58,541 nt of DNA. Source: Lyngbya confervoides BDU141951. Lineage in GTDB: Bacteria > Cyanobacteriota > Cyanobacteriia > Thermosynechococcales > Thermosynechococcaceae. Below the pieces are notes generated by a model. It was not told where the DNA came from. It ran no database searches and worked only from the letters and a program-made list of their open reading frames with translations. Shown piece after piece: positions 1 through 58,541 of the stretch (its first letter is position 1; the number at the start of each line of letters is the position of its first letter). Both the position numbers and the translations under genes were made by a program. The stretch is from contig NZ_JTHE03000037.1 in assembly GCF_000817775.3 (NCBI RefSeq), forward strand, positions 1 through 58,541. The letters run 5' to 3'.

Positions 1-71
1 ACTTCCCGCTTGACTTGGCGGCTGGCGAGTCTGCACCGGTTGCACTGACTGCTCCTGCCATCAACGGTTAA
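1..71 (+). CDS. psbA: Photosystem II D1 protein PsbA, 3' end only
   Basis: The last 22 codons of a gene that begins left of the window. The frame starting at base 3 reads FPLDLAAGESAPVALTAPA and ends ING followed by TAA. This is the D1 C-terminus: mature D1 ends at ...LDLA (Ala344), and the remaining 16 residues are the extension removed by the CtpA protease in the thylakoid lumen, which lets the Mn4CaO5 cluster assemble. D1 is a core reaction-centre subunit of photosystem II. Which psbA copy or isoform this is cannot be told from the tail. A strong terminator follows 39 bases after the stop. Confidence 0.93.
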   Translation, partial: FPLDLAAGESAPVALTAPAING

Positions 72-109
72 TCGAGAAATACCGTTCAGTTCGGCTGAAT
101 TGAGTTGAG

Positions 110-147
110 AAAAAAGGACTGCCCTAAAGTAGGAGCAGTCCTTTTTT
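110..147 (+). terminator. Rho-independent terminator after psbA
   Basis: A perfect 13-bp inverted repeat (AAAAAAGGACTGC at 110-122 and GCAGTCCTTTTTT at 135-147) with a 12-base loop, GC-rich at the apex and ending in six T. It can act in both directions because the arms begin with A6 and end with T6, but it is placed to end psbA. Confidence 0.9.
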
Positions 148-222
148 CATGGCGTTCCCCTCCTGCCTGGCTTGCCTCCAGAAATCATCGGGTTCGAGAT
201 TGGCAAGGCAAGACATAAAAAA

Positions 223-280
223 ACTCTTAACGGTCAGCGCTAGAGGGATTTATACGACTCTAATGCCTCGGGTTAAGAGT
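223..280 (-). terminator. Probable terminator of psb30
   Basis: On the minus strand, 28 bases after the psb30 stop, ACTCTTAAC (280-272) can pair with GTTAAGAGT (231-223) and is followed by a run of seven T. The loop is long (40 bases), so this is a weaker case than the psbA terminator. Confidence 0.5.
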
Positions 281-307
281 GTTATGAGTTTTTAAAGGGG
301 GGGGCTT

Positions 308-448
308 TTAGAGGTCGCCTCCGCGTAATACGAGTAGACCCACAATAATTGGCCCAGCCAGAATAATCATGGCGAGCATGGTGAGCTGAAAAATAACCTC
401 AAAGTTTAATGCAGCCAATGTAGTTATTGATAATCCAAGTAGACTCAT
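308..448 (-). CDS. psb30: Photosystem II reaction centre protein Psb30 (Ycf12)
   Basis: A 46-residue membrane protein. It starts [20 protein letters not shown], continues with a single hydrophobic helix containing [16 protein letters not shown], and ends LLVLRGGDL. The NFEV(I)xQLTMxAMI...AGP core and the LxLRxGxL tail match Psb30/Ycf12, a one-helix subunit at the edge of photosystem II near PsbJ, PsbK and PsbZ. An upstream purine stretch (GGGAGGAAG, read on the minus strand) serves as ribosome-binding site. It converges on psbA, so two photosystem II genes face each other across terminators. Confidence 0.9.
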
Positions 449-603
449 TCTTCCTCCCAACTTGACCCAGCATTATGAGTAAATAGCGTCCTATATTTTA
501 CCGTTTGTTCTTCACAACTCCAAAACCCCGTTACAAATTTCTTGCGACCCGGTCACGGTTCCACCGCAGGCGAAACGTAAACAGGCGTTCAAAGCAGGCC
601 GCG

Positions 604-966
604 CTAAAACAGCTGGATAGTTTGAATGGCTTGAATGAACTTCTGAGTGGCCGATGTGTTCCAATGTCCCTCGGCGCGTCGTCCGGTCAAGAGCATGAAG
701 CTTAAGCTAAACTCATGGGGAAATCCATTGAGTTGCATCCAGATCAATTCTGTTTCTTGATCAATTGCGATCGCTTCTTCGTCCATCAGCTCTGTGGACG
801 CCACCTCAAGAGCTTCGGTAAGCTGTCGCAGCATTCGGACAAAGTCGTTAAACTCGGCCTGGGTTAGCTCTACGGACCAGTCCTCCGCGCCCACCAAGGC
901 TTTAAAGGTGGCGGCATTGGGGTTCCAGCCCACTCGCCAATGTTCTCCCGTGCGGAATTTTTTCAT
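604..966 (-). CDS. DUF1818 family protein
   Basis: A 120-residue soluble protein with no signal peptide or membrane segment. Segments that mark the cyanobacterial DUF1818 family are visible: GWNPNAATFKALVGAEDWSV near the N-terminus, ELTQAEFNDFVRMLRQL, an acidic LMDEEAIAIDQETELIWMQL block, and GRRAEGHW toward the C-terminus. The biochemical role of the family is not established. It lies on the minus strand after the exported protein and rpoZ, but 88 bases separate it from its neighbour, so operon membership is only possible. Confidence 0.85.
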   Translation of the reverse strand: MKKFRTGEHWRVGWNPNAATFKALVGAEDWSVELTQAEFNDFVRMLRQLTEALEVASTELMDEEAIAIDQETELIWMQLNGFPHEFSLSFMLLTGRRAEGHWNTSATQKFIQAIQTIQLF

Positions 967-1054
967 CCTGAGGGTTAGGGGTGCGGTGAGGGAGGTTTAG
1001 TTTGATTTTAAAATTTAAAGGCGCTGGCCCGAGGGCGCTCCGTTGGGTCGCAGA

Positions 1055-1708
1055 TCAGGGCCACAGAAAGCGTGCATCTCCCTGGGGGAGATCGGCTGGA
1101 TCTGCAGGTGCCGTGGGCGCCTTAAACAGGCCAGAGGCGGAACCCGCCTGACGCAGGGGCGGCACTTCCTGTCCGTAAACGGGCAGATCAGACCCTTCGC
1201 GGGTTTGGGGTGTTGGGGGCACGAGGGATGGCGACCTGTCTGGTGAGGTTGGCGGGGCAAACACATTGACCAGCGTCTGCACAAGCTGATCGCGATCGCT
1301 TCGGCTGAGATTACGAATGGCGGCAAGGTCGGCTTCCATGGGGTTGGGTTTCAGGTAGGCCGCCCCTGGATAATTCGCTTGATCCATATAGTCGTTCGCG
1401 CCCAGGTAGTCAGCCAGGGTGATTTTCCAGTCCAGTCGGTAGTTTGGCGATCGCCCCTTGTTGTAGAGATGATAGCGGATGAACCGGCTTACTAGAGTAT
1501 TGTCTTGAGCGACTTCTCGGCTCTCCCGATGCTGGTATTGATTCACGCGCGGTAGCTGAGGAATTTGCTCATAGACTTGAAGCGCTCTTTGCTCAGGCGA
1601 GGGCGCTTGGGCCGATGTCGCGGGCATCTCTGAAAAAATAATAGCCCCTACAACCACATTGACCGCAGAGATCAGGGCTATCAGAAACAGTGAAAAAGGG
1701 TGTCGCAT
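1055..1708 (-). CDS. Exported or membrane-anchored protein of unknown function
   Basis: 217 residues. The N-terminus MRHPFSLFLIALISAVNVVV is a hydrophobic segment that could be a signal peptide or anchor; the following ATSAQA could be a cleavage site. The central part (about residues 70-140) is a compact conserved-looking domain with VSRFIRYHLYNKGRSPNYRL and LADYLGANDYMDQANYPG. The last 60 residues are rich in Pro and Ser and look disordered. It starts 11 bases after the rpoZ stop on the same strand, so co-transcription with rpoZ is likely. I do not recognise a function. Confidence 0.7.
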   Translation of the reverse strand: MRHPFSLFLIALISAVNVVVGAIIFSEMPATSAQAPSPEQRALQVYEQIPQLPRVNQYQHRESREVAQDNTLVSRFIRYHLYNKGRSPNYRLDWKITLADYLGANDYMDQANYPGAAYLKPNPMEADLAAIRNLSRSDRDQLVQTLVNVFAPPTSPDRSPSLVPPTPQTREGSDLPVYGQEVPPLRQAGSASGLFKAPTAPADPADLPQGDARFLWP

Positions 1709-1719
1709 GTTGGCGAAGC

Positions 1720-1947
1720 CTATTCTCCGATAATTTCCGGCTGCATCAACTCATCGGACATTTCAATGATGGCCTGCATCACAGGCTTGATGCCATGATC
1801 GTCCACATCCTCTAAGTTGTCGCGGTGACGGCGTTTTTTGGCGCGATTAGCCACCTGTACCGTGATCCGATAGCGATTGGAAGAAGCTTCAATGAGCTCC
1901 TCTGCCCGGCGCATGATCTGCTTCGTCTCGATGGTGGGTCGTTTCAT
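1720..1947 (-). CDS. rpoZ: RNA polymerase omega subunit
   Basis: 75 residues. The sequence [20 protein letters not shown] followed by [10 protein letters not shown], and the C-terminal [17 protein letters not shown], are characteristic of cyanobacterial RpoZ. Omega binds the beta-prime subunit and assists RNA polymerase assembly; in cyanobacteria it also influences sigma-factor use. The length fits the family. It is followed closely by the exported protein (11-base gap) and preceded, 87 bases away, by the J-domain gene on the same strand. Confidence 0.94.
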
Positions 1948-2034
1948 GGGGGAATGTTGCCCTCAGAATATAGCCTCACTAGTGTAGCGCGGGACTTCCC
2001 TCTCCAGTCAGATCAAAGCAGGAGATCCCCCCTA

Positions 2035-2745
2035 TCAGGAGGTCTGCAGATGCTTCATGGACTGCTGGGCTTCTTTCCGCAGCTTGGTACTGATGCGAAA
2101 CAGCTCACGGCCGGTGGCTAAATAATGATCGTCGTAGCAGCAGGTAAAGCGTTCAAGTTCATCAATGCCGTCTTCAATGTGATTGATGCAATAGTAAAGG
2201 GTGGCCGCAACGCTGGCCACTGTTGCAGGATTCGGGTAGCACCGAAATGCCCTCTGGGCTTTTTCCATTCCCCCCCGGCATTCTTCTAGATAAGTCTGAA
2301 AATTATCCATGAGTTCGTCGTCGTAGGGATCGGCTGCAAGGGCGCGCATCTCGGCCTGCCAGCTTTTAAAGATTTTGGTGAGTTGGTAGTTAACCGGTCG
2401 ATAGACGCGCTTGAGCCACTCTTGCAGATGTTGCTCCGTCTCACGCCCATGGGACTGCTGTCGATAGTGATCTTGGCTGGCCTTGGTGCGCTGGGCGGTT
2501 CGGGTCCAATTGTCTTCCTGCACCAGCGATTCTAGATTTTGGCGCTGGGTGTCGTAGGATCGACGGGCCGCTGGATCCTTGAGAACGGCATAGGCTGCAT
2601 TGATACTGGCAATCCGATGGTGATCTGACTGAGCCGTTTGACTGTCTGGATGCACCTGCTTGGCCAGATTTCGGTAGGCCCGCTTGATGTCGGCCTGAGA
2701 GGCGCAGTTTGAGACTCCCAAGATTTGATAGAAGTCCTGACTCAT
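2035..2745 (-). CDS. J-domain protein, co-chaperone
   Basis: 236 residues. Residues 1-65 form a J-domain (DFYQILGVSNCASQADIKRA, then YRNLAKQVHPDS) with the HPD tripeptide at 32-34 that stimulates the DnaK ATPase. There is no Gly/Phe region and no CxxCxGxG zinc module, so it is a type III J-protein. The remaining ~170 residues are mostly helical, with several Cys (ECRGGM, FRCYPN, TLYYCINHIE, TCCYDDHY), and match no partner-binding domain I know. Its ATG overlaps the narM stop by four bases (ATGA), so it is translationally coupled to narM. A role in nitrate reductase maturation is an inference from that coupling only. Confidence 0.85.
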   Translation of the reverse strand: MSQDFYQILGVSNCASQADIKRAYRNLAKQVHPDSQTAQSDHHRIASINAAYAVLKDPAARRSYDTQRQNLESLVQEDNWTRTAQRTKASQDHYRQQSHGRETEQHLQEWLKRVYRPVNYQLTKIFKSWQAEMRALAADPYDDELMDNFQTYLEECRGGMEKAQRAFRCYPNPATVASVAATLYYCINHIEDGIDELERFTCCYDDHYLATGRELFRISTKLRKEAQQSMKHLQTS

Positions 2746-3215
2746 GGCAGCTTCGCCTCCAGTAAGCCAAATTCTTGGAGGGCGGGGATAAAGTTATGAC
2801 TCTCGTGGCTCGGCTGGCTGAGCTTAATCAGGGCAAATCGCTGGAGAGGCGTCAGGACTTGCCACTGATGGATATCCAGATGGGCCCCTTCTCGACGGGC
2901 CTTTTGCTGAAGCGACTCTGGAATTTGAGCCTCGTTTAGCCAGGGCGGGTTGGCCTCCACGGGCAAGGTTTTGGCCTGCGATTGCGATCGCGCCTGGATG
3001 AGGGTCGTTAAAAACTGACGATAGTCAGCGGCCTCCGTGGCGTCCTGGCAGGGACGGTCTACCAGTGCTTGGCGCTCTTGGCGGGTGAAGTGATGCCACT
3101 GGTCCAGCTTCAGCTTAATGCCGCAGGTATCGAGCTTGTATCGCACTGCCATGGGAATGCAGCGCAGGGATGCAACAAAATCTTCTTCAAATTGAAAGTA
3201 GGTTGAATCCGACAA
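2742..3215 (-). CDS. narM: Nitrate reductase-associated protein NarM
   Basis: 157 residues, soluble. The N-terminal FQFEEDFVASLRCIPMAVRY followed by KLDTCGIKLKL and WHHFTRQER is the signature of the cyanobacterial nitrate reductase-associated family (Nitr_red_assoc). In Synechococcus elongatus narM is needed for active ferredoxin-nitrate reductase NarB. It lies 69 bases after mobA and overlaps the following J-domain gene by four bases, in a run that starts at ntcB. narB itself is not in the window, so the structural enzyme is encoded elsewhere. Confidence 0.88.
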   Translation of the reverse strand: MSDSTYFQFEEDFVASLRCIPMAVRYKLDTCGIKLKLDQWHHFTRQERQALVDRPCQDATEAADYRQFLTTLIQARSQSQAKTLPVEANPPWLNEAQIPESLQQKARREGAHLDIHQWQVLTPLQRFALIKLSQPSHESHNFIPALQEFGLLEAKLP

Positions 3216-3284
3216 GGCAAGATCATCCTCAATAACGTTTCTTTGAGACTAGCGTGTTTCGTCCGTTCAAGCACGAGGGGACGT

Positions 3285-3938
3285 TCAACGGATGAGGTTT
3301 GAATCGAGATCTTCCAGGTCCGAGGGCTGATTCAGGTTACGGAGCAGATCGGACTGTGAGGGAGGCAGGAGAATTTCCGAAACCTGAATGGTGCGAAGCC
3401 AGGCTTGGAACGAGGTGCCCCCTTCCCCTAAAAACGCTTCCAAACTGGGAAGGGCACTGCGTCGATAGCAAGCACAGAGCGCCTCCCAGACCTGCAGCGA
3501 GGGATGGCGAGGCACATAGGCCAAGCAGTCCGCAGGGAGATGGGAAAGGGCGCAGACCCAGCGCTCTAGAACAGCTGCCTCTAAATTGGGCAAGTCGCAG
3601 GCGAGCAGAAGTAGCCATTCTGTCCTCAGACTCGAAAGCGCCTGATAAAGCGCCCATAGAGGGCCTTGACCCGGATATTGGTCTGGAATGAACTGAGCGG
3701 TAATGGGTACCACGGGACGATAGCGATCTGGCCAGGGGGTGATGATCTTGACCTGATGACAGGACCGTTGCGCTACCTCATAAACCCGGCGCAGTAAGGG
3801 AACCCCCTGCCAGGGCAGTAGGGCTTTATCGGTTCCCATACGAGAGCTGTTGCCTCCCGCTAGAATGACGGCGGTGGCAATGGGCAATGACGCAGTATCT
3901 GGCATGGAGAGGACAGTTTGTAGAGATTGGACCATCAT
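3285..3938 (-). CDS. mobA: Molybdenum cofactor guanylyltransferase MobA
   Basis: 217 residues. The motif TAVILAGGNSSRMGTDKALL (about residues 22-41) is the nucleotide-binding LAGGxSxRMGxDK loop of MobA, with a further LLLACDLPNL (metal-binding Asp) near residue 115. MobA attaches GMP to molybdopterin, making the cofactor used by bacterial nitrate reductase, which fits the ntcB/narM setting. The start is ATG-ATG at 3938/3935. A 14-bp tandem duplication copies the start region, so an extra ATG at 3949 opens a four-codon frame (M-V-Q-S-stop) whose TGA overlaps the real ATG. Confidence 0.93.
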   Translation of the reverse strand: MMVQSLQTVLSMPDTASLPIATAVILAGGNSSRMGTDKALLPWQGVPLLRRVYEVAQRSCHQVKIITPWPDRYRPVVPITAQFIPDQYPGQGPLWALYQALSSLRTEWLLLLACDLPNLEAAVLERWVCALSHLPADCLAYVPRHPSLQVWEALCACYRRSALPSLEAFLGEGGTSFQAWLRTIQVSEILLPPSQSDLLRNLNQPSDLEDLDSNLIR

Positions 3939-3952
3939 GATTGGACCATCGT
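3925..3952. repeat. 14-bp tandem duplication over the mobA start
   Basis: GATTGGACCATCAT (3925-3938) is followed directly by GATTGGACCATCGT (3939-3952), 13 of 14 identical. It copies the mobA start codon region and creates the four-codon upstream frame. Confidence 0.9.
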
Positions 3953-3955
3953 TAA

Positions 3956-3983
3956 AATTGGGCCTTAATAATTGGGCCTTAGC
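3956..3983. repeat. 14-bp tandem duplication over a stop codon
   Basis: AATTGGGCCTTAAT (3956-3969) and AATTGGGCCTTAGC (3970-3983), 12 of 14 identical, period 14. The TAA of the trpD2-like gene (3967-3965, minus strand) lies in the first copy. Confidence 0.85.
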
Positions 3984-5038
3984 GCCACGTTTTGGGTTGC
4001 AAAAGCCTGAACCAAACGCTGGAGCGATGCTTGTGCGGCCCCCGTCTCAATGATTTCCCTGGCCTTCTGCACGCCCTGTTCCAGAGATTGACAGCAGCCG
4101 GATTGCCAGAGGTAAAACCCGCCATTCCAGATCACCGCAGGCGCCAGCGCCGATGGTTTCCCAACCAATAAATCCTGCATCTGGGTTTGCAGGAGGGGCG
4201 GAGAGCTCAAGGGAATTTCGGATCCGCCCAGATTGTAGTCGGAGGCATGGAGGAGTAGCCGATCTAGCTCTGGATGATGGGGATGATGAACGCCAATAAT
4301 CGCAGTGCGATCGCGGGGCAGATCACAGCTGCCCTCCAATCCCTTAACCGAGGTGAAGTGATGCTGGGCCCTGAGTTGAAAGGCACTTTTCATCATGCCT
4401 TCGGTGGGGGGATGCACATAGCCACAAAAGAGGCGGGCTTCCCCTCCATAGGGACACCAGAGCAGTTCGGCGGTGGCCAGAGGAGGACGCTTTCCAAGTT
4501 GATCTCGGTAGGGATTAAGGGCTGTCGCCTGGGGGAAATGATCGGGGAGATACACAAATCCTACTCCCCCTTCGCCCAGTATCTGTCTGATCTGCCCCAG
4601 GGATTGTCCTTGCCATTCCACCCCGAGCAGGCGCCAAACCTCCACCAGGGGAATTCCGTATTTAGTGGGCATTCGCTCGCTCCCATGCATGAGAACCGGT
4701 TGATCAGCCGCCGCCAGAATAAGGCTCACTAAGGGGGCCAGGGGAGCCGTGCGCGATCGCCCATCGTAGGGGTGATTTAGAACCACGACTGGTTTATGGC
4801 CAGAGATCGGTTCGACCCTGGGTCCCAGGGCATCCAGGGCATCTAAAAACCCCGCCAGCTCTTCTCCGGTGGGTCGTTTAATCCGATGGGCAATGAAAAA
4901 GGCTCCGATCTGGGCAGGGGTCGCCCCCTGATTGAGAATCATCGTTAGGGCCTGTTCAGCCTCGTACCGGGTCAAATTTTTACTGGTATGGGGACCGCTA
5001 CCGACTTTTTTAAGCAGCTCTCGAAACGCATCACTCAA
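3965..5038 (-). CDS. Anthranilate phosphoribosyltransferase-like protein (TrpD2/YbiB type)
   Basis: 357 residues. The N-terminal helical domain (TRYEAEQALTMILNQGATPA, QIGAFFIAHRIKRPTGEELA) and the overall length match the TrpD fold. The PRPP-binding GTGGD loop of true TrpD is absent: the matching segment reads LNHPYDGRSRTAPLAPLVSL. This is how TrpD2/YbiB proteins differ, and some of those bind nucleic acid rather than make tryptophan. Its ATG overlaps the ntcB stop by four bases, and mobA starts 26 bases after its stop, so it belongs to the nitrate/molybdenum-cofactor run. Its reaction, if any, is unknown; tryptophan synthesis is unlikely. Confidence 0.82.
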   Translation of the reverse strand: MSDAFRELLKKVGSGPHTSKNLTRYEAEQALTMILNQGATPAQIGAFFIAHRIKRPTGEELAGFLDALDALGPRVEPISGHKPVVVLNHPYDGRSRTAPLAPLVSLILAAADQPVLMHGSERMPTKYGIPLVEVWRLLGVEWQGQSLGQIRQILGEGGVGFVYLPDHFPQATALNPYRDQLGKRPPLATAELLWCPYGGEARLFCGYVHPPTEGMMKSAFQLRAQHHFTSVKGLEGSCDLPRDRTAIIGVHHPHHPELDRLLLHASDYNLGGSEIPLSSPPLLQTQMQDLLVGKPSALAPAVIWNGGFYLWQSGCCQSLEQGVQKAREIIETGAAQASLQRLVQAFATQNVALRPNY

Positions 5039-6015
5039 AACGACGACACTCCACTTTTAGCAACTAAGGCAGGCTCCACTGGACAACGCTCGCTAAAGTA
5101 ATCACGAAAGTAATCGCGCACGAGACGTCGAAAATTTGCAATCGGTGGAATTAAAAGACGGTCCTGAGCGGTAACCATGACCACCTGGCGTGAGAGGACC
5201 ACGGAATTGCGATCGCAAAGCTGCAAATCAGCAAGGTCACGGATGGCCAGACTGGCATCCTCTTGAGCCTCCACCAGAGCGCCTTGAGGCAGCAATGAAA
5301 CAATTTTTCCCTGTCGGATGACGCCTCGAAAGGCATCCAGCGTATTGAGTTCAAGCACTGCCTTTAACTCTAGATTTTGGACCTGAAACTTTTCCTGCAC
5401 CAGGCGCTGCATACCGTACCCATCTTTAAACATGGCCTGGGGATATTCCGCCAGGGCCGCCCAGGGCACCAGGTCATACTGGGTGAGGGGATGATTGGCC
5501 GCCATGAGCACCTGAATTTTCTCCTGGTACAGGGCATCCACCACCAGCTCGGGCTGTTGCGTGAGTCGGGGATTGTCCATAACAATGGCTAGGTCCACTA
5601 ACCCATCGCGCAGCACCTTTAAGGAGCGATCGCTGCCCAGGGAGGTCACGCGTAACTGCACCTGGGGGTAAAGTTCACAGAACTGTTGAAGGACCGGCGG
5701 CAGGTAGTGTGCGCAGACCGAGTGAATCGCCGCCACGCACAGCTCGGACTGCTTCCCTTCCAGAAGCTGACCAATCTCAGTTTGGGCATTTTGCCATTCC
5801 GCCAGAATCCGCTTGGCATGGGGTAAGAGCTGATCCCCTGCAAAGGTTAGCTTATTATTGGCACCTCGGTGAAAAAGGGGCAGTCCTAGATGTTTCTCTA
5901 AGGATTGGATCTGTCGACTGATGGTAGATTGCGTAACCCCACAACTCGATGCAGCCTTTTGAAAACTCCCCGTACGAGCAACCGTTAAAAACGCCTCGAT
6001 TTGCTCAATCCGCAT
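5035..6015 (-). CDS. ntcB: LysR-family nitrite-responsive activator NtcB
   Basis: 326 residues. Residues 1-60 carry a LysR winged helix-turn-helix (IEAFLTVARTGSFQKAASSC, GVTQSTISRQIQSLEKHLGL). The effector domain includes LCVAAIHSVCAHYLPPVLQQ, VTSLGSDRSLKVLRDGLVDL and FKDGYGMQRLVQEKF, which agree with NtcB better than with CbbR or CmpR. NtcB raises nitrate-assimilation gene expression in response to nitrite together with NtcA. The link is strengthened by mobA and narM downstream on the same strand. I found no clear NtcA box (GTA-N8-TAC) upstream, but a 14-bp palindrome lies 33 bases before the start. Confidence 0.9.
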   Translation of the reverse strand: MRIEQIEAFLTVARTGSFQKAASSCGVTQSTISRQIQSLEKHLGLPLFHRGANNKLTFAGDQLLPHAKRILAEWQNAQTEIGQLLEGKQSELCVAAIHSVCAHYLPPVLQQFCELYPQVQLRVTSLGSDRSLKVLRDGLVDLAIVMDNPRLTQQPELVVDALYQEKIQVLMAANHPLTQYDLVPWAALAEYPQAMFKDGYGMQRLVQEKFQVQNLELKAVLELNTLDAFRGVIRQGKIVSLLPQGALVEAQEDASLAIRDLADLQLCDRNSVVLSRQVVMVTAQDRLLIPPIANFRRLVRDYFRDYFSERCPVEPALVAKSGVSSF

Positions 6016-6047
6016 TCAGTCTCAGACCATTCAAGTTTAGTGGTTCA

Positions 6048-6061
6048 ATAAGCTAGCTTAT
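6048..6061. promoter_or_regulatory. Perfect 14-bp palindrome upstream of ntcB
   Basis: ATAAGCTAGCTTAT equals its own reverse complement and lies 33 bases upstream of the ntcB ATG. LysR proteins usually bind dyad sites near their own promoters, so an autoregulatory site is possible. No match to a published NtcB site is claimed. Confidence 0.35.
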
Positions 6062-6362
6062 AAAAGCCATGCCATCTAGATCGTAACTTTGGCGACGAAA
6101 AGAGCAAAAAATTTTCTGTGCCACCAATCATTCAACTTAACCGGAGTAATAAGCCGCCAGTAAACCCGTTCGTCTTCTCCGGGGCCCGCGTCTAATGCAA
6201 CACCTATGGAACTTAATCTAGAAACCAGGAAAAGTTCTTAACCTAGCGTTAACTAAGAAGGTATCATATCGTGTCCGGGATCATCTTTAAGATCGGTTGA
6301 TCCCTGTCGGTTGATCCATGAGTGCCGTCTACGACTCTTTAAACTCGGACCTGGAAAGAAAA

Positions 6363-6397
6363 GTCCACTTTCTAGGACGGATGTCTAGAGAGTGGAC
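6363..6397 (-). terminator. Hairpin terminator after the porin gene
   Basis: A 13-bp stem (GTCCACTTTCTAG with CTAGAGAGTGGAC, one G-U pair) and a 9-base loop, followed on the minus strand by TTTTCTTT. It starts about 43 bases after the porin stop. Confidence 0.75.
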
Positions 6398-6439
6398 CAT
6401 CGCTGAAAAGTACGTGTGGTGAGGAAATCGGTGGAATTC

Positions 6440-8257
6440 CTAGAAACTAAAGGTCGTGCGCAGAACGCCCACGAAGATATCACGCCTTGCCTCATTATGC
6501 TCAGGGTTAATCACGTAAATTACCCCTGGCGTGATTGTAATATTGTTGTTCACCGGGAACTGATATAGACCCTCCAGGTGAATGGAGGTGTCAGGATCTT
6601 CTCGGATCAGAATGTCGTTGTTGATGTTTTTAGGCGGCATACCCACAATCAAGCCAAGCTGTGACCCCTCTTTGCCGATATCAAAGGCGGTTAAGTTGAT
6701 CGCTGCATTCAGGATCTCGGCATCATTAGTCGAGTTGGCCTGGTTTGCCCTGGTGTAGCCGGCCCAGCCGCCAATGGCAAAACCTTTGGCAACTCGAAAG
6801 GTGGCTTCTAACCCAAAGGAGTCGGCGCTGAAGGCTTGGGCTATTCCATTGCCGTCTACAAAGGGAATTTGCGCAAAGGTGCTGCCCACCCCAGAACGAA
6901 TATTCCCATCCGGGGCGTGATTGCGCAGATAGGTCAGCGCAATCTGGCTTCCAGTAAAGGGCTTGTAGCTGAGTTGGCCCAACAGTCCCCAGGTTCCCCC
7001 AAACAGACCGTTTTGGTCTTCGCCGTTGGCTAAGGTGGTGGCGGTGGCAAACTGAGTGCGGCCTGCCAGATATCCGATGTCCAAGCGCAGGTCATCACTG
7101 ATGTCGTATTGGGTGCCAATCCCGGTTACATTGCCAACGCCGACTGTCCCATTGCGAAAGATAGGGTTGCGCTCAGCAAAGAAGGACACAGCGCCTTTTC
7201 CGCCGCCCCCGCCTTCATAGTAAGGGTTCGTGGTCGTGGCATAGTAATGGTGGAACGCATTATTTCCAAAGGCGGTAACCGTTAGCTTGTCGCCCACCGG
7301 AAATTTGTAGCTGAGGCGATCCAAAATAACCTCTTGATTGGTGTTGCCGGTGTCCCAGGATAAGCGGGTCATGGCAGTGCCGGTGGTGTCCGTAAATGGC
7401 GCAGCGTTCGTGTTGCTAAAGTTAATCGGTTGGTTGGAGGCCTGAAAACGGGTATAAAGAAGATCTTTTCCGGTAAAGCTCGTGAGAAAATTCAGCCTGG
7501 CCCTGCCGGTAAACCGGATGCGCTCATCTTGGCCATTGAAACTCTCCAAAAAACCACTGAGGGCCATAATGGCTTCCCCGTTGAGTTTGGTGGTGGTGGA
7601 AAACTGCTGGGCTTCTAAGGTGGCCGTGCGTGCTTCTAACCCATCTACGCGGCCCCGCAGTGTTGCCAACTCTGCCGCAAACTCTTCCTGAAGGGCCCGC
7701 AACTGCTCCAAATCTTCTTTGGTGGCAAACTGATCGCTAATGTTATCTAAACAAGCATTGACCAGAGCCGCTAATTCATAGCGCGTCGCTGCACGATTGC
7801 CCCGAAAAGTGCCATCGGGATACCCGGCGACGCAGCCGTAGCGTTCCACCAGGGACTGAACGGCCTGAAATGCCCAATCGGTGGGCTGGACATCAGAAAG
7901 TTGGGACACTGAGGTGACCTGAGCCGCGCTGTGGTCCTGTTCCGAGGGCAGAAGGGGCGTTAAATGATAGGATTCCTGCGAACTGGTGCGTAGGGGCTGC
8001 ATGTCCAGAGAATCAGAACCTTCGGCCAGGTCAACGGGGAACGTCGCTTGTCTAGGCTGGGGGCCTTTACCCTGGAACTGTGCAGACACTGAAGCATCAA
8101 GGCGTTTGCTTGGGTTCGCTTCAAGGGGAGCAGATATTTCCGGGGGAGACTGCTCAGGGGCCGGAGACAGCGGCTCGTAGGCCACGGCTCGGTGCGCAAT
8201 GAAACTGGCAAGCACGGCCGTGGAGCCAAGCGCTACACGGAGCGGCAAAAAATTCAT
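6440..8257 (-). CDS. Outer-membrane iron-uptake-type porin with SLH domain
   Basis: 605 residues. The N-terminus MNFLPLRVALGSTAVLASFI then AHRAVAYEP is a signal peptide. About residues 117-175 form one SLH domain (VSQLSDVQPTDWAFQAVQSL, YGCVAGYPDGTFRGNRAATR), which binds the peptidoglycan-linked polymer; residues ~175-215 are a coiled coil (KEDLEQLRALQEEFAAELAT). The rest is an OprB/Som-like beta-barrel rich in Gly, Asn and Thr, ending in Phe (LRTTFSF) as expected for outer-membrane insertion. Cyanobacterial members of this family carry inorganic ions including iron; the substrate here is not known. The leader carries an exact match to the Yfr1 small-RNA target sequence over the ribosome-binding site, and a terminator follows. 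Confidence 0.9.
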   Translation of the reverse strand: MNFLPLRVALGSTAVLASFIAHRAVAYEPLSPAPEQSPPEISAPLEANPSKRLDASVSAQFQGKGPQPRQATFPVDLAEGSDSLDMQPLRTSSQESYHLTPLLPSEQDHSAAQVTSVSQLSDVQPTDWAFQAVQSLVERYGCVAGYPDGTFRGNRAATRYELAALVNACLDNISDQFATKEDLEQLRALQEEFAAELATLRGRVDGLEARTATLEAQQFSTTTKLNGEAIMALSGFLESFNGQDERIRFTGRARLNFLTSFTGKDLLYTRFQASNQPINFSNTNAAPFTDTTGTAMTRLSWDTGNTNQEVILDRLSYKFPVGDKLTVTAFGNNAFHHYYATTTNPYYEGGGGGKGAVSFFAERNPIFRNGTVGVGNVTGIGTQYDISDDLRLDIGYLAGRTQFATATTLANGEDQNGLFGGTWGLLGQLSYKPFTGSQIALTYLRNHAPDGNIRSGVGSTFAQIPFVDGNGIAQAFSADSFGLEATFRVAKGFAIGGWAGYTRANQANSTNDAEILNAAINLTAFDIGKEGSQLGLIVGMPPKNINNDILIREDPDTSIHLEGLYQFPVNNNITITPGVIYVINPEHNEARRDIFVGVLRTTFSF

Positions 8258-8625
8258 GGATCAAACTCCTCACACAAGGGACTCACACTGGTCAGCACCG
8301 TTGCGAATAAACCAGCTTTATGAACGGTTACAAACCTATCGGTCTCAATGGCTCGGGACTGTAGTCATTAAGACAAAAAAAATCCCCCTATGCAAAATGT
8401 CAATCATCTGCATGAGAGAGTTGCATTTGAGTCCAGACCCCTGTGAACTGTTAGGGTTGGGGGGATCGCGGGGGCGATCCAGGGTTCAATACTACGCTGT
8501 CCTCAAGCCCAGTCCAGTTCCCTGAGGCTCCCCGGTGATCCAAGAGAGAATGCCCGAGTTTGCTGTTATCGTCAACAATTGGACCTGGGCCTCATCGAGG
8601 CCCTTGGCCTAGGGCAGGGATTTTC
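8258..8625. other. Intergenic region between the porin gene and ycf54
   Basis: No credible gene. It contains the porin leader with the Yfr1-type site and, next to the ycf54 stop, two hairpins on the minus strand: GCCTAGG/CCTAGGC (8631-8607), which includes the ycf54 stop codon, and GGGCCTC-GAT-GAGGCCC (8603-8587). Neither is followed by a T-run, so they may stabilise the ycf54 3' end rather than terminate it. Confidence 0.55.
8265..8275 (-). promoter_or_regulatory. Predicted Yfr1 small-RNA target over the porin ribosome-binding site
   Basis: Eight bases upstream of the porin ATG the message reads GUGUGAGGAGU, including the GAGGAG ribosome-binding site. This is the exact 11-base complement of ACUCCUCACAC, the conserved unpaired core of the cyanobacterial small RNA Yfr1. 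In Prochlorococcus, Yfr1 represses two som porin messages through such pairing. The sequence match is direct; the regulation in this organism is inferred, and the Yfr1 gene is not in the window. Confidence 0.7.
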
Positions 8626-8952
8626 CTAGGCTGAGGTGAGTGAGGCAATGGGGTCGGGCACGGTGTCGCTGGGTGCCTCAAACTGACCGACATAAACGTA
8701 TTCCAGGCGTAACTTGAGCCATTGAATGAATTGCTGATTGGTCGAGATGACGGCGGTGCAGGGTTGGGGACATTGCTTTTTAACCCCTGCCAATTCAGGG
8801 ATTTCCACAAAGGCTGGCTGCTCAACGAGCCAAAAGTCTATGTCTTTATTTTTTTCTTGGTAGTAGCGATGGCGCTCTTCAATGACTTCATGAAGTGGCT
8901 CTTCTTCAAGCAAAAATTTTGAGCTGGCTAAAACGTAGTGGTAGGTTTGCAT
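8626..8952 (-). CDS. ycf54: Ycf54 (DUF2488), Mg-protoporphyrin monomethyl ester cyclase factor
   Basis: 108 residues. YHYVLASSKFLLEEEPLHEV, EKNKDIDFWLVEQPAF, and WLKLRLEYVYVGQFEAPSDT with PDPIASL match Ycf54 along its whole length. Ycf54 is needed for assembly or stability of the aerobic cyclase (AcsF/CycI) that forms the fifth ring of chlorophyll. The ATG at 8952 (MQTYHYV) was chosen because family members begin within a few residues of the YYxLAS segment; a TTG at 8961 would add only three residues. It stands alone between the porin and comF, divergent from comF. Confidence 0.93.
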   Translation of the reverse strand: MQTYHYVLASSKFLLEEEPLHEVIEERHRYYQEKNKDIDFWLVEQPAFVEIPELAGVKKQCPQPCTAVISTNQQFIQWLKLRLEYVYVGQFEAPSDTVPDPIASLTSA

Positions 8953-9012
8953 GGGAGACAATATTCACAGGCTTACCTAATCTTATCAAGGGGGGGAATG
9001 GCTTCCAACTCC

Positions 9013-9044
9013 CCCAGCTTGAATCTGACCCAGCTTGAATCTGA
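9013..9044. repeat. Perfect 16-bp tandem duplication upstream of comF
   Basis: CCCAGCTTGAATCTGA at 9013-9028 is repeated without change at 9029-9044, in the short gap between the divergent ycf54 and comF genes. Confidence 0.9.
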
Positions 9045-9076
9045 TAGGATAGGTCTGATCTTGGAAGTCTGCTGCC

Positions 9077-9772
9077 ATGCGCGATCGATTTAGCTGGCCA
9101 GGGGTTGCTTCTTTGCTGCGCACCCTGACGCGGCCACTGCTCTGGCAGACTTGTTCCCTTTGCACCCGCAAAGCTCACGGTAGCTTCTGTCCTGACTGCT
9201 ACCGACAGCTTCTTGAGTGCCACAGCAATTTCTGGGATCCCCAGTCTCGCCTGATGGCCTGGGGCCACTATCACGGCACGCTGCGGCGAGCGATCGCCCA
9301 GTTAAAGTATCAAAATCAGCAAGTCATTGCCCAAACCTTTGGGGACTGGCTTGGCGATCAATGGCTGCAGATTCAGCCCCAGCGGCATGGCTATCAAGTC
9401 ATTCCCATCCCACTACATCCTCAGCGGCTCCAAGACCGGGGGTATAACCAGGCTGCTCTCATCGCAGATCGGTTCTGCCGTAATACCGGCCTGCGCTTTA
9501 ATCCTGCGGGTCTGCAGCGAGTCAAGGCCACCCAGCCACAATTTTCCTTATCTCCCTCAGATCGCTTTGAAAATCTTCGCTATGCTTTTGCCCTGGGTTC
9601 TTCCCTCGCCACGACCCATCGTGCTCTTCCCATTTTGCTGGTGGATGATATCTACACCACCGGAGCCACAATGAAGTCTGCGACGATAGCGCTGAGCCAA
9701 AAAGGGTTCCACGTTGCAGGACGACTGGTGGTGGCAAAAGTCGTAGAAGCGGGTTCTCTGGCTCCTGAATAA
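9077..9772 (+). CDS. comF: ComF family phosphoribosyltransferase-like protein
   Basis: 231 residues. An N-terminal four-Cys zinc site (CSLC...CPDC, about residues 27-43) is followed by a type I phosphoribosyltransferase domain with the PRPP loop ILLVDDIYTTGATM near residue 192 and PLHPQRLQDRGYNQAALIA. ComF proteins are required for DNA uptake in naturally competent bacteria, acting on the cytoplasmic side with the ComFA helicase; in cyanobacteria comF is needed for transformation. The gene stands alone. A helix-hairpin-helix protein with a ComEA-like tail is encoded at 27.7 kb. Confidence 0.92.
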   Translation: MRDRFSWPGVASLLRTLTRPLLWQTCSLCTRKAHGSFCPDCYRQLLECHSNFWDPQSRLMAWGHYHGTLRRAIAQLKYQNQQVIAQTFGDWLGDQWLQIQPQRHGYQVIPIPLHPQRLQDRGYNQAALIADRFCRNTGLRFNPAGLQRVKATQPQFSLSPSDRFENLRYAFALGSSLATTHRALPILLVDDIYTTGATMKSATIALSQKGFHVAGRLVVAKVVEAGSLAPE

Positions 9773-9807
9773 AAGCCCATCTCCTGAAGGCATCCAGGCC
9801 GCCTGCC

Positions 9808-10278
9808 CTAGCCCTGACGGCTTGGAGGTGGATGGCGTAAATGATCCACTAGAGCCCGTAACCCTAGTTCGTAGCTGGCAGCACCAAAGCCACAAATTTG
9901 ACCCATCACCACAGGAGCAATGTAGGAATGATGACGAAAGGATTCACGCTGATGCACGTTGCTCAGGTGCACCTCCACCACTGGAATCCGGACTGCGGCA
10001 ATGGCGTCCCTCAGCGCGATGCTGGTGTGGGTGTAGGCGGCTGCGTTTAAAACGACCCCATCTTGGGTTTGATCTGCCTGGTGAATCGCCGCTACCAGTT
10101 CTCCTTCGCCATTAAATTGCTGGGCCTCTACGATTGCATTCAAACGATGACCCAACTCCACTAGGCGTTGGTTAACAGCGTCTAAGGTCAACGAGCCATA
10201 GATGTTTGGCTCACGCGTTCCCAGAAGGTTTAGATTTGGACCATGGAGCGCTAATATCCTCAAGATGGGCTGTTCCAC
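9808..10278 (-). CDS. aroQ: 3-dehydroquinate dehydratase, type II
   Basis: 156 residues. LALHGPNLNLLGTREPNIYG contains the catalytic Tyr, LNAAAYTHTSIALRDAI binds substrate and VEVHLSNVHQRESFRHHSYI carries the catalytic His: the type II (dodecameric) enzyme of the shikimate pathway, which converts 3-dehydroquinate to 3-dehydroshikimate. The length is typical. It starts 17 bases after the stop of a 44-residue protein on the same strand, so the two likely form an operon. Confidence 0.95.
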   Translation of the reverse strand: MEQPILRILALHGPNLNLLGTREPNIYGSLTLDAVNQRLVELGHRLNAIVEAQQFNGEGELVAAIHQADQTQDGVVLNAAAYTHTSIALRDAIAAVRIPVVEVHLSNVHQRESFRHHSYIAPVVMGQICGFGAASYELGLRALVDHLRHPPPSRQG

Positions 10279-10295
10279 CTTGGTGCTCTGCCGAC

Positions 10296-10430
10296 TTATC
10301 GATACTGCCGATCGCGAACGGGAATGGGGATAGGCTCCAGTTCAGGCTCACCCTCAGGCTCGGAGAGCCAATCAATCAGCCTGCGGACTAAATCTTCTAA
10401 AGCTTCCAGTGCTTTTTCGAGGTAATCCAT
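10296..10430 (-). CDS. Small conserved-looking protein of 44 residues
   Basis: It begins MDYLEKALEALEDLVRRLID, an amphipathic helix, and ends with an acidic, Pro-rich tail (SEPEGEPELEPIPIPVRDRQ). A good ribosome-binding site (AAGGAG, 11 bases before the ATG) precedes it, and it ends 17 bases before aroQ on the same strand. From memory, short proteins of the same helix-plus-EPxPIPIPV build occur in other cyanobacteria; no search was run. Function is unknown. The helix could mediate membrane or protein contact. Confidence 0.65.
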   Translation of the reverse strand: MDYLEKALEALEDLVRRLIDWLSEPEGEPELEPIPIPVRDRQYR

Positions 10431-10499
10431 TCGGTGAGTTGCTCCTTATCGCTTCTCCGTACAGCAGCAACCGCTGCACGTTGTCTACAAGCAATCTTA

Positions 10500-10521
10500 G
10501 AAGTTAAGAATACTTAACTTC
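10500..10521. promoter_or_regulatory. 9-bp perfect inverted repeat upstream of the small gene and aroQ
   Basis: GAAGTTAAG-AATA-CTTAACTTC lies 70 bases upstream of the 44-residue gene and 80 bases downstream of the cinA stop. There is no T-run on the minus strand, so an operator is as likely as a transcript end. Confidence 0.4.
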
Positions 10522-10587
10522 AAACTAGCACAGTTTTCTAGAAAAGGGGAACCCTGCGTTGACTTCCGACGGCGAAGGAGAGGTCCC

Positions 10588-10619
10588 AATTACCATTGTT
10601 CCTAATTGCCATTGTTCCT
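10588..10619. repeat. 16-bp tandem duplication over the cinA stop
   Basis: AATTACCATTGTTCCT (10588-10603) is followed by AATTGCCATTGTTCCT (10604-10619), 15 of 16 identical. The cinA stop codon (10604-10602) lies at the joint. Confidence 0.9.
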
Positions 10620-11918
10620 GCCCCCTGGAAGGATCTCCCGTTGGATCAATTCTGGGGACTGAATCATCATGGTCCGCCGTAAATAATCCAGGGCGCTAGA
10701 GATGCTGATATCTCTAATCCATTCTCGTCCCCGCTGTGCTGATCCCCGAAATTCATAGGTGCTCACCTGTCCTGAAGGGGCCGCGATGCCAATGTAGATT
10801 AACCCCACGGGTTTAGTTGCTGTTCCGCCCGTGGGACCGGCGATCCCGGTCATGCTGACGCCCCAGTCTGTCTGAAAGCGCTGTTGGATTCCCTGCGCCA
10901 TCTGCTTGGCAACCTCAGCGCTAACGGCCCCCTCCTGGGCTAAGGTGACGGGACTGACTCCCAATTGATGAATCTTAATGGCGTTGTGGTAGGCGATGAC
11001 ACCTCCCAGAAAATAATCAGAACTGCCGGAGGTTGAGGTGAGGCGGTACCCGATGCCCCCGCCGCTACAGGATTCCGCCACCGAAAGCGTTTGCCCTTGG
11101 GATCGCAGCAAGTCTCCCACCACGGTAGCCAAGGTTTGATCATCGCGCCCAAAGTAATCTAAACCGCAGCGTTGTCGAATCTCCTGCTCCACCGGACCGA
11201 TGATGGCCTCGGCTTCCGCGGGGCTGTTGGCCTGAGCCGCTAGGCGTAGGCGGATCACGCCGCGACTGGCGTAGGGAGCAACGGTTGGGTTTGAAAGGTA
11301 AAGTAAATCCTGAACTTTTTCCGCTAGGGCCGATTCTGTAATTCCCCAAAATCGGAGAATTCGGCGGTAGAGCGGCCCTTGGCACCATCCCTGCTGTCGC
11401 AGGTAAGGCACTGCTGTTTCTTCCCACATCCGCCGCAGCTCACGGGGCACGCCCGGAAAGGTAATCACGGTTATCGAGTCCGACACAGCCCAGAGGATGC
11501 CAGGCGCGCTGCCAATGGGGTTGGGCAGCGGCTGGGCACCTTCGGGCAAAAAGGCCTGCTTGCGGTTGTTCTCACTTGGAATGATCTGGCGCTGGGCGAA
11601 CTTAGCCTGGATATCGGCCCAGATATCGGGGTGTTCCACCAGCGGCACGTTGAAGAACTCTGCGATCGCCGCCAGGGTCAGATCATCGGGGGTTGGACCC
11701 AGCCCGCCGGTAAAAATCAGCAGGTTAGCGCGGGCGATCGCCGTTTCTAGGACCGAGTGAATGCGGCTCTGGTTATCTCCCACAACGCTTTGAAAGTGGT
11801 GGGGAATGCCCAGGGCTGCCAGCTCATGAGCTAAAAACTGGGCGTTGGAGTTTAGGATCTCACCGAGGAGGAGTTCTGACCCAACGGCAATAATTTCTGC
11901 ACTTTGACCGATCCCCAT
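10602..11918 (-). CDS. cinA: CinA family protein
   Basis: 438 residues in two domains. About 1-170 is a MoaB/Mog-like domain (IIAVGSELLLGEILNSNAQF, FTGGLGPTPDDLT, FPGVPRELRRMWEE). About 260-420 is the CinA C-terminal domain (SVAESCSGGGIGYRLTSTSG, GVSMTGIAGPTGG) related to PncC nicotinamide-nucleotide deamidase. Full-length CinA proteins show ADP-ribose pyrophosphatase and deamidase activity in NAD recycling; the name comes from competence regulation in streptococci. The stop lies in a 16-bp tandem duplication. The wecA-like gene ends 16 bases before its ATG on the same strand. Confidence 0.94.
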   Translation of the reverse strand: MGIGQSAEIIAVGSELLLGEILNSNAQFLAHELAALGIPHHFQSVVGDNQSRIHSVLETAIARANLLIFTGGLGPTPDDLTLAAIAEFFNVPLVEHPDIWADIQAKFAQRQIIPSENNRKQAFLPEGAQPLPNPIGSAPGILWAVSDSITVITFPGVPRELRRMWEETAVPYLRQQGWCQGPLYRRILRFWGITESALAEKVQDLLYLSNPTVAPYASRGVIRLRLAAQANSPAEAEAIIGPVEQEIRQRCGLDYFGRDDQTLATVVGDLLRSQGQTLSVAESCSGGGIGYRLTSTSGSSDYFLGGVIAYHNAIKIHQLGVSPVTLAQEGAVSAEVAKQMAQGIQQRFQTDWGVSMTGIAGPTGGTATKPVGLIYIGIAAPSGQVSTYEFRGSAQRGREWIRDISISSALDYLRRTMMIQSPELIQREILPGGRNNGN

Positions 11919-11934
11919 GGTTCGTTTCCTGCCC

Positions 11935-13017
11935 TTAGTCCTTCGAGTTCGCTGGCTGTTGCGATTGCTGAGGATCAGACCTGGTTTTCCAAGCTTGCTG
12001 GACTAAACTGACAATGGCAAACCCCAGTAGCAATGTGGCCCCCAACACGTAGGCCTTCCCCGCTGGAATCTTAGCAAGGACGAGGGCAACGCTGCCCACC
12101 CAAAGGGCAAGGGCATAAATAAATAGGACGCTCAGCCGCTGAGACAGTCCAGCACTGAGTAAGCGATGGTGTAAATGCCGTTTATCGGCGACAAAGGGTG
12201 ACTTTCCCCGTAATATCCGGTCTACGATCACCGTGGAGGTGTCCAGGATCGGAATGGCCAGAATAATAAAGGGCAGAATGACGGCCACTGTGGTGACGGT
12301 TTTGACCAGTCCCACAATACTGATGCCCGCAAGGGTGAACCCCATAAAATAGGCCCCGCCATCTCCCATAAAGATCTGGGCCGGATTGAAGTTGTAGCGC
12401 AAAAAACCCAGAGAAGCACCAGCCAGCGCTGCTGCCAGGAGCGCTGAAATGGGCTGATAAATCCACAGACTGACGATTAAAAGGACCACGGCGGCAATTC
12501 CGGAAATTCCGGCGGCTAATCCATCGAGGCCATCCATAAAGTTAATGGCGTTGGTCATACCCACCAGCCACAGCATCGTCACGGGAAGGCTCAGCCAGCC
12601 CAACTGAATAACGCCCAGATAAGGGAGCGTAAAAAAGTCAATGCGTACCCCAGCCCCCCAGGCCAGGGACGCCACTATCGCTTGGAGGGCCAGTCGCAGA
12701 AATGGCGAGAGGGTAAAGACGTCGTCCAGCAAGCCAATAATGAAGAAACCGACCCCGCCAAACACCACGCCCCACAGCTCATATTGAGCGGAAACGGGTA
12801 GAGAATCAAAGGCTCCTGATACCCCAACAATGGTCAAGGCACAGATATAGCCTGTGAAAATTGCAATGCCTCCCAGACGCACCATGGGACGCTGGTGCAC
12901 TTTTCGCGCATTGGGCAGATCAACCAATCCCACCCTTAAGCCCGCTTTGTTAACCAGCGGAGTTGTCCAGAGAACAACCAAAACTGCGATCAAAAAGGCA
13001 ACCAGATGATAAGGCAT
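11935..13017 (-). CDS. MraY/WecA/TagO-family sugar-phosphate transferase
   Basis: 360 residues, about ten to eleven membrane helices. It carries the polyprenyl-phosphate HexNAc-1-P transferase motifs: RKVHQRPMVRLGGIAIF after the first helix, the metal-binding GLLDDVFTLSPFLRL, NAINFMDGLDGLAAG, and the KRHLHHRLL loop. These enzymes move N-acetylhexosamine-1-phosphate from UDP-sugar to a lipid phosphate at the inner membrane and begin O-antigen, teichoic acid or exopolysaccharide synthesis. The C-terminal HxHHR favours WecA/TagO over MraY; the sugar cannot be told. The ATG at 13017 was preferred to a TTG two codons upstream. It is read in the same direction as glyA upstream and cinA downstream. 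Confidence 0.88.
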   Translation of the reverse strand: MPYHLVAFLIAVLVVLWTTPLVNKAGLRVGLVDLPNARKVHQRPMVRLGGIAIFTGYICALTIVGVSGAFDSLPVSAQYELWGVVFGGVGFFIIGLLDDVFTLSPFLRLALQAIVASLAWGAGVRIDFFTLPYLGVIQLGWLSLPVTMLWLVGMTNAINFMDGLDGLAAGISGIAAVVLLIVSLWIYQPISALLAAALAGASLGFLRYNFNPAQIFMGDGGAYFMGFTLAGISIVGLVKTVTTVAVILPFIILAIPILDTSTVIVDRILRGKSPFVADKRHLHHRLLSAGLSQRLSVLFIYALALWVGSVALVLAKIPAGKAYVLGATLLLGFAIVSLVQQAWKTRSDPQQSQQPANSKD

Positions 13018-13120
13018 AGACAATGCGGGTGAACGAGGAAGGCATGGATCTAGGCAAGTTTACTATAGCCAATTGTGTGCTGGGGTTTGTCCAGATGCGT
13101 TGGCCAAGTCATTGTTACCA

Positions 13121-13166
13121 GAAAAAATGCCGGACTCCTGGGGGCTGCGGAATTTTTTCCCAGGAG
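13121..13166 (-). terminator. Probable glyA terminator
   Basis: On the minus strand CTCCTGGG (13166-13159) pairs with CCCAGGAG (13142-13135); a T6 run follows after seven bases. It lies about 68 bases beyond the glyA stop. Confidence 0.5.
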
Positions 13167-13233
13167 GGTTCTGGGTATTCTCTGCCCCTCGTCGACCCAA
13201 GACCGCCAGCGGCCTGCTGCAATGGAGCCCAGG

Positions 13234-14517
13234 CTAGGCAATCGCTGGTTCAAGCTGCGGCAAATGGGAATAGAGTGGAAATCGATTGCAGAGTGCTGCC
13301 ACGCGGGTTCGACACTGGTCAAGCTGGGCCTCGTCGTCGGGATTGAGGAGACAGTCCGCAATAATGTCGGCGATTTCCGTAAATTCTGCGGTTCTCATGC
13401 CCCGGGTGGTCAGAGCCGGAGACCCTAGGCGTAGCCCACTGGTCACAAAGGGAGATTCCGGATCAAAGGGAACGGTATTTTTATTGGCGGTGATGTTCAC
13501 CTGACTCAGCAGCTGGTCTGCCTTTTTCCCGGTCATCCCAATTGAGCGCAGATCCACCAGCAGCAGATGGTTATCTGTGCCGCCCGAGACAATCTTAAAG
13601 CCTCGCTTTTGCAGCTGGGCTGCCATGGCTTGGGCGTTGGCAATGACGCTGGCGCTGTAGTCTTTGAAACTATCCTGGAGCGCCTCGCCAAAGGCCACTG
13701 CCTTGGCGGCAATCACATGCTCAAGGGGACCCCCCTGACTGCCAGGGAAGACGGATTTATCCAGCTTCTTGCCCAGATCGGGGTCCCTGGTTAGAATCAA
13801 TCCACCCCGAGGACCGCGCAGGGTTTTGTGGGTGGTGGTGGTGACAACGTCACACAGGGGGACCGGATTTGGATGCAGTCCGGCTGCCACGAGCCCGGCA
13901 ATGTGGGCAATATCTGCCATCAGGTAGGCGCCGACCTCATCGGCAATTGCCCGGAATTTTTCAAAGTCAATGGTTCGCGGATAGGCGGAGTAGCCGCAAA
14001 TGATTAACTTGGGCTTGTGCTCCAAGGCCAGAGTGCGAATAGACTCAAAGTTGAGCTGCTCGGTCTGCGGGTCTACCCCATACTGCACGACTTTGAACCA
14101 CTTGCCAGAAACATTCACCGGTGATCCGTGGGTCAGATGTCCCCCGTGGGACAGGTCCATGCCCATAATGGTGTCCCCAGGCTGGAGGAGGGTCAGAAAA
14201 ACTGCAAAATTTGCCTGGGCACCGGAATGGGGCTGGACATTGGCGTGAGCGGCTCCAAATAACGCCTTGGCCCGATCAATGGCCAGCTGCTCTACTTCAT
14301 CGATGAACTCGCAGCCACCGTAATACCGCTTTCCGGGGAGTCCCTCCGCATATTTGTTGGTTAGTACGGATCCCTGGGCCGCCATGACCGCAGGGGAGGC
14401 AAAATTTTCACTGGCAATCAGTTCTAAATGCTGGCGCTGACGCAATAGCTCCTTTTGGAGGGCGATCGCGATGGCCGAATCCGTAGCGGCCAGAAGTTCT
14501 AGGCTATTTCGTGACAC
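13234..14517 (-). CDS. glyA: Serine hydroxymethyltransferase
   Basis: 427 residues. It converts serine and tetrahydrofolate to glycine and methylene-tetrahydrofolate, and also serves photorespiratory glycine use. The PLP lysine is in [16 protein letters not shown]; other landmarks are [35 protein letters not shown] and [15 protein letters not shown]. The start is set at GTG 14517 because AAAGGA lies nine bases upstream and the residues after it ([14 protein letters not shown]) begin like other GlyA proteins. An ATG at 14565 lies inside a TATAAT box and so is probably upstream of the transcript. Confidence 0.95.
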
Positions 14518-14563
14518 GGGGCTGTCCTTTCTGGTAACAAGCGGGTAACAAAGCAGACAAATC

Positions 14564-14569
14564 ATTATA
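14564..14569 (-). promoter_or_regulatory. Predicted glyA -10 box
   Basis: A perfect TATAAT on the minus strand, about 47 bases upstream of the preferred GTG start. The -35 region is T-rich but has no good TTGACA match. Confidence 0.5.
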
Positions 14570-14670
14570 GCAATCTCTGCTGATGGATAAAAAACTCAAG
14601 GAAAGGGCCACTCCCCCTGGGACCTTGATAGAATTGTCGTGATCCCTGTATCAGCCTTAAGGGGGGTCTA

Positions 14671-14886
14671 GTGCTCGTTATTCTTACAAAGAACCAGGTC
14701 TTGTCCACAGACACCGTCTGTCAAGGCTGTCTGTTGGCCGATCAGCGAGGGCATCCGCGATGGCAAAATGGCCATCTTTGCTGTGGACAGCAGGTGCCCA
14801 GGGAGGCCTCCGACGCCAAGAAGCGTACAGATTCTTGTCTTCAGTATCGATGCCAGATGGGATTTCGCGTTGCTCAGATTTCCTAG
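14671..14886 (+). CDS. Small Cys-rich protein of 71 residues
   Basis: GTG start with a strong ribosome-binding site (AAGGGGGG, four bases upstream). Residues 18-21 are CQGC, residues 37-38 are CC, and two more Cys lie at about 56 and 60 (SCLQYRC), so there are six Cys with the paired spacing of a metal site. Other marks are ADQRGHPRWQNGHL and the C-terminal MGFRVAQIS. It reads toward tic20, whose ATG is 119 bases beyond its stop. The motif layout suggests a zinc or iron-sulfur binding small protein; no named family is recognised. Confidence 0.6.
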   Translation: MLVILTKNQVLSTDTVCQGCLLADQRGHPRWQNGHLCCGQQVPREASDAKKRTDSCLQYRCQMGFRVAQIS

Positions 14887-15005
14887 GCGTTTTCCCTGGG
14901 CGGTTTTGACCGATGCTGGATGGTTCCTGAGCTGTATTGATCCCCATTGATCCCCCGATTTTCTCTCTTCCCCCCTGACCCCAACCATAATCTCTGGAGT
15001 GTTTC

Positions 15006-15482
15006 ATGACTTGGCGCGGCACCACAACCCCGAGCGATCGCATTTTTGCCTCTTTGCCCTACCTGCTGGTTCTCTTTCATGCCCTGCCCTTTAGGGCTTC
15101 GGTTCTCACCGTCTTCCCCGCCCTCTCGGTTGTGCTGGAGCCGCTGCTGCTGCCGCTGCTGCTGATCTACACGATTCCCTTTGCGGGCTTGGTGATTTTT
15201 CTGGGCCTGTTTTTGCTGGTGGTGCGTAACGAGCGGATTTCTCATTTTGTGCGCTTTAACACCATGCAGGCATTGCTGTTGACCATTGTGCTGTTCCTGG
15301 CCCAGCTGATTTTAGGGCTGCTGCCGAACGTGGAGGTATTCGGACTCATGGTGCGGGTTTTCAACAGCACGATTTTCTTGGGTGTCCTGGGAATTTTTGT
15401 CTATGCCGTGGTGCAGTCTATGCGCGGCCTCTATACCGAGCTGCCAACCATTTCAGAGGCGGTCTATTCCCAGGTGCGATAA
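15006..15482 (+). CDS. Tic20 family protein (Ycf60-like)
   Basis: 158 residues with about four membrane helices. MTWRGTTTPSDRIFASLPYL at the N-terminus and LLVVRNERISHFVRFNTMQA in the centre match cyanobacterial Tic20 proteins, relatives of the plastid inner-envelope import channel Tic20. The role in cyanobacteria is not settled. The TAA stop lies inside a perfect 14-bp tandem duplication. Confidence 0.9.
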   Translation: MTWRGTTTPSDRIFASLPYLLVLFHALPFRASVLTVFPALSVVLEPLLLPLLLIYTIPFAGLVIFLGLFLLVVRNERISHFVRFNTMQALLLTIVLFLAQLILGLLPNVEVFGLMVRVFNSTIFLGVLGIFVYAVVQSMRGLYTELPTISEAVYSQVR

Positions 15483-15503
15483 ACCAGGAGCGATAAACCA
15501 GGA
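15476..15503. repeat. Perfect 14-bp tandem duplication over the tic20 stop
   Basis: GCGATAAACCAGGA at 15476-15489 is repeated exactly at 15490-15503. The stop codon (15480-15482) is in the first copy. Confidence 0.95.
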
Positions 15504-15661
15504 CAATGGCGAACCCTGGTTCTTAAAAAACTCCAAAAAAATCGGGGATTTTTGTTTTTTAAGTCATAATGCTTCGGTCACCCCTGCGGGTGACACTCTC
15601 CTCATTGGTGAAGCAATCCGCATCAATCCATCCAGCCACGCAATTGGAGGTTCATAGTTCC

Positions 15662-16243
15662 ATGCGACATTCACTGATGGTCTTGGCTGGGCTGTGCATG
15701 AGCACAGTCTTTATCCTGCCCAGTTGGGCCAGCGACAATTTAGAAGGAGGCAAAAAGATTGAGGGGACCGTGAGCGCTGTGTCGGAATCTAGCGTTGTGG
15801 TAAACACCCCGACCGAAGGTTCGCAGACCTATTCTGTTGAGCCAGATTGGCTCTCCTCACTACAGCTTCAGCCCGGCGATGCCGTTCTTGTGGATACGAC
15901 TCGTCTTGAAACTGGTACGATTCGCGGGATTGATAGCTACACTGTAAAGATTGAGCTAGACAACGGAGAAACTCGCAGCTTTATCCTGGATCGAGAGGGT
16001 CGGAAGACCTTTGGCTTTGGCGATCGCGTGGCCATCACCCCCAAGGATTACCCCTCCCGCTGTCAGCGTCTGTATCGACTAGAAACCTATAAACTTCGAC
16101 CCGGCGAGATTTTAAAGGTTGTGGTGTATGAACCTCAGGTGACCGTTGCGCCAGTGGTGCCATCGCCGCCGCCAGTGGCGCCGCCACCGGTGGTGGCACC
16201 AGAACCGCCGATCCCGGCGCCAACGGTGCCAGGTCTCTGGTAG
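15662..16243 (+). CDS. Exported protein with Pro-rich tail, unknown function
   Basis: 193 residues. The N-terminus MRHSLMVLAGLCMSTVFILP then SWASDN is a signal peptide with probable cleavage after SWA. The mature part looks like two small beta modules (about residues 30-85, IEGTVSAVSESSVVVN, and 86-125, ETGTIRGIDSYTVKIELDNG), then an SRCQRLYRLETYKLRPGE segment, and ends in a Pro/Val-rich tail (PPPVAPPPVVAPEPP). The ATG at 15662 was chosen for the signal peptide and the GGAGG 10-13 bases upstream. A clean terminator follows. The beta pattern resembles the exported protein at 49.5 kb. Confidence 0.75.
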   Translation: MRHSLMVLAGLCMSTVFILPSWASDNLEGGKKIEGTVSAVSESSVVVNTPTEGSQTYSVEPDWLSSLQLQPGDAVLVDTTRLETGTIRGIDSYTVKIELDNGETRSFILDREGRKTFGFGDRVAITPKDYPSRCQRLYRLETYKLRPGEILKVVVYEPQVTVAPVVPSPPPVAPPPVVAPEPPIPAPTVPGLW

Positions 16244-16280
16244 AGCCGAACCGCGCATCAAGCTTCACGACGGAGTTGAG

Positions 16281-16309
16281 GCAGGATGGAAGCATCATCC
16301 TGCTTTTTT
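16281..16309 (+). terminator. Rho-independent terminator
   Basis: GCAGGATG (16281-16288) and CATCCTGC (16296-16303) form an 8-bp stem with a 7-base loop and a T6 tail, 38 bases after the stop of the exported-protein gene. Confidence 0.88.
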
Positions 16310-16319
16310 ACTTGTTTTT

Positions 16320-17270
16320 TTATGAGCCTCGCAGGCCGATGAGGGTGCGATGGCGCGGATCGCTAGCGGTCTTGGAAATTTGTTCAAATCCTGCCGCTGC
16401 CAGCGCTGCTTCCACCTCAAAGGTGTAGTATTCATCGCTCCAGGGCTCGGTACTTTTCATGAGTGTAAACAGGACCGGCGGCAGGCCTTGAATCACGGGA
16501 GACTGCGGGTCGTTATCGACAATCGCCAGGCATCCCCCTGGTCTTAAGATGCGATAGGCCTCCTGAAAGATATCGCGGGCCGCTTGTTGAGGCAGCTCGT
16601 GAAGCACAAACTGGAGCGTCACCACGTCAATAGATTGATCGGCCAGTCCGCTCTGTTCGGCTTGGGCATGGATCCAATCTGCAATCTCATGGTGCTGATC
16701 TTGGTGCTGGGCGACCGCCAGCATGTAGGGGGAAAGATCCAGACCGCGCGTGGTAACGCCTCCGCCCTGGCGCTGCTGATAAAATTGGTGGAGCGATCGC
16801 GTCGAAAGCCCCACAGAGCAGCCCAGGTCCAAGATCTGTTCCACCTGACTAGGGCCGAACTTATGCAAACACTGATGAAAACTGTCTCGCAGGCGCTGTT
16901 GTGCCGCCTGCCAGGTTAAATCTTCCTGGGGCCATATTCTTAAGGCCATGGCATAGGTTGCCGATTCTGCTTCAAAGGCCGCTTGCCAGCAGAGATTGCC
17001 CGCGTCGTAGGCATGAAAGGGCTTCAGGTAATAGTCTGGGTAGTCAATTTGAGAATTTTCGAGATGAGGCAGCAGGGTACGAACCGTTGATTGCGATAGC
17101 TGTTCATAGGACTGACGCCAGGGAACCCCCTTTTTCTCTGCGGTTTTGATGAGCACCTGCCTGGCCTGCTGTTTCATTAAAGCGTAGAGGGGCTGGGTAG
17201 CAATTAAGCGGTTCACCCATTGCGATAGCCAGTCCTCTCCGGCCCATTTAGGTTTTAGGGATGTTTCCAT
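16320..17270 (-). CDS. Class I SAM-dependent methyltransferase
   Basis: 316 residues. An N-terminal helical region (about 1-130) precedes a Rossmann methyltransferase domain with motif I QILDLGCSVGLSTRSL, the acidic residue of RGLDLSPYMLAVAQ, VVTLQFVLHELPQQAA, and YRILRPGGCLAIVDNDPQSP. The substrate is not evident; the layout fits small-molecule methyltransferases of the UbiE/type 11 group. The ATG at 17270 was chosen over a TTG seven codons upstream. It is transcribed toward the terminator at 16281-16309, a convergent arrangement. Confidence 0.85.
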   Translation of the reverse strand: METSLKPKWAGEDWLSQWVNRLIATQPLYALMKQQARQVLIKTAEKKGVPWRQSYEQLSQSTVRTLLPHLENSQIDYPDYYLKPFHAYDAGNLCWQAAFEAESATYAMALRIWPQEDLTWQAAQQRLRDSFHQCLHKFGPSQVEQILDLGCSVGLSTRSLHQFYQQRQGGGVTTRGLDLSPYMLAVAQHQDQHHEIADWIHAQAEQSGLADQSIDVVTLQFVLHELPQQAARDIFQEAYRILRPGGCLAIVDNDPQSPVIQGLPPVLFTLMKSTEPWSDEYYTFEVEAALAAAGFEQISKTASDPRHRTLIGLRGS

Positions 17271-17439
17271 GGAAAGGTTAACCTTGGTCAATGGCGTAAA
17301 GTTTGGGTCCCACCGGGGGGGCTAGGTGCGTCTGGGTGCCTCCTTACACCTCCGGAGCGGTGATCCACAAGCATCCAGCATCTTACCTCCAATTCTGGCA
17401 GGACACTTAGCCCATATTTTATGCTGAACGGTCCCCAAC

Positions 17440-17472
17440 AAAAAGCAGGGTGTTTCCAATGTTTCACCCTGC
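17440..17472 (-). terminator. Rho-independent terminator of the aldolase gene
   Basis: On the minus strand GCAGGGTG (17472-17465) pairs with CACCCTGC (17452-17445), 12-base loop, followed by TTTTTG. It lies about 80 bases after the aldolase stop. Confidence 0.85.
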
Positions 17473-17508
17473 CGATTAGCATGACTGCGAACGCATTTCA
17501 ACCGCAGA

Positions 17509-17541
17509 GGAGGCCGAGGGTAACCCCTCGGGTGGGCCTCC
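17509..17541 (-). other. Stable hairpin in the aldolase 3' untranslated region
   Basis: A nested hairpin 10 bases after the stop: CCGAGGG-GTTA-CCCTCGG inside GGAGG/CCTCC. No T-run follows, so it is more likely an mRNA-stabilising element ahead of the terminator at 17440-17472. Confidence 0.55.
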
Positions 17542-17550
17542 AGCGGCGAG

Positions 17551-18630
17551 TTAGACTGTGGCTGCGGCTTTTGCCACTGCGTTTAATTCGCCCTTCGCAT
17601 ACTTGGCCGCATAGTCTTCCAGAGACATTTGCTTAATCTTGCTGGCATTTCCAGCCGTGCCAAAGGCGTCATAGCGCTCGGCGCAAACCTTTTGCATATA
17701 GGTAATGGAAGGCTTCAGGAAATGACGGGGGTCAAATTCCTTAGGCGCTTTTTGGAGCGCTTCCCGAACCGCCGCTGTAATGGCAAGACGGTTGTCCGTG
17801 TCGATGTTGACCTTTCGAACGCCACTCTTAATCCCCTTCTGAATTTCTTCGATGGGAACCCCGTAGGTTTCGGGAATGGCTCCCCCATACTCGTTAATAA
17901 GCTCAATCAAGTCCTGGGGCACAGAGGACGATCCGTGCATCACCAGGTGGGTGTTAGGGAGACGACGGTGGATTTCCTCAATTCGACTAATGGCCAAGAT
18001 TTCTCCCGTGGGCTTGCGGGTGAACTTATAGGCACCGTGGCTGGTGCCAATGGCAACGGCCAGAGCATCCACTTGAGTGGCTTCCACAAACTGGGCTGCC
18101 TCTTCCGGATCGGTCAGGAGCATATCCTTATCGAGCTTACCTTCAAACCCGTGACCGTCCTCAGCTTCTCCTTGACCCGTTTCTAAAGATCCCAAGCACC
18201 CTAGTTCGCCTTCAACGCTGGCGCCAATGGCATGGGCAACTTTGACCACCTCAGCCGTAACAGATACGTTGTATTCAAAGCTGGCAGGGGTTTTGGCATC
18301 TGCTTCTAAAGAGCCATCCATCATCACGCTGGTGAACCCATTTTTGATGGCAGAGTAGCAGGTGGCTGGGGAGTTCCCGTGATCTTGGTGCATCACGATG
18401 GGAATATGAGGATAGGTTTCAACCGCTGCCAATACGAGGTGTCGGAGGAAGTTTTCCCCTGCATAGTTACGAGCACCGCGGGAGGCTTGCAGAATCACTG
18501 GACTATCTGTCTCTTCGGCAGCCCGCATGATTGCCTGGATCTGCTCCATGTTGTTGACGTTATATGCGGGAATTCCATAGCCGTTTTCTGCTGCGTGATC
18601 AAGCAACAAACGCATTGGGACGAGCGCCAT
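17551..18630 (-). CDS. fbaA: Fructose-bisphosphate aldolase, class II
   Basis: 359 residues. The zinc-site segments are clear: [50 protein letters not shown] and [13 protein letters not shown], then [14 protein letters not shown]. The insertions and length fit the Calvin-cycle class IIB type found in cyanobacteria, which acts on both fructose-1,6- and sedoheptulose-1,7-bisphosphate. It is monocistronic, with a stable 3' hairpin and a terminator, as expected for a highly expressed gene. Confidence 0.95.
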
Positions 18631-18902
18631 ATAATCCTCCTAGGATGTTTCGTTCCGTAAAAGTACTGTTTAGGTTCGTAAATTGTTACGCCAATCTTAA
18701 GACATCTTACCCCGTTCAGTCGGTCCCACACGATCGCTCTGGGGAGAAAATCCAAATCTTAACCCCGTGGGTTGATTTGTTTTGCCTATGCCCGACCCTC
18801 CTCAGGGGACCTACAGGGGAAAGCTGGAAGCCCCACCCCCCGTGAGCGCCATGAAGTGAGCCCCATGCGCTGAGAAGACGGTCTAGATTTTTCCTGAATT
18901 TA

Positions 18903-18974
18903 TGGGTCGCCTGGGATTCGAACCCAGAACTAATCGGTTAAAAGCCGAGTACTCTACCGTTGAGTTAGCGACCC
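18903..18974 (-). tRNA. trnK: tRNA-Lys (UUU)
   Basis: On the minus strand the acceptor stem GGGTCGC/GCGACCC, D-arm ACTC...GAGT, anticodon loop CTTTTAA (anticodon TTT) and the T-arm CTGGG-TTCGAAT-CCCAG are all in place; 72 bases including the discriminator A. The CCA end is not encoded. The outermost anticodon-stem pair is C-U. Confidence 0.97.
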
Positions 18975-19164
18975 ACTAAAGTGCTTTGACCAGCACGGTT
19001 TACAACTATAGCATGGCGGGGGCGCTGCGCCTAGGAGATCGAGAAAGTTTTCATCGAGTCCTTGCCCGCTTGGTGGTTTCCCTTGCTATGGTCTAGGACA
19101 GGGATTGATTGATGACTGTCCCTGTAATTGACTCCTGTCAGTGACCATAGTCCATGAACTGTCC

Positions 19165-20565
19165 ATGCAAATTTGGTCTTATCGCTATGCCGACAATTCT
19201 GGGACTGACCCTGAATATCCATGGCCTCCGGTGGCGTTGCCCTTTTTGCCCCTGATTCAGGACCAGTATGCCGACAATGAGCCCCATCGCCCTGCCTTGG
19301 GGGCGCTATTTCAGCGTTGCCAAGGGCACCCCCCCGACTATCTTTTGCTGGCGGATTTAGGCGATCTGGCCAAAACGGAGGTGGAGGTGCTTCAGGTTTT
19401 GGATCGCCTGCAAGCGCTTCAGGTCAAGCCTTTGGTGCTGCCTAAAACCCCCGAGCCTGTCAAGGACCTTCAGCTTTATGCCCCCCAGATGGCCTCTTTA
19501 AATCAGGGGCCTGATCCGCTGAGCCTGGTGCCCCTCTCGTCCTCAGACTATTTTTGCCTGGGGATGCACTGTCGGCAGGGAGAGCACCAGAAAAAGCTGC
19601 AGTTGGGTCACCATCGTAATCGACTTCAAGGGCGGCCGCCTCCCGGTAAGCCTCCCTTTGGCTATCGGCGCGGAAAGCAGCGCTATCTGATTGATCGCCG
19701 GACTGCGCCGATTGTGAAGGCGTTTTACGAGCATTTTCTGCTCTACGGATCGTTGCGCGGAGCAGTCCGATTCCTGTGCCAGTCCTGGGGCAAACGGATT
19801 TCTGCCTCCACGGGGCAGCGCTGGCTCACCCATCCGGTGTATCGAGGACATTTGCAATATCGGACCGGACAGATTCTGGCCAATACTCATCCGCCCCTGC
19901 TTAGTGGATTACAAGCGGCCCAGGTGGATCGAATTTTGCGTCGTAATCATTTTCTTCCAGCCCGCTCGGCCAGCGCGCCGCGATCGCTGGCGGGGCTAGT
20001 TTACTGCGCCGAATGTGGCTCACGGTTAACGGTGTCACGGGTGACCCAGCCCAGAAAAGCCAAGACCTATCTCTACCTGCAGCCCCAGGGCTGTGAGCGC
20101 CAACCCAAATGCTCAGCCCTCAGCTATGGGCAAGTTCTCGAGCACACCATTGCCCAAATTTGTCAGCAGCTCCCGGAGGCTGTGCAAACCCTGCAAATTC
20201 CCGCCCTGGATGATCGCAAGGCGCAGCTTCAGCAGGATATGGAGAGGAAGCGTTGGCTTCTTGGACAGGTGGCTGAGCTGGAAACCACGGATATTTTGGA
20301 TGAGGCCACAGCCCAACAGCGTACCTTGACCCTCAAAACTGAAATGGCTGAGCTTGAGCAGCAGATCGCGGCACTGCCGCCTGTGAATTTATTGGAAACC
20401 TCCCAGGCGATCGCGCTGCCGGAATTTTGGTTAGACCTCTCTGAATCCGAGCGCCGCTTTTATTTGCGTGAGTTTTTGCGGGCAATCTACATCCACCGCA
20501 GGTCTGCGTCCTGGGAGGTGCAGCTAGAGTTTGTGTTTCAACCGGCCCAGCGTCCAGAACCGTAG
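19165..20565 (+). CDS. Serine-recombinase-like protein with degenerate catalytic domain
   Basis: 466 residues. About 150-245 is a Recombinase domain (GRPPPGKPPFGYRRGK, APIVKAFYEHFLLYGSLRGA, WLTHPVYRGHLQYR); 275-320 is a zinc ribbon (GLVYCAECGSRLTVSR ... CERQPKC); 345-400 is a coiled coil (KAQLQQDMERKRWLLGQVAE). This is the XisF-like large serine recombinase layout. The N-terminal domain lacks the usual YxRVSTxxQ motif with catalytic Ser: the matching start reads IWSYRYADNSGTDP, and the Arg-rich active-site helix is not recognisable. It may therefore be catalytically dead or highly diverged. The start (ATG 19165; GTG 19141 possible) is uncertain. It sits 190 bases from tRNA-Lys, with no sign of an excisable element. 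Confidence 0.72.
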   Translation: MQIWSYRYADNSGTDPEYPWPPVALPFLPLIQDQYADNEPHRPALGALFQRCQGHPPDYLLLADLGDLAKTEVEVLQVLDRLQALQVKPLVLPKTPEPVKDLQLYAPQMASLNQGPDPLSLVPLSSSDYFCLGMHCRQGEHQKKLQLGHHRNRLQGRPPPGKPPFGYRRGKQRYLIDRRTAPIVKAFYEHFLLYGSLRGAVRFLCQSWGKRISASTGQRWLTHPVYRGHLQYRTGQILANTHPPLLSGLQAAQVDRILRRNHFLPARSASAPRSLAGLVYCAECGSRLTVSRVTQPRKAKTYLYLQPQGCERQPKCSALSYGQVLEHTIAQICQQLPEAVQTLQIPALDDRKAQLQQDMERKRWLLGQVAELETTDILDEATAQQRTLTLKTEMAELEQQIAALPPVNLLETSQAIALPEFWLDLSESERRFYLREFLRAIYIHRRSASWEVQLEFVFQPAQRPEP

Positions 20566-20652
20566 GCCCGGAAACCTAAACTGTGTTTGAAATTGCAGTG
20601 CGTTTTGAGACATTGGCGATAGAATTCGCTTAAGTGGTGAATCAGAGCAACT

Positions 20653-21024
20653 ATGGCAACTCAATCAGTCGTGGAATTTATGCGCGTAACGGCGGCGAAT
20701 GAAAAAATTCGTCTCCAGCTTGAAACTCTGCTTGGGGTTGGAGATGGAGACATTAGCAGTGTGGCTGCCCTGGATGCAGAGGAATCGGCGGCCCTCAAAG
20801 GAGAGCGAGGGGCGCTCGTGACTGAATTTGCCGCTACGCAGGGCTTTACCTTTTCAATTGCGGAGCTAACTCAGGTGATTGAAGCCTTTGAAAAGGTGCA
20901 ATCGGGCGCCATGACCCCTCAAGCCTTCGAGAAGCAGATGGGGGCTCCGATGCCGGACCAAAATCCATCGCCCCTCCGGCGCATTGCTAAATTTTTAAGT
21001 AAAACCTATCTCGGCTACTCCTAG
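20653..21024 (+). CDS. Nif11-like helical protein
   Basis: 123 residues. It begins MATQSVVEFMRVTAANEKIR; the central LVTEFAATQGFTFSIAELTQ followed by VIEAFEKVQSGAMTPQAFEK resembles the Nif11 domain, known both as a stand-alone protein and as the leader of nitrile-hydratase-like (nitropropeptide) RiPP precursors. There is no Gly-Gly cleavage site with a variable core: the C-terminus is RRIAKFLSKTYLGYS, basic and amphipathic. No RiPP maturation enzyme is nearby, so a free-standing regulatory or structural role is more likely. Confidence 0.65.
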   Translation: MATQSVVEFMRVTAANEKIRLQLETLLGVGDGDISSVAALDAEESAALKGERGALVTEFAATQGFTFSIAELTQVIEAFEKVQSGAMTPQAFEKQMGAPMPDQNPSPLRRIAKFLSKTYLGYS

Positions 21025-21052
21025 GGGCCGGCGCCATGTTCGCTGCGCCATT

Positions 21053-21592
21053 TCATCCAATACCCTCGGGCAAAAGACCGGGGACAGGATCAATCTCCAG
21101 GCGTCCCTCCGGCAGGTTGATCACTGGAAAGAACTCGGTGACGAAGGGGACTAGCACCTTGGGTGAGGTTGGGGTGCACAGCTGAATCTCGAGCAGGTCG
21201 TTCCCGGCATTGATCAAACTGGTGACGAGACCAATTTCTTGCTGAGACTGATGGTCAAAGACCGCCAGACCAATTAAATCCATGAGGTAAAACTCCCCAG
21301 GCCCCAGGGGAAGGCGATCGCCCGCCTCTACTAGAATTTGCAGGCCCCGCAGGGCCTCTGCCTCGGTTCGCGTGTTGATTTCGGCAAATTTCAGCACGTA
21401 TAAGTTCTTCGATTCCAGGCGGCGCCCCTGGGTTAAGTTCAGGGGACGGGGAGACTCCGCGGCGGCAGATCGGATCCAGCGTTTCCCCGGCGATAGAAAG
21501 CGTTCGGGAAAGTCAGAGTCTGGATAGACCCGCACTTCTCCCCTGAGCCCTTGGGGGGCAACAATTTTGCCAATTTCGATCCAGCTATCCAA
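21053..21592 (-). CDS. rimM: Ribosome maturation factor RimM
   Basis: 179 residues. The N-terminal RimM domain (WIEIGKIVAPQGLRGEVRVY) and C-terminal PRC-barrel (GEFYLMDLIGLAVFDHQSQQ, NDLLEIQL, KVLVPFVTEFFPVI) are complete. RimM binds S19 and helps mature the 30S subunit head. The only suitable start is TTG at 21592, since no ATG or GTG lies close to the conserved IGKI segment. It converges on the Nif11-like gene, 28 bases from its end. Confidence 0.94.
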   Translation of the reverse strand: MDSWIEIGKIVAPQGLRGEVRVYPDSDFPERFLSPGKRWIRSAAAESPRPLNLTQGRRLESKNLYVLKFAEINTRTEAEALRGLQILVEAGDRLPLGPGEFYLMDLIGLAVFDHQSQQEIGLVTSLINAGNDLLEIQLCTPTSPKVLVPFVTEFFPVINLPEGRLEIDPVPGLLPEGIG

Positions 21593-21756
21593 ACCCTATT
21601 GTGCTCCTAGTGATCCGAAGACTTTGCCGCCAGCGGGGAACCGGGAGCCAGTGTTTAGGACGGGGTGCCTGCACGCTGGGCCTTCCAAGGCTTGCCGGTT
21701 GGTCTGGCTAGCGGATTGATCTGCTTTGGGTGATTTAAGTCTGCGCTTGAGTTAAA

Positions 21757-21783
21757 TCTGATCTTTAGTTCTGATCTTTAAGT
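21757..21783. repeat. Short tandem duplication over the avtA stop
   Basis: TCTGATCTTTAGT (21757-21769) is followed by TCTGATCTTTAAGT (21770-21783), differing by one inserted A. The avtA stop (21780-21778, minus strand) is in the second copy. Confidence 0.8.
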
Positions 21784-23073
21784 ATAGATCTGCGTGGGAG
21801 AACGGTACGCTTGAGTCACCACCTTGGCAATGGCAGCAACCCCAGTTTCGATGTCTGTGTCGGAGGCGGTGAGGCTGAGGCGAATGCATTGGTGTGTATG
21901 GGGCCAGGGTTCGGTTAAGCCTGGAAAGAAGGGGTGACCTGGAACAACAATCACGTTGTGCTGCTTAAGCTGATCGTATAGATCGCCATCGCTGAGGGGT
22001 AAATCTTGAAACCAGAGCCAGCCAAAAATTGCGCCTTCGCCTCGATGCAGGTACCAGGGGATGTGGTGAGGCATCTGCTGATCGAGGGCCGCTTCTAACC
22101 TCTGCATCTTTTGCTGATAGTAGGGTCGAATTACCTGATCGGCCAAGGTGGTGAGGGCCCCGCTGGCGATGGCCTGGGCAGCAATGGCTTGGCCGTAGCG
22201 ACTGGAATGGATGCACAGGTTCGTTTGAAAGGCTTCCAGGACTCGAAGAATGCGTTCATCACCAATGGCAATGCCAAGTCTTTCCCCCGGCAGACCCGCC
22301 TTTGAAAGACTCATGCAGTGCACGACATTGGGGGCCTGGTCAAAGAAAAGAGGCTGCATGGCGGTATAGTGAAGCCCTGGGAAGGGCTGACCATAGGCCG
22401 AATCAATAAAAACAGGAACATCGTAATCCCTGGCAAGGGCCGCAATGCTTTGCGTCTCTCCATTAGAGATCACGTTGCCGGTGGGGTTGCAGGGGCGCGA
22501 GAAAATGACACAGCCTGTGCTGGCATCAATCTGCAGCTGCCGGAAGTCAGGACGATATTTGAATCGATGCTGGGATGGGTCGGTTTCCAGGGCAGGACGG
22601 TAGGCCACCAGCGCCTCGGGACAAAAACTCACCCCGCCGTACCCGGTATAGTCCGGGCTTAGGGGCAGAACGATCTTCCGGAGTTCACCCGTGGGTGTAT
22701 CGCCCCCAAAGGCATTGGCGGCTAAAAAGAACAGGGCCTGACTGCCGGGGGTAATTAAAATCTGGCGATCGCTCAGCTCAAGATTGTACAGGCGTTTAAA
22801 TTCTGATTGCACCGCCCTAATCAGGGGTTCATAGCCCTGGGAGGCGCCATAGCGGCAGACCACCTGACCATATTCGGCACTTGATAAGAGAGTTTGGGTG
22901 CTGTTTCGCCATAGCTGTTCCACCTCAGGCAAAATCACGGGATTGCCGACACTCAAATTAATAAAGGTTCGGTCTTGGTGCCTGCGCAAGGTTTCGATGA
23001 TGTCTTGCATAATGGCCCGCACTCCAGTCAGCTTTGACATCTGGAGACCGCAGGCAGAGAGGCTAGGGGGCAT
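21778..23073 (-). CDS. avtA: Valine-pyruvate aminotransferase AvtA family
   Basis: 431 residues, a fold-type I PLP enzyme. VGNPVILPEVEQLW, ITPGSQALFFLAANAFGG, SRPCNPTGNVIS, HCMSLSKAGLPGERLGIAI (the Lys is the PLP site) and VVPGHPFFPGLTEPWPHTHQ follow Escherichia coli AvtA closely. AvtA transfers the amino group between valine or alanine and keto acids. The stop codon lies in a short tandem duplication. No operon partner is obvious; the FHA gene upstream is 54 bases away on the same strand. Confidence 0.88.
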   Translation of the reverse strand: MPPSLSACGLQMSKLTGVRAIMQDIIETLRRHQDRTFINLSVGNPVILPEVEQLWRNSTQTLLSSAEYGQVVCRYGASQGYEPLIRAVQSEFKRLYNLELSDRQILITPGSQALFFLAANAFGGDTPTGELRKIVLPLSPDYTGYGGVSFCPEALVAYRPALETDPSQHRFKYRPDFRQLQIDASTGCVIFSRPCNPTGNVISNGETQSIAALARDYDVPVFIDSAYGQPFPGLHYTAMQPLFFDQAPNVVHCMSLSKAGLPGERLGIAIGDERILRVLEAFQTNLCIHSSRYGQAIAAQAIASGALTTLADQVIRPYYQQKMQRLEAALDQQMPHHIPWYLHRGEGAIFGWLWFQDLPLSDGDLYDQLKQHNVIVVPGHPFFPGLTEPWPHTHQCIRLSLTASDTDIETGVAAIAKVVTQAYRSPTQIYT

Positions 23074-23127
23074 TATTTTGGCTCAAGGGACAACGGGAGG
23101 TGCCAGCTCCAGACCTGGGCATTATCG

Positions 23128-23625
23128 TCAAAGATTTTCGGCGTTGACAGGAGTGCGCGACCTTAACTTTTGAGCTTGTTTGAGATCTAGGTTGGCTGTC
23201 AGCATTGTATACATATCTTCTTCGGAGAGATCCTCCGCATAGGCGGCGGGATGAACTTTTCCAGACTGCTGCAGCCCCGCGGACACCGTTACTTGGTAGG
23301 TGACCTCAAATATTCCGCCAAACACAATGCGATCGCCCGAGATTAAATCACGCATGGAGCACTTTTGGCCATTGACCGTCAGTCCGTTCATGCTGAGCTT
23401 GCCGCTAGCATCGCCATCCAACAGCCGATACTGATACTTACCCTGGGTTGTGCTGGGCATCCGGAGGAGCAGAGCGTGGTGGCGGGAGATAGAAGGGGAG
23501 GGAAGAACGATGGAGTTTTTTGAGCTTCGGCCAAGGGAATAGGTGGGAGAAACCAGATGAATCGGTCGATATCCATTATTCTCATGCATGATGAGGAAAT
23601 GAAATTCTTGTTCGGCGGCTTTCAT
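23128..23625 (-). CDS. FHA domain protein
   Basis: 165 residues. A single forkhead-associated domain (about 20-115) shows YSLGRSSKNSIVLPSPSISR-H, with the phosphothreonine-binding Arg, Ser and His, then the SxNG-like LSMNGLTVNGQ and LISGDRIVFGG. FHA domains bind phosphothreonine peptides. The gene lies 244 bases downstream of a Ser/Thr kinase on the same strand, so the kinase is a candidate partner. The start is ATG 23625; a GTG two codons upstream is equally possible. Confidence 0.88.
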   Translation of the reverse strand: MKAAEQEFHFLIMHENNGYRPIHLVSPTYSLGRSSKNSIVLPSPSISRHHALLLRMPSTTQGKYQYRLLDGDASGKLSMNGLTVNGQKCSMRDLISGDRIVFGGIFEVTYQVTVSAGLQQSGKVHPAAYAEDLSEEDMYTMLTANLDLKQAQKLRSRTPVNAENL

Positions 23626-23869
23626 GGACACAAGTTGATTGGGTAATCAGAATGTTCTCAGCATGGCGTAGGACGAGAGCATGCCCTAGCTCATTGATAG
23701 GGGACCGTCGTCAGAAGCTCCATGGACCGTCTTGGTCGGGGAGATGGCAGATTAAAGACCGCGAGTCTATTCTCCATCTGAGCTTAGTATGCACCCCTGG
23801 TAGAGAAATACATCACCCGCTAGCCAAATGCTGGGAACCGCAGGCGCGGGCTGTGCGGCCTTTGGACCG

Positions 23870-25300
23870 TCATCGCCCCTGGCGCAGACGCCACTGTTCG
23901 ATAGCCTGACAAATTGAATCTCCATCCTTGGCCGACAGCGTGGGTGCCAGAGGCGTCGATTGTAAATTTACATCAATGGCCATGAGCTGAACTCGATGGC
24001 GGGTTTGGGGCACTGCTTGCACCGCCTTTATTGTTGACCAGGGCCATTGCCAGCGTCGAATTAGCCAGGGGCCCAAGTGCCACTCCACCCCAAGACCCTC
24101 CAGCGTTCCCCGGAGGGAGGTTCGGATCAGGTTCTGCACCATACTGTTGCCGAGCAGTAGGCCTGGGACGCAACTGCCCAAGAGAACCAGCAGATTCAGC
24201 CCCAGTGAGCCCAGAATCCCTGCGCCTGGCCCTGCTTGCAAACCGATTAAGCTCAGGGGGAGTCCCACCACTGGCAGCAGAGCCAGCAGGGTCAGCAGTC
24301 CCAGATCATGGCGGGATACCGATTGAGCACTCCAGCGACTAGGCACTTCCACCTTCAGATCTAGATCTGTGGCAATAATTTGAAGCTCGGGTTGACGGTC
24401 GAGATCTGCGTTGGCGGATCGGGGGGAACCCGGGGAAGACAAAGTCGAGGCGTCCGGCGCAGCGGACCAAGAGGATGAAGACGCCGGGACAGAATTGCTC
24501 AGGGCTTGCTGGAGGGCCATGTGGGCTTGATGAGCCGTTGGGTAGCGATCGCTGACCTGGATCGCGGTCATGCCTCGCAGCCAGCGCAGCAGTGGCGCAG
24601 ACAAGGGGAGTGCAGCCGGGACCTGAATCCGAAAATCGGCTCCCATCCAGGCCGTGGGAGGTTGACCAGACAGGAGATGAATGAGCGTTGTCCCAAGGCC
24701 GTAGAGGTCCGAAGCGGGACAGGACTGACCGCTAAATTGCTCCAGGGGCGTGTAGCCATAGCTGCCGACCTGGGTGGGCGGATCGCCGGAGCCCCCTTGC
24801 CTTCCCCGCTGGGCCGAGCCGAAGTCAATTAAATAAACTTTCTTTTGGGCATCAATGAGAATATTGCTGGGTTTAATATCTCGATGCAGGATGGGTGGGC
24901 TGGAGGCGTGAATGATCTCAAGAATTTGCAGGATTTGAATCGCAATTTCCCAGATTTGATGGTCTGCAAACTGTTTGTGGCGATTCAGAAAAGCCTGCAG
25001 CGAGGGCGCATGGATATAGCCCTCAACCAGGCACCATTGAAAAACAGGGGCTTCCAGGGTGAAGGTATCCAGGAAGGCAGGAATCTGGGGATGGTTGAGT
25101 TGCTTGAGAATATCAATTTCCCGCTCAAACAGTTTGACATCGTCCCACTGGATTTGCCCCGCAAAGGCAAGGATCTTGATGACAACGGCGCGCTGCTGCT
25201 GTTGATCCGTGGCTAACCACACCTGATGACCGGGACGATCGCCCAGGCGTCGCCGCAGCTCATAACGGTGATGAATCTGTTGTCCGGCCGTCCAGGTCAA
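23870..25300 (-). CDS. Ser/Thr protein kinase with C-terminal membrane segments
   Basis: 476 residues. The kinase domain (about 10-275) has VVIKIL (Lys), the catalytic loop LHRDIKPSNILID, DFGSAQ for Mg binding and a Pro/Gly-rich activation segment (QVGSYGYTPLEQFSGQ). A Ser/Pro/Ala-rich linker follows, then two hydrophobic helices at about 345-395 (LGLLTLLALLPVVGLPLSLI and LGSLGLNLLVLLGSCVPGLL) and a ~75-residue cytoplasmic tail. This is a Hanks-type kinase tied to the membrane by a helical hairpin. The start is TTG at 25300, with AGAAGGG just upstream and no usable ATG. Confidence 0.88.
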   Translation of the reverse strand: MTWTAGQQIHHRYELRRRLGDRPGHQVWLATDQQQQRAVVIKILAFAGQIQWDDVKLFEREIDILKQLNHPQIPAFLDTFTLEAPVFQWCLVEGYIHAPSLQAFLNRHKQFADHQIWEIAIQILQILEIIHASSPPILHRDIKPSNILIDAQKKVYLIDFGSAQRGRQGGSGDPPTQVGSYGYTPLEQFSGQSCPASDLYGLGTTLIHLLSGQPPTAWMGADFRIQVPAALPLSAPLLRWLRGMTAIQVSDRYPTAHQAHMALQQALSNSVPASSSSWSAAPDASTLSSPGSPRSANADLDRQPELQIIATDLDLKVEVPSRWSAQSVSRHDLGLLTLLALLPVVGLPLSLIGLQAGPGAGILGSLGLNLLVLLGSCVPGLLLGNSMVQNLIRTSLRGTLEGLGVEWHLGPWLIRRWQWPWSTIKAVQAVPQTRHRVQLMAIDVNLQSTPLAPTLSAKDGDSICQAIEQWRLRQGR

Positions 25301-25475
25301 GCCCTTCTCCCTTCCTTAAACCACCCCTATCTATCCTACTGAGCTTTGGGGTGGATCTCAGGGGCGGGTCGCATCGACTAGCAATGATTTTCCCCATTGC
25401 CGGATTCTGGGTGGTTCTGGCACCTCTCAAAAGGGCGGTACCCCGCTGGGATTAGCCACTCTCGGGCCCTGCCTG

Positions 25476-26168
25476 TTAAGCCATCAAGGTGCGGCGCAGC
25501 AGGATAATTCCCAGGGTTCCCACGAGGAGTCCAGCCCCGCGCAGCAGCTTCAGTCGATGGGATTGAGCGTAGGCTGTGACGACCTTGGCAATGCCGAAGC
25601 TAAAAAGCGCCATGCCGATCTGGATTACCGTTAGGCCCAGCAAATAGGCAAGCAAAGGAGACATTTCCGACCCAATAATGGCCTCTCCGTAAGCATAGCC
25701 ATGGAATAATCCTGCCAGGGATCCAATGGCCAGCAGGCCCGGAGTTTGGAGGCGATCGCTGAGAATAAACAGCAGACCCAGCACAATCAGGGTGCCAGCC
25801 ACAATAGACTCAGCACCCGGCACATCCAGCGTCAGCAGATGGCCCCCCACTCCCATCAAGGTGGCGATGGCAAAGCCCACGGGAATCCAGATGGCCCGCT
25901 GCAATTGGGCGGCGATCACGCCTAGGGCCAGCACGAAGGCTAGGTGATCTAGTCCTAAGACCGGATGGCCAAGGCCTGACAGGAATCCTTCGAGGAAGGT
26001 GCTCGGGAGCCGACCTCCGAGGGGATGGTGCGCCCAAGCCGGTGCCCCTATCCCCAGACTCAGCAGCCCAAGTCCAAGGCCTGCCCGGGTTAACCAGGGA
26101 CGCTTGCCGGATGGGCGGCCCGGCAGGCGCTGCACCGTCCATTGCGTCAATCCGATAACAAATGACAT
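25476..26168 (-). CDS. hupE: HupE/UreJ family metal permease under B12 riboswitch control
   Basis: 230 residues with about six to seven membrane helices. The HupE signature GHPVLGLDHLAFVLALG and the downstream LAGLFHGYAYGEA carry conserved His and Asp residues thought to bind Ni or Co. No hydrogenase or urease gene is present; instead the leader is a cobalamin riboswitch. Comparative genomics has proposed that B12-regulated HupE proteins of cyanobacteria import cobalt, and that is the best reading here. The first ~45 residues are longer than usual and end in APAWAHH, which resembles a cleaved signal peptide. Confidence 0.88.
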   Translation of the reverse strand: MSFVIGLTQWTVQRLPGRPSGKRPWLTRAGLGLGLLSLGIGAPAWAHHPLGGRLPSTFLEGFLSGLGHPVLGLDHLAFVLALGVIAAQLQRAIWIPVGFAIATLMGVGGHLLTLDVPGAESIVAGTLIVLGLLFILSDRLQTPGLLAIGSLAGLFHGYAYGEAIIGSEMSPLLAYLLGLTVIQIGMALFSFGIAKVVTAYAQSHRLKLLRGAGLLVGTLGIILLRRTLMA

Positions 26169-26204
26169 TGTGAACCTCGCACGTAAACGTCAATGACAAA
26201 CTGG

Positions 26205-26372
26205 TTTTCTCGTTTCGGCGGGCATTCTGACTCAGGGTAAGGGAGGTGATAGACGTCCCCTCTTTCCCCTTCCCCATCACAGTTGCGGGTCAGTGCCGGA
26301 CTCACACCGGACTTTCCCCCTTGCGTCCTGGGACTGCTGTCCCCCAGGAACCGACGGAATCTCAACAGCGTT
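26205..26372 (-). promoter_or_regulatory. Cobalamin riboswitch
   Basis: On the minus strand the leader of hupE reads GGGAAAGTCCGGTGTGAGTC and then CGGCACTGACCCGCAACTGT, the B12-box core, with upstream paired elements (CCTGGGGGACAGCAGTCCCAGG) and the 3' closing segment GAGTCAGAATGCCCGCCGAA. All major conserved blocks are present in order, ending about 37 bases before the ATG. Cobalamin binding would be expected to lower hupE expression. End points are approximate. Confidence 0.93.
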
Positions 26373-26642
26373 TTCTACTCTATTACAGAATCAGGAGCGC
26401 ATTCTATGGACAATCTGAATTTTTTTTAGAGTCGGGGAGTCGTTTCCAATGGGATTGGGGTATAGTGTGCCTGCATCCGCTGACGAGTGGCCGTCAGGGA
26501 TATGCGCGCAATGGATAGAGCGGGCAAGATGGGCGAATAGTGGGCGAGTGTGATGGTGCTGTCCGAGTGTATTCGGCTCTGTGCTGCTTCAGCGCTATGG
26601 TGCACCGTTGCAGTAATTTGTGAGTGATGTGAGGTAGGTTCA

Positions 26643-27590
26643 ATGATGAAACGTACACTGGTATGGCTGGTTTTTCTCTGTAGCACCCCAGGGCTGATTG
26701 CAGGGGTTCCCGGCATCAGTCGCGCTCAAGCGGATATTGAATCCACAGCGCCAGGGGAAACCTATGAAGGAATTCCTGAAATTGAGCCAGCACCCGAATT
26801 TGATGGTTTTGAGACTAATGGTTTTGAATCTAATGGTTTTGAATCTAATGATTTCGAAGCTGCGGAGAGTGAACTAGAGATCAATTCAGATCCCTTCGCC
26901 GATCCGCCCCCAGAGGCCAACCAGGAGTATCAAACCGTCGATAAGCCAAGCTCGAAGGGATTTCGGAAATCCGCGCAGAAGGTTTCCACCTCCATGCGCA
27001 CCTTTGCCGAGTTCATGAGCGATCCCAAAACCCAAATTCCACCAGAGATTCTGCGGCAGAGTGAAGGAATTGTGATTATTCCCAACATTGTCCAAGCGGG
27101 ATTTTTCTTCGGTGCTCGCGGTGGGTCTGGCATTATGTCGCTGCGAAATGAGGATGGTTCCTGGAGTAATCCTGCCTTTGTCAAGATTACGGCGGGCAGC
27201 TTGGGCCTACAGTTTGGGGCAAAATCCAGTGATTTGGTGTTGCTATTTCCCAAGCGATCCATGGTCTATGAGGCCTTTACCGGATCGTTTAAGTTGGGCG
27301 GGAATGTGTCTGGGACCGCCGGGCCTATTGAGCGATCGCCCGTTGATCCGACCCATGAGCAGAGCAAGAGCGAAATCTATGTCTACTCTCGCAGCAGCGG
27401 ACTCTACGGCGGCGTGTCTCTGGAAGGAGCCGAACTGAGCTTTGTGGAAAAACACAACCGTCAGTTCTATGGTTCGGCGGTGACGCCTCGAGAAATATTT
27501 GCCGACTCCTATGCGCCTGCTCCTAAGGTGGCCAACGATCTTAAGGAGCTGCTAAGCCAGTCTGAGAATGGCAACTTCCGGCTGTTCTGA
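26643..27590 (+). CDS. Exported SYLF (Ysc84-type) lipid-binding domain protein
   Basis: 315 residues. The N-terminus MMKRTLVWLVFLCSTPGLIA is a signal peptide ending near SRAQA. An acidic linker includes a five-residue repeat (GFETN, GFESN, GFESN, DFEAA at residues ~55-74). The SYLF domain (about 125-310) is recognised by EGIVIIPNIVQAGFFFGARG, GSGIMSLRNEDGSWSNPAFV, SLGLQFGAKSSDLVLLF and GGVSLEGAELS. SYLF domains bind phosphoinositides in eukaryotes; the bacterial exported forms have no settled role. A T-rich terminator follows. Confidence 0.88.
   Translation: MMKRTLVWLVFLCSTPGLIAGVPGISRAQADIESTAPGETYEGIPEIEPAPEFDGFETNGFESNGFESNDFEAAESELEINSDPFADPPPEANQEYQTVDKPSSKGFRKSAQKVSTSMRTFAEFMSDPKTQIPPEILRQSEGIVIIPNIVQAGFFFGARGGSGIMSLRNEDGSWSNPAFVKITAGSLGLQFGAKSSDLVLLFPKRSMVYEAFTGSFKLGGNVSGTAGPIERSPVDPTHEQSKSEIYVYSRSSGLYGGVSLEGAELSFVEKHNRQFYGSAVTPREIFADSYAPAPKVANDLKELLSQSENGNFRLF
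26805..26861 (+). repeat. 15-bp in-frame repeat in the SYLF protein gene
   Basis: Units of 15 bp encode GFETN, GFESN, GFESN and a degenerate DFEAA. The two central units are nearly identical at base level. Confidence 0.8.
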
Positions 27591-27619
27591 GATTCCTGCC
27601 GGTAACAGGAAACAGGACT

Positions 27620-27649
27620 GGTTGATCGCCTCATCCAACCCCTTTTTTA
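27620..27649 (+). terminator. Probable terminator after the SYLF gene
   Basis: GGTTG (27620-27624) and CAACC (27636-27640) form a short stem followed by CCTTTTTTAT. Confidence 0.5.
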
Positions 27650-27722
27650 TATAAACCTTAAGGACCGGCTGGGTTCAAGCCAGGATCTCTAGGATAGAGA
27701 TATCCAAGATTGATGGGGAAAG

Positions 27723-29447
27723 ATGGCAACTCTGCGCCCATGGAAGTCTGGGAGCACTGATTTCTCCTGGATTTATCGCATAGTGTCCTATGCTGGCCTG
27801 CCCTGCCTGCTCTTGGGTCTTGGACTTTGGGGATGGATTCGCTGGCAGGCCGAACCTGTGTTGTTTGAGCGCGGTGCCTCTGTCCCCCAGCACCAGTTGA
27901 TTCAGGCGTACTTTAACCAGAATCCCCACGCCAGTTATCGTGATCCCTATCGCCACCATCAGCGACGGGGAGATAACCTGGAGCAAATTCTCGTAGATCA
28001 GATTCAATCGGCCCAATCCCAGGTAGAGGTTGCGGTGCAGGAGTTGCGATCGCCCTTAATTGCTCAAGCGCTCCGCGAACGGCACCAACATGGAGTCAAG
28101 GTCCGTCTGGTTCTTGAAAACACCTACTCCCGCCCCTACAGCCGCTATTCTGAGGCTGAAGTGGCTGCCCTGGATGAGCATCTGCGATCGCGCTATGTCG
28201 AAAACCTGGCGTTGCTAGATCGCAATCAGGATCGGCGCATCAGCGCTGCCGAGGCCCATCAATGGGATGCACTCGCCATACTGCAGCAGGCGAAGGTGCC
28301 CTGGCTGGACGATACTGCCGATGGGTCCAAGGGCAGCGGCCTGGTGCATCATAAGTTTGTGGTGATTGACGGCCAGCGGGTGGTGGTGACTTCAGCAAAT
28401 TTCACCCTCTCCGATCTCCATGGTGATCTCCATCAAGCCCGCAGCCAGGGCAATGCCAATTCCCTGCTGGTGATTCAAAGTCCAGCGGTAGCCCAAGCCT
28501 TTCAAGCCGAGTTTGAACTGCTCTGGGGCAACCCGACCCAAAAGAGCCGCTTTGGTGTCTCTAAACCCCATCGAGCGGCGCAGCAATTCTGGGTGGGAAA
28601 CGCCCAGGTCTGGGTGAAGTTTTCTCCAGATTCGGCCACTGTACCCTGGGAACAGACGAGCAATGGCTTGATTCACCAGCAGTTGACCCAGGGAAAATCC
28701 CGCATCGACTTGGCCCTGTTTGTATTTTCGGAACAGTCCCTGGCCAACACCCTAGCCACCGTTCATCAGCAAGGGGTGAAGGTGCGAGCGCTGATCGATC
28801 GCAGCTTTGCCTTTCGTCCCTATAGTGAAGGACTAGATTTACTCGGTGTTGCGCTGCCCCAACGGACTCCGCAGGCTTCCCCTTGTCAGGTGGAAGTAGA
28901 TAATCGACCCTGGCCCCGTCCCATTGCTACGGTGGGAACCCCGAAGCTTCAGACCGGAGATTTACTGCACCATAAATTTGCCGTTGTGGACCAAACCCGA
29001 GTTGTGATGGGATCGCATAACTGGTCCGATGCAGCCAATCGCCTCAACGATGAGACGCTGGTTGCCATTGTCCATCCCACGGTTGCAGCCCACTACCAGC
29101 AGGAATTTGAACGACTTTACACCAATGCTCGTCTGGGCTTACCCCCCTCGATTCAATCGCAGTGGCAGGCGTTCCGTCAGCAATGCGGATTTAGCCCTGG
29201 CAAGCCAACCAATGCATCGCCAGAACATCAGCAATTTTCCAGATCCCAGCCCTCTGTAACCCTCATTAACCTGAACCAGGCCTCCCAGCAGGAGCTAGAG
29301 CAGCTTCCCGGCATCGGTCCTAAAACTGCCCAAGCCATTATGACAGCCCGCCAGGTTCAACCCTTTCGCGATCTGGCAGATCTAGACCGGGTCCCCGGTA
29401 TTGGACCGAAGACCCTGCAGCAGATCCGCGATCGCGTCCGTTGGTAG
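27723..29447 (+). CDS. Membrane-anchored phospholipase D-type nuclease with EF-hand and helix-hairpin-helix tail
   Basis: 574 residues. One N-terminal membrane helix (about 21-40) is followed by two PLD half-sites: HHKFVVID at 209-216 and HHKFAVVD at 416-423 (HxKx4D both times), each with the following SxN or HN...D residues (SANFTLSD, GSHNWSD). Between the first strand region and the first HKD is a complete EF-hand loop DRNQDRRISAAE (166-177), so calcium may bind. The C-terminus (about 510-574) has two helix-hairpin-helix motifs (LNQASQQELEQLPGIGPKTA, LDRVPGIGPKTLQQIRD) as in ComEA. The sum suggests an envelope-anchored DNA-binding nuclease; a role in DNA uptake is a guess. Confidence 0.86.
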   Translation: MATLRPWKSGSTDFSWIYRIVSYAGLPCLLLGLGLWGWIRWQAEPVLFERGASVPQHQLIQAYFNQNPHASYRDPYRHHQRRGDNLEQILVDQIQSAQSQVEVAVQELRSPLIAQALRERHQHGVKVRLVLENTYSRPYSRYSEAEVAALDEHLRSRYVENLALLDRNQDRRISAAEAHQWDALAILQQAKVPWLDDTADGSKGSGLVHHKFVVIDGQRVVVTSANFTLSDLHGDLHQARSQGNANSLLVIQSPAVAQAFQAEFELLWGNPTQKSRFGVSKPHRAAQQFWVGNAQVWVKFSPDSATVPWEQTSNGLIHQQLTQGKSRIDLALFVFSEQSLANTLATVHQQGVKVRALIDRSFAFRPYSEGLDLLGVALPQRTPQASPCQVEVDNRPWPRPIATVGTPKLQTGDLLHHKFAVVDQTRVVMGSHNWSDAANRLNDETLVAIVHPTVAAHYQQEFERLYTNARLGLPPSIQSQWQAFRQQCGFSPGKPTNASPEHQQFSRSQPSVTLINLNQASQQELEQLPGIGPKTAQAIMTARQVQPFRDLADLDRVPGIGPKTLQQIRDRVRW

Positions 29448-29558
29448 ATCTAGATTGCTTTGTCCTGCGGACGCAGAGCCCCAGAACCCTTGCTTGGAAA
29501 AAGCCAGTTCCAGGTGGCGTTCGTTATCCTAGACAGAGTCTAAAATTTGAGGCTGCCG

Positions 29559-30245
29559 ATGGATGGAGGACTGGTTCGTCACCTTTCTGAGACTGCGAAA
29601 GCGCTAGAGCAAAAGCGCCTTGAACTGATAGATTTTGAGGCTAGATTGGCAGAGCGCGAGCTGGATCTAGCCACCTTTCAAGCGGAACTGGATGCCTTTG
29701 AACGTCATTATCTGCAAGTGGTGGGCATGCGCCAGCAGGAACTTGATCGCATTGAGGCCCAAATTCTAGACTATGAGGCCAGTCTACTGGCCGAACAAAA
29801 CTTTCGTCCCACCGGTGAACTCAAGCAGCTGTATCGGGAACTGGCGAAGCAAATCCATCCTGACCTGGCGACGGACCCCGACGAGCGCGCTCGCCGCGAA
29901 GACTTGATGGCGGAGGTCAATCGGGCCTACGCTGCAGGTGATCTGGCGCGGCTGCAGCACCTGTTTGAAACCTGGAACCAGTCTCCAGAGTCTATTCAAG
30001 GAGATGATACCGCTGCGGAACTGATGCGCACCCTGCGCCAAATTGCCCAAAGTCAGAGCCGTCTTCAGGCCATTGAAGAGAAGATCCACGCCATCGAAGG
30101 CAGCGATCTGTATCGCCTCTGGATCAAAATCCAGCGGGCTGAACAGCAGGGGCGTCATCTTTTAGATGAGATGTCCCGACAACTGGATCGTCAAATCCAG
30201 CAGGCTCAACAACGCTTGAATCGTCTAAAACAGCAGATCCGGTAG
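29559..30245 (+). CDS. Coiled-coil protein with an internal J-domain-like segment
   Basis: 228 residues. Long coiled coils flank the centre (LEQKRLELIDFEARLAEREL near the start; HLLDEMSRQLDRQIQQAQQR at the end). Residues ~90-135 hold LKQLYRELAKQIHPDLAT with an HPD tripeptide and EVNRAYAAGDLARLQHL, as in J-domain helices II and III. Similar proteins annotated as DnaJ-like occur in cyanobacteria. Start ATG 29559 chosen over TTG 29547. It begins a plus-strand series with the TPR and HerA genes but is separated from each by over 45 bases. Confidence 0.8.
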   Translation: MDGGLVRHLSETAKALEQKRLELIDFEARLAERELDLATFQAELDAFERHYLQVVGMRQQELDRIEAQILDYEASLLAEQNFRPTGELKQLYRELAKQIHPDLATDPDERARREDLMAEVNRAYAAGDLARLQHLFETWNQSPESIQGDDTAAELMRTLRQIAQSQSRLQAIEEKIHAIEGSDLYRLWIKIQRAEQQGRHLLDEMSRQLDRQIQQAQQRLNRLKQQIR

Positions 30246-30275
30246 GTTTGCACCCGGACGGCACCCTGAGGTTAC

Positions 30276-30301
30276 AGCCCTTCCTTCGAGCCCTTCCTTC
30301 G
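30276..30301. repeat. Perfect 13-bp tandem duplication
   Basis: AGCCCTTCCTTCG at 30276-30288 and again at 30289-30301, 30 bases after the stop of the coiled-coil gene. Confidence 0.9.
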
Positions 30302-30402
30302 TAGAAAAAACCAGGGCTTTGTCCTATGATAATTCCAGCCTTTCATGATTCCAGCATTTTCTGAAGTTTGTGTCCTGGCTGACTCCCTCTCTCCCTTAAC
30401 GC

Positions 30403-31125
30403 ATGGCCGACCTTCAATATCGTCCCCAGGCTGACCTAGCCCCTGATCTGATCAAGGCTGATTTGATCAAGCGGGGATTGTCCCTGGCGAATACCTTAGA
30501 CGCTAGGCTGCAAGCGGTTCGGGTCGCTACGAGTTTGATCCTCCCTGACCCTCTCTTTTCCGGCGATCCAGCCTGGGCGAAGGTTTGGCTAAAGCGTGGC
30601 CTGAGTAAGTATTACCAGGGCAATTACCCCGGGGCAATCCAAAACTTTCAGCTGGCGCTGGAGAAGTCCCCCCGCTTGTTAGCCGCCTACAATGGCCTGG
30701 GGAGTGCCCACTACAAGCTACGGGAGTTTTCGGTTGCTCAGAGGTTTTACGCTCAAGCCATAAAGCTAGCGCCCAAGCAGGCAATTTTATATTGTAATTA
30801 CGCCAGCAACCAGCATCAGCTTGGAGATCTGGCCGGCGCCATTGAATCCTACCAGAGGGCCATCCAACTGTCGCCTCGCTTAGGTACCGCCTTCTATGGC
30901 CTAGGGGTGGCCTTTGCCCAGCATAGAAGCTATGGAGAGGCTTTTTTGGCCTTTCAAAAGGCGCTGGTGCTGATGCCAGATCATGCCCCTAGCTACTACG
31001 GTCTGGGCCTGGTTCAGTACTACCAGGGCCAGGTTCACGAAGCCGTAGCAGCCTTCAAAGAGTCCATGCTCATTGACCCTATCTACATGACGGCTTATCA
31101 AACTCTGATAGAGTCGCTAAACTAG
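30403..31125 (+). CDS. TPR repeat protein
   Basis: 240 residues, no signal peptide. About five tetratricopeptide repeats fill residues 60-235, each with the W/L-G-Y-A-P spacing (AKVWLKRGLSKYYQGNYPGA, LAAYNGLGSAHYKLREFSVA, AILYCNYASNQHQLGDLAGA, GTAFYGLGVAFAQHRSYGEA, APSYYGLGLVQYYQGQVHEA). TPR arrays bind partner proteins; none is evident from context. The N-terminus contains an imperfect 15-bp tandem duplication (PDLIKA/DLIKRG). HerA-like ATPase follows 50 bases downstream. Confidence 0.88.
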   Translation: MADLQYRPQADLAPDLIKADLIKRGLSLANTLDARLQAVRVATSLILPDPLFSGDPAWAKVWLKRGLSKYYQGNYPGAIQNFQLALEKSPRLLAAYNGLGSAHYKLREFSVAQRFYAQAIKLAPKQAILYCNYASNQHQLGDLAGAIESYQRAIQLSPRLGTAFYGLGVAFAQHRSYGEAFLAFQKALVLMPDHAPSYYGLGLVQYYQGQVHEAVAAFKESMLIDPIYMTAYQTLIESLN

Positions 31126-31175
31126 CGCTAGGAAATCGGCGTTCACTTTTGGGGGCAAAGGGGTAAACACGGACT

Positions 31176-32858
31176 ATGGCAGACAACTCAGTCTCTCAGG
31201 TGATTGGTACGGTCAAAGGGCCGGGCGATACCGGCAATCAGTATGTCTTCATTACGGCGGATACCCAACACATTAAAATTGGCGAGTTTGTTTACTTTCA
31301 GATTCCCAACCCAGAGGAGTCCGGCCTTCTTCTGAAAATTCTCGGCAAGGTGAGCGGGTGCACACTCGTGGACCACCTACCGGATCGCATTTTTGCAGAT
31401 ACGGAAATTAATCCCAGCGCGATCGCTGCTTTGGTGGGGTTTAAGTATGACAGCCCCGAAATTTATGAAGTGGCGGTGGAGGTGGTGGGCTATTTTCATC
31501 CGGTGTTGGGCTTTATGAACCCCCGCCAGCCTCCTGAACCGGGTATGAAGGTTTACCTGGCTTCGGACGCCATGCTGGGTCGAGTACTGAATAAAAAGCA
31601 GGCGACGGAGGTTGGCTCTGCTTCGGTTGGCCATTTGCTGCTGCGCGATCGCAACGCAGTGCCCATTCATCTGGATGTGAAGGAACTGGTCAGCACCCAC
31701 ATGGCCATTCTGGCCGGTACGGGATCCGGAAAGTCCTATACGGCAGGGGTGCTGGTGGAGGAATTGCTGCGCCCCTATAACCGAGCTGCTGTGCTGATTT
31801 TCGACCCCCACGGGGAGTATGGCACCCTGGACGCCCTGCGCGGTCATCCGGCCTTTCGGGGCGAAGACGGCTATCAACCCCAGGTCAAGATATTGCAGCC
31901 CCATGAGGTCAAGATTCGCATCTCCTCCTTAAACTACTACGATGTACTCTCGCTGCTTCCGGAAATGAGCGATCGCCAGCAGTCGATCCTCAGTCGGGCC
32001 TTTCGTCAGCTTCAAAAGCGATTTTCGGGGGATACCCGCTGGACCGTGGATGATTTAGTGTTTGCCATTCAAGAAGTTGATCGAGTTCAGGATGAGGATG
32101 GCAATGAACGCCAGGGCAGTTCGGTCGCGGCGTTGGAATGGAAACTTGAGCGCTTGGCTAATTCCAGCTACTTTGACCCCTTTGAGCACCTTGCCCCCCG
32201 AGATTTGTTTGCCCCCGGACAGGTCACCGTTCTGCAAATGAATGAAATTGATCAAGAGGAGCAGCAGGTCATCTGTGCGGCAGTGCTGCGGCAGGCAAAT
32301 TTTGCCCGCATGGCCACGCAAAAGGAGCGCGTTGACCCTCAGGATGAATCCTATTTACCCTATCCGGTGTTTATTCTCCTCGAAGAGGCTCATCGGTTTG
32401 CCCCAGCCCATGAACCGTCCCGATGTAAGGCGGTAATCCGCACCATTTTAAGTGAGGGCCGGAAGTTTGGCTTAGGGGTAGGGTTGATTACCCAGCGTCC
32501 CGGCAAATTGGACTCAGATGTGCTTTCCCAATGCATGAGCCAGTTTCTCATGCGCATTGTCAATCCCGTGGACCAGGAGAGCTTAAAATACGGCGTAGAG
32601 GCCGCAGGACGCGATCTGCTCAAGGAACTACCCGCCTTGACTAAGGGCCAGGTTATTATTTCCGGGATGTGTGTCAATACACCCGTGCTGTGCCAGGTGC
32701 GTGAGCGCGTCACCCAGCACGGCGGGGATACCCTCAATGCCCCAGGACTTTGGCAAGATTACTTTAAAGTTCACCGTCAGCGCGAGAGAATGGTGCAGCA
32801 GGCTCCTTTAGAAGGAAAAAAGCAGCCCGCCAAGGTTCGTGGGGTCTCGATTGATTAA
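31176..32858 (+). CDS. HerA-like ATPase (DUF87 domain)
   Basis: 560 residues. An N-terminal HAS-barrel (about 1-150, VSQVIGTVKGPGDTGNQYVF) is followed by a FtsK/HerA-type ATPase: Walker A LAGTGSGKSYTAGVLVEELL near residue 185, Walker B VFILLEEAHRFAP, an arginine-finger region TILSEGRKFGLGVGLITQRP and QCMSQFLMRIVNP. HerA proteins are hexameric DNA-translocating ATPases that act with NurA-type nucleases in end resection; some bacterial homologues belong to anti-phage systems (with Sir2 or DUF4297). No nuclease or Sir2 partner is adjacent, so a housekeeping role is more likely. Confidence 0.88.
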   Translation: MADNSVSQVIGTVKGPGDTGNQYVFITADTQHIKIGEFVYFQIPNPEESGLLLKILGKVSGCTLVDHLPDRIFADTEINPSAIAALVGFKYDSPEIYEVAVEVVGYFHPVLGFMNPRQPPEPGMKVYLASDAMLGRVLNKKQATEVGSASVGHLLLRDRNAVPIHLDVKELVSTHMAILAGTGSGKSYTAGVLVEELLRPYNRAAVLIFDPHGEYGTLDALRGHPAFRGEDGYQPQVKILQPHEVKIRISSLNYYDVLSLLPEMSDRQQSILSRAFRQLQKRFSGDTRWTVDDLVFAIQEVDRVQDEDGNERQGSSVAALEWKLERLANSSYFDPFEHLAPRDLFAPGQVTVLQMNEIDQEEQQVICAAVLRQANFARMATQKERVDPQDESYLPYPVFILLEEAHRFAPAHEPSRCKAVIRTILSEGRKFGLGVGLITQRPGKLDSDVLSQCMSQFLMRIVNPVDQESLKYGVEAAGRDLLKELPALTKGQVIISGMCVNTPVLCQVRERVTQHGGDTLNAPGLWQDYFKVHRQRERMVQQAPLEGKKQPAKVRGVSID

Positions 32859-32891
32859 TCGTCCTCTGATGAGTCGTCGATTGATGAGTCG
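32847..32891. repeat. Triple 15-bp tandem array over the HerA stop
   Basis: TCGATTGATTAATCG (32847-32861), TCCTCTGATGAGTCG (32862-32876) and TCGATTGATGAGTCG (32877-32891). The stop codon of the HerA-like gene (32856-32858) is in the first unit. Confidence 0.75.
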
Positions 32892-32926
32892 CCCTTGTGG
32901 GGATTATTCTGAGGATTAGTGCTGGC

Positions 32927-33784
32927 TTAGGCTAGGGCCAAAAACTCTTGGACCTCCTGAAGATAGGCTTCTGGAGCTTCCAACATCGGAAAATGCCCTG
33001 TATTGGGAATAATCCGATGCACAATGTGTTCATTTAAATCCGCTGCCCTGGCTCCCATCTGCGCAGGAATAATGCGATCGCTCTGACCAGAAATCAAAAG
33101 GGTCGGGCAATGAATGCGTGCAAACTCAGCCGGCATAGCCTGGGCCGACTGTTGACTCACTGCTGTGAGCATTGTGCCTAGTGCAGCCTGCTGATCTGCA
33201 TCCACAAAATCTGCGAGGAACTGCACCTTGAGCGGTCGCGGAATGGACTGGTCTAAAAAGCGTGCCATGAATAGATGCTCAAGACCGGGAATCGCCAGCA
33301 TCCATTTCGGACGAAATTTAATGACAAGCTCGCCAAATCGGTGAAATTGTTCAAAGGCCTTGGCCTCAAACTCAAAGATGCCGTTACAGGCTAAGATGGC
33401 TCGCTCCACCTGCTCAGGGTAGCGATTCATGAACAGGGCCGCAATGGAGGACCCGGTGGAATGGGCCTGGAGATGAATTTTTTCTAGCCCCAGAGACTCC
33501 AGAAACGCAGCCAGATCCAGGGCATAGGTTTCTAAATCATAAATTTGCTTGACGGCTTGACGGCTGACGTCCGGACTGGCCTGGGAACGACCAAACCCGC
33601 GCAGATCGTACAGCAAACAATCAAAGCGTTCACTGAGACGGTGGGCCACGGACTCCCAGTATCGAGCCGAGCCCCCCCAACCATGCAGAAACACCATAAT
33701 TTCCTTGGGCGTCCCTGATGGACTGGGGGCTGAGGTGATCCACTCGTAATAGTGCTTGACCCCTCGAACCTGGGTGTAGCTCAT
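32927..33784 (-). CDS. Alpha/beta hydrolase
   Basis: 285 residues. An oxyanion HGWGGSARYWESVA loop, the nucleophile elbow LQAHSTGSSIAALF (Ser in HSTG, replacing the usual GHSMGG), SGQSDRIIPAQ (Asp) and NTGHFPMLEAPEAY (His) form a complete catalytic triad. The substrate is unknown. The ATG at 33784 was chosen because it opens the conserved fold and is 127 bases clear of the clpX stop; a longer frame starting at 34000 would overlap clpX. It may be read through from clpX. Confidence 0.87.
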   Translation of the reverse strand: MSYTQVRGVKHYYEWITSAPSPSGTPKEIMVFLHGWGGSARYWESVAHRLSERFDCLLYDLRGFGRSQASPDVSRQAVKQIYDLETYALDLAAFLESLGLEKIHLQAHSTGSSIAALFMNRYPEQVERAILACNGIFEFEAKAFEQFHRFGELVIKFRPKWMLAIPGLEHLFMARFLDQSIPRPLKVQFLADFVDADQQAALGTMLTAVSQQSAQAMPAEFARIHCPTLLISGQSDRIIPAQMGARAADLNEHIVHRIIPNTGHFPMLEAPEAYLQEVQEFLALA

Positions 33785-33911
33785 CGTGAACTCTCTCCCA
33801 TGGGAAACATCACCGTTATGCTTGATCTCTTGAATCCGCTGATAAAAAAACCAGCCTTTGACAAATCTGTTAAGCTCACCCTCCTCGTGAGTGGGAACCT
33901 GTGGGTGCGCC

Positions 33912-35255
33912 CTAGGCAGACTCAGGGGTGGGAATGGAAGAGGGATGGAGCAGCAAGTCTGCGCTTGAGCGTTGCTCGACCATTTTAGCCGTGATTTCAC
34001 AGGTGGTCATGTCCTTCCGGGATGGCAGTTCATACATCACATCCAGCATGATTTCTTCCACAATTGCCCGTAACGCCCTGGCTCCAGTCTTGCGCCGGTA
34101 GGCTTCCCGCGCAATGGCTCTAACGGCTTCCGGATGAAACTCTAGCTGCACATTATCCATATGCAGCAGCTTCTGATACTGCTTGAGCAACGCATTACGG
34201 GGCTCAGTCAGAATTTTACACAGGGCCGGCTCATCCAGGGGATTTAAAACGGTCATGACCGGGATTCGGCCCGTAAACTCTGGAATCATGCCGAACTTGA
34301 CCAAGTCCTCCGGCTCCAGCGCCTTTAAAAGGTTAGCCGTCTGCTTTTCCTTGGCCTTTGGGTCGCCGGAGTGAATAAATCCCATTGACTTTTTCCCCGT
34401 GCGCTGTTCAATGGTTTTATCCAATCCCACAAAGGCGCCGCCACAAATGAACAGGATATTGGTGGTGTCAATCTGGATACAATCCTGGTAGGGATGCTTG
34501 CGTCCGCCTTGAGGAGGAACATTGGCCACGGTTCCCTCCAGCATTTTCAACAGCGCTTGCTGGACCCCTTCGCCAGAAACATCGCGGGTAATGGATGGAT
34601 TCTCGCTCTTGCGCGCCACCTTATCAATTTCATCAATATAGATAATGCCACGCTGCGCCTCTTCCACATCTAAATCGGCCACCTGTAAGAGTCGAAGCAG
34701 AATATTTTCAACATCCTCACCCACATAGCCAGCCTCCGTTAAGGTGGTGGCATCGGCCACCGCAAAGGGGACTTCTAAAATGCGAGCTAGGGTCTGGGCC
34801 AACAGGGTTTTGCCGCAGCCCGTGGGTCCAATGAGCAGGATATTGGATTTTTGGAGCTCAATCGTCTCCTCGTCCTCCGCACTGGACCCAGATTGCAGCA
34901 GGCTCAGACGCTTGTAATGGTTATAAACCGCCACTGACAGGACTTTTTTGGCCTCGTCTTGGCCAATTACATGCTCATCAAGGTGGCTTTTAATTTCCCG
35001 TGGTTTTGGAATCTGGCTCAGATGCATCTGGGAACTGCGTGCGCGTCTTTTTTCCGGGCTGGGTTCTCGACGGGGGGCCGCTTGCGGAGCGGGAACGTTA
35101 GTGCCTGCTTCAAACAGCTCCTCGTCTAAAATCTCGTTGCACAGGTCAACACATTCATCGCAAATATAGACCCCCGGCCCGGCAATTAATTTTCGAACCT
35201 GTTCCTGGGATTTGCCGCAGAAGGAACACTTAAGATGGGAGTCATATTTGGACAT
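33912..35255 (-). CDS. clpX: ATP-dependent Clp protease ATPase subunit ClpX
   Basis: 447 residues. N-terminal C4 zinc domain (CSFCGKSQ ... [10 protein letters not shown]), Walker [19 protein letters not shown], Walker [16 protein letters not shown], pore loop [15 protein letters not shown] and the IGF-loop region [14 protein letters not shown] are all present. ClpX unfolds substrates and feeds them to ClpP. It starts nine bases after the clpP stop. Confidence 0.97.
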
Positions 35256-35264
35256 AACGAATGG

Positions 35265-36026
35265 TTATTGAACGGCAGAGATAGACTGAGATCGGCTCGG
35301 CAGATTTTCGCGGGAAAGGACTTGATCAATCAAACCGTAGTCTTTTGCCTCTTCAGCAGACATGAAAAAGTCCCGGTCTGTATCCGATTCAATGCGCTCA
35401 AAGGGCTGACCGGTATGGTCCGCCATTAAGTGGTTGAGCTGATTTTTGAGATAGAGGATTTCCTTAGCCCGAATCTCAATGTCAACCGCTTGCCCCTGAG
35501 CCCCTCCCAAGGGCTGGTGGATCATGATCCGAGAATGGGGGAGGGCCATCCGCTTCCCCTTAGCTCCCGCGGTGAGCAAAAATGCGCCCATACTGGCCGC
35601 AAGCCCAAAACAAATCGTACACACATCCGGACGGATATGTTGCATGGTGTCATAGATGGCCAAGCCTGCGGTGATGGATCCGCCCGGTGAATTGATATAC
35701 AGGTAAATGTCTTGGTCAGGGTCCTCGGATTCTAGAAACAGCATTTGAGCCACAATAGAATCGGCCATGACATCGTCAATCCCGCCACTGGAGGATCCGC
35801 TGCCGCCCAGGAACACAATTCTCTCCCGCAGCAGACGCGAGTAGATGTCAAACGCACGCTCACCTCGTCCAGATTGTTCAACAACCATCGGCACGATATT
35901 GCGCGGAATCTCGGCAGTGGGATAGGAGGTAGCACCCGCTATCTGCGCGGATATGGGGTGAAATGAAGATTGGGAAAAAAACATAGAGGTCGATCTCGGA
36001 CTGTTGTCTAAAAAAGCATATGGCAT
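35265..36026 (-). CDS. clpP: ATP-dependent Clp protease proteolytic subunit
   Basis: 253 residues. Catalytic Ser in [12 protein letters not shown], His in [11 protein letters not shown] and Asp in [12 protein letters not shown] are all present, so this is an active ClpP rather than ClpR. Compared with typical ClpP it has a longer N-terminus (about 45 residues before [20 protein letters not shown]) and a Gly/Ser insertion GGSGSSSGG after RERIVFLG. Linkage to clpX and tig matches the clpP2-clpX operon of Synechococcus elongatus. MFFSQSS (Met15) is a possible alternative start. Confidence 0.95.
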
Positions 36027-36224
36027 GGAATCGAACCCTGATTGCTCACCGCAAGAACCCGGATTGAGTGCCTCATTGATTCATTATGCCTCATGAGATT
36101 TAAAACGGTTAAGGACCGTTGATCCACTCAAAATTCCTATAACCCTGAGGGGCTGGAGTGTTTCTAAAAACAGGGGGATAGGACTACAGCCAAGAACTTA
36201 CAAAGTTTTATTGAGGAATGCCCT

Positions 36225-36268
36225 GGGGCTTCCCCAAGCCCCGCCGGCCGAGTCCCTCCGGTCGGCGG
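36225..36268 (-). promoter_or_regulatory. Two overlapping hairpins between tig and clpP
   Basis: Read on the minus strand, CCGCCGACCG...CGGCCGGCGG (36268-36241, 10 bp with one G-U pair) begins two bases beyond the tig stop and is followed at once by GGGGCTT-GGGG-AAGCCCC (36242-36225). They share two bases, so only one can form fully at a time. No T-run follows. They may set the ratio of tig to clpP message. Confidence 0.55.
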
Positions 36269-36270
36269 AG

Positions 36271-37866
36271 TTACGATTCTTTCTTGGCCTTAGCCGAGGC
36301 TTTGGGAGAAGCTTTGGGCTGATCATCGTCCGCAGCAGGCTGCTCTGAATCCTCGGCCTGGGTGCTTTTTACCTCAGCGCTCTTTGCCTTAGGACTCTTT
36401 GCTTGGGTGGCGGCCTTTGCCTTCGGCGCTTTGCTTGGGGGCTTCTTGGCGGGGGGGGATTTTTCCTGTGCGGCAGGTTCCTCTGAGGCTGCTTCCTCTG
36501 AGGCTGCTTCCGATGGTGTGGCCTCGGCTGGGGCAGACTCCTGGGGAGGATGGCAGGTAATGGTGGAGTGCTCCTTGACCCAGTCTAAAACCTGGGTCTC
36601 AAGCAGTTCATCTGCCAACACCTGCCTCAGGCGATCGCGATCAATTTTGCGCTCATCTAGCTGCTTCAGGGTGGCGGTGAATTTTTCCTCCAGAGCTTCG
36701 AGGTCCACCTCTAGTTTTTCTTGCTTGGCCACCTCTGCCAAAGCCAGCGTGCGCTTCACTCGCTTTTCGGCCTCGGGTTTAAGGCGCTCTTTAAAGCCCG
36801 GAATGGACTCCTTGGTGAATAGCTTGTTGATGTCCATGCCCTGGGACTGAAAACGGGCCGCCATTTCGTTGAGCATGGCGTTGACTTCCTGTTCAATCAA
36901 GGTTTGAGGCAGATCCACCTCTAGCTCTTCCACCAGGGCATCCATGATGGCTTCGTGGGTACGGTTTTCCGTCTCCGTTTGCGCCTCTTTTTGATATTGT
37001 TCCTCCAGGAAGGTTTTCAGGCCATCCAGAGTCTCAAACTCGCTAATTTCCTGGGCAAAATCATCCGTTAGCTCAGGGAGCTCCTTAGATTTAATATCCT
37101 TGAGCGTTACCTTGAAGGTGGCGGTGCGTCCTGCCAGGCTTTGCTCAAAGTAATCCTCGGGAAACTCCACCTCGAATTCTTTGTGCTCATCAATTTTCAT
37201 GCCAATGACGCCCTGCACAAAGCCCGGTAAGAAACGACTTTCAGAGAGTTCAACCTGAAAATCCGTCATTTCAGATCCCGAGTCTTCCCCTGCCTCTGAA
37301 TCGTCTGGGAACTCGCTGATAAAGTCCACCATGACCACATCATCCATTTGGGCTGGCCGATCGTCTACCGGCACCAGGGTGGCATGGGCAGACTGCTGCT
37401 GTTGCAGTGTTTCGTTAATGCGCTCTGGATTGTACAGGGATTCCTCAACGCTCAATTCAAAGCCACTGTGGCGCTTCAGGGAAATCTCGGGATGGATATC
37501 TGCGCTGGCGGAAAAGGTAATGCTATCGCCGGGCTTAAACTGGTCGACTAGCTCTTCAAAGGAGGACTGCAGCTCCAGATTTCCGAGAATGGTGAGGTCT
37601 TCCTGTTTGATGGCCTCTTGGAGCGCATTTTGAACCAAGTCTTCCAGGGTGGCGGCCTTCAGATAACCACTCCCGAAGCGTTGCAAGATTACTTGCCGGG
37701 GGACTTTCCCGCGCCGAAACCCCGGAATTTGTGCGGTTCTCATGAGCTTGGTGATCACAGACTCGTAGGCTTTTTGCGATCGCTCTCCCGGAATCTCAAT
37801 CTCAAGCCCCAGTTGACTGGCCGGGAGCTTTTTCTGGGTTACGGTTAGGGTTTGTGTCTCAGACAA
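36271..37866 (-). CDS. tig: Trigger factor with a long Lys/Ala-rich tail
   Basis: 531 residues, against about 430-470 for most trigger factors. The ribosome-binding domain has GFRRGKVPRQVILQRFG, the peptidyl-prolyl isomerase domain DDVVMVDFISEFPDD and FPEDYFEQSLAGRTATFKVT, and the helical chaperone domain runs to about residue 440 (LADELLETQVLDWVKEHSTI). The last ~90 residues are Ala/Lys/Pro/Glu-rich (SPPAKKPPSKAPKAKAATQA) and resemble a histone H1-like disordered tail; the gene holds a perfect 15-bp tandem duplication there. It heads the tig-clpP-clpX series. Confidence 0.94.
   Translation of the reverse strand: MSETQTLTVTQKKLPASQLGLEIEIPGERSQKAYESVITKLMRTAQIPGFRRGKVPRQVILQRFGSGYLKAATLEDLVQNALQEAIKQEDLTILGNLELQSSFEELVDQFKPGDSITFSASADIHPEISLKRHSGFELSVEESLYNPERINETLQQQQSAHATLVPVDDRPAQMDDVVMVDFISEFPDDSEAGEDSGSEMTDFQVELSESRFLPGFVQGVIGMKIDEHKEFEVEFPEDYFEQSLAGRTATFKVTLKDIKSKELPELTDDFAQEISEFETLDGLKTFLEEQYQKEAQTETENRTHEAIMDALVEELEVDLPQTLIEQEVNAMLNEMAARFQSQGMDINKLFTKESIPGFKERLKPEAEKRVKRTLALAEVAKQEKLEVDLEALEEKFTATLKQLDERKIDRDRLRQVLADELLETQVLDWVKEHSTITCHPPQESAPAEATPSEAASEEAASEEPAAQEKSPPAKKPPSKAPKAKAATQAKSPKAKSAEVKSTQAEDSEQPAADDDQPKASPKASAKAKKES
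36481..36510. repeat. Perfect 15-bp tandem duplication inside tig
   Basis: CTCTGAGGCTGCTTC at 36481-36495 and 36496-36510; in frame, it encodes repeated EAASE units of the trigger factor tail. Confidence 0.9.
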
Positions 37867-38366
37867 TGTCTTCCTCTCAATTTCTGCTGTGAGTTTTTGT
37901 CAGGAGGGCAATTAAAACTGCGCAATAAGCTATGATAACTGATCAATGTGGCGTCAATTATTTTTTCCAGAATGCCTTTGGGTTCGACGGACCCTCGGTG
38001 GCGCGACAACTGGCGCGTCAGCTAACGGTTGCCCAGGATTTATCAAGCTCAGAGGGCCATTTCAATTGAATCCTGGCCTCGCCAGGATCAAAACAGCGGT
38101 CAAAATGGGATTACTCTAGACGAGAGCTGAGGGAACCTGGAGCCCGATACTTGAGAAAAGTTAGCGAGTCAAGACTTGATGTTTTCAAGAAACAATCTAT
38201 ACTCAGGGTATTCCAGGGCGCTCCCACTTCAAAAAAATATTGAGCTGTCGCTTCGGGCTTGGCCCAGCTTTTGAAAAAAAAAGAAATTTCAGGTTTTTGT
38301 TTTGTCATAGATGTTGTTTTATTCCAGATGTTTTATTCCAAATGTTGAAGACAAGGAGGAGGTTGA
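37867..38366. other. Intergenic region between tig and asd
   Basis: 500 bases holding the divergent leaders of tig (left) and asd (right). A frame of 45 codons from ATG 37932 has no ribosome-binding site and is not supported. A perfect hairpin ATCCTGGC-CTC-GCCAGGAT lies at 38070-38088. Near asd there are two copies of TTTATTCCARATGTT in tandem (about 38317-38346). No RNA gene was recognised. Confidence 0.6.
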
Positions 38367-39407
38367 TTGACAGAGTCGTATAGCGTCGCCATCTTGGGGG
38401 CAACCGGAGCGGTGGGGGCAGAGCTGCTTCAACTGCTAGAGGAGCGTAACTTTCCAATTTCAAATCTCAAGCTGCTTGCGTCCCCTCGTTCTGCGGGGCA
38501 GGTGCTTGAATTCAAGGGAGAGTGCTTCACCCTTGAGGCTGTGAGCGAGAAATCCTTTCAGGGCATGGATATCGTGCTGGCCTCCGCGGGCGGTTCCACC
38601 TCCAAGGCTTGGGCAGAGGCAATTGTGCAATCTGGCGCGGTGATGATTGACAACTCAAGCGCCTTTCGCATGGATCCTTCCGTGCCGCTTGTGGTCCCAG
38701 AGGTGAATCCTGATGCCGTGGAAGATCATAGGGGAATAATTGCCAATCCCAACTGCACCACGATTTTGATGAGCCTTGCGGTTTGGCCGTTGCACCAGGC
38801 CTGTCCCATTCAGCGTCTGCTGGCAGCTACCTATCAATCGGCGAGCGGGGCTGGGGCCAGGGCGATGGAAGAGCTCAAGCAGCAAACCCAGGCCATTTTA
38901 AATCAGCAAGATCCCCCCGCCGAGATCTTCCCCTATCCCCTGGCCTTCAACCTTTTTCCCCACAATTCCCCCCTCAATGCCCAGGGATATTGTGAGGAGG
39001 AAATGAAGATGATTCATGAGACCCGTAAGATCTTTGGTGCCCCAGATTTGCGGGTGAGTGCAACCTGCGTTCGCGTGCCTGTACTCCGGGCCCATTCAGA
39101 GGCCATTAACCTTGAGTTTGCAGAGCCGCTATCGGCAGATCGCGCCCGACAAATTCTCGCTGAGGCTCCGGGGGTGAAGTTGCTAGAGGATTGGGACAAG
39201 AACTATTTCCCGATGCCGATGGACGCCAGCGGAAAAGATGAGGTGTTGGTGGGACGCATTCGCCAGGATCTTTCCCATCCCTGTGGTTTAGAACTATGGA
39301 TTTGTGGGGACCAAATTCGCAAGGGCGCAGCCTTAAACGCCATCCAAATTGCCGAATTGCTCGTGAACCGAAACTTGGTGCAGTCCGCAATGGCAGTATC
39401 TTCCTAA
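38367..39407 (+). CDS. asd: Aspartate-semialdehyde dehydrogenase
   Basis: 346 residues. SVAILGATGAVGAELLQLLE is the NADP loop; IIANPNCTTILMSLAVWPLH carries the catalytic Cys, and VRVPVLRAHSEAINLEF the catalytic His. The enzyme reduces aspartyl phosphate to aspartate semialdehyde, the branch point for lysine/diaminopimelate, threonine and methionine. The TTG start at 38367 is supported by a strong AAGGAGGAGG just upstream. dapA follows 142 bases downstream and uses its product. Confidence 0.95.
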   Translation: MTESYSVAILGATGAVGAELLQLLEERNFPISNLKLLASPRSAGQVLEFKGECFTLEAVSEKSFQGMDIVLASAGGSTSKAWAEAIVQSGAVMIDNSSAFRMDPSVPLVVPEVNPDAVEDHRGIIANPNCTTILMSLAVWPLHQACPIQRLLAATYQSASGAGARAMEELKQQTQAILNQQDPPAEIFPYPLAFNLFPHNSPLNAQGYCEEEMKMIHETRKIFGAPDLRVSATCVRVPVLRAHSEAINLEFAEPLSADRARQILAEAPGVKLLEDWDKNYFPMPMDASGKDEVLVGRIRQDLSHPCGLELWICGDQIRKGAALNAIQIAELLVNRNLVQSAMAVSS

Positions 39408-39549
39408 GTTCGCTCATTTTTGGGTCCTGTTTGCCTCCAAGCTGCTTGGCTGGGTTGCTAGGGTCGGTTTGAACTCTATTTGTCTGTTTTGAAATCACTG
39501 GAGTCAATTGTGATTCGATTCGTTGTTAGCGCGCTGGAGTAGGGTGCCT

Positions 39550-40434
39550 GTGACACAGTTTGGCAGGATTATCACTGCAATGGTCACACCGTTTGACCCT
39601 CAAGGTCAGGTGGACTATGAGCTTGCGGCGCATTTGGCGCAACATTTGGTGGCCAACGGTTCAGACTCGTTGGTGATTTGCGGAACGACCGGAGAGTCGC
39701 CAACGCTGACCTGGGATGAGCAATATCATCTGTTTCAAGCCGTGAAGCAGGCTGTGGGGGGTAAGGCTCAGATTATCGCGGGCACAGGCTCAAATTCGAC
39801 CCGAGAAGCCATCGCCGCCACGGAAAAGGCCGCCGCCCTAGGTCTGGATGGAGCGCTGCTGGTGGTGCCCTACTATAACAAGCCTCCCCAGGAGGGGCTG
39901 TACGAGCATTTTGCCGCGATCGCCCAGGCCGTTCCCAGCCTGCCGATCATGCTGTACAACATTCCCGGTCGCACGGGTCAAAACATGTCCCCGGAAACCG
40001 TGGCGCGGCTAGCGGAACTGGACAGCGTGGTGGCCATTAAGGAGGCCAGTGGTAGCTTAGATCAGGCCAGCCACATTCGCCGTCTGACCGACCCCAGCTT
40101 TTTAATCTATTCGGGTGACGATGGTCTCACGTTGCCCCTGCTGGCCGTCGGGGGATCGGGCGTTGTCAGTGTTGCCAGTCATGTGGTGGGCTTAAAAATG
40201 AAGGCGATGGTGGAGGCCTTTTTTGCCGGAAACGTAGCCGAGGCCAGCCAAATCCACACTGACCTATGGCCTTTGTTTAAGGGGCTATTTGCCACCACCA
40301 ATCCCATTCCAGTGAAAACTGCGCTGAATCTCATGGGCTGGTCAGTGGGTGGAACTCGCCTGCCCCTCTCGAACCCCACTGATTCCTTAAAAGAAGACCT
40401 GGCCCGTATTTTGCAGGAAATGCATCTTCTTTGA
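39550..40434 (+). CDS. dapA: 4-hydroxy-tetrahydrodipicolinate synthase
   Basis: 294 residues, TIM barrel. [16 protein letters not shown], the Tyr segment [28 protein letters not shown] and the Schiff-base Lys in [13 protein letters not shown] identify DapA, which condenses pyruvate with aspartate semialdehyde in lysine and peptidoglycan precursor synthesis. The GTG at 39550 ([11 protein letters not shown]) was chosen because GGAG lies 11 bases upstream and other DapA proteins begin just before this FGR segment; an upstream TTG (39523) would add nine residues. Confidence 0.95.
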
Positions 40435-40594
40435 GTTAACGATCTGCCGCTGCTAGGGGAGACTCGGGAGTTTCTCGGAACCGGTGGAAGGCTCAAAGGG
40501 TGATCTAGATCGATGGAATCCCTCCCATGGCTCTGTTGGAAAGATTTCTGGAACTCAACTGATTTACTGAATTGAACTAAAGGAACGAAAACCT

Positions 40595-42352
40595 ATGTCT
40601 CGAAAAAAAGCTAGTCAAGCTTTGAAGATCATCCCCCTGGGCGGCCTTCATGAAATTGGAAAAAACACCTGCGTTTTTGAGTACGGTGACGAAATTATTT
40701 TGCTAGATGCAGGGCTTGCCTTCCCGTCCGATGGGATGCATGGCGTCAACATCGTGCTTCCAGACATGACCTACCTGCGCGAGAATCGTCACAAGATTAA
40801 GGGCATGATTGTTACCCATGGTCATGAAGATCACATTGGTGGCATTCCGTTTCACCTGAAGCAGTTTGATATTCCCGTAATTTACGGGCCTCGCCTGGCC
40901 ATGGCGCTTTTACAGCGCAAGCTGGAGGAAGCAGGAGTGGCTGGAAAAACCGAGTTGCGAACCGTTGCCCCGCGTGACATTGTGCGGCTGGGCGAGAACT
41001 TTTTTGTGGAATACATTCGCAATACTCACTCCATTTCCGACAGCTTCTCTGTGGCTTTGCATACTCCCTTAGGGGTGGTCATCCACACGGGCGACTTTAA
41101 GATTGACCATACCCCTGTGGATGGGGAGCGCTTTGACTTCCAAAAGCTAGCCGAGCACGGGGAACAGGGCGTGCTTTGTCTGATCAGCGACTCGACAAAC
41201 TCTGAAGTTCCAGGGTTTACGCCCGCTGAGCGATCCGTGTTTCCCAATTTAGACCGCGTGATTGGGGAAGCCCCAGGGCGGGTTTTTCTAACCACCTTTG
41301 CTTCCTCAGTGCATCGGGTCAATATGGTCCTGGAGTTGGCGCAAAAGCATGGTCGCAAGGTATCGGTCCTGGGGCGATCCATGCTCAACGTCATTGCCCA
41401 TGCTCGGGAACTGGGCTATATCAAATGTCCAGATAACCTCTTTGAGCCGCTCCATGCCCTGCGAGATCTTCCCGACCACAAAATTTTGATCCTATCGACA
41501 GGGTCCCAAGGGGAACCCATGGCGGCCATGTCTCGCATTGCCCGAGGTGAGCACCGCCAGGTGAGGATTCGGGAGAATGATACGGTTATCTTTTCGGCTA
41601 ATCCGATTCCTGGCAATACAATTGCCGTGGTGAATTTGATCGATGCCTTGATGATGAAGGGGGCACGGGTCGTATACGGTCGACAGCAGGGGCTGCACGT
41701 GTCTGGGCATGGATCCCAAGAGGATCAAAAAATGATGATTGGCCTAACCCGGCCCAAGTTCTTCTTGCCCGTCCATGGAGAGCATCGCATGCTGGTCCGC
41801 CATGCAAAGACGGCCCAGAGTATGGGAATTCCTGCAGAGAATATGGTGGTGATTCAAAATGGTGACATTGTCGAGCTGACTGAGTCTTCCATTCAAATTG
41901 CGGGCCAGGTTTCGGCCGGAATTGAGCTGATGGATAATGCTGGCGTCTTGAAGGCCCATGTCCTGGAAGAGCGCCAGCGACTGGCTGAGGATGGCATTGT
42001 TACCGTTGCGGTGGGCATCAATGGGGAGGGTAAGCTGATGTATCCGCCCCAGGTGCATCTGCGAGGTGTAGTGACGCCGGTAGCCGAGGAAAAGTGGCAA
42101 TTCTGGGTGCAAAGCACCTTGGAACTGGCCTTGAACAACCGCTGGTCCCATTATGCTTCTGGATCCGCCATTGATTGGGAGGGTCTACAAGACTATCTGG
42201 AGCGAGAGATCCAGGGGCTTTTGCGTCGTGAGCTCAAGTCTCGAGCAACGTTGGTGTTGATGATGCAGTCTAGCGAATCGGTCAACGCCTCCCAGAAAAA
42301 GGCGCGGGTGCGCCAACGTCGCACTCGAAGTACAGCGCAGGTTGCATCCTAG
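40595..42352 (+). CDS. rnj: Ribonuclease J
   Basis: 585 residues. The metallo-beta-lactamase fold shows LDAGLAFPSD, the metal motif VTHGHEDHIGGI, and HTGDFKID; the beta-CASP region has LISDSTNSEVPGFT, STGSQGEPMAAMSRIA, and HVSGHGSQEDQKMMI. RNase J has endo- and 5' exonuclease activity and is a main mRNA-decay enzyme of cyanobacteria next to RNase E. The asd-dapA-rnj order is common in this phylum. The C-terminus is basic (KKARVRQRRTRS). Confidence 0.94.
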   Translation: MSRKKASQALKIIPLGGLHEIGKNTCVFEYGDEIILLDAGLAFPSDGMHGVNIVLPDMTYLRENRHKIKGMIVTHGHEDHIGGIPFHLKQFDIPVIYGPRLAMALLQRKLEEAGVAGKTELRTVAPRDIVRLGENFFVEYIRNTHSISDSFSVALHTPLGVVIHTGDFKIDHTPVDGERFDFQKLAEHGEQGVLCLISDSTNSEVPGFTPAERSVFPNLDRVIGEAPGRVFLTTFASSVHRVNMVLELAQKHGRKVSVLGRSMLNVIAHARELGYIKCPDNLFEPLHALRDLPDHKILILSTGSQGEPMAAMSRIARGEHRQVRIRENDTVIFSANPIPGNTIAVVNLIDALMMKGARVVYGRQQGLHVSGHGSQEDQKMMIGLTRPKFFLPVHGEHRMLVRHAKTAQSMGIPAENMVVIQNGDIVELTESSIQIAGQVSAGIELMDNAGVLKAHVLEERQRLAEDGIVTVAVGINGEGKLMYPPQVHLRGVVTPVAEEKWQFWVQSTLELALNNRWSHYASGSAIDWEGLQDYLEREIQGLLRRELKSRATLVLMMQSSESVNASQKKARVRQRRTRSTAQVAS

Positions 42353-42375
42353 TCAAGGTACAGGGGAGAGCGTCG

Positions 42376-43725
42376 CTACAGAAGCATGACGGCCCGTTCT
42401 GCTAACTGCGATCGCTCACCCTGCCGCAGGGTAATATGCGCCGCCAGAGGTTCGGCCTTAAACCGTTCCACGGCGTAGGTCAAGCCATTACTGGCGGCAT
42501 CAACGTAGGGATTATCGATTTGATCGGTGTCTCCCGTGAGCACCACCTTGGTGCCTTCACCAGCTCGGGTGAGAATGGTTTTAACTTCGTGGGGCGTCAG
42601 GTTTTGGGCTTCGTCCACGATTAAAAACTGCTGGGGGATGCTTCGGCCGCGAATGTAGGTGAGGGCCTCGATCTGAAGGAGTCCCTGCTCCATCAGTTCT
42701 TCGTGGCCGCGTCGCCAATGGGCTGGCTTATGGGCTGTCGGAGCCTGGGTTCCTAAAATGAGATCTAGATTGTCGTAAAGGGGCTGCATCCAGGGGGTCA
42801 TTTTTTCGGTGATGTCCCCTGGTAGGTACCCTAAATCTTTTCCCATGGGAATAATGGGGCGAGCAATCAGCAGCCGATGATACACCTTCTCATCCGCCAC
42901 CTTTTGAAGACCGGCGGCGATTGCCAGGAGCGTTTTACCCGTGCCCGCTCGACCGACTAAGGTGACCAGGGGCACTTGATCGTTCAGCAAGAGAGCTAAG
43001 GCAAACTTTTGCTCCTTATTGCGGGGATGAATCCGAGAGATGCCGTTGTGGGGAAATTTCGGAATCGGCGTCAGGGTCGTTCCGGAGCTAGAGACAGTTC
43101 CGAGGGCAGTATGTTGAGGATTTGCCTGGTCAATAAGGGTGATTGCCTGGTTGGGAAGCTGGGCCTGGGGTAGATCGACCGAGCCATCTTTAAATAGAGC
43201 CTGAATATAGTCTGCATCAACCAGTAGGTCCTGAACACCGGTGTAGAGATCATCAAAGTCTATTTTGTCTGTTTCATAATCCTCTGCGGCTAATCCCAGA
43301 GCATCGGCTTTAATTCTGAGATTGGTATCCTTACTGACCAACACCACCGGACATTGGCACTGGCGCTGTAGCTCTAGCGCCGTTGCCAGAATCGCGTTAT
43401 CGCCACTGTCTCCCTCCAGTCCGGGTGGAAGCTGGGCCACGGTTGCCTTATGACAAAGGGCCACTTGTAAGGTGCCGCCATTGTCCAGGGGGATTTTCTG
43501 GGTCAATGATGCCCTCTGGCGCAGGTCGTCCAGTGTTCTGGACACCTGGCGGGCATTGCGGCCCATTTCTTCGGGATGCTTTTTAAATCGATCCAGCTCT
43601 TCAATAATCGTGATGGGCAAAACTACGTCATTATCCTCAAAGCGCAGCATGGCTGCTGGGTCGTGGAGTAAGACATTGGTATCTAAGACGTAGACTTTCT
43701 TCATAGGAATTTGCTCAGCTTCCAT
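42376..43725 (-). CDS. PIN domain-PhoH family ATPase
   Basis: 449 residues. Residues ~8-150 are a PIN nuclease-like domain (VYVLDTNVLLHDPAAMLRFE with the acidic residues, and VSKDTNLRIKADALG). Residues ~235-449 are a PhoH ATPase (VTLVGRAGTGKTLLAIAAGL Walker A, QQFLIVDEAQNLTPHEVKTI Walker B, VVLTGDTDQIDNPYVD). PhoH2-type proteins of this layout act as RNA helicase/ribonucleases in some actinobacteria and are often tied to phosphate stress. The start may instead be ATG 43704 (MKKVYVL). Confidence 0.92.
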   Translation of the reverse strand: MEAEQIPMKKVYVLDTNVLLHDPAAMLRFEDNDVVLPITIIEELDRFKKHPEEMGRNARQVSRTLDDLRQRASLTQKIPLDNGGTLQVALCHKATVAQLPPGLEGDSGDNAILATALELQRQCQCPVVLVSKDTNLRIKADALGLAAEDYETDKIDFDDLYTGVQDLLVDADYIQALFKDGSVDLPQAQLPNQAITLIDQANPQHTALGTVSSSGTTLTPIPKFPHNGISRIHPRNKEQKFALALLLNDQVPLVTLVGRAGTGKTLLAIAAGLQKVADEKVYHRLLIARPIIPMGKDLGYLPGDITEKMTPWMQPLYDNLDLILGTQAPTAHKPAHWRRGHEELMEQGLLQIEALTYIRGRSIPQQFLIVDEAQNLTPHEVKTILTRAGEGTKVVLTGDTDQIDNPYVDAASNGLTYAVERFKAEPLAAHITLRQGERSQLAERAVMLL

Positions 43726-43774
43726 CCACCATACAACAGTTGGTGAGGTTCGCTGCGAAATCTCAAGATCATCA

Positions 43775-43815
43775 AACCCTGGGAAGCGCCCTTGCCAGGG
43801 AAGCTTTCCAGGGTT
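43775..43815 (-). promoter_or_regulatory. Branched hairpin between the FKBP and PhoH genes
   Basis: AACCCTGGGAAGC (43775-43787) pairs with GCTTTCCAGGGTT (43803-43815) over 13 positions with one G-U pair, enclosing a second small hairpin CCCT-TGCC-AGGG. It lies about 57 bases after the FKBP stop on the minus strand, with only TTTG after it, so it is a weak terminator or a processing site. Confidence 0.5.
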
Positions 43816-43871
43816 ACTGGGATCCTTTTGTCGGAGGACGAGGGGATCGATTCTGACTTAATGCCTGGAGA

Positions 43872-44405
43872 CTAGAGAATATCGAGCAGCTCCACCTCAA
43901 AAACCAGGGTTGAGTTGGGTGGGATGACGCCGGGGACTCCACGAGATCCGTAGGCTAAATCTGGCGGAATGACCAGCTCGCGTTTCCCGCCCACCTTCAT
44001 GGTTTCAACCCCTTCATCCCAGCCTTTGATGACCCGCCCGACGCCGATGGGAAAGGTAAAGGGTTCGTTCCGGTCGAGGGAGCTATCAAACTTTTTGCCA
44101 TTGGTGAGCATGCCAGTGTAGTGAACGCTGACCAACTGCCGGGGAGAGGGACTCTCGCCGCTGCCCTCCTTCAAATCCCGATACTTGAGGCCCGACTCTG
44201 TGATGGTGTAGGCCTCGTCGCTGACCGATTCCGCAGGAGCCAGATCCGATGCGCGGGGCTTGGGCATCGCGGCCATCACTGGCTGCGCCTGAGGTTCAGG
44301 GACAGAATCCGCCGTGGCCGAAGCAGGCGCTGTGACCAGTTGCGCGACGACTAGCACCAACGTAAAAACAACAATGGCCGCGGCGCTTACGAGAATGCTG
44401 CGCAC
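43872..44405 (-). CDS. FKBP-type peptidyl-prolyl isomerase, exported
   Basis: 177 residues. The N-terminus ([20 protein letters not shown]) is a signal peptide or anchor. After a Pro/Ala linker, residues 68-177 form a complete FKBP domain: [40 protein letters not shown], and [20 protein letters not shown], with the expected aromatic pocket. It probably helps fold proteins in the thylakoid lumen or periplasm. It is monocistronic or read toward the PIN-PhoH gene. Confidence 0.93.
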
Positions 44406-44537
44406 AATAAAACTCCTTGATATGCTCGTTCTGAAAACAAAGGGTGGCTGATTTCTGGCGCTCGCGCCCGGTGCAGGAAATCAAGATGGTCCAGGGGGCG
44501 ATCTTGATTGTCATTCCGGCGATCGCGGCTTTAAAAC

Positions 44538-44861
44538 CTAACGCCACTGCTTATTCTCTAAGTCTCTCACTTGCCGTTCCAATCGATCAATGCGCCCTCT
44601 CAATTCATCCACTTCCGCTTGGCGAGGTAGCCCCAAATCGTACATCATGTTGCCGAGCTGACGCTGCATCTGAGTTTCCCACTGACTAGGGTCCGATCGA
44701 AGCTGCTGCATGAGATCTTCCACAAAGGCCGTCGCCTGTTCTGGATTCAGCCGTCCTTCGCGCACCCACTGTTCAGTCACATCTCGAAGCTTATCAGCCA
44801 CAAAGGTGGTGGTGCCAACGCCAATTAAAAGTAGCTGCTTGAGTAAATTATTCGATTCCAT
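44538..44861 (-). CDS. Phasin-like helical protein
   Basis: 107 residues, almost fully helical. LLKQLLLIGVGTTTFVADKL followed by RDVTEQWVREGRLNPEQATA and a C-terminal coiled coil (ELRGRIDRLERQVRDLENK) resembles the PhaF/phasin-like family common in cyanobacteria. True phasins coat polyhydroxyalkanoate granules, but cyanobacterial members occur also without PHA synthesis genes, none of which are in the window. Function is therefore open. Confidence 0.75.
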   Translation of the reverse strand: MESNNLLKQLLLIGVGTTTFVADKLRDVTEQWVREGRLNPEQATAFVEDLMQQLRSDPSQWETQMQRQLGNMMYDLGLPRQAEVDELRGRIDRLERQVRDLENKQWR

Positions 44862-44957
44862 GGTGGAGGCTGGTGCTAAAGGGCGGTCACATTCTTCTCT
44901 ATCCTAAGCGAGCTGACCCGATTCATCGAGTCAGGTTTGGGAAGAATTTTGCAGGTG

Positions 44958-46139
44958 TTAACCCTTAATGCACAGTACCTGATGTAAGGTTGCCACGATA
45001 TTGACCAAGTCGGACTGGTTGGCCATGACCTGTTCAATGGGTTTGTACGCTGCAGGAATTTCGTCAATGACGCCAGCATCCTTACGACATTCAACGCCTG
45101 CGGTCTGTTGAACTAAATCCGCCACTGAAAACTGCCGCTTTGCCTGGGCACGAGACATAGACCGCCCCGCCCCATGGCTACAGGAGCAGTAGCTTTCACG
45201 GTTGCCTTTTCCCTGAACAATAAAGGACTTGGCGCCCATTGACCCTGGAATAATTCCATAATCATCCTGACGCGCTCGCACCGCTCCTTTTCGAGTAATG
45301 ACCACCGAAGTCCCGTCGTGGATCTCCTGCTCTGCATAGTTATGGTGACAGTTCACCCGAAAGCGAGGCTGGGTGGGCTTGCCCCCGCCTAGGTGCAATT
45401 CCACAATTCGCTTAAATCTGGCCATCATGACTTCCCGATTATAGCGAGCATATTCTTGTGCCCACTGTAGATCTCGCCAATAGGCGGCAAACTCTGGAGT
45501 TCCCTTGACAAAATAGGCCAGATCGGGATCTGGCAACGAGACCTCCATAAGTTTTGCCAGTGCTTTAGCCGTGTGAATGTGGTTTTGGGCCAGCATGTTG
45601 CCGATGTTTCGTGACCCGGAATGCAGCATCAGCCACACCTGTTCTGCCTCATCTAGACACAGCTCTATAAAATGATTGCCACCGCCCAGGGAACCCATTT
45701 GAGCCAAGGCTTTCTGATCCAACGATTGAACGCCTGGATGCAGGGTTTTAAAGTCTTTCCATCGTTGCCAATTGTAGACGGGCTTGTCGATGGACTGGTT
45801 CTGGCTAAATCCGACGGGAATCGCTGCTTCCACCGCTTGGCGAATTTGCTTGAGTTTGCCCTCAAGCTGCGCAGCTGTAAATGGTGTTTGGATCGCACAC
45901 ATTCCGCAGCCGATGTCAACCCCCACAGCTGCCGGAATGACTGCGTCCTGGGTCGCAATCACAGAACCGACTAAGGCCCCTTTGCCAAGGTGAACATCGG
46001 GCATGAGGGCAACGTGCTTATATACAAAGGGAAGGGAGGCAACGTTTTTCGCCATGCGTATTTCCTGCGTCCCCAGATCATGGTTAGCCCAGGACAGAAC
46101 CGGCTTGGCGGTGGCGAGATTTAAGGTCTGGTAAGGCAT
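44958..46139 (-). CDS. rtcB: RtcB family RNA ligase
   Basis: 393 residues. Metal and guanylate-site residues are visible: DVHLGKGALVGSVIA, VGVDIGCGMCAIQT (Cys), GSLGGGNHFIELCLDEAEQV, LMLHSGSRNIGNMLAQNHI, RVNCHHNYAEQE, and the nucleotide-accepting His in YCSCSHGAGRSMSR. RtcB joins 2',3'-cyclic phosphate RNA ends to 5'-OH ends with GTP and Mn. No archease or RtcA gene is adjacent. An unknown 129-residue gene ends 108 bases upstream on the same strand. Confidence 0.94.
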   Translation of the reverse strand: MPYQTLNLATAKPVLSWANHDLGTQEIRMAKNVASLPFVYKHVALMPDVHLGKGALVGSVIATQDAVIPAAVGVDIGCGMCAIQTPFTAAQLEGKLKQIRQAVEAAIPVGFSQNQSIDKPVYNWQRWKDFKTLHPGVQSLDQKALAQMGSLGGGNHFIELCLDEAEQVWLMLHSGSRNIGNMLAQNHIHTAKALAKLMEVSLPDPDLAYFVKGTPEFAAYWRDLQWAQEYARYNREVMMARFKRIVELHLGGGKPTQPRFRVNCHHNYAEQEIHDGTSVVITRKGAVRARQDDYGIIPGSMGAKSFIVQGKGNRESYCSCSHGAGRSMSRAQAKRQFSVADLVQQTAGVECRKDAGVIDEIPAAYKPIEQVMANQSDLVNIVATLHQVLCIKG

Positions 46140-46247
46140 GGTACGGGGTCATTGAGGGTCGAACAATCGCCGTTGAGAGCAGCGGTCAAGCGCGGTGGCA
46201 GGGCGCTGGGCGTTGATTGAGATCAGCCCGCTTCATTGCCGAGGGGT

Positions 46248-46637
46248 TTAGGGCGTTTTGTTGATCTGCTGTCGATGCCAGTTCAGCACTTGGGCCAGGG
46301 TTAACTGTTCGATGGACACCTCGGCCTGGTTGGCAATTGTCGCTAAGGGCGATTGAGAGGCGACCAGCAAGTTTCCAAACCACTCCACAAAGGGTTCTTC
46401 GAGGGTTCCATTGTGATAGAGCTGGGGATCTTCTCGCAGGGCTGAAAAAATCTGATCTGGACTCAGACTCTTCACCGTTGTGTTGAGCCGATGCGCCAGG
46501 GCGGTGAGATATCTGGCCGCGTAAAGCTTCAGGCGAACTGAAAAGCGATCGCGCGTGGGCAGGAGAGACTGATCAATTTCGGCACATTCTGCTTCAGTGA
46601 GCAGAGCACTCAAGGATTCAGGAAGGGACTCCGACAT
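46248..46637 (-). CDS. Conserved-looking soluble protein, unknown function
   Basis: 129 residues, no signal peptide. Mostly helical: SLSALLTEAECAEIDQSLLP, RFSVRLKLYAARYLTALAHR, SPDQIFSALREDPQLY, FVEWFGNLLVASQSPLATIA, and a C-terminal IEQLTLAQVLNWHRQQI. I do not recognise the family. The ATG at 46637 (MSESLPES) was chosen over an in-frame start 15 codons upstream since a purine-poor basic leader would otherwise be added. It is the first gene before rtcB on the minus strand. Confidence 0.65.
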   Translation of the reverse strand: MSESLPESLSALLTEAECAEIDQSLLPTRDRFSVRLKLYAARYLTALAHRLNTTVKSLSPDQIFSALREDPQLYHNGTLEEPFVEWFGNLLVASQSPLATIANQAEVSIEQLTLAQVLNWHRQQINKTP

Positions 46638-46759
46638 AGACACCCCGTTTAGCACAACTTTCTTGATCCTAGCCCACGACACTTCGGGCAGACAGCCTGG
46701 GGCTTATCGGCGGCAAACCCGTGGCTAGCGTCTCGATTATCCTATCAGGTCTCAAAAAA

Positions 46760-46820
46760 ACAAATTTCCGTTAAATTTTTGACAAAGCTGTACCCAAAAT
46801 GACAAACTTGCGTTAAATTT
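46760..46820 (+). repeat. Two 19-bp direct repeats 42 bp apart
   Basis: ACAAATTTCCGTTAAATTT (46760-46778) and ACAAACTTGCGTTAAATTT (46802-46820), 17 of 19 identical, spaced by four helical turns. A third partial element TGACAAA lies between them at 46780-46786 and recurs at 46800-46806. The second repeat covers the predicted -35 box. Confidence 0.85.
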
Positions 46821-46835
46821 ATTTCCGTGTACAAT
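46808..46835 (+). promoter_or_regulatory. Predicted promoter of the exported-protein cluster
   Basis: TTGCGT (46808-46813), 16-base spacer, TACAAT (46830-46835). The -35 hexamer is inside the second 19-bp repeat. Confidence 0.5.
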
Positions 46836-47092
46836 TTATTTTGATACGCAACGCAACAGCATTCAGCCAGGCTAGCGGGGGAAACAATCACGCCTAATTT
46901 GTCCCTTGAGGGACAAAAACGGGGTGACGCTTGGCCTAACTTTCAAGATTAATGACAGCGCGATTTCGGCGAGGCTAGCGGCATCATTGAATGCTGCTGG
47001 ATTGTCAGAACTGGTTCATCACATACAGAGCCAGGTCTGGTTTTCGCACGAGATTTTTGTCCGACTCAAGCAAAGATCATTCAAGGTGAGAT

Positions 47093-47518
47093 ATGAATAC
47101 CGCTCGTTTAGTTAAAATTGCCTCTCTCTCGACGTTGTTTGCCGGTGCTCTGACCCTGCCTGCTCTGGCGGGGAGCACCTATGTTGAGAATGACTACAGT
47201 ATTCGGAATATCTACAAAGGTCGCAACACGACCAATGTGAATATTGATACTAACTATAAATTTGATCGCCACGCGGTATCCAAATCCACGAAGGACGGAA
47301 CCACCTGGACTGAAACCAAGCAAAAGTCTAGTGGACATGTAGACGGCCTATGGCAAGAGCAATCCTTCCGGGAAGTGGATGATTTTGAGATCTCTGCAAC
47401 GAGCAAGTCCACAGAGACGGGCTGGGGAAGCACCAAGGAAAAAGTCCGGGTTCACGATACCTATAACTACAACGGCATTGATAAGACCCACCGCGTGACT
47501 TCTGGATTTGACTTCTAG
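47093..47518 (+). CDS. Exported Thr/Ser/Lys-rich protein, unknown (cluster protein A)
   Basis: 141 residues. Signal peptide MNTARLVKIASLSTLFAGAL then TLPALA, cleaved before GSTY. The mature ~117 residues have no Cys and alternate polar and aromatic residues as in beta structure (VNIDTNYKFDRHAVSKSTKD, SATSKSTETGWGSTKEKVRV), ending HDTYNYNG ... SGFDF. The DTYxY signature and aromatic end recur in the protein at 48.7 kb. A ribosome-binding site AAGGTGAG precedes the ATG and a strong hairpin follows the gene. It is the first gene after the twin repeats. I do not recognise the family. Confidence 0.72.
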   Translation: MNTARLVKIASLSTLFAGALTLPALAGSTYVENDYSIRNIYKGRNTTNVNIDTNYKFDRHAVSKSTKDGTTWTETKQKSSGHVDGLWQEQSFREVDDFEISATSKSTETGWGSTKEKVRVHDTYNYNGIDKTHRVTSGFDF

Positions 47519-47832
47519 ATTGTGACTGTGTGGCCTTAAAAGGGGGCGACCGCTCCCTTTTAAGGTCTCCATATAAGGTTTCTATCTGAATCCTTGGTCT
47601 GTGCAGAAGACGTTTGTACGTTGATAGCGCCGGAAAGGAGGTGGCTCAATCTCTAACCTCCTCCCCCCTCTCTTTATCTCCCCCTATCCCTCACTTGAAG
47701 ATTGGGCTGTCATTGCAGCCTCTTGTGGAATCTGCTGCGCTCCAGGGAAAGTTTTTTCTCACGAAAGTCTTGTCGCGGGAGACAGTGACAGTTCCAGTTG
47801 ATTCCAGTTCGCTCAAATCACCCGTGAAAACC
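47519..47832 (+). other. Gap between cluster genes A and B
   Basis: 314 bases. Besides the hairpin at 47534-47565 there is a second inverted repeat AGGAGGT/ACCTCCT (47636-47642 and 47656-47662). An open frame in phase with gene B extends back to a TTG at 47614, but the signal peptide starts at 47833, so it is treated as untranslated. Confidence 0.5.
47534..47565 (+). terminator. Strong hairpin after cluster gene A
   Basis: A perfect 11-bp stem (CCTTAAAAGGG at 47534-47544, CCCTTTTAAGG at 47555-47565), 15 bases after the stop. The T-run is within the stem, so it may terminate or protect the A message and separate it from the genes below. Confidence 0.6.
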
Positions 47833-48615
47833 ATGAATATTCGGATTGCCATCCCGACTGCTCTGGGGATCTGTAGCTTAGTGGCCTACGGAGCCAATGC
47901 TCAGACGACCAACAATATCAGTGCGCCTAATAATGCACAATCCACAGCGAATCCCGTGGTGGATCTCAATCAGAATGGCGCTCTGGTGAATACACAAGTC
48001 AATAACAATCCTCTGGGGCGCAGCGTTGTCGGAAACGGAGTGGCTGACTGTAGTTCCTCCGGGATTGCGCTCTCAGTTTTCGGGAATGGGGTGGGTCCCT
48101 TTGACACCGGGAGTATTGGGGGAGCGTTTACCTACACGCAGTCCTTTGGAATGGAAACCTGTCAAAACTATGCGAAGTCTCAGCTGGCCAAGTCAAACTT
48201 AGAGACTTGTCTGATGATCATTAGTAATTATTCCAAAATTTCTAAGGCAGGCATTCAAATTAGTTATCAAGATCTGCAGCGCGTCGCGGGGGTCAACTGT
48301 CCCCGAGTGGTTCTGCCCGCAACTTCCCTGCCAGAGAACCAGTCCTACGCTCCTGGCCCCGAGGATCCGGCGGCCTATCCGCCTCCGGGGCCGTCAAATG
48401 CCGGATCCGCTGCCTACAGCGCTCCCCAATATGGCGCTCCCCAATATGGCGCCCCGCCTCAATCGCAACTGCCCGTTGCCTATCCACCCGCTACTCCCGG
48501 TTATGCCCCCCAACCTCCCCTGCAGCCCCAATCAACGGGCTATAGCGGTGGGGGTCCCCAAGCTCAGCAACAGCGTCAGTCTGATCCGGTGTATCATTCA
48601 CGATCTCAACGGTAA
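47833..48615 (+). CDS. Exported protein with four Cys and Pro/Tyr/Gln-rich tail (cluster protein B)
   Basis: 260 residues. Signal peptide MNIRIAIPTALGICSLVAYG then ANA, cleaved before QTTNN. The mature part begins with an Asn-rich stretch, then a compact domain (about 75-160) with four Cys (VADCSSSG, METCQNY, LETCLMI, VNCPRV) that could form two disulfides. From residue ~165 it is low-complexity: Pro, Tyr, Gln, Ala and Ser, with YSAPQYGAPQYGAPP from a perfect 15-bp tandem duplication. Such tails often serve cell-surface or matrix contact. Start ATG 47833 lacks a good ribosome-binding site. Family not recognised. Confidence 0.7.
   Translation: MNIRIAIPTALGICSLVAYGANAQTTNNISAPNNAQSTANPVVDLNQNGALVNTQVNNNPLGRSVVGNGVADCSSSGIALSVFGNGVGPFDTGSIGGAFTYTQSFGMETCQNYAKSQLAKSNLETCLMIISNYSKISKAGIQISYQDLQRVAGVNCPRVVLPATSLPENQSYAPGPEDPAAYPPPGPSNAGSAAYSAPQYGAPQYGAPPQSQLPVAYPPATPGYAPQPPLQPQSTGYSGGGPQAQQQRQSDPVYHSRSQR
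48421..48450. repeat. Perfect 15-bp tandem duplication in cluster gene B
   Basis: GCTCCCCAATATGGC at 48421-48435 and 48436-48450, in frame (APQYG twice). Confidence 0.9.
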
Positions 48616-48641
48616 GTTGATGGGGTTAGCACCTTGGTTGC

Positions 48642-48682
48642 TTGCCATACAGGTTGGCTAGCTAAGGTTTGCCATACAGGTT
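48642..48682 (+). repeat. Two 14-bp direct repeats upstream of cluster gene C
   Basis: TTGCCATACAGGTT at 48642-48655 and again, identical, at 48669-48682; 27 bp apart. They fill the gap between genes B and C. Confidence 0.85.
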
Positions 48683-48706
48683 CAGGTCCTTCCCAGGATA
48701 ATCACG

Positions 48707-49114
48707 ATGTTTAATGTCAGTACTTGTTTAAGGTGTCCTGCGCTTCCCCTCGGGGTTTCTGTGGGGCTGATGCTGATTCACGGACCGATGGCGATGGCCC
48801 AGATCTTTCCTTCCCAGGTGGTGACCTTTACGGTGGGGGGGCATGGGACTGCGGAAACCTCGCGCGTGCGTCGGGAGAGGAGTGTGGAACGGCCCTTTTC
48901 GTTTTCGCTGTCCACGGACAATCAGCAGATTCAAGAGCGTCGCAGGGCGGAGGAAGATGGGCTGCAAATCCAGGAGGAGTCTAACTTTAGCTACGAGAGT
49001 TACAGCTTTATCCAGGAGAAGGGAAAGCAAGTTGAAACGAAGGTGCAGCGAACCTATGATACTTACAGCTATTCTGAATTTTCTGTGAACCAGTCGTTCT
49101 CGGTGGATTATTGA
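48707..49114 (+). CDS. Exported Ser/Tyr/Glu-rich protein (cluster protein C)
   Basis: 135 residues. Signal peptide (about 1-33, CPALPLGVSVGLMLIHGPMA then MAQ). The mature part is charged and aromatic: RVRRERSVERPFSFSLSTDN, EESNFSYESYSFIQEKGKQV, and it ends QRTYDTYSYSEFSVNQSFSV-DY. The DTYSYS segment near the C-terminus and the terminal aromatic residue repeat the pattern of cluster protein A (DTYNYN ... FDF), which suggests the two are distant paralogues. No Cys in the mature part. Family not recognised. Confidence 0.68.
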   Translation: MFNVSTCLRCPALPLGVSVGLMLIHGPMAMAQIFPSQVVTFTVGGHGTAETSRVRRERSVERPFSFSLSTDNQQIQERRRAEEDGLQIQEESNFSYESYSFIQEKGKQVETKVQRTYDTYSYSEFSVNQSFSVDY

Positions 49115-49165
49115 ATCGTCCAGATGTTCGATAGCCGATCAGTGCAGCAAAAGGACCCTCAACTC

Positions 49166-49471
49166 GTGAAGCATACCCCACTGACCACGTTGATTGCCGG
49201 CGTACTGAGTGTTGCTGGGATGCCGTTGATGCTTCAAGGGGCGGCGACGGCGGTGCCGCTGTTTTTTCAGCCCTTTGAATTTACCCTGGGCGATCGCTTC
49301 TTTACCCCGTTTGCCTACTACTCAGCTGATAGCGACTTCAGGGTTCCAGGTTATTATCATCAGCCGATTTTGCTGATCAAGTCCCAGGACTACTACTTTG
49401 CTACCAAGTCCTTTGAGTATGAAGGCGAAACCTTTGCGGTATTCGAGTATGGAACGGACTATGAATTTTAA
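49166..49471 (+). CDS. Small exported aromatic-rich protein (cluster protein D)
   Basis: 101 residues from GTG 49166, preceded by AAAGGA ten bases upstream; an ATG at 49124 would add 14 residues but has no such site. Signal peptide KHTPLTTLIAGVLSVAGMPL then MLQGAATA. The mature ~72 residues have very high Phe/Tyr content (FFQPFEFTLGDRFFTPFAYY, QDYYFATKSFEYEGETFAVF) and end EYGTDYEF. There is no Cys and little Lys. Its TAA overlaps an ATG (TAATG) at the head of the next frame. Function unknown. Confidence 0.62.
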   Translation: MKHTPLTTLIAGVLSVAGMPLMLQGAATAVPLFFQPFEFTLGDRFFTPFAYYSADSDFRVPGYYHQPILLIKSQDYYFATKSFEYEGETFAVFEYGTDYEF

Positions 49472-49492
49472 TGCGGACTTTGCGGGGTGAGA

Positions 49493-49520
49493 TCTTTGAC
49501 TGGGTATCTTTGACTGGGTA
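49493..49520. repeat. Perfect 14-bp tandem duplication before cluster gene E
   Basis: TCTTTGACTGGGTA at 49493-49506 and 49507-49520, ending seven bases before the preferred ATG of gene E. Removing one copy would put the upstream ATG (49471) out of frame, which supports 49528 as the older start. Confidence 0.9.
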
Positions 49521-49527
49521 TAGAGCC

Positions 49528-50196
49528 ATGAAAAGCGTTGTCACCATCCTTCCAGCCCTCCTGGGGATTTTGATCCTGCCGCAGGCAGTCAAGGCCCAGG
49601 CACATCTGCTAATCCCGCTTGCACCAGCGGTTCCGGCTGAACCCGCTCCCAGGGCTGTGCCCAATCCAGCGGAGACTGTGGGCACCCGCCCAGGGCAATA
49701 TTCCGACAATCGTCTCCAACCCCCTGCCAGTAATGTGGAGGCTCTAACGGCAGAAAAGCGCTTCCATCACGTTGGGTTGGTGGATAGCATTAGTGGGGAT
49801 TACGTCACGATTCATGGGGAGGAAGGCGCAAGAACCACCCATACCTTTTCTCCTAAGCTGGCCACCATCCCTCAGCTCTCTCGCGGCATGTTGGTGTCCT
49901 ACAACCTGACCGGCAATCAAATCTCGGATCTGCAGGTTCCGGTGGTCAAGGAGGTTTTTGAGGGGGTGTTGATTGTGGTGGAAGAGGACGTGCTGGGACT
50001 GGTGTCAGCGGTGGGAGAACGCAAGCTGACCAAACTGCCCCGTGAGAAAATTGCCTCCCTGCGGCTTCTTCCTGGACAGGCGGTGAAGGTTGTTGAGTTT
50101 GAGGGAACCTCAATGAAGGTCATCTGTTCTCCGGGGACCCATGAAGCCCAGCCGATTAATTTGGGCGTTCTAACGGCCCCGCTTCAGAGCTATTAA
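49528..50196 (+). CDS. Exported protein with two beta modules (cluster protein E)
   Basis: 222 residues. Signal peptide MKSVVTILPALLGILILPQA then VKAQ. A Pro-rich linker leads to two related-looking modules: about 90-145 (HVGLVDSISGDYVTIHGEEG, LSRGMLVSYNLTGNQI) and about 150-205 (LGLVSAVGERKLTKLPREKI, LLPGQAVKVVEFEGTSMKVI). Each shows a G-x-V turn, two beta strands and a G-x-x-V strand, much like the exported protein at 15.7 kb. It is the last gene of the exported cluster and its stop lies in a 14-bp imperfect tandem duplication. An ATG at 49471 is an alternative start. Function unknown. Confidence 0.68.
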   Translation: MKSVVTILPALLGILILPQAVKAQAHLLIPLAPAVPAEPAPRAVPNPAETVGTRPGQYSDNRLQPPASNVEALTAEKRFHHVGLVDSISGDYVTIHGEEGARTTHTFSPKLATIPQLSRGMLVSYNLTGNQISDLQVPVVKEVFEGVLIVVEEDVLGLVSAVGERKLTKLPREKIASLRLLPGQAVKVVEFEGTSMKVICSPGTHEAQPINLGVLTAPLQSY

Positions 50197-50212
50197 ATCA
50201 GAGCGATTAAAC
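50185..50212. repeat. 14-bp tandem duplication over the stop of cluster gene E
   Basis: CAGAGCTATTAAAT (50185-50198) and CAGAGCGATTAAAC (50199-50212), 12 of 14 identical; the TAA at 50194-50196 is in the first copy. Confidence 0.8.
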
Positions 50213-50311
50213 CAGGGGAATGGCGGGGAATTGCACAGTGGCTTCCTCCCCTTCGCCAGATTGGATGCCGCCGACCTAGGCCGGCACTGGCTGATTTCCG
50301 GGAAGTCAAGA

Positions 50312-50980
50312 TTAGCGCAGCTGAATTAGATAGCCGCAGCGATGCTCCCCATTCACAATCCAGTGGGTGCGCTCCACCGCGCAATCTTCTAGGGCGAGGG
50401 CAAACATTTCCAGTTCGTGATCGCACACCTTGGGGAAGGATTCGGCCACATGGGCAATGGCGCAATTGTATTCCGTGAGGATAAACTCTTTGGCCTGACT
50501 GGGGTCGGCATCCAGGGGCTGCGGGTAATATTCGGCCATGTAGCCTTCGTTCTTGCGCAACTGCACCAGTTCCGCCACCCGTTCGGCTAGGGGACCTTTG
50601 CCAAGTTTCTGCTGATACTCCAGAGCCTTGCGCTCCCACTGCTTGCGCAAAATGGTTTGCATTTGATCCGGACCAACGGTTTCGGCCAGGGTATCGAGCA
50701 GGTCGAGGGCAAATTCATCGTGGCGATCGGGGAGGCGATCGCGTCCGGCCTTACTGAGGCGATAGGTATGCTGGGGCCGTCCCATTCCCTCCTGGACCAG
50801 CTCAAACTCTAAGAGCCCCTCGCCTTCAAGATCCTTGAGATGTCGTCGAATCGCCTGGGGACTGACCGCCAGCGCCGTGGCCAGATCGTTGGCCGTGGCC
50901 CGCCCCTGACGCAAAAGATAGTTCAGGATATCTTGCTTGGTGGAATGCCCCGCGCTAGCCATAGATTCAGGACTGCCCAT
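50312..50980 (-). CDS. sufR: Iron-sulfur cluster biosynthesis repressor SufR
   Basis: 222 residues. An N-terminal DeoR/ArsR-like winged helix (TKQDILNYLLRQGRATANDL, VSPQAIRRHLKDLEGEGLLE) and a C-terminal half with four Cys (NCAIAH, KVCDHE, EDCAVE, HRCGYL) that hold an Fe-S cluster. SufR represses its own gene and the sufBCDS operon when clusters are plentiful. It is divergent from sufB, with two SufR-type sites in between. ATG 50980 was used; ATG 50962 is possible. Confidence 0.95.
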   Translation of the reverse strand: MGSPESMASAGHSTKQDILNYLLRQGRATANDLATALAVSPQAIRRHLKDLEGEGLLEFELVQEGMGRPQHTYRLSKAGRDRLPDRHDEFALDLLDTLAETVGPDQMQTILRKQWERKALEYQQKLGKGPLAERVAELVQLRKNEGYMAEYYPQPLDADPSQAKEFILTEYNCAIAHVAESFPKVCDHELEMFALALEDCAVERTHWIVNGEHRCGYLIQLR

Positions 50981-50999
50981 CGAAGTTCCTAGACTTTGA

Positions 51000-51013
51000 C
51001 AACATCAATGTTG
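51000..51013. promoter_or_regulatory. SufR operator 1
   Basis: CAAC-ATCAAT-GTTG, an exact CAAC-N6-GTTG site, the known SufR recognition pattern, 20 bases upstream of the sufR ATG. Confidence 0.88.
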
Positions 51014-51038
51014 CTAAAGTATTTTACAATGACAAAAG

Positions 51039-51052
51039 CAACCCGATTGTTG
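51039..51052. promoter_or_regulatory. SufR operator 2
   Basis: CAAC-CCGATT-GTTG, the second CAAC-N6-GTTG site, 39 bp from the first and next to a TATTATAC segment that may be the sufB -10 region. Confidence 0.88.
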
Positions 51053-51109
51053 CTTTATTATACATGTCCGATGGAGGGGGCGCAGCGCCCCGTTTAGAGA
51101 GTAAACGTC

Positions 51110-52546
<1,437 letters not shown>

Positions 52547-52634
52547 GGGGCGATCGCTGGCAGGCTTGGGGGAGAGCGCTTCCCCCGTTTGTTGAAAAGA
52601 TGACGGTTGTAAACGGTTGGAGTAAGGAGAAAAC

Positions 52635-53429
52635 GTGAAGAACGAAACGGGTGAGGTCATCCTCTCGATTCAAAATTTAACGGCGAGCGTGGATGACAAT
52701 CCGATTTTGAAGGGGGTCAACCTGGAGATTCGCGCTGGAGAGATTCACGCGATCATGGGACCCAATGGATCGGGGAAAAGTACCCTATCCAAGGTGCTGG
52801 CTGGCCATCCCGCCTACGAGGTCACCGGGGGCCATGTCACCTATCGAGGCCAGAACCTGTTTGATTTAGAGCCGGAAGACCGGGCGCGCGCCGGCGTGTT
52901 CCTGGCCTTCCAATATCCCTTGGAAATCCCCGGGGTGAGCAACCTAGACTTTTTACGTGTCGCCTACAATGCCAAGCAAAAGCACGAGGGCAAGGAGGAA
53001 CTGGACGCCTTTGATTTTGACGATTTGGTGCGCGATCGCCTGGAAGTGGTGAAGATGGACCCGGCCTTTCTCGATCGCAGCGTGAATGAGGGCTTTTCGG
53101 GCGGCGAGAAGAAGCGGAACGAGATTCTGCAAATGGCGCTGCTGGAGCCTGCGCTGGCGATTTTGGATGAAACCGACTCTGGTTTAGATATTGATGCCCT
53201 GAAGATTGTGGCTAACGGCGTGAACCAGCTCACGAGGCCGGACAATGCGGTGCTGTTGATTACCCACTACCAGCGCTTGCTGGACTACATCGTGCCGGAC
53301 TATGTGCATGTGATGGCGCGGGGCCAGATTTTGACCACCGGCGGAAAAGATCTAGCGCTGGAGCTGGAGTCGAAGGGATACGACTGGATCCTGGAGGACG
53401 AAAAACTGGCAGCGGGGGCAGCATCATGA
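52635..53429 (+). CDS. sufC: Fe-S cluster assembly ATPase SufC
   Basis: 264 residues. ABC-type ATPase: Walker [22 protein letters not shown]-loop [14 protein letters not shown], signature [20 protein letters not shown] and Walker [20 protein letters not shown], followed by the H-switch [13 protein letters not shown]. It drives the SufBC2D complex. The start is GTG 52635 with AAGGAG seven bases upstream. Its stop overlaps the sufD ATG by four bases. Confidence 0.97.
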
Positions 53430-54748
53430 GTCTACAAGTGTCTTCTGCCTCGGTGAGTGCGGCCTCGGGTTCCGCTGCCCAAAAGCGGCAGGCTTATCTG
53501 GCGCAGCTGTTAGCCCAGCGTCCAGCGTCAGCTACTGGGGAACTCCAGGCCATCCGCGATCGCGCGCTGACCCTGATTCAAGAGCAGGAACTCCCTGGCC
53601 CCAAAGCGGAAGACTGGCGGTTTACGGATCTGTCGCCCCTCTATGCGATCGAATTTCAGGCCGCGCCCGCCGCAACGCTGACCCCCGATCAACTGGAGGC
53701 GATCGCCTGGTCTGGCTTAGAGCCCCGGATTGTGTTTGTGAATGGCCGCTTTGAGTCTCAGCTTTCTCAGCTGCAGTCCCTACCGGCAGGAGTTTCCTTT
53801 GCGTCCATCGCAGATCTCAGTGCCGAGGCCCTGACTGCGATCGGGCAACATCCGGGGGCTGGGGAGGTGTTTACGGCGCTGAACGCGGCAACCTTCTTAG
53901 ATGTAGCGGTGCTCAAGGTGGCTAGAAATCAGGTGCCTGAGGAGCCGATTCATCTGCTGTTTGTGACCACAGCCGGGGCGCAGCCGCATATGAGCGTACC
54001 CCGCGTGCTGGTGCAGGTAGAAACCGGGGCGGTGGCCACGCTAATTGAAGATTACGTAACCGTGGGAACTGGCCAGACCTTTACCAATGCGGTGACGGAG
54101 GTGGCGATCGCCGCCAATGCGGAACTGCGTCACACGCGCATCCAACGGGAAAGTCCCGAGGCCTTTCACTTGGGCAAAACCACAGTCACCCAGGCCCGCG
54201 ATAGCCGCTACCGGGCGGTGAATTTGAGTGTGGGCGGCCAGATTTCCCGGCACACCCCGGAGGTGACGACCCTAGATGGGCAGACCGAAACGGTGCTGGA
54301 CGGGCTAACGCTGGCGGTGGCGAGTCAGCTTGCCGATACCCATTCCACCCTCACCTTTAGCGCCCCCCACTGCACCGCGAATCAGTTACACAAGTGCATT
54401 GTGGATGATGCGGCGCGGGCGGTGTTTAACGGCAAGGTGTTTGTGCCGCAGGTTGCCCAGCAAACGGATGCGGCCCAGCTCAGCCGCAACCTGTTGCTTT
54501 CGCCAAAAGCCAGGGTTGATACCAAACCCCAGCTGGAAATTGTGGCGGATGATGTGAAATGTGCCCACGGGGCCACCGTCAGCCAGCTGGAAGAAGATGA
54601 AGTGTTCTACTTACAAAGCCGGGGACTTGATCGCGAGAACGCTTGCGATCTGCTGGTCAAAGCCTTTGCCGCAGAGATCTTGCAAAAGTGCCCCGTGGAT
54701 TCGATTCGCCAGGGTTTGCTGCGGCAGATTTTGGCGCAGGTTCGCTAG
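53426..54748 (+). CDS. sufD: Fe-S cluster assembly protein SufD
   Basis: 440 residues. The N-terminal part has [20 protein letters not shown]; the C-terminal beta-helix has [60 protein letters not shown] and [19 protein letters not shown]. SufD pairs with SufB in the scaffold and is involved in iron acquisition. It is translationally coupled to sufC (ATGA overlap) and followed 39 bases later by sufS. Confidence 0.96.
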
Positions 54749-54787
54749 TCTATCTCCTCCCTTGTCCCTTAACCGCCCTACAGGTCT

Positions 54788-56050
54788 ATGATCGCGATTC
54801 AGGAAAAATCCCTTGCCCAACAGGTTCGTGCCGACTTTCCGATTCTGCACCAGGAGGTGAACGGCCAACCGCTGGTCTATCTGGATAATGCGGCCACCTC
54901 GCAGAAGCCCCAGGCGGTGCTGGAGGCGCTGAACCACTATTACCGGCGGGATAACTCCAATGTGCATCGCGGGGTGCATACCCTCAGCGGTCGGGCTACG
55001 GATGCCTACGAAGGGGCCAGGGACAAGGTGGCGGCCTTCGTCAACGCTGCCCATCGGGAGGAGATTATTTTTACCCGCAATGCCAGCGAAGCGATTAACC
55101 TGGTGGCCTACGCCTGGGGGCAAACTCAGATCCAGGCGGGGGATGAAATTATTCTGACGGTGATGGAGCACCACAGCAATCTGATTCCCTGGCAGATGGT
55201 GGCGCAGCGCACTGGAGCGGTGCTCAAGTTTGTGGGCCTGACCGAGACTCAGGAGTTTGACCTGGAACAGTACAAGGCGCTGGTGAGCGATCGCACCCGG
55301 CTGGTGGCTGTGGTTCATGCCTCCAACACTCTGGGCTGCATTAATCCGGTGGAGGAGATCATTGCGATCGCCCATCGGCATGGGGCGAAGGTGCTGATTG
55401 ATGCCTGTCAGAGTGCGCCGCACCTGAAGTTGGATGTGCAGGCGATGGACTGCGATTGGCTGGTGGCTTCGGGGCATAAGATGTGTGGGCCGACTGGGAT
55501 TGGATTTTTGTACGGCAAGCAGCAAATTTTGCGATCCATGCCGCCGTTTTTAGGGGGCGGGGAAATGATCGCGGATGTGTTTTTAGACCATGCCACCTAT
55601 GCGGATATTCCCCATAAGTTTGAGGCGGGGACGCCGGCGATTGGGGAGGCGATCGCGCTGGGGGCGGCGGTGGATTATCTGATGGAGATTGGCATGGATC
55701 GCATTCATGCCTACGAGGCGGAGCTGACGGCCTATTTGTTTAAGCGCTTGGCGGAAGTTCCGGAGGTGACGGTGTACGGGCCGCAGCCGGATGCGCGGGG
55801 CGAAGGGCGAACGGCGCTGGCGTCGTTTACGGCGGGAGAGGTGCATCCCCACGATTTATCCACGATTTTGGATCAGGCGGGGGTGGCGATCCGGGCGGGG
55901 CATCACTGCACGCAGCCCTTGCATCGGGCGATCGGGGCGCAGTCGACGGCTCGGGCGAGTTTGTATTTTTACAACACCCCGGCGGAGATTGATAAATTTA
56001 TTGAATCGCTTCAGGAAGCGGTGGAGTTTTTTGGGAGTATTTTTGGCTAG
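54788..56050 (+). CDS. sufS: Cysteine desulfurase SufS
   Basis: 420 residues. [20 protein letters not shown], the PLP Lys in [20 protein letters not shown], and the active Cys in [20 protein letters not shown] identify the group II desulfurase that removes sulfur from cysteine for the Suf system. It is the last gene of the operon. SufE, its usual sulfur acceptor, is not adjacent. A small 10-bp near-repeat (TCTAGAGCAG/TCTAGCCATA) follows the stop. Confidence 0.97.
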
Positions 56051-56105
56051 TCTAGAGCAGTCTAGCCATATTTAACCCATCTTTGAGTTAGGGATGTCGC
56101 TTCTG

Positions 56106-56699
56106 CTAAGCGGCGTTGAGTTTGGCGGTGACTTCCACTAGTTTTTGGGCAACCTGATGAACGGCGAGTCGTTGGGCTTCATCCTGCAACTGGCCTTGGG
56201 CATCAAAGGCTGAGTGGGCCGTGGGAATAGATTTTTGATCGGGGATGACTAGGACGCCGATCCCTTCTAAAATGGCCCGCACATGAATCAAGCCCCGCAT
56301 GCCGCCCAGTTGCCCCGGTGAGGCAGACAGCAGCGCTGCGACTTTATGGCGAAAGCAGGATAGGGCCATGGGCGGCTCTCCGGGTTCGGGCCGGGAGGCC
56401 CAGTCAATGGCGTTTTTGAGCAGGGGGGTAAGGGAGCCGTTGTATTCCGGGCAAGCGATGAGGAACCCCTGATGCTCTTTCAGCAGGGCTTTGAACTGAA
56501 CCACTGAGGCGGGTAGACCGGCCTTGGCTTCTAGGTCTTGATTGTACAAAGGCATGTCGTAGTCGAGAAAGTCGAGGTAGGTGACCGCTGCCCCGGCTGC
56601 TTTTGCGGCTTCAGCTGCCGCTTTGACTAACTGCTGGTTGAAGGAGGCGCTGCGGGTGCTTCCGGCAAAGGCCAGAATTTTGGGGGTTTGAGGCTCCAT
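56106..56699 (-). CDS. NADPH-dependent FMN reductase family protein
   Basis: 197 residues, flavodoxin-like fold. KILAFAGSTRSASFNQQLVK is the FMN phosphate-binding loop; FLDYDMPLYNQDLEA, PEYNGSLTPLLKNAIDW and SASPGQLGGMRGL complete the family pattern of ChrR/YieF/SsuE-like quinone or chromate reductases. The physiological substrate is unknown. ATG 56699 was chosen over GTG 56714. It converges on sufS, 55 bases from its end. Confidence 0.9.
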   Translation of the reverse strand: MEPQTPKILAFAGSTRSASFNQQLVKAAAEAAKAAGAAVTYLDFLDYDMPLYNQDLEAKAGLPASVVQFKALLKEHQGFLIACPEYNGSLTPLLKNAIDWASRPEPGEPPMALSCFRHKVAALLSASPGQLGGMRGLIHVRAILEGIGVLVIPDQKSIPTAHSAFDAQGQLQDEAQRLAVHQVAQKLVEVTAKLNAA

Positions 56700-57339
56700 T
56701 GGGGGGATCTCCACGTTCCTGTGGCTCTTATCTTAGCAGGCGCTGACTTGGGGGTTGGGCAGAGGGGGGATTGGGTGCGCGGTAATGAGGGGAACCTGTG
56801 GAGTTTCTCTGGCTTGCGTTGATTTTGCTGCCTTTTGGGGAGGGTGGATGCGATCGCTCAGGGGACCTTCCGTCGGGAGGATCGGGAGAAGGCTCAAAGG
56901 ATTTTCTTGCCGAGCCAGAAAGCATTGGCAAGCATGCTGGAAGGGAGAGATATTTTACCTAATCAAGTTTTAAGGTTTATAAGATGATTTTTGACGCTAA
57001 AATGCTTGAGAAAAGCTGTTATTTTACTCTAGTCAATAAATTTGGGAATTTTTGAGGAAGGGAAGGAGGCTAGAACGGCAGGCGTGCTAAAGGATTCTAG
57101 GAACCTATCTCCGCTTGGGGTCCATACTCCTCGGTACAGTGCATTTATACTATTTCTAGGCTGATTAAAAGAGTTCTAGATTTATGAATGAGCTCTAACA
57201 CTCATATTTAGGGATTTTAAACGGTATTTGATTGCTAAACGTCCCTGATCGGGATGTTAGATGCAAGTTGCTTATTTAAATACAAATTACGTGCTCTCTC
57301 CACAGTCAAAAATGGTAAACCAAGAGGAATACATCATCT
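56700..57339. other. AT-rich intergenic stretch before the GTPase gene
   Basis: 640 bases. The first 250 resemble the GC-rich neighbourhood; from about 56940 the base use shifts to A+T, and stays so through the next gene. No credible gene, tRNA, insertion-sequence end or long repeat was found. Confidence 0.6.
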
Positions 57340-58470
57340 ATGAACAATTACTCAATTATCATGCTCGGTCCCAGTGGCTCAGGAAAGACCGTATTCCTGT
57401 CCAGTTTGTATAAAAAGCTTTCAACACAAAGTGATCTAGGATTTTTCCTTCAGGTCGATACTGCTGAAAAACGTATACGGCTCAATAATATCTATACCCA
57501 AGTTGCTGTTGATGAAAGATGGCCTGCTGGTACAAGATACAACGAAGTTTCGGAGTGGACATTTACTTGTCGAGTTCAAACAAGTGATTTGTCAATTTAT
57601 GATGCCTGCTCCTTTACATACCTTGACTATGCTGGAGGCAGGATTACCGAAGAAGCCGACGAGGAAGACGGAGGCTTAGGTTTTAGCGATAGATTTAAGA
57701 CAGCAGATGCCCTTCTAGGATTATTAGATGGTCAAAAGCTGTGCTCTTTAATGAGACAGGAAAAGCTAGGTACAGTTTGGGCTCTTAAAGATCTACGCAA
57801 TATGATCGATGTAATGCAAGGATCGAATAAGCCTGTTCAGTTTATTATTAGCAAGTGGGATGTGGTTGAGCAGAGCTATACTCTAGAGCAAATCAGAGAT
57901 CGATTGCTTGAGATTGATGAGTTTAAAAATTTGGTCAGACTTAGAAATCAAGCTAGTTCACCTGTTCGTCTTATTCCTGTCAGTGCAGTAGGAAAAGGTT
58001 TTGCAATTGCACAAGCTGATGGCAGCATGAAAAAAACAGGTGAACTGCCTAAGCCATTCCAGGTTGAGGTTCCACTAGCTTGTATCTTGCCTGATATGAT
58101 CAAGGTAATGATAGATGAGCTGATAAAAAAACGTGAAGCCGAGTTAAAAAACCCTATAGAGGTTAAACCTAATCTAGGCTTTCTTGATTACCTAGGAAAA
58201 TTATTTGCTGGTGGTGTAAAATTTGTCCAAGAACTTTTACCGAAAAAGTATCAATTTACAGATGATATTTTCCAGACTTTAATTGAATGGGCAGAAACTC
58301 CTGCCCAACAGAAGGTTGATTTTGCGGCTAGAAGAACTGAGGAGCTAAGGCGAGAACAAGTAGAATCTTTAAAGGTAGTTGGTCACAGCAAGAAGTACAC
58401 CTTATTGGAAATAGGGCGTTTCCTTAAGTCGTACAGCAATTATGCGGAAGCGAGTTTTGGTTCAGGGTAA
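57340..58470 (+). CDS. TRAFAC-class GTPase domain protein
   Basis: 376 residues. The N-terminus has a P-loop SIIMLGPSGSGKTVFLSSLY, a Walker-B-like TYLDYAGGRI, the guanine-specificity motif ISKWD (residue ~175) and a G5-like PVSAVGKG, all in order for a GTPase. The C-terminal ~130 residues are helical and Lys/Glu-rich (MIDELIKKREAELKN, ARRTEELRREQVESLKV). GTPases of this kind (LGPxGSGKTxFL start) occur in predicted bacterial conflict systems together with GTPase-associated proteins. The gene is much richer in A+T than the rest of the window, which suggests transfer. Partners, if any, lie beyond 58541. Confidence 0.75.
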   Translation: MNNYSIIMLGPSGSGKTVFLSSLYKKLSTQSDLGFFLQVDTAEKRIRLNNIYTQVAVDERWPAGTRYNEVSEWTFTCRVQTSDLSIYDACSFTYLDYAGGRITEEADEEDGGLGFSDRFKTADALLGLLDGQKLCSLMRQEKLGTVWALKDLRNMIDVMQGSNKPVQFIISKWDVVEQSYTLEQIRDRLLEIDEFKNLVRLRNQASSPVRLIPVSAVGKGFAIAQADGSMKKTGELPKPFQVEVPLACILPDMIKVMIDELIKKREAELKNPIEVKPNLGFLDYLGKLFAGGVKFVQELLPKKYQFTDDIFQTLIEWAETPAQQKVDFAARRTEELRREQVESLKVVGHSKKYTLLEIGRFLKSYSNYAEASFGSG

Positions 58471-58541
58471 CCGTCCCAGGGTCGAACGAAAAAATGAGCG
58501 TTTTAGGGTCGCCAGTCGATTAAGATACAGAGCATGAGTTC

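Follow-up and report, generated by a model that had tools for sequence, protein, structure and literature searches.

What do five consecutive genes for small exported proteins do in the cyanobacterium Lyngbya confervoides BDU141951, and do they belong together at all? The genes lie in the window, by which we mean the whole stretch of 58,541 nucleotides analysed (contig NZ_JTHE03000037.1, here C58), and the initial annotation had suggested that they could encode an extracellular matrix, fibre or coat, which is plausible as far as the sequence can tell. We find that the five genes are a real conserved cassette and no chance neighbourhood, and that B, the best conserved of its proteins, is, by profile comparison, a distant homologue of a cyanophage protein family.

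Results

All five reading frames are present between 47093 and 50196 on the plus strand, each with a signal peptide, as originally described. The features are:

Gene A, 47093..47518, plus strand, 141 aa: exported, Thr/Ser-rich, C-terminus SGFDF
Hairpin, 47532..47567, plus strand, 16-bp stem and 4-nt loop: strong RNA hairpin between A and B
Gene B, 47833..48615, plus strand, 260 aa: exported, four-cysteine domain (about residues 60-165) and Pro/Tyr/Gln-rich tail
Gene C, 48707..49114, plus strand, 135 aa: exported paralogue of A, C-terminus FSVDY
Gene D, 49166..49471, plus strand, GTG start: small, exported, Phe/Tyr-rich (the frame is open already from an ATG at 49124)
Gene E, 49528..50196, plus strand, 222 aa: exported, two tandem beta modules (GLVxxI...)

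Assessed by eye, the N-terminal signals of A to E are of the Sec type and have an A-x-A-like end (ALA-G, ANA-Q, AMA-Q, ATA-V and VKA-Q, respectively), and a lipobox is absent from all five. Protein A is strongly hydrophilic overall, with a GRAVY of -1.17 and a Ser/Thr content of 24%, and carries the pattern GxsxTxVxVxExY twice, with a score of 22.4 against 13.5 in shuffles, a repeat that is suggestive only, as it spans 17 columns and the split was optimised. The composition claimed earlier for B and D agrees with the proteins: the four cysteines of B (C73, C110, C126 and C156) are in the folded part ahead of the Pro/Tyr/Gln tail, and Phe, Tyr and Trp make up 31% of mature D. No export or assembly gene is found within the cassette. 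Searches with A to E gave no match passing the cut-off in Pfam and NCBIfam and, when done directly, nothing above the cut-off in PHROGs and PADLOC; there was likewise no credible match when PDB sequences were searched with profiles of A/C and of B, no match in the plasmid collection, none in the viral contig collection with the close B profile, and none in an Rfam scan of the region. The five are cyanobacterial protein types unnamed in current databases, and the earlier view that their families are unrecognised stands for Pfam and NCBIfam, while B turned out to belong to an uncharacterised phage family.

The A-B-C order recurs in other cyanobacteria, mostly Acaryochloris, with A-B-C cassettes at L019-L026 and L046 and A-B at L027, so the genes are linked in related genomes and not, as the initial annotation had allowed for, unlinked in all others. 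Several sister cassettes have D-like genes after C, the homology of the window D being weak (phmmer E 0.02). Gene E stands beside A in one relative (E-A-B-C, L046), D-E pairs occur away from A-B-C in four Acaryochloris genomes (L038, L039, L040 and L042), and E homologues are also solitary. Gene A is often present in one to three copies in relatives, by tandem duplication, and order varies in some bacteria, B preceding A at L116. The cassette is sporadic: the close B profile matched in 11 of 390 genomes of the class and, within one genus, B was found in 9 of 47 genomes (one of the nine partial), and, fragments aside, the majority of Thermosynechococcaceae and of other cyanobacteria lack B. Matches of the A profile in G349 and G294 (L083 and L085) were left out as probably driven by the signal peptide. 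No phage genes were seen around the bacterial cassettes examined.

Judged from their sequences, A and C are true paralogues. The mature parts alone align with hhalign at E 9e-10 (probability 96.5%), full-length hmmsearch cross-hits reach 3e-16, and the motifs first pointed out are as described (DTYNYN...SGFDF in A, DTYSYS...SVDY in C). The aromatic C-terminal pattern proposed for all five is homologous in A and C only; D ends in YEF, and B and E lack the pattern. Almost all A and C proteins end in F or Y, the Nostoc-like A proteins ending in ...SAGVR.

The hairpin 3' of A (z -6.2 in the window) is found at the same place in 7/7 Acaryochloris A-B gaps (z -3.0 to -5.7), whereas the B-C gaps have z from +1.1 to -1.7; the hairpin is conserved after A and not after B. 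Neither this hairpin nor the cyanophage relatives of B were recorded in the initial annotation.

The four-cysteine core of B is, according to profile comparisons, homologous to that of divergent B proteins from four other families of cyanobacteria. Near and far B profiles align at E 8e-10 with a score of 70 (maximum 17.6 in 60 column shuffles), and the cysteine core only at E 3e-7, probability 93% and a score of 41 (maximum 19.4 in 100 shuffles). In hmmsearch, a far profile built without any close relatives retrieved the window B at 5e-4 and members of the close family with E-values starting at about 1e-6, and the near profile retrieved B of phage S-CAM7 at 1.8e-6. The far cyanobacterial and phage profiles match at E 1.4e-20, and remote B proteins match phrog_1755 at E 6e-12 and 5e-11. 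Through these divergent cyanobacterial proteins, the window B is, on profile evidence, a distant homologue of phrog_1755/848 (T4-GC 235), and this homology makes it a member of a known, uncharacterised phage family. The link needs profiles and intermediates, since the window B (P0002) alone has no PHROG match at E 0.1. Close, remote and phage B proteins all have four cysteines, three of which align; the third of the close family stands about 11 residues (three helical turns) before that of remote B.

B-type proteins occur in T4-like cyanophages, T7-like cyanophages and Vibrio phages, and in 8/8 phages examined the gene directly upstream of B is small and encodes a signal peptide (by eye), so the layout of a small exported protein followed by B is common to phages and cassette. 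The T4-like cyanophage cluster of T4-GCs 218, 219, 234, 235 and 237, for which no function was given (Sullivan et al. 2010, PMC3037559), shows it: GC 235 (SSM2_249) has the B core and the four cysteines, and is preceded by the small exported protein GC 237 (SSM2_250) as B is by A. However, the phage B proteins are very divergent from the window B, no D- or E-type partners were found, and the small partner has no clear homology to A; in the phage slot only the S-CAM7 protein, the best non-family match of the A/C profile, shows marginal similarity (E 0.0025).

AlphaFold gave poor models of A (pLDDT 68, pTM 0.28) and B (pLDDT 51.5, pTM 0.27), which leaves the idea of assembling beta strands weak. 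The A model is all-beta with a single long hairpin and contains no barrel, and Foldseek related it to stems of oligomeric beta-pores and to phage tail parts. We do not assign A a pore function, as TM-scores of 0.2-0.3 at this pTM indicate only a long hairpin. An outer-membrane beta-barrel does not fit either, the aromatic end being present but mature A hydrophilic (best 19-residue GRAVY -0.61).

Discussion

The reading we favour, although we hold it somewhat short of probable, is that the genes are an accessory cassette of Sec-exported proteins forming a surface or envelope structure, with A and C as subunits and B as their partner. The conserved core would be the fast-evolving, Ser/Thr-rich, beta-type small proteins A and C together with the four-cysteine B. 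Protein A may be overproduced relative to B, if the hairpin either stabilises the A message or ends most transcripts ahead of B, which would set the stoichiometry. Once exported by Sec, A and C would join by their extended beta strands into an assembly on the cell surface or outer membrane. B, whose C-terminal domain would be stabilised by disulphides, could anchor this assembly or help to build it, using its flexible regions rich in Asn/Gln and in Pro/Gln, and D and E would be optional partners. Where cyanophages carry a B relative and a small exported protein of their own, the two would probably modify the infected cell at its envelope or surface.

One of the closest known surface systems is curli (CsgA/B, CsgG and CsgF), where small exported Ser/Thr/Asn-rich subunits are combined with partner proteins and which is also phage-borne, in pelagiphages (PMC9599517, PMC7029224). 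The cassette differs in having no curlin repeat (no Pfam match at E up to 1 in the cassette proteins), no CsgF and no CsgG. The CsgG-domain genes of this genome are on contigs C34 and C45, and although CsgG is present in 9/9 Thermosynechococcaceae genomes with an intact cassette, this co-occurrence is not evidence for a link, because the genes are unlinked to the cassette, are also found in genomes without it, and the comparison is confounded by kinship. Chaperone-usher pili likewise have exported beta proteins whose C-terminal residues alternate, but no chaperone or usher genes were recognised among the window cassette genes or in the relatives' loci, and a pilin domain gave no match.

An unlikely reading is that the pair works at the interface of phage and host, masking or changing the outer membrane or the receptor, by which an infecting phage or a resident cassette would keep other phages out. 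The cassettes of bacteria would then be the host's versions of a superinfection-exclusion module of phages. This would suit the presence of B homologues in numerous cyanophages and a number of Vibrio phages together with their sporadic occurrence in hosts, the fast evolution and duplication of A-slot proteins, and the mobility of the cyanophage cluster, which was in 15/16 T4-like genomes (Sullivan et al. 2010, PMC3037559). PADLOC, however, has no match, and in cyanopodoviruses the genes are in the late lysis and packaging region.

That location brings up another reading, to which we give a distinctly low likelihood, namely that in phages the pair serves lysis, in the manner of spanins, or belongs to the virion as a small decoration of the tail, and that the bacterial cassette is a domesticated copy. 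In P-SSP7, S-RIP2, P-RSP2 and P-GSP1 the pair comes after a small holin-resembling membrane protein, in P-SSP7, S-RIP2 and P-GSP1 also directly before terminase or HNH genes, and in S-CAM7 and a Vibrio phage it is near tail or large structural genes. In S-SM2 and S-RIM12, on the other hand, its neighbour is psbA or hsp20, and the structural genes are distant. The spanins Rz/Rz1 are similarly an exported-protein gene pair in the late region of T7-like phages, but a two-component spanin was rejected for A and B: by eye their signals are cleavable and have no lipobox Cys, and without a lipobox or a transmembrane anchor beyond the signal they do not fit. In addition, the B domain is cysteine-rich, and the pair also occurs in cellular genomes that lack surrounding phage genes.

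It is just as improbable that the proteins are ordinary periplasmic or envelope-maintenance proteins with no joint assembly, linked through co-regulation. The solitary E homologues and the separability of D-E from A-B-C would agree with this, but the same types re-associate repeatedly, A and C are paralogues, A is duplicated in tandem, and the layout of a small exported protein and B is conserved down to phages. It is very unlikely that A and C form outer-membrane beta-barrels of very small size or an oligomeric pore of the beta-barrel type, targeted by the C-terminal aromatic residue with B as periplasmic partner, as the common F/Y end and the Foldseek relatives of the A hairpin stand against a mature A unlike membrane strands, the low TM-scores and pTM, and the Nostoc-like ends.

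More speculatively, and with small probability, the surface or envelope structure could be a two-component module, so far without a name, that consists of a variable exported protein of the beta type and a four-cysteine partner and is exchanged between hosts and phages. It would form a surface layer that decides phage adsorption, protecting hosts and excluding rivals of the phage. In the comparison of 2010 nearly all T4-like cyanophages had the T4-GC 235/237 cluster, which has been without a function, and one of its proteins is now tied to a cellular cassette. The hosts of this cassette include Acaryochloris, Nostoc-like and Synechococcus-like genomes, and there B is open to deletion, tagging and imaging.

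Organization of the cassette

The five ORFs lie where the initial annotation had placed them:

47093-47518, plus strand: A, small exported Ser/Thr-rich protein
47833-48615, plus strand: B, exported four-cysteine protein
48707-49114, plus strand: C, small exported Ser/Thr-rich protein
49166-49471, plus strand: D, Phe/Tyr-rich protein
49528-50196, plus strand: E, protein of two beta modules

Each has an N-terminal Sec-type signal (read by eye), and none of the five matched Pfam or NCBIfam above family cut-off, in line with the earlier view that they belong to no recognised family. For D, the start is a GTG at 49166, with the reading frame open as far upstream as 49124. The gaps (A-B 314 bp, B-C 91 bp, C-D 51 bp from the GTG, D-E 56 bp) would allow B, C, D and E to share a transcript, A being partly separate from them. 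The cassette is flanked by a short minus-strand ORF on one side and a minus-strand regulator ORF on the other; judged from the translations, the regulator resembles SufR, and suf-type genes come after it. Two copies each of GTTAAATTT and TGACAAA lie within 60 bp upstream of A (46765-46825) and may mark a regulator site.

Downstream of A, a 16-bp hairpin (47532-47567) folds 6.2 standard deviations under dinucleotide shuffles; an Rfam search gave no family matching it. Scored against mononucleotide shuffles, GC-rich hairpins were found in the A-B gaps of seven Acaryochloris loci (z -3.0 to -5.7) and of another relative, L046 (z -5.2), and no such hairpin in that of L019 (z -0.3), while B-C gaps in relatives gave z +1.1 to -1.7. 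We infer that the hairpin may be a device for making more A than B.

Conservation in relatives

A search of 58 genomes (relatives and class-level ones, the window's own included) found matches in 8 for A, 10 for B, 3 for C (single-sequence search), 13 for E and 1 for D. When loci were inspected beyond single-sequence matches, the A-B-C order was kept in eight of them (L019-L026), so that the linkage proposed from the window holds elsewhere, with one to three copies of A, a second B-like gene 3' of C in L020, L021, L023 and L024, and in L019, L022, L025 and L026 a small D-like gene, rich in Phe/Tyr, at this place. The named relatives are Acaryochloris and other Thermosynechococcaceae as well as Petrachloros, together with a metagenome bin labelled 'Limnothrix' that has the order E-A-B-C and a B 72% identical to window B. 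In four Acaryochloris genomes (L038, L039, L040, L042) the D-like gene adjoins E at a different site; as window D resembles these genes only weakly (phmmer E 0.02), it was filed mainly by position and composition.

Judged from their sequences, A and C are paralogues, as had been suspected: their mature-part profiles align over 94 columns (E 9e-10, probability 96.5%) and the full-length profiles cross-match by hmmsearch, down to 3e-16. The aromatic C-terminal motif noticed in both proved to be a trait of the A/C family, in which nearly every member has an H.V.SGF.F-like strand followed by a terminal F or Y.

A weak match of the A/C profile led to a locus in a Nostoc-like genome, L116, with a four-cysteine protein upstream of two A-like proteins, and more cassettes were found in genomes G440, G177 and G010 and in L144 and L145, from two Synechococcus-like genomes. 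Both labels reflect a reading of genome size and kinship. In all three Nostoc-like loci a small protein that matches DUF3862 weakly (E 0.004) lies 3' of the A-like genes (L116 6263-6718; L114 6898-7350; L115 276-731), and in both Synechococcus-like genomes two more small exported cysteine-containing proteins lie 3' of B (L144 2941-3795; L145 3176-4041). Loci L083 and L085 (genomes G349, G294) carry tandem near-identical small exported Gln/Asn/Ser-rich proteins (NVQTSGQVNTQVGDRNSS...), curlin-like in look, whose likeness to A is limited, as far as seen, to the signal peptide.

Relation to phage proteins

The remote B proteins of the Nostoc-like and Synechococcus-like cassettes match two phage families, phrog_848 and, with E down to 6e-12, phrog_1755. 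Window B as a single query had no PHROG match, so relatedness was tested in several ways. Close and remote B profiles matched with E 8e-10 and score 70.3 (60 column shuffles gave no score above 17.6; reversed, 25.7), and hmmsearch agreed in both directions (1,273 ORFs). The cysteine core alone, without the signal and Asn/Gln region, gave E 3e-7 and score 41.2 in profile-profile comparison (100 shuffles, at most 19.4); close B against phage only scored 31.1 (E 4e-5), and remote cyanobacterial B against phage reached E 1.4e-20. A caveat on this homology is that in the close family the third cysteine is displaced by some three helical turns.

The phage proteins occur in T4-like (S-SM2, S-RIM12, S-CAM7) and T7-like cyanophages (P-SSP7, S-RIP2, P-RSP2, P-GSP1) and in Vibrio phages as well. 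Just upstream of phage B is a gene for a small protein with a signal peptide (8/8 phages examined). In S-CAM7 this protein, which carries the motif TYNGRSVT...ESFDF, ranks first among the non-family matches to the A/C profile (E 0.0025); in the seven others, no homology to A could be demonstrated. The conserved feature is thus B plus a fast-evolving exported partner. S-SM2 genes 250, 249 and 248 are T4-like gene clusters (T4-GCs) 237, 235 and 234, which makes B the cellular counterpart of T4-GC 235. The T4-GC 218/219/234/235/237 cluster has been called mobile, is present in 15/16 cyanophages, and its genes were regarded as clustered 'for functional reasons' (Sullivan et al. 2010, PMC3037559). 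The literature searched, open-access and limited in extent, gave no link of the cellular cassette to this phage cluster.

The annotated phage B ORF appears over-long in S-SM2 (SSM2_249, L156 3236-4525) and S-RIM12 (HOQ65_gp087, L158 3236-4513): the extra ~90 N-terminal residues appear to come from reading the upstream small exported gene out of frame, while translation probably begins at the signal peptide ...YKYLYPVIGLLIASPVSAADV. The same overlap is seen in P-GSP1 PRQG_00030.

Possible function

Export of the cassette proteins is well supported. The cassette departs in a defining feature from each of four known systems: curli, chaperone-usher pili, spanins and outer-membrane barrels. In their mature form, A and C are rich in Ser/Thr and hydrophilic, properties that speak against membrane barrels and are in keeping with assembly at the surface or in the periplasm. 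AlphaFold modelled A as two long strands (pLDDT 68, pTM 0.28) and gave one confident helix only for B. On the most economical reading, the cassette would build a surface or envelope structure with A/C as variable subunits, B as their disulphide-held partner, and D and E as optional parts. The cassette is placed with the exported gene sets common to phages and hosts, the phages perhaps putting the same kind of pair to use on the infected cell.
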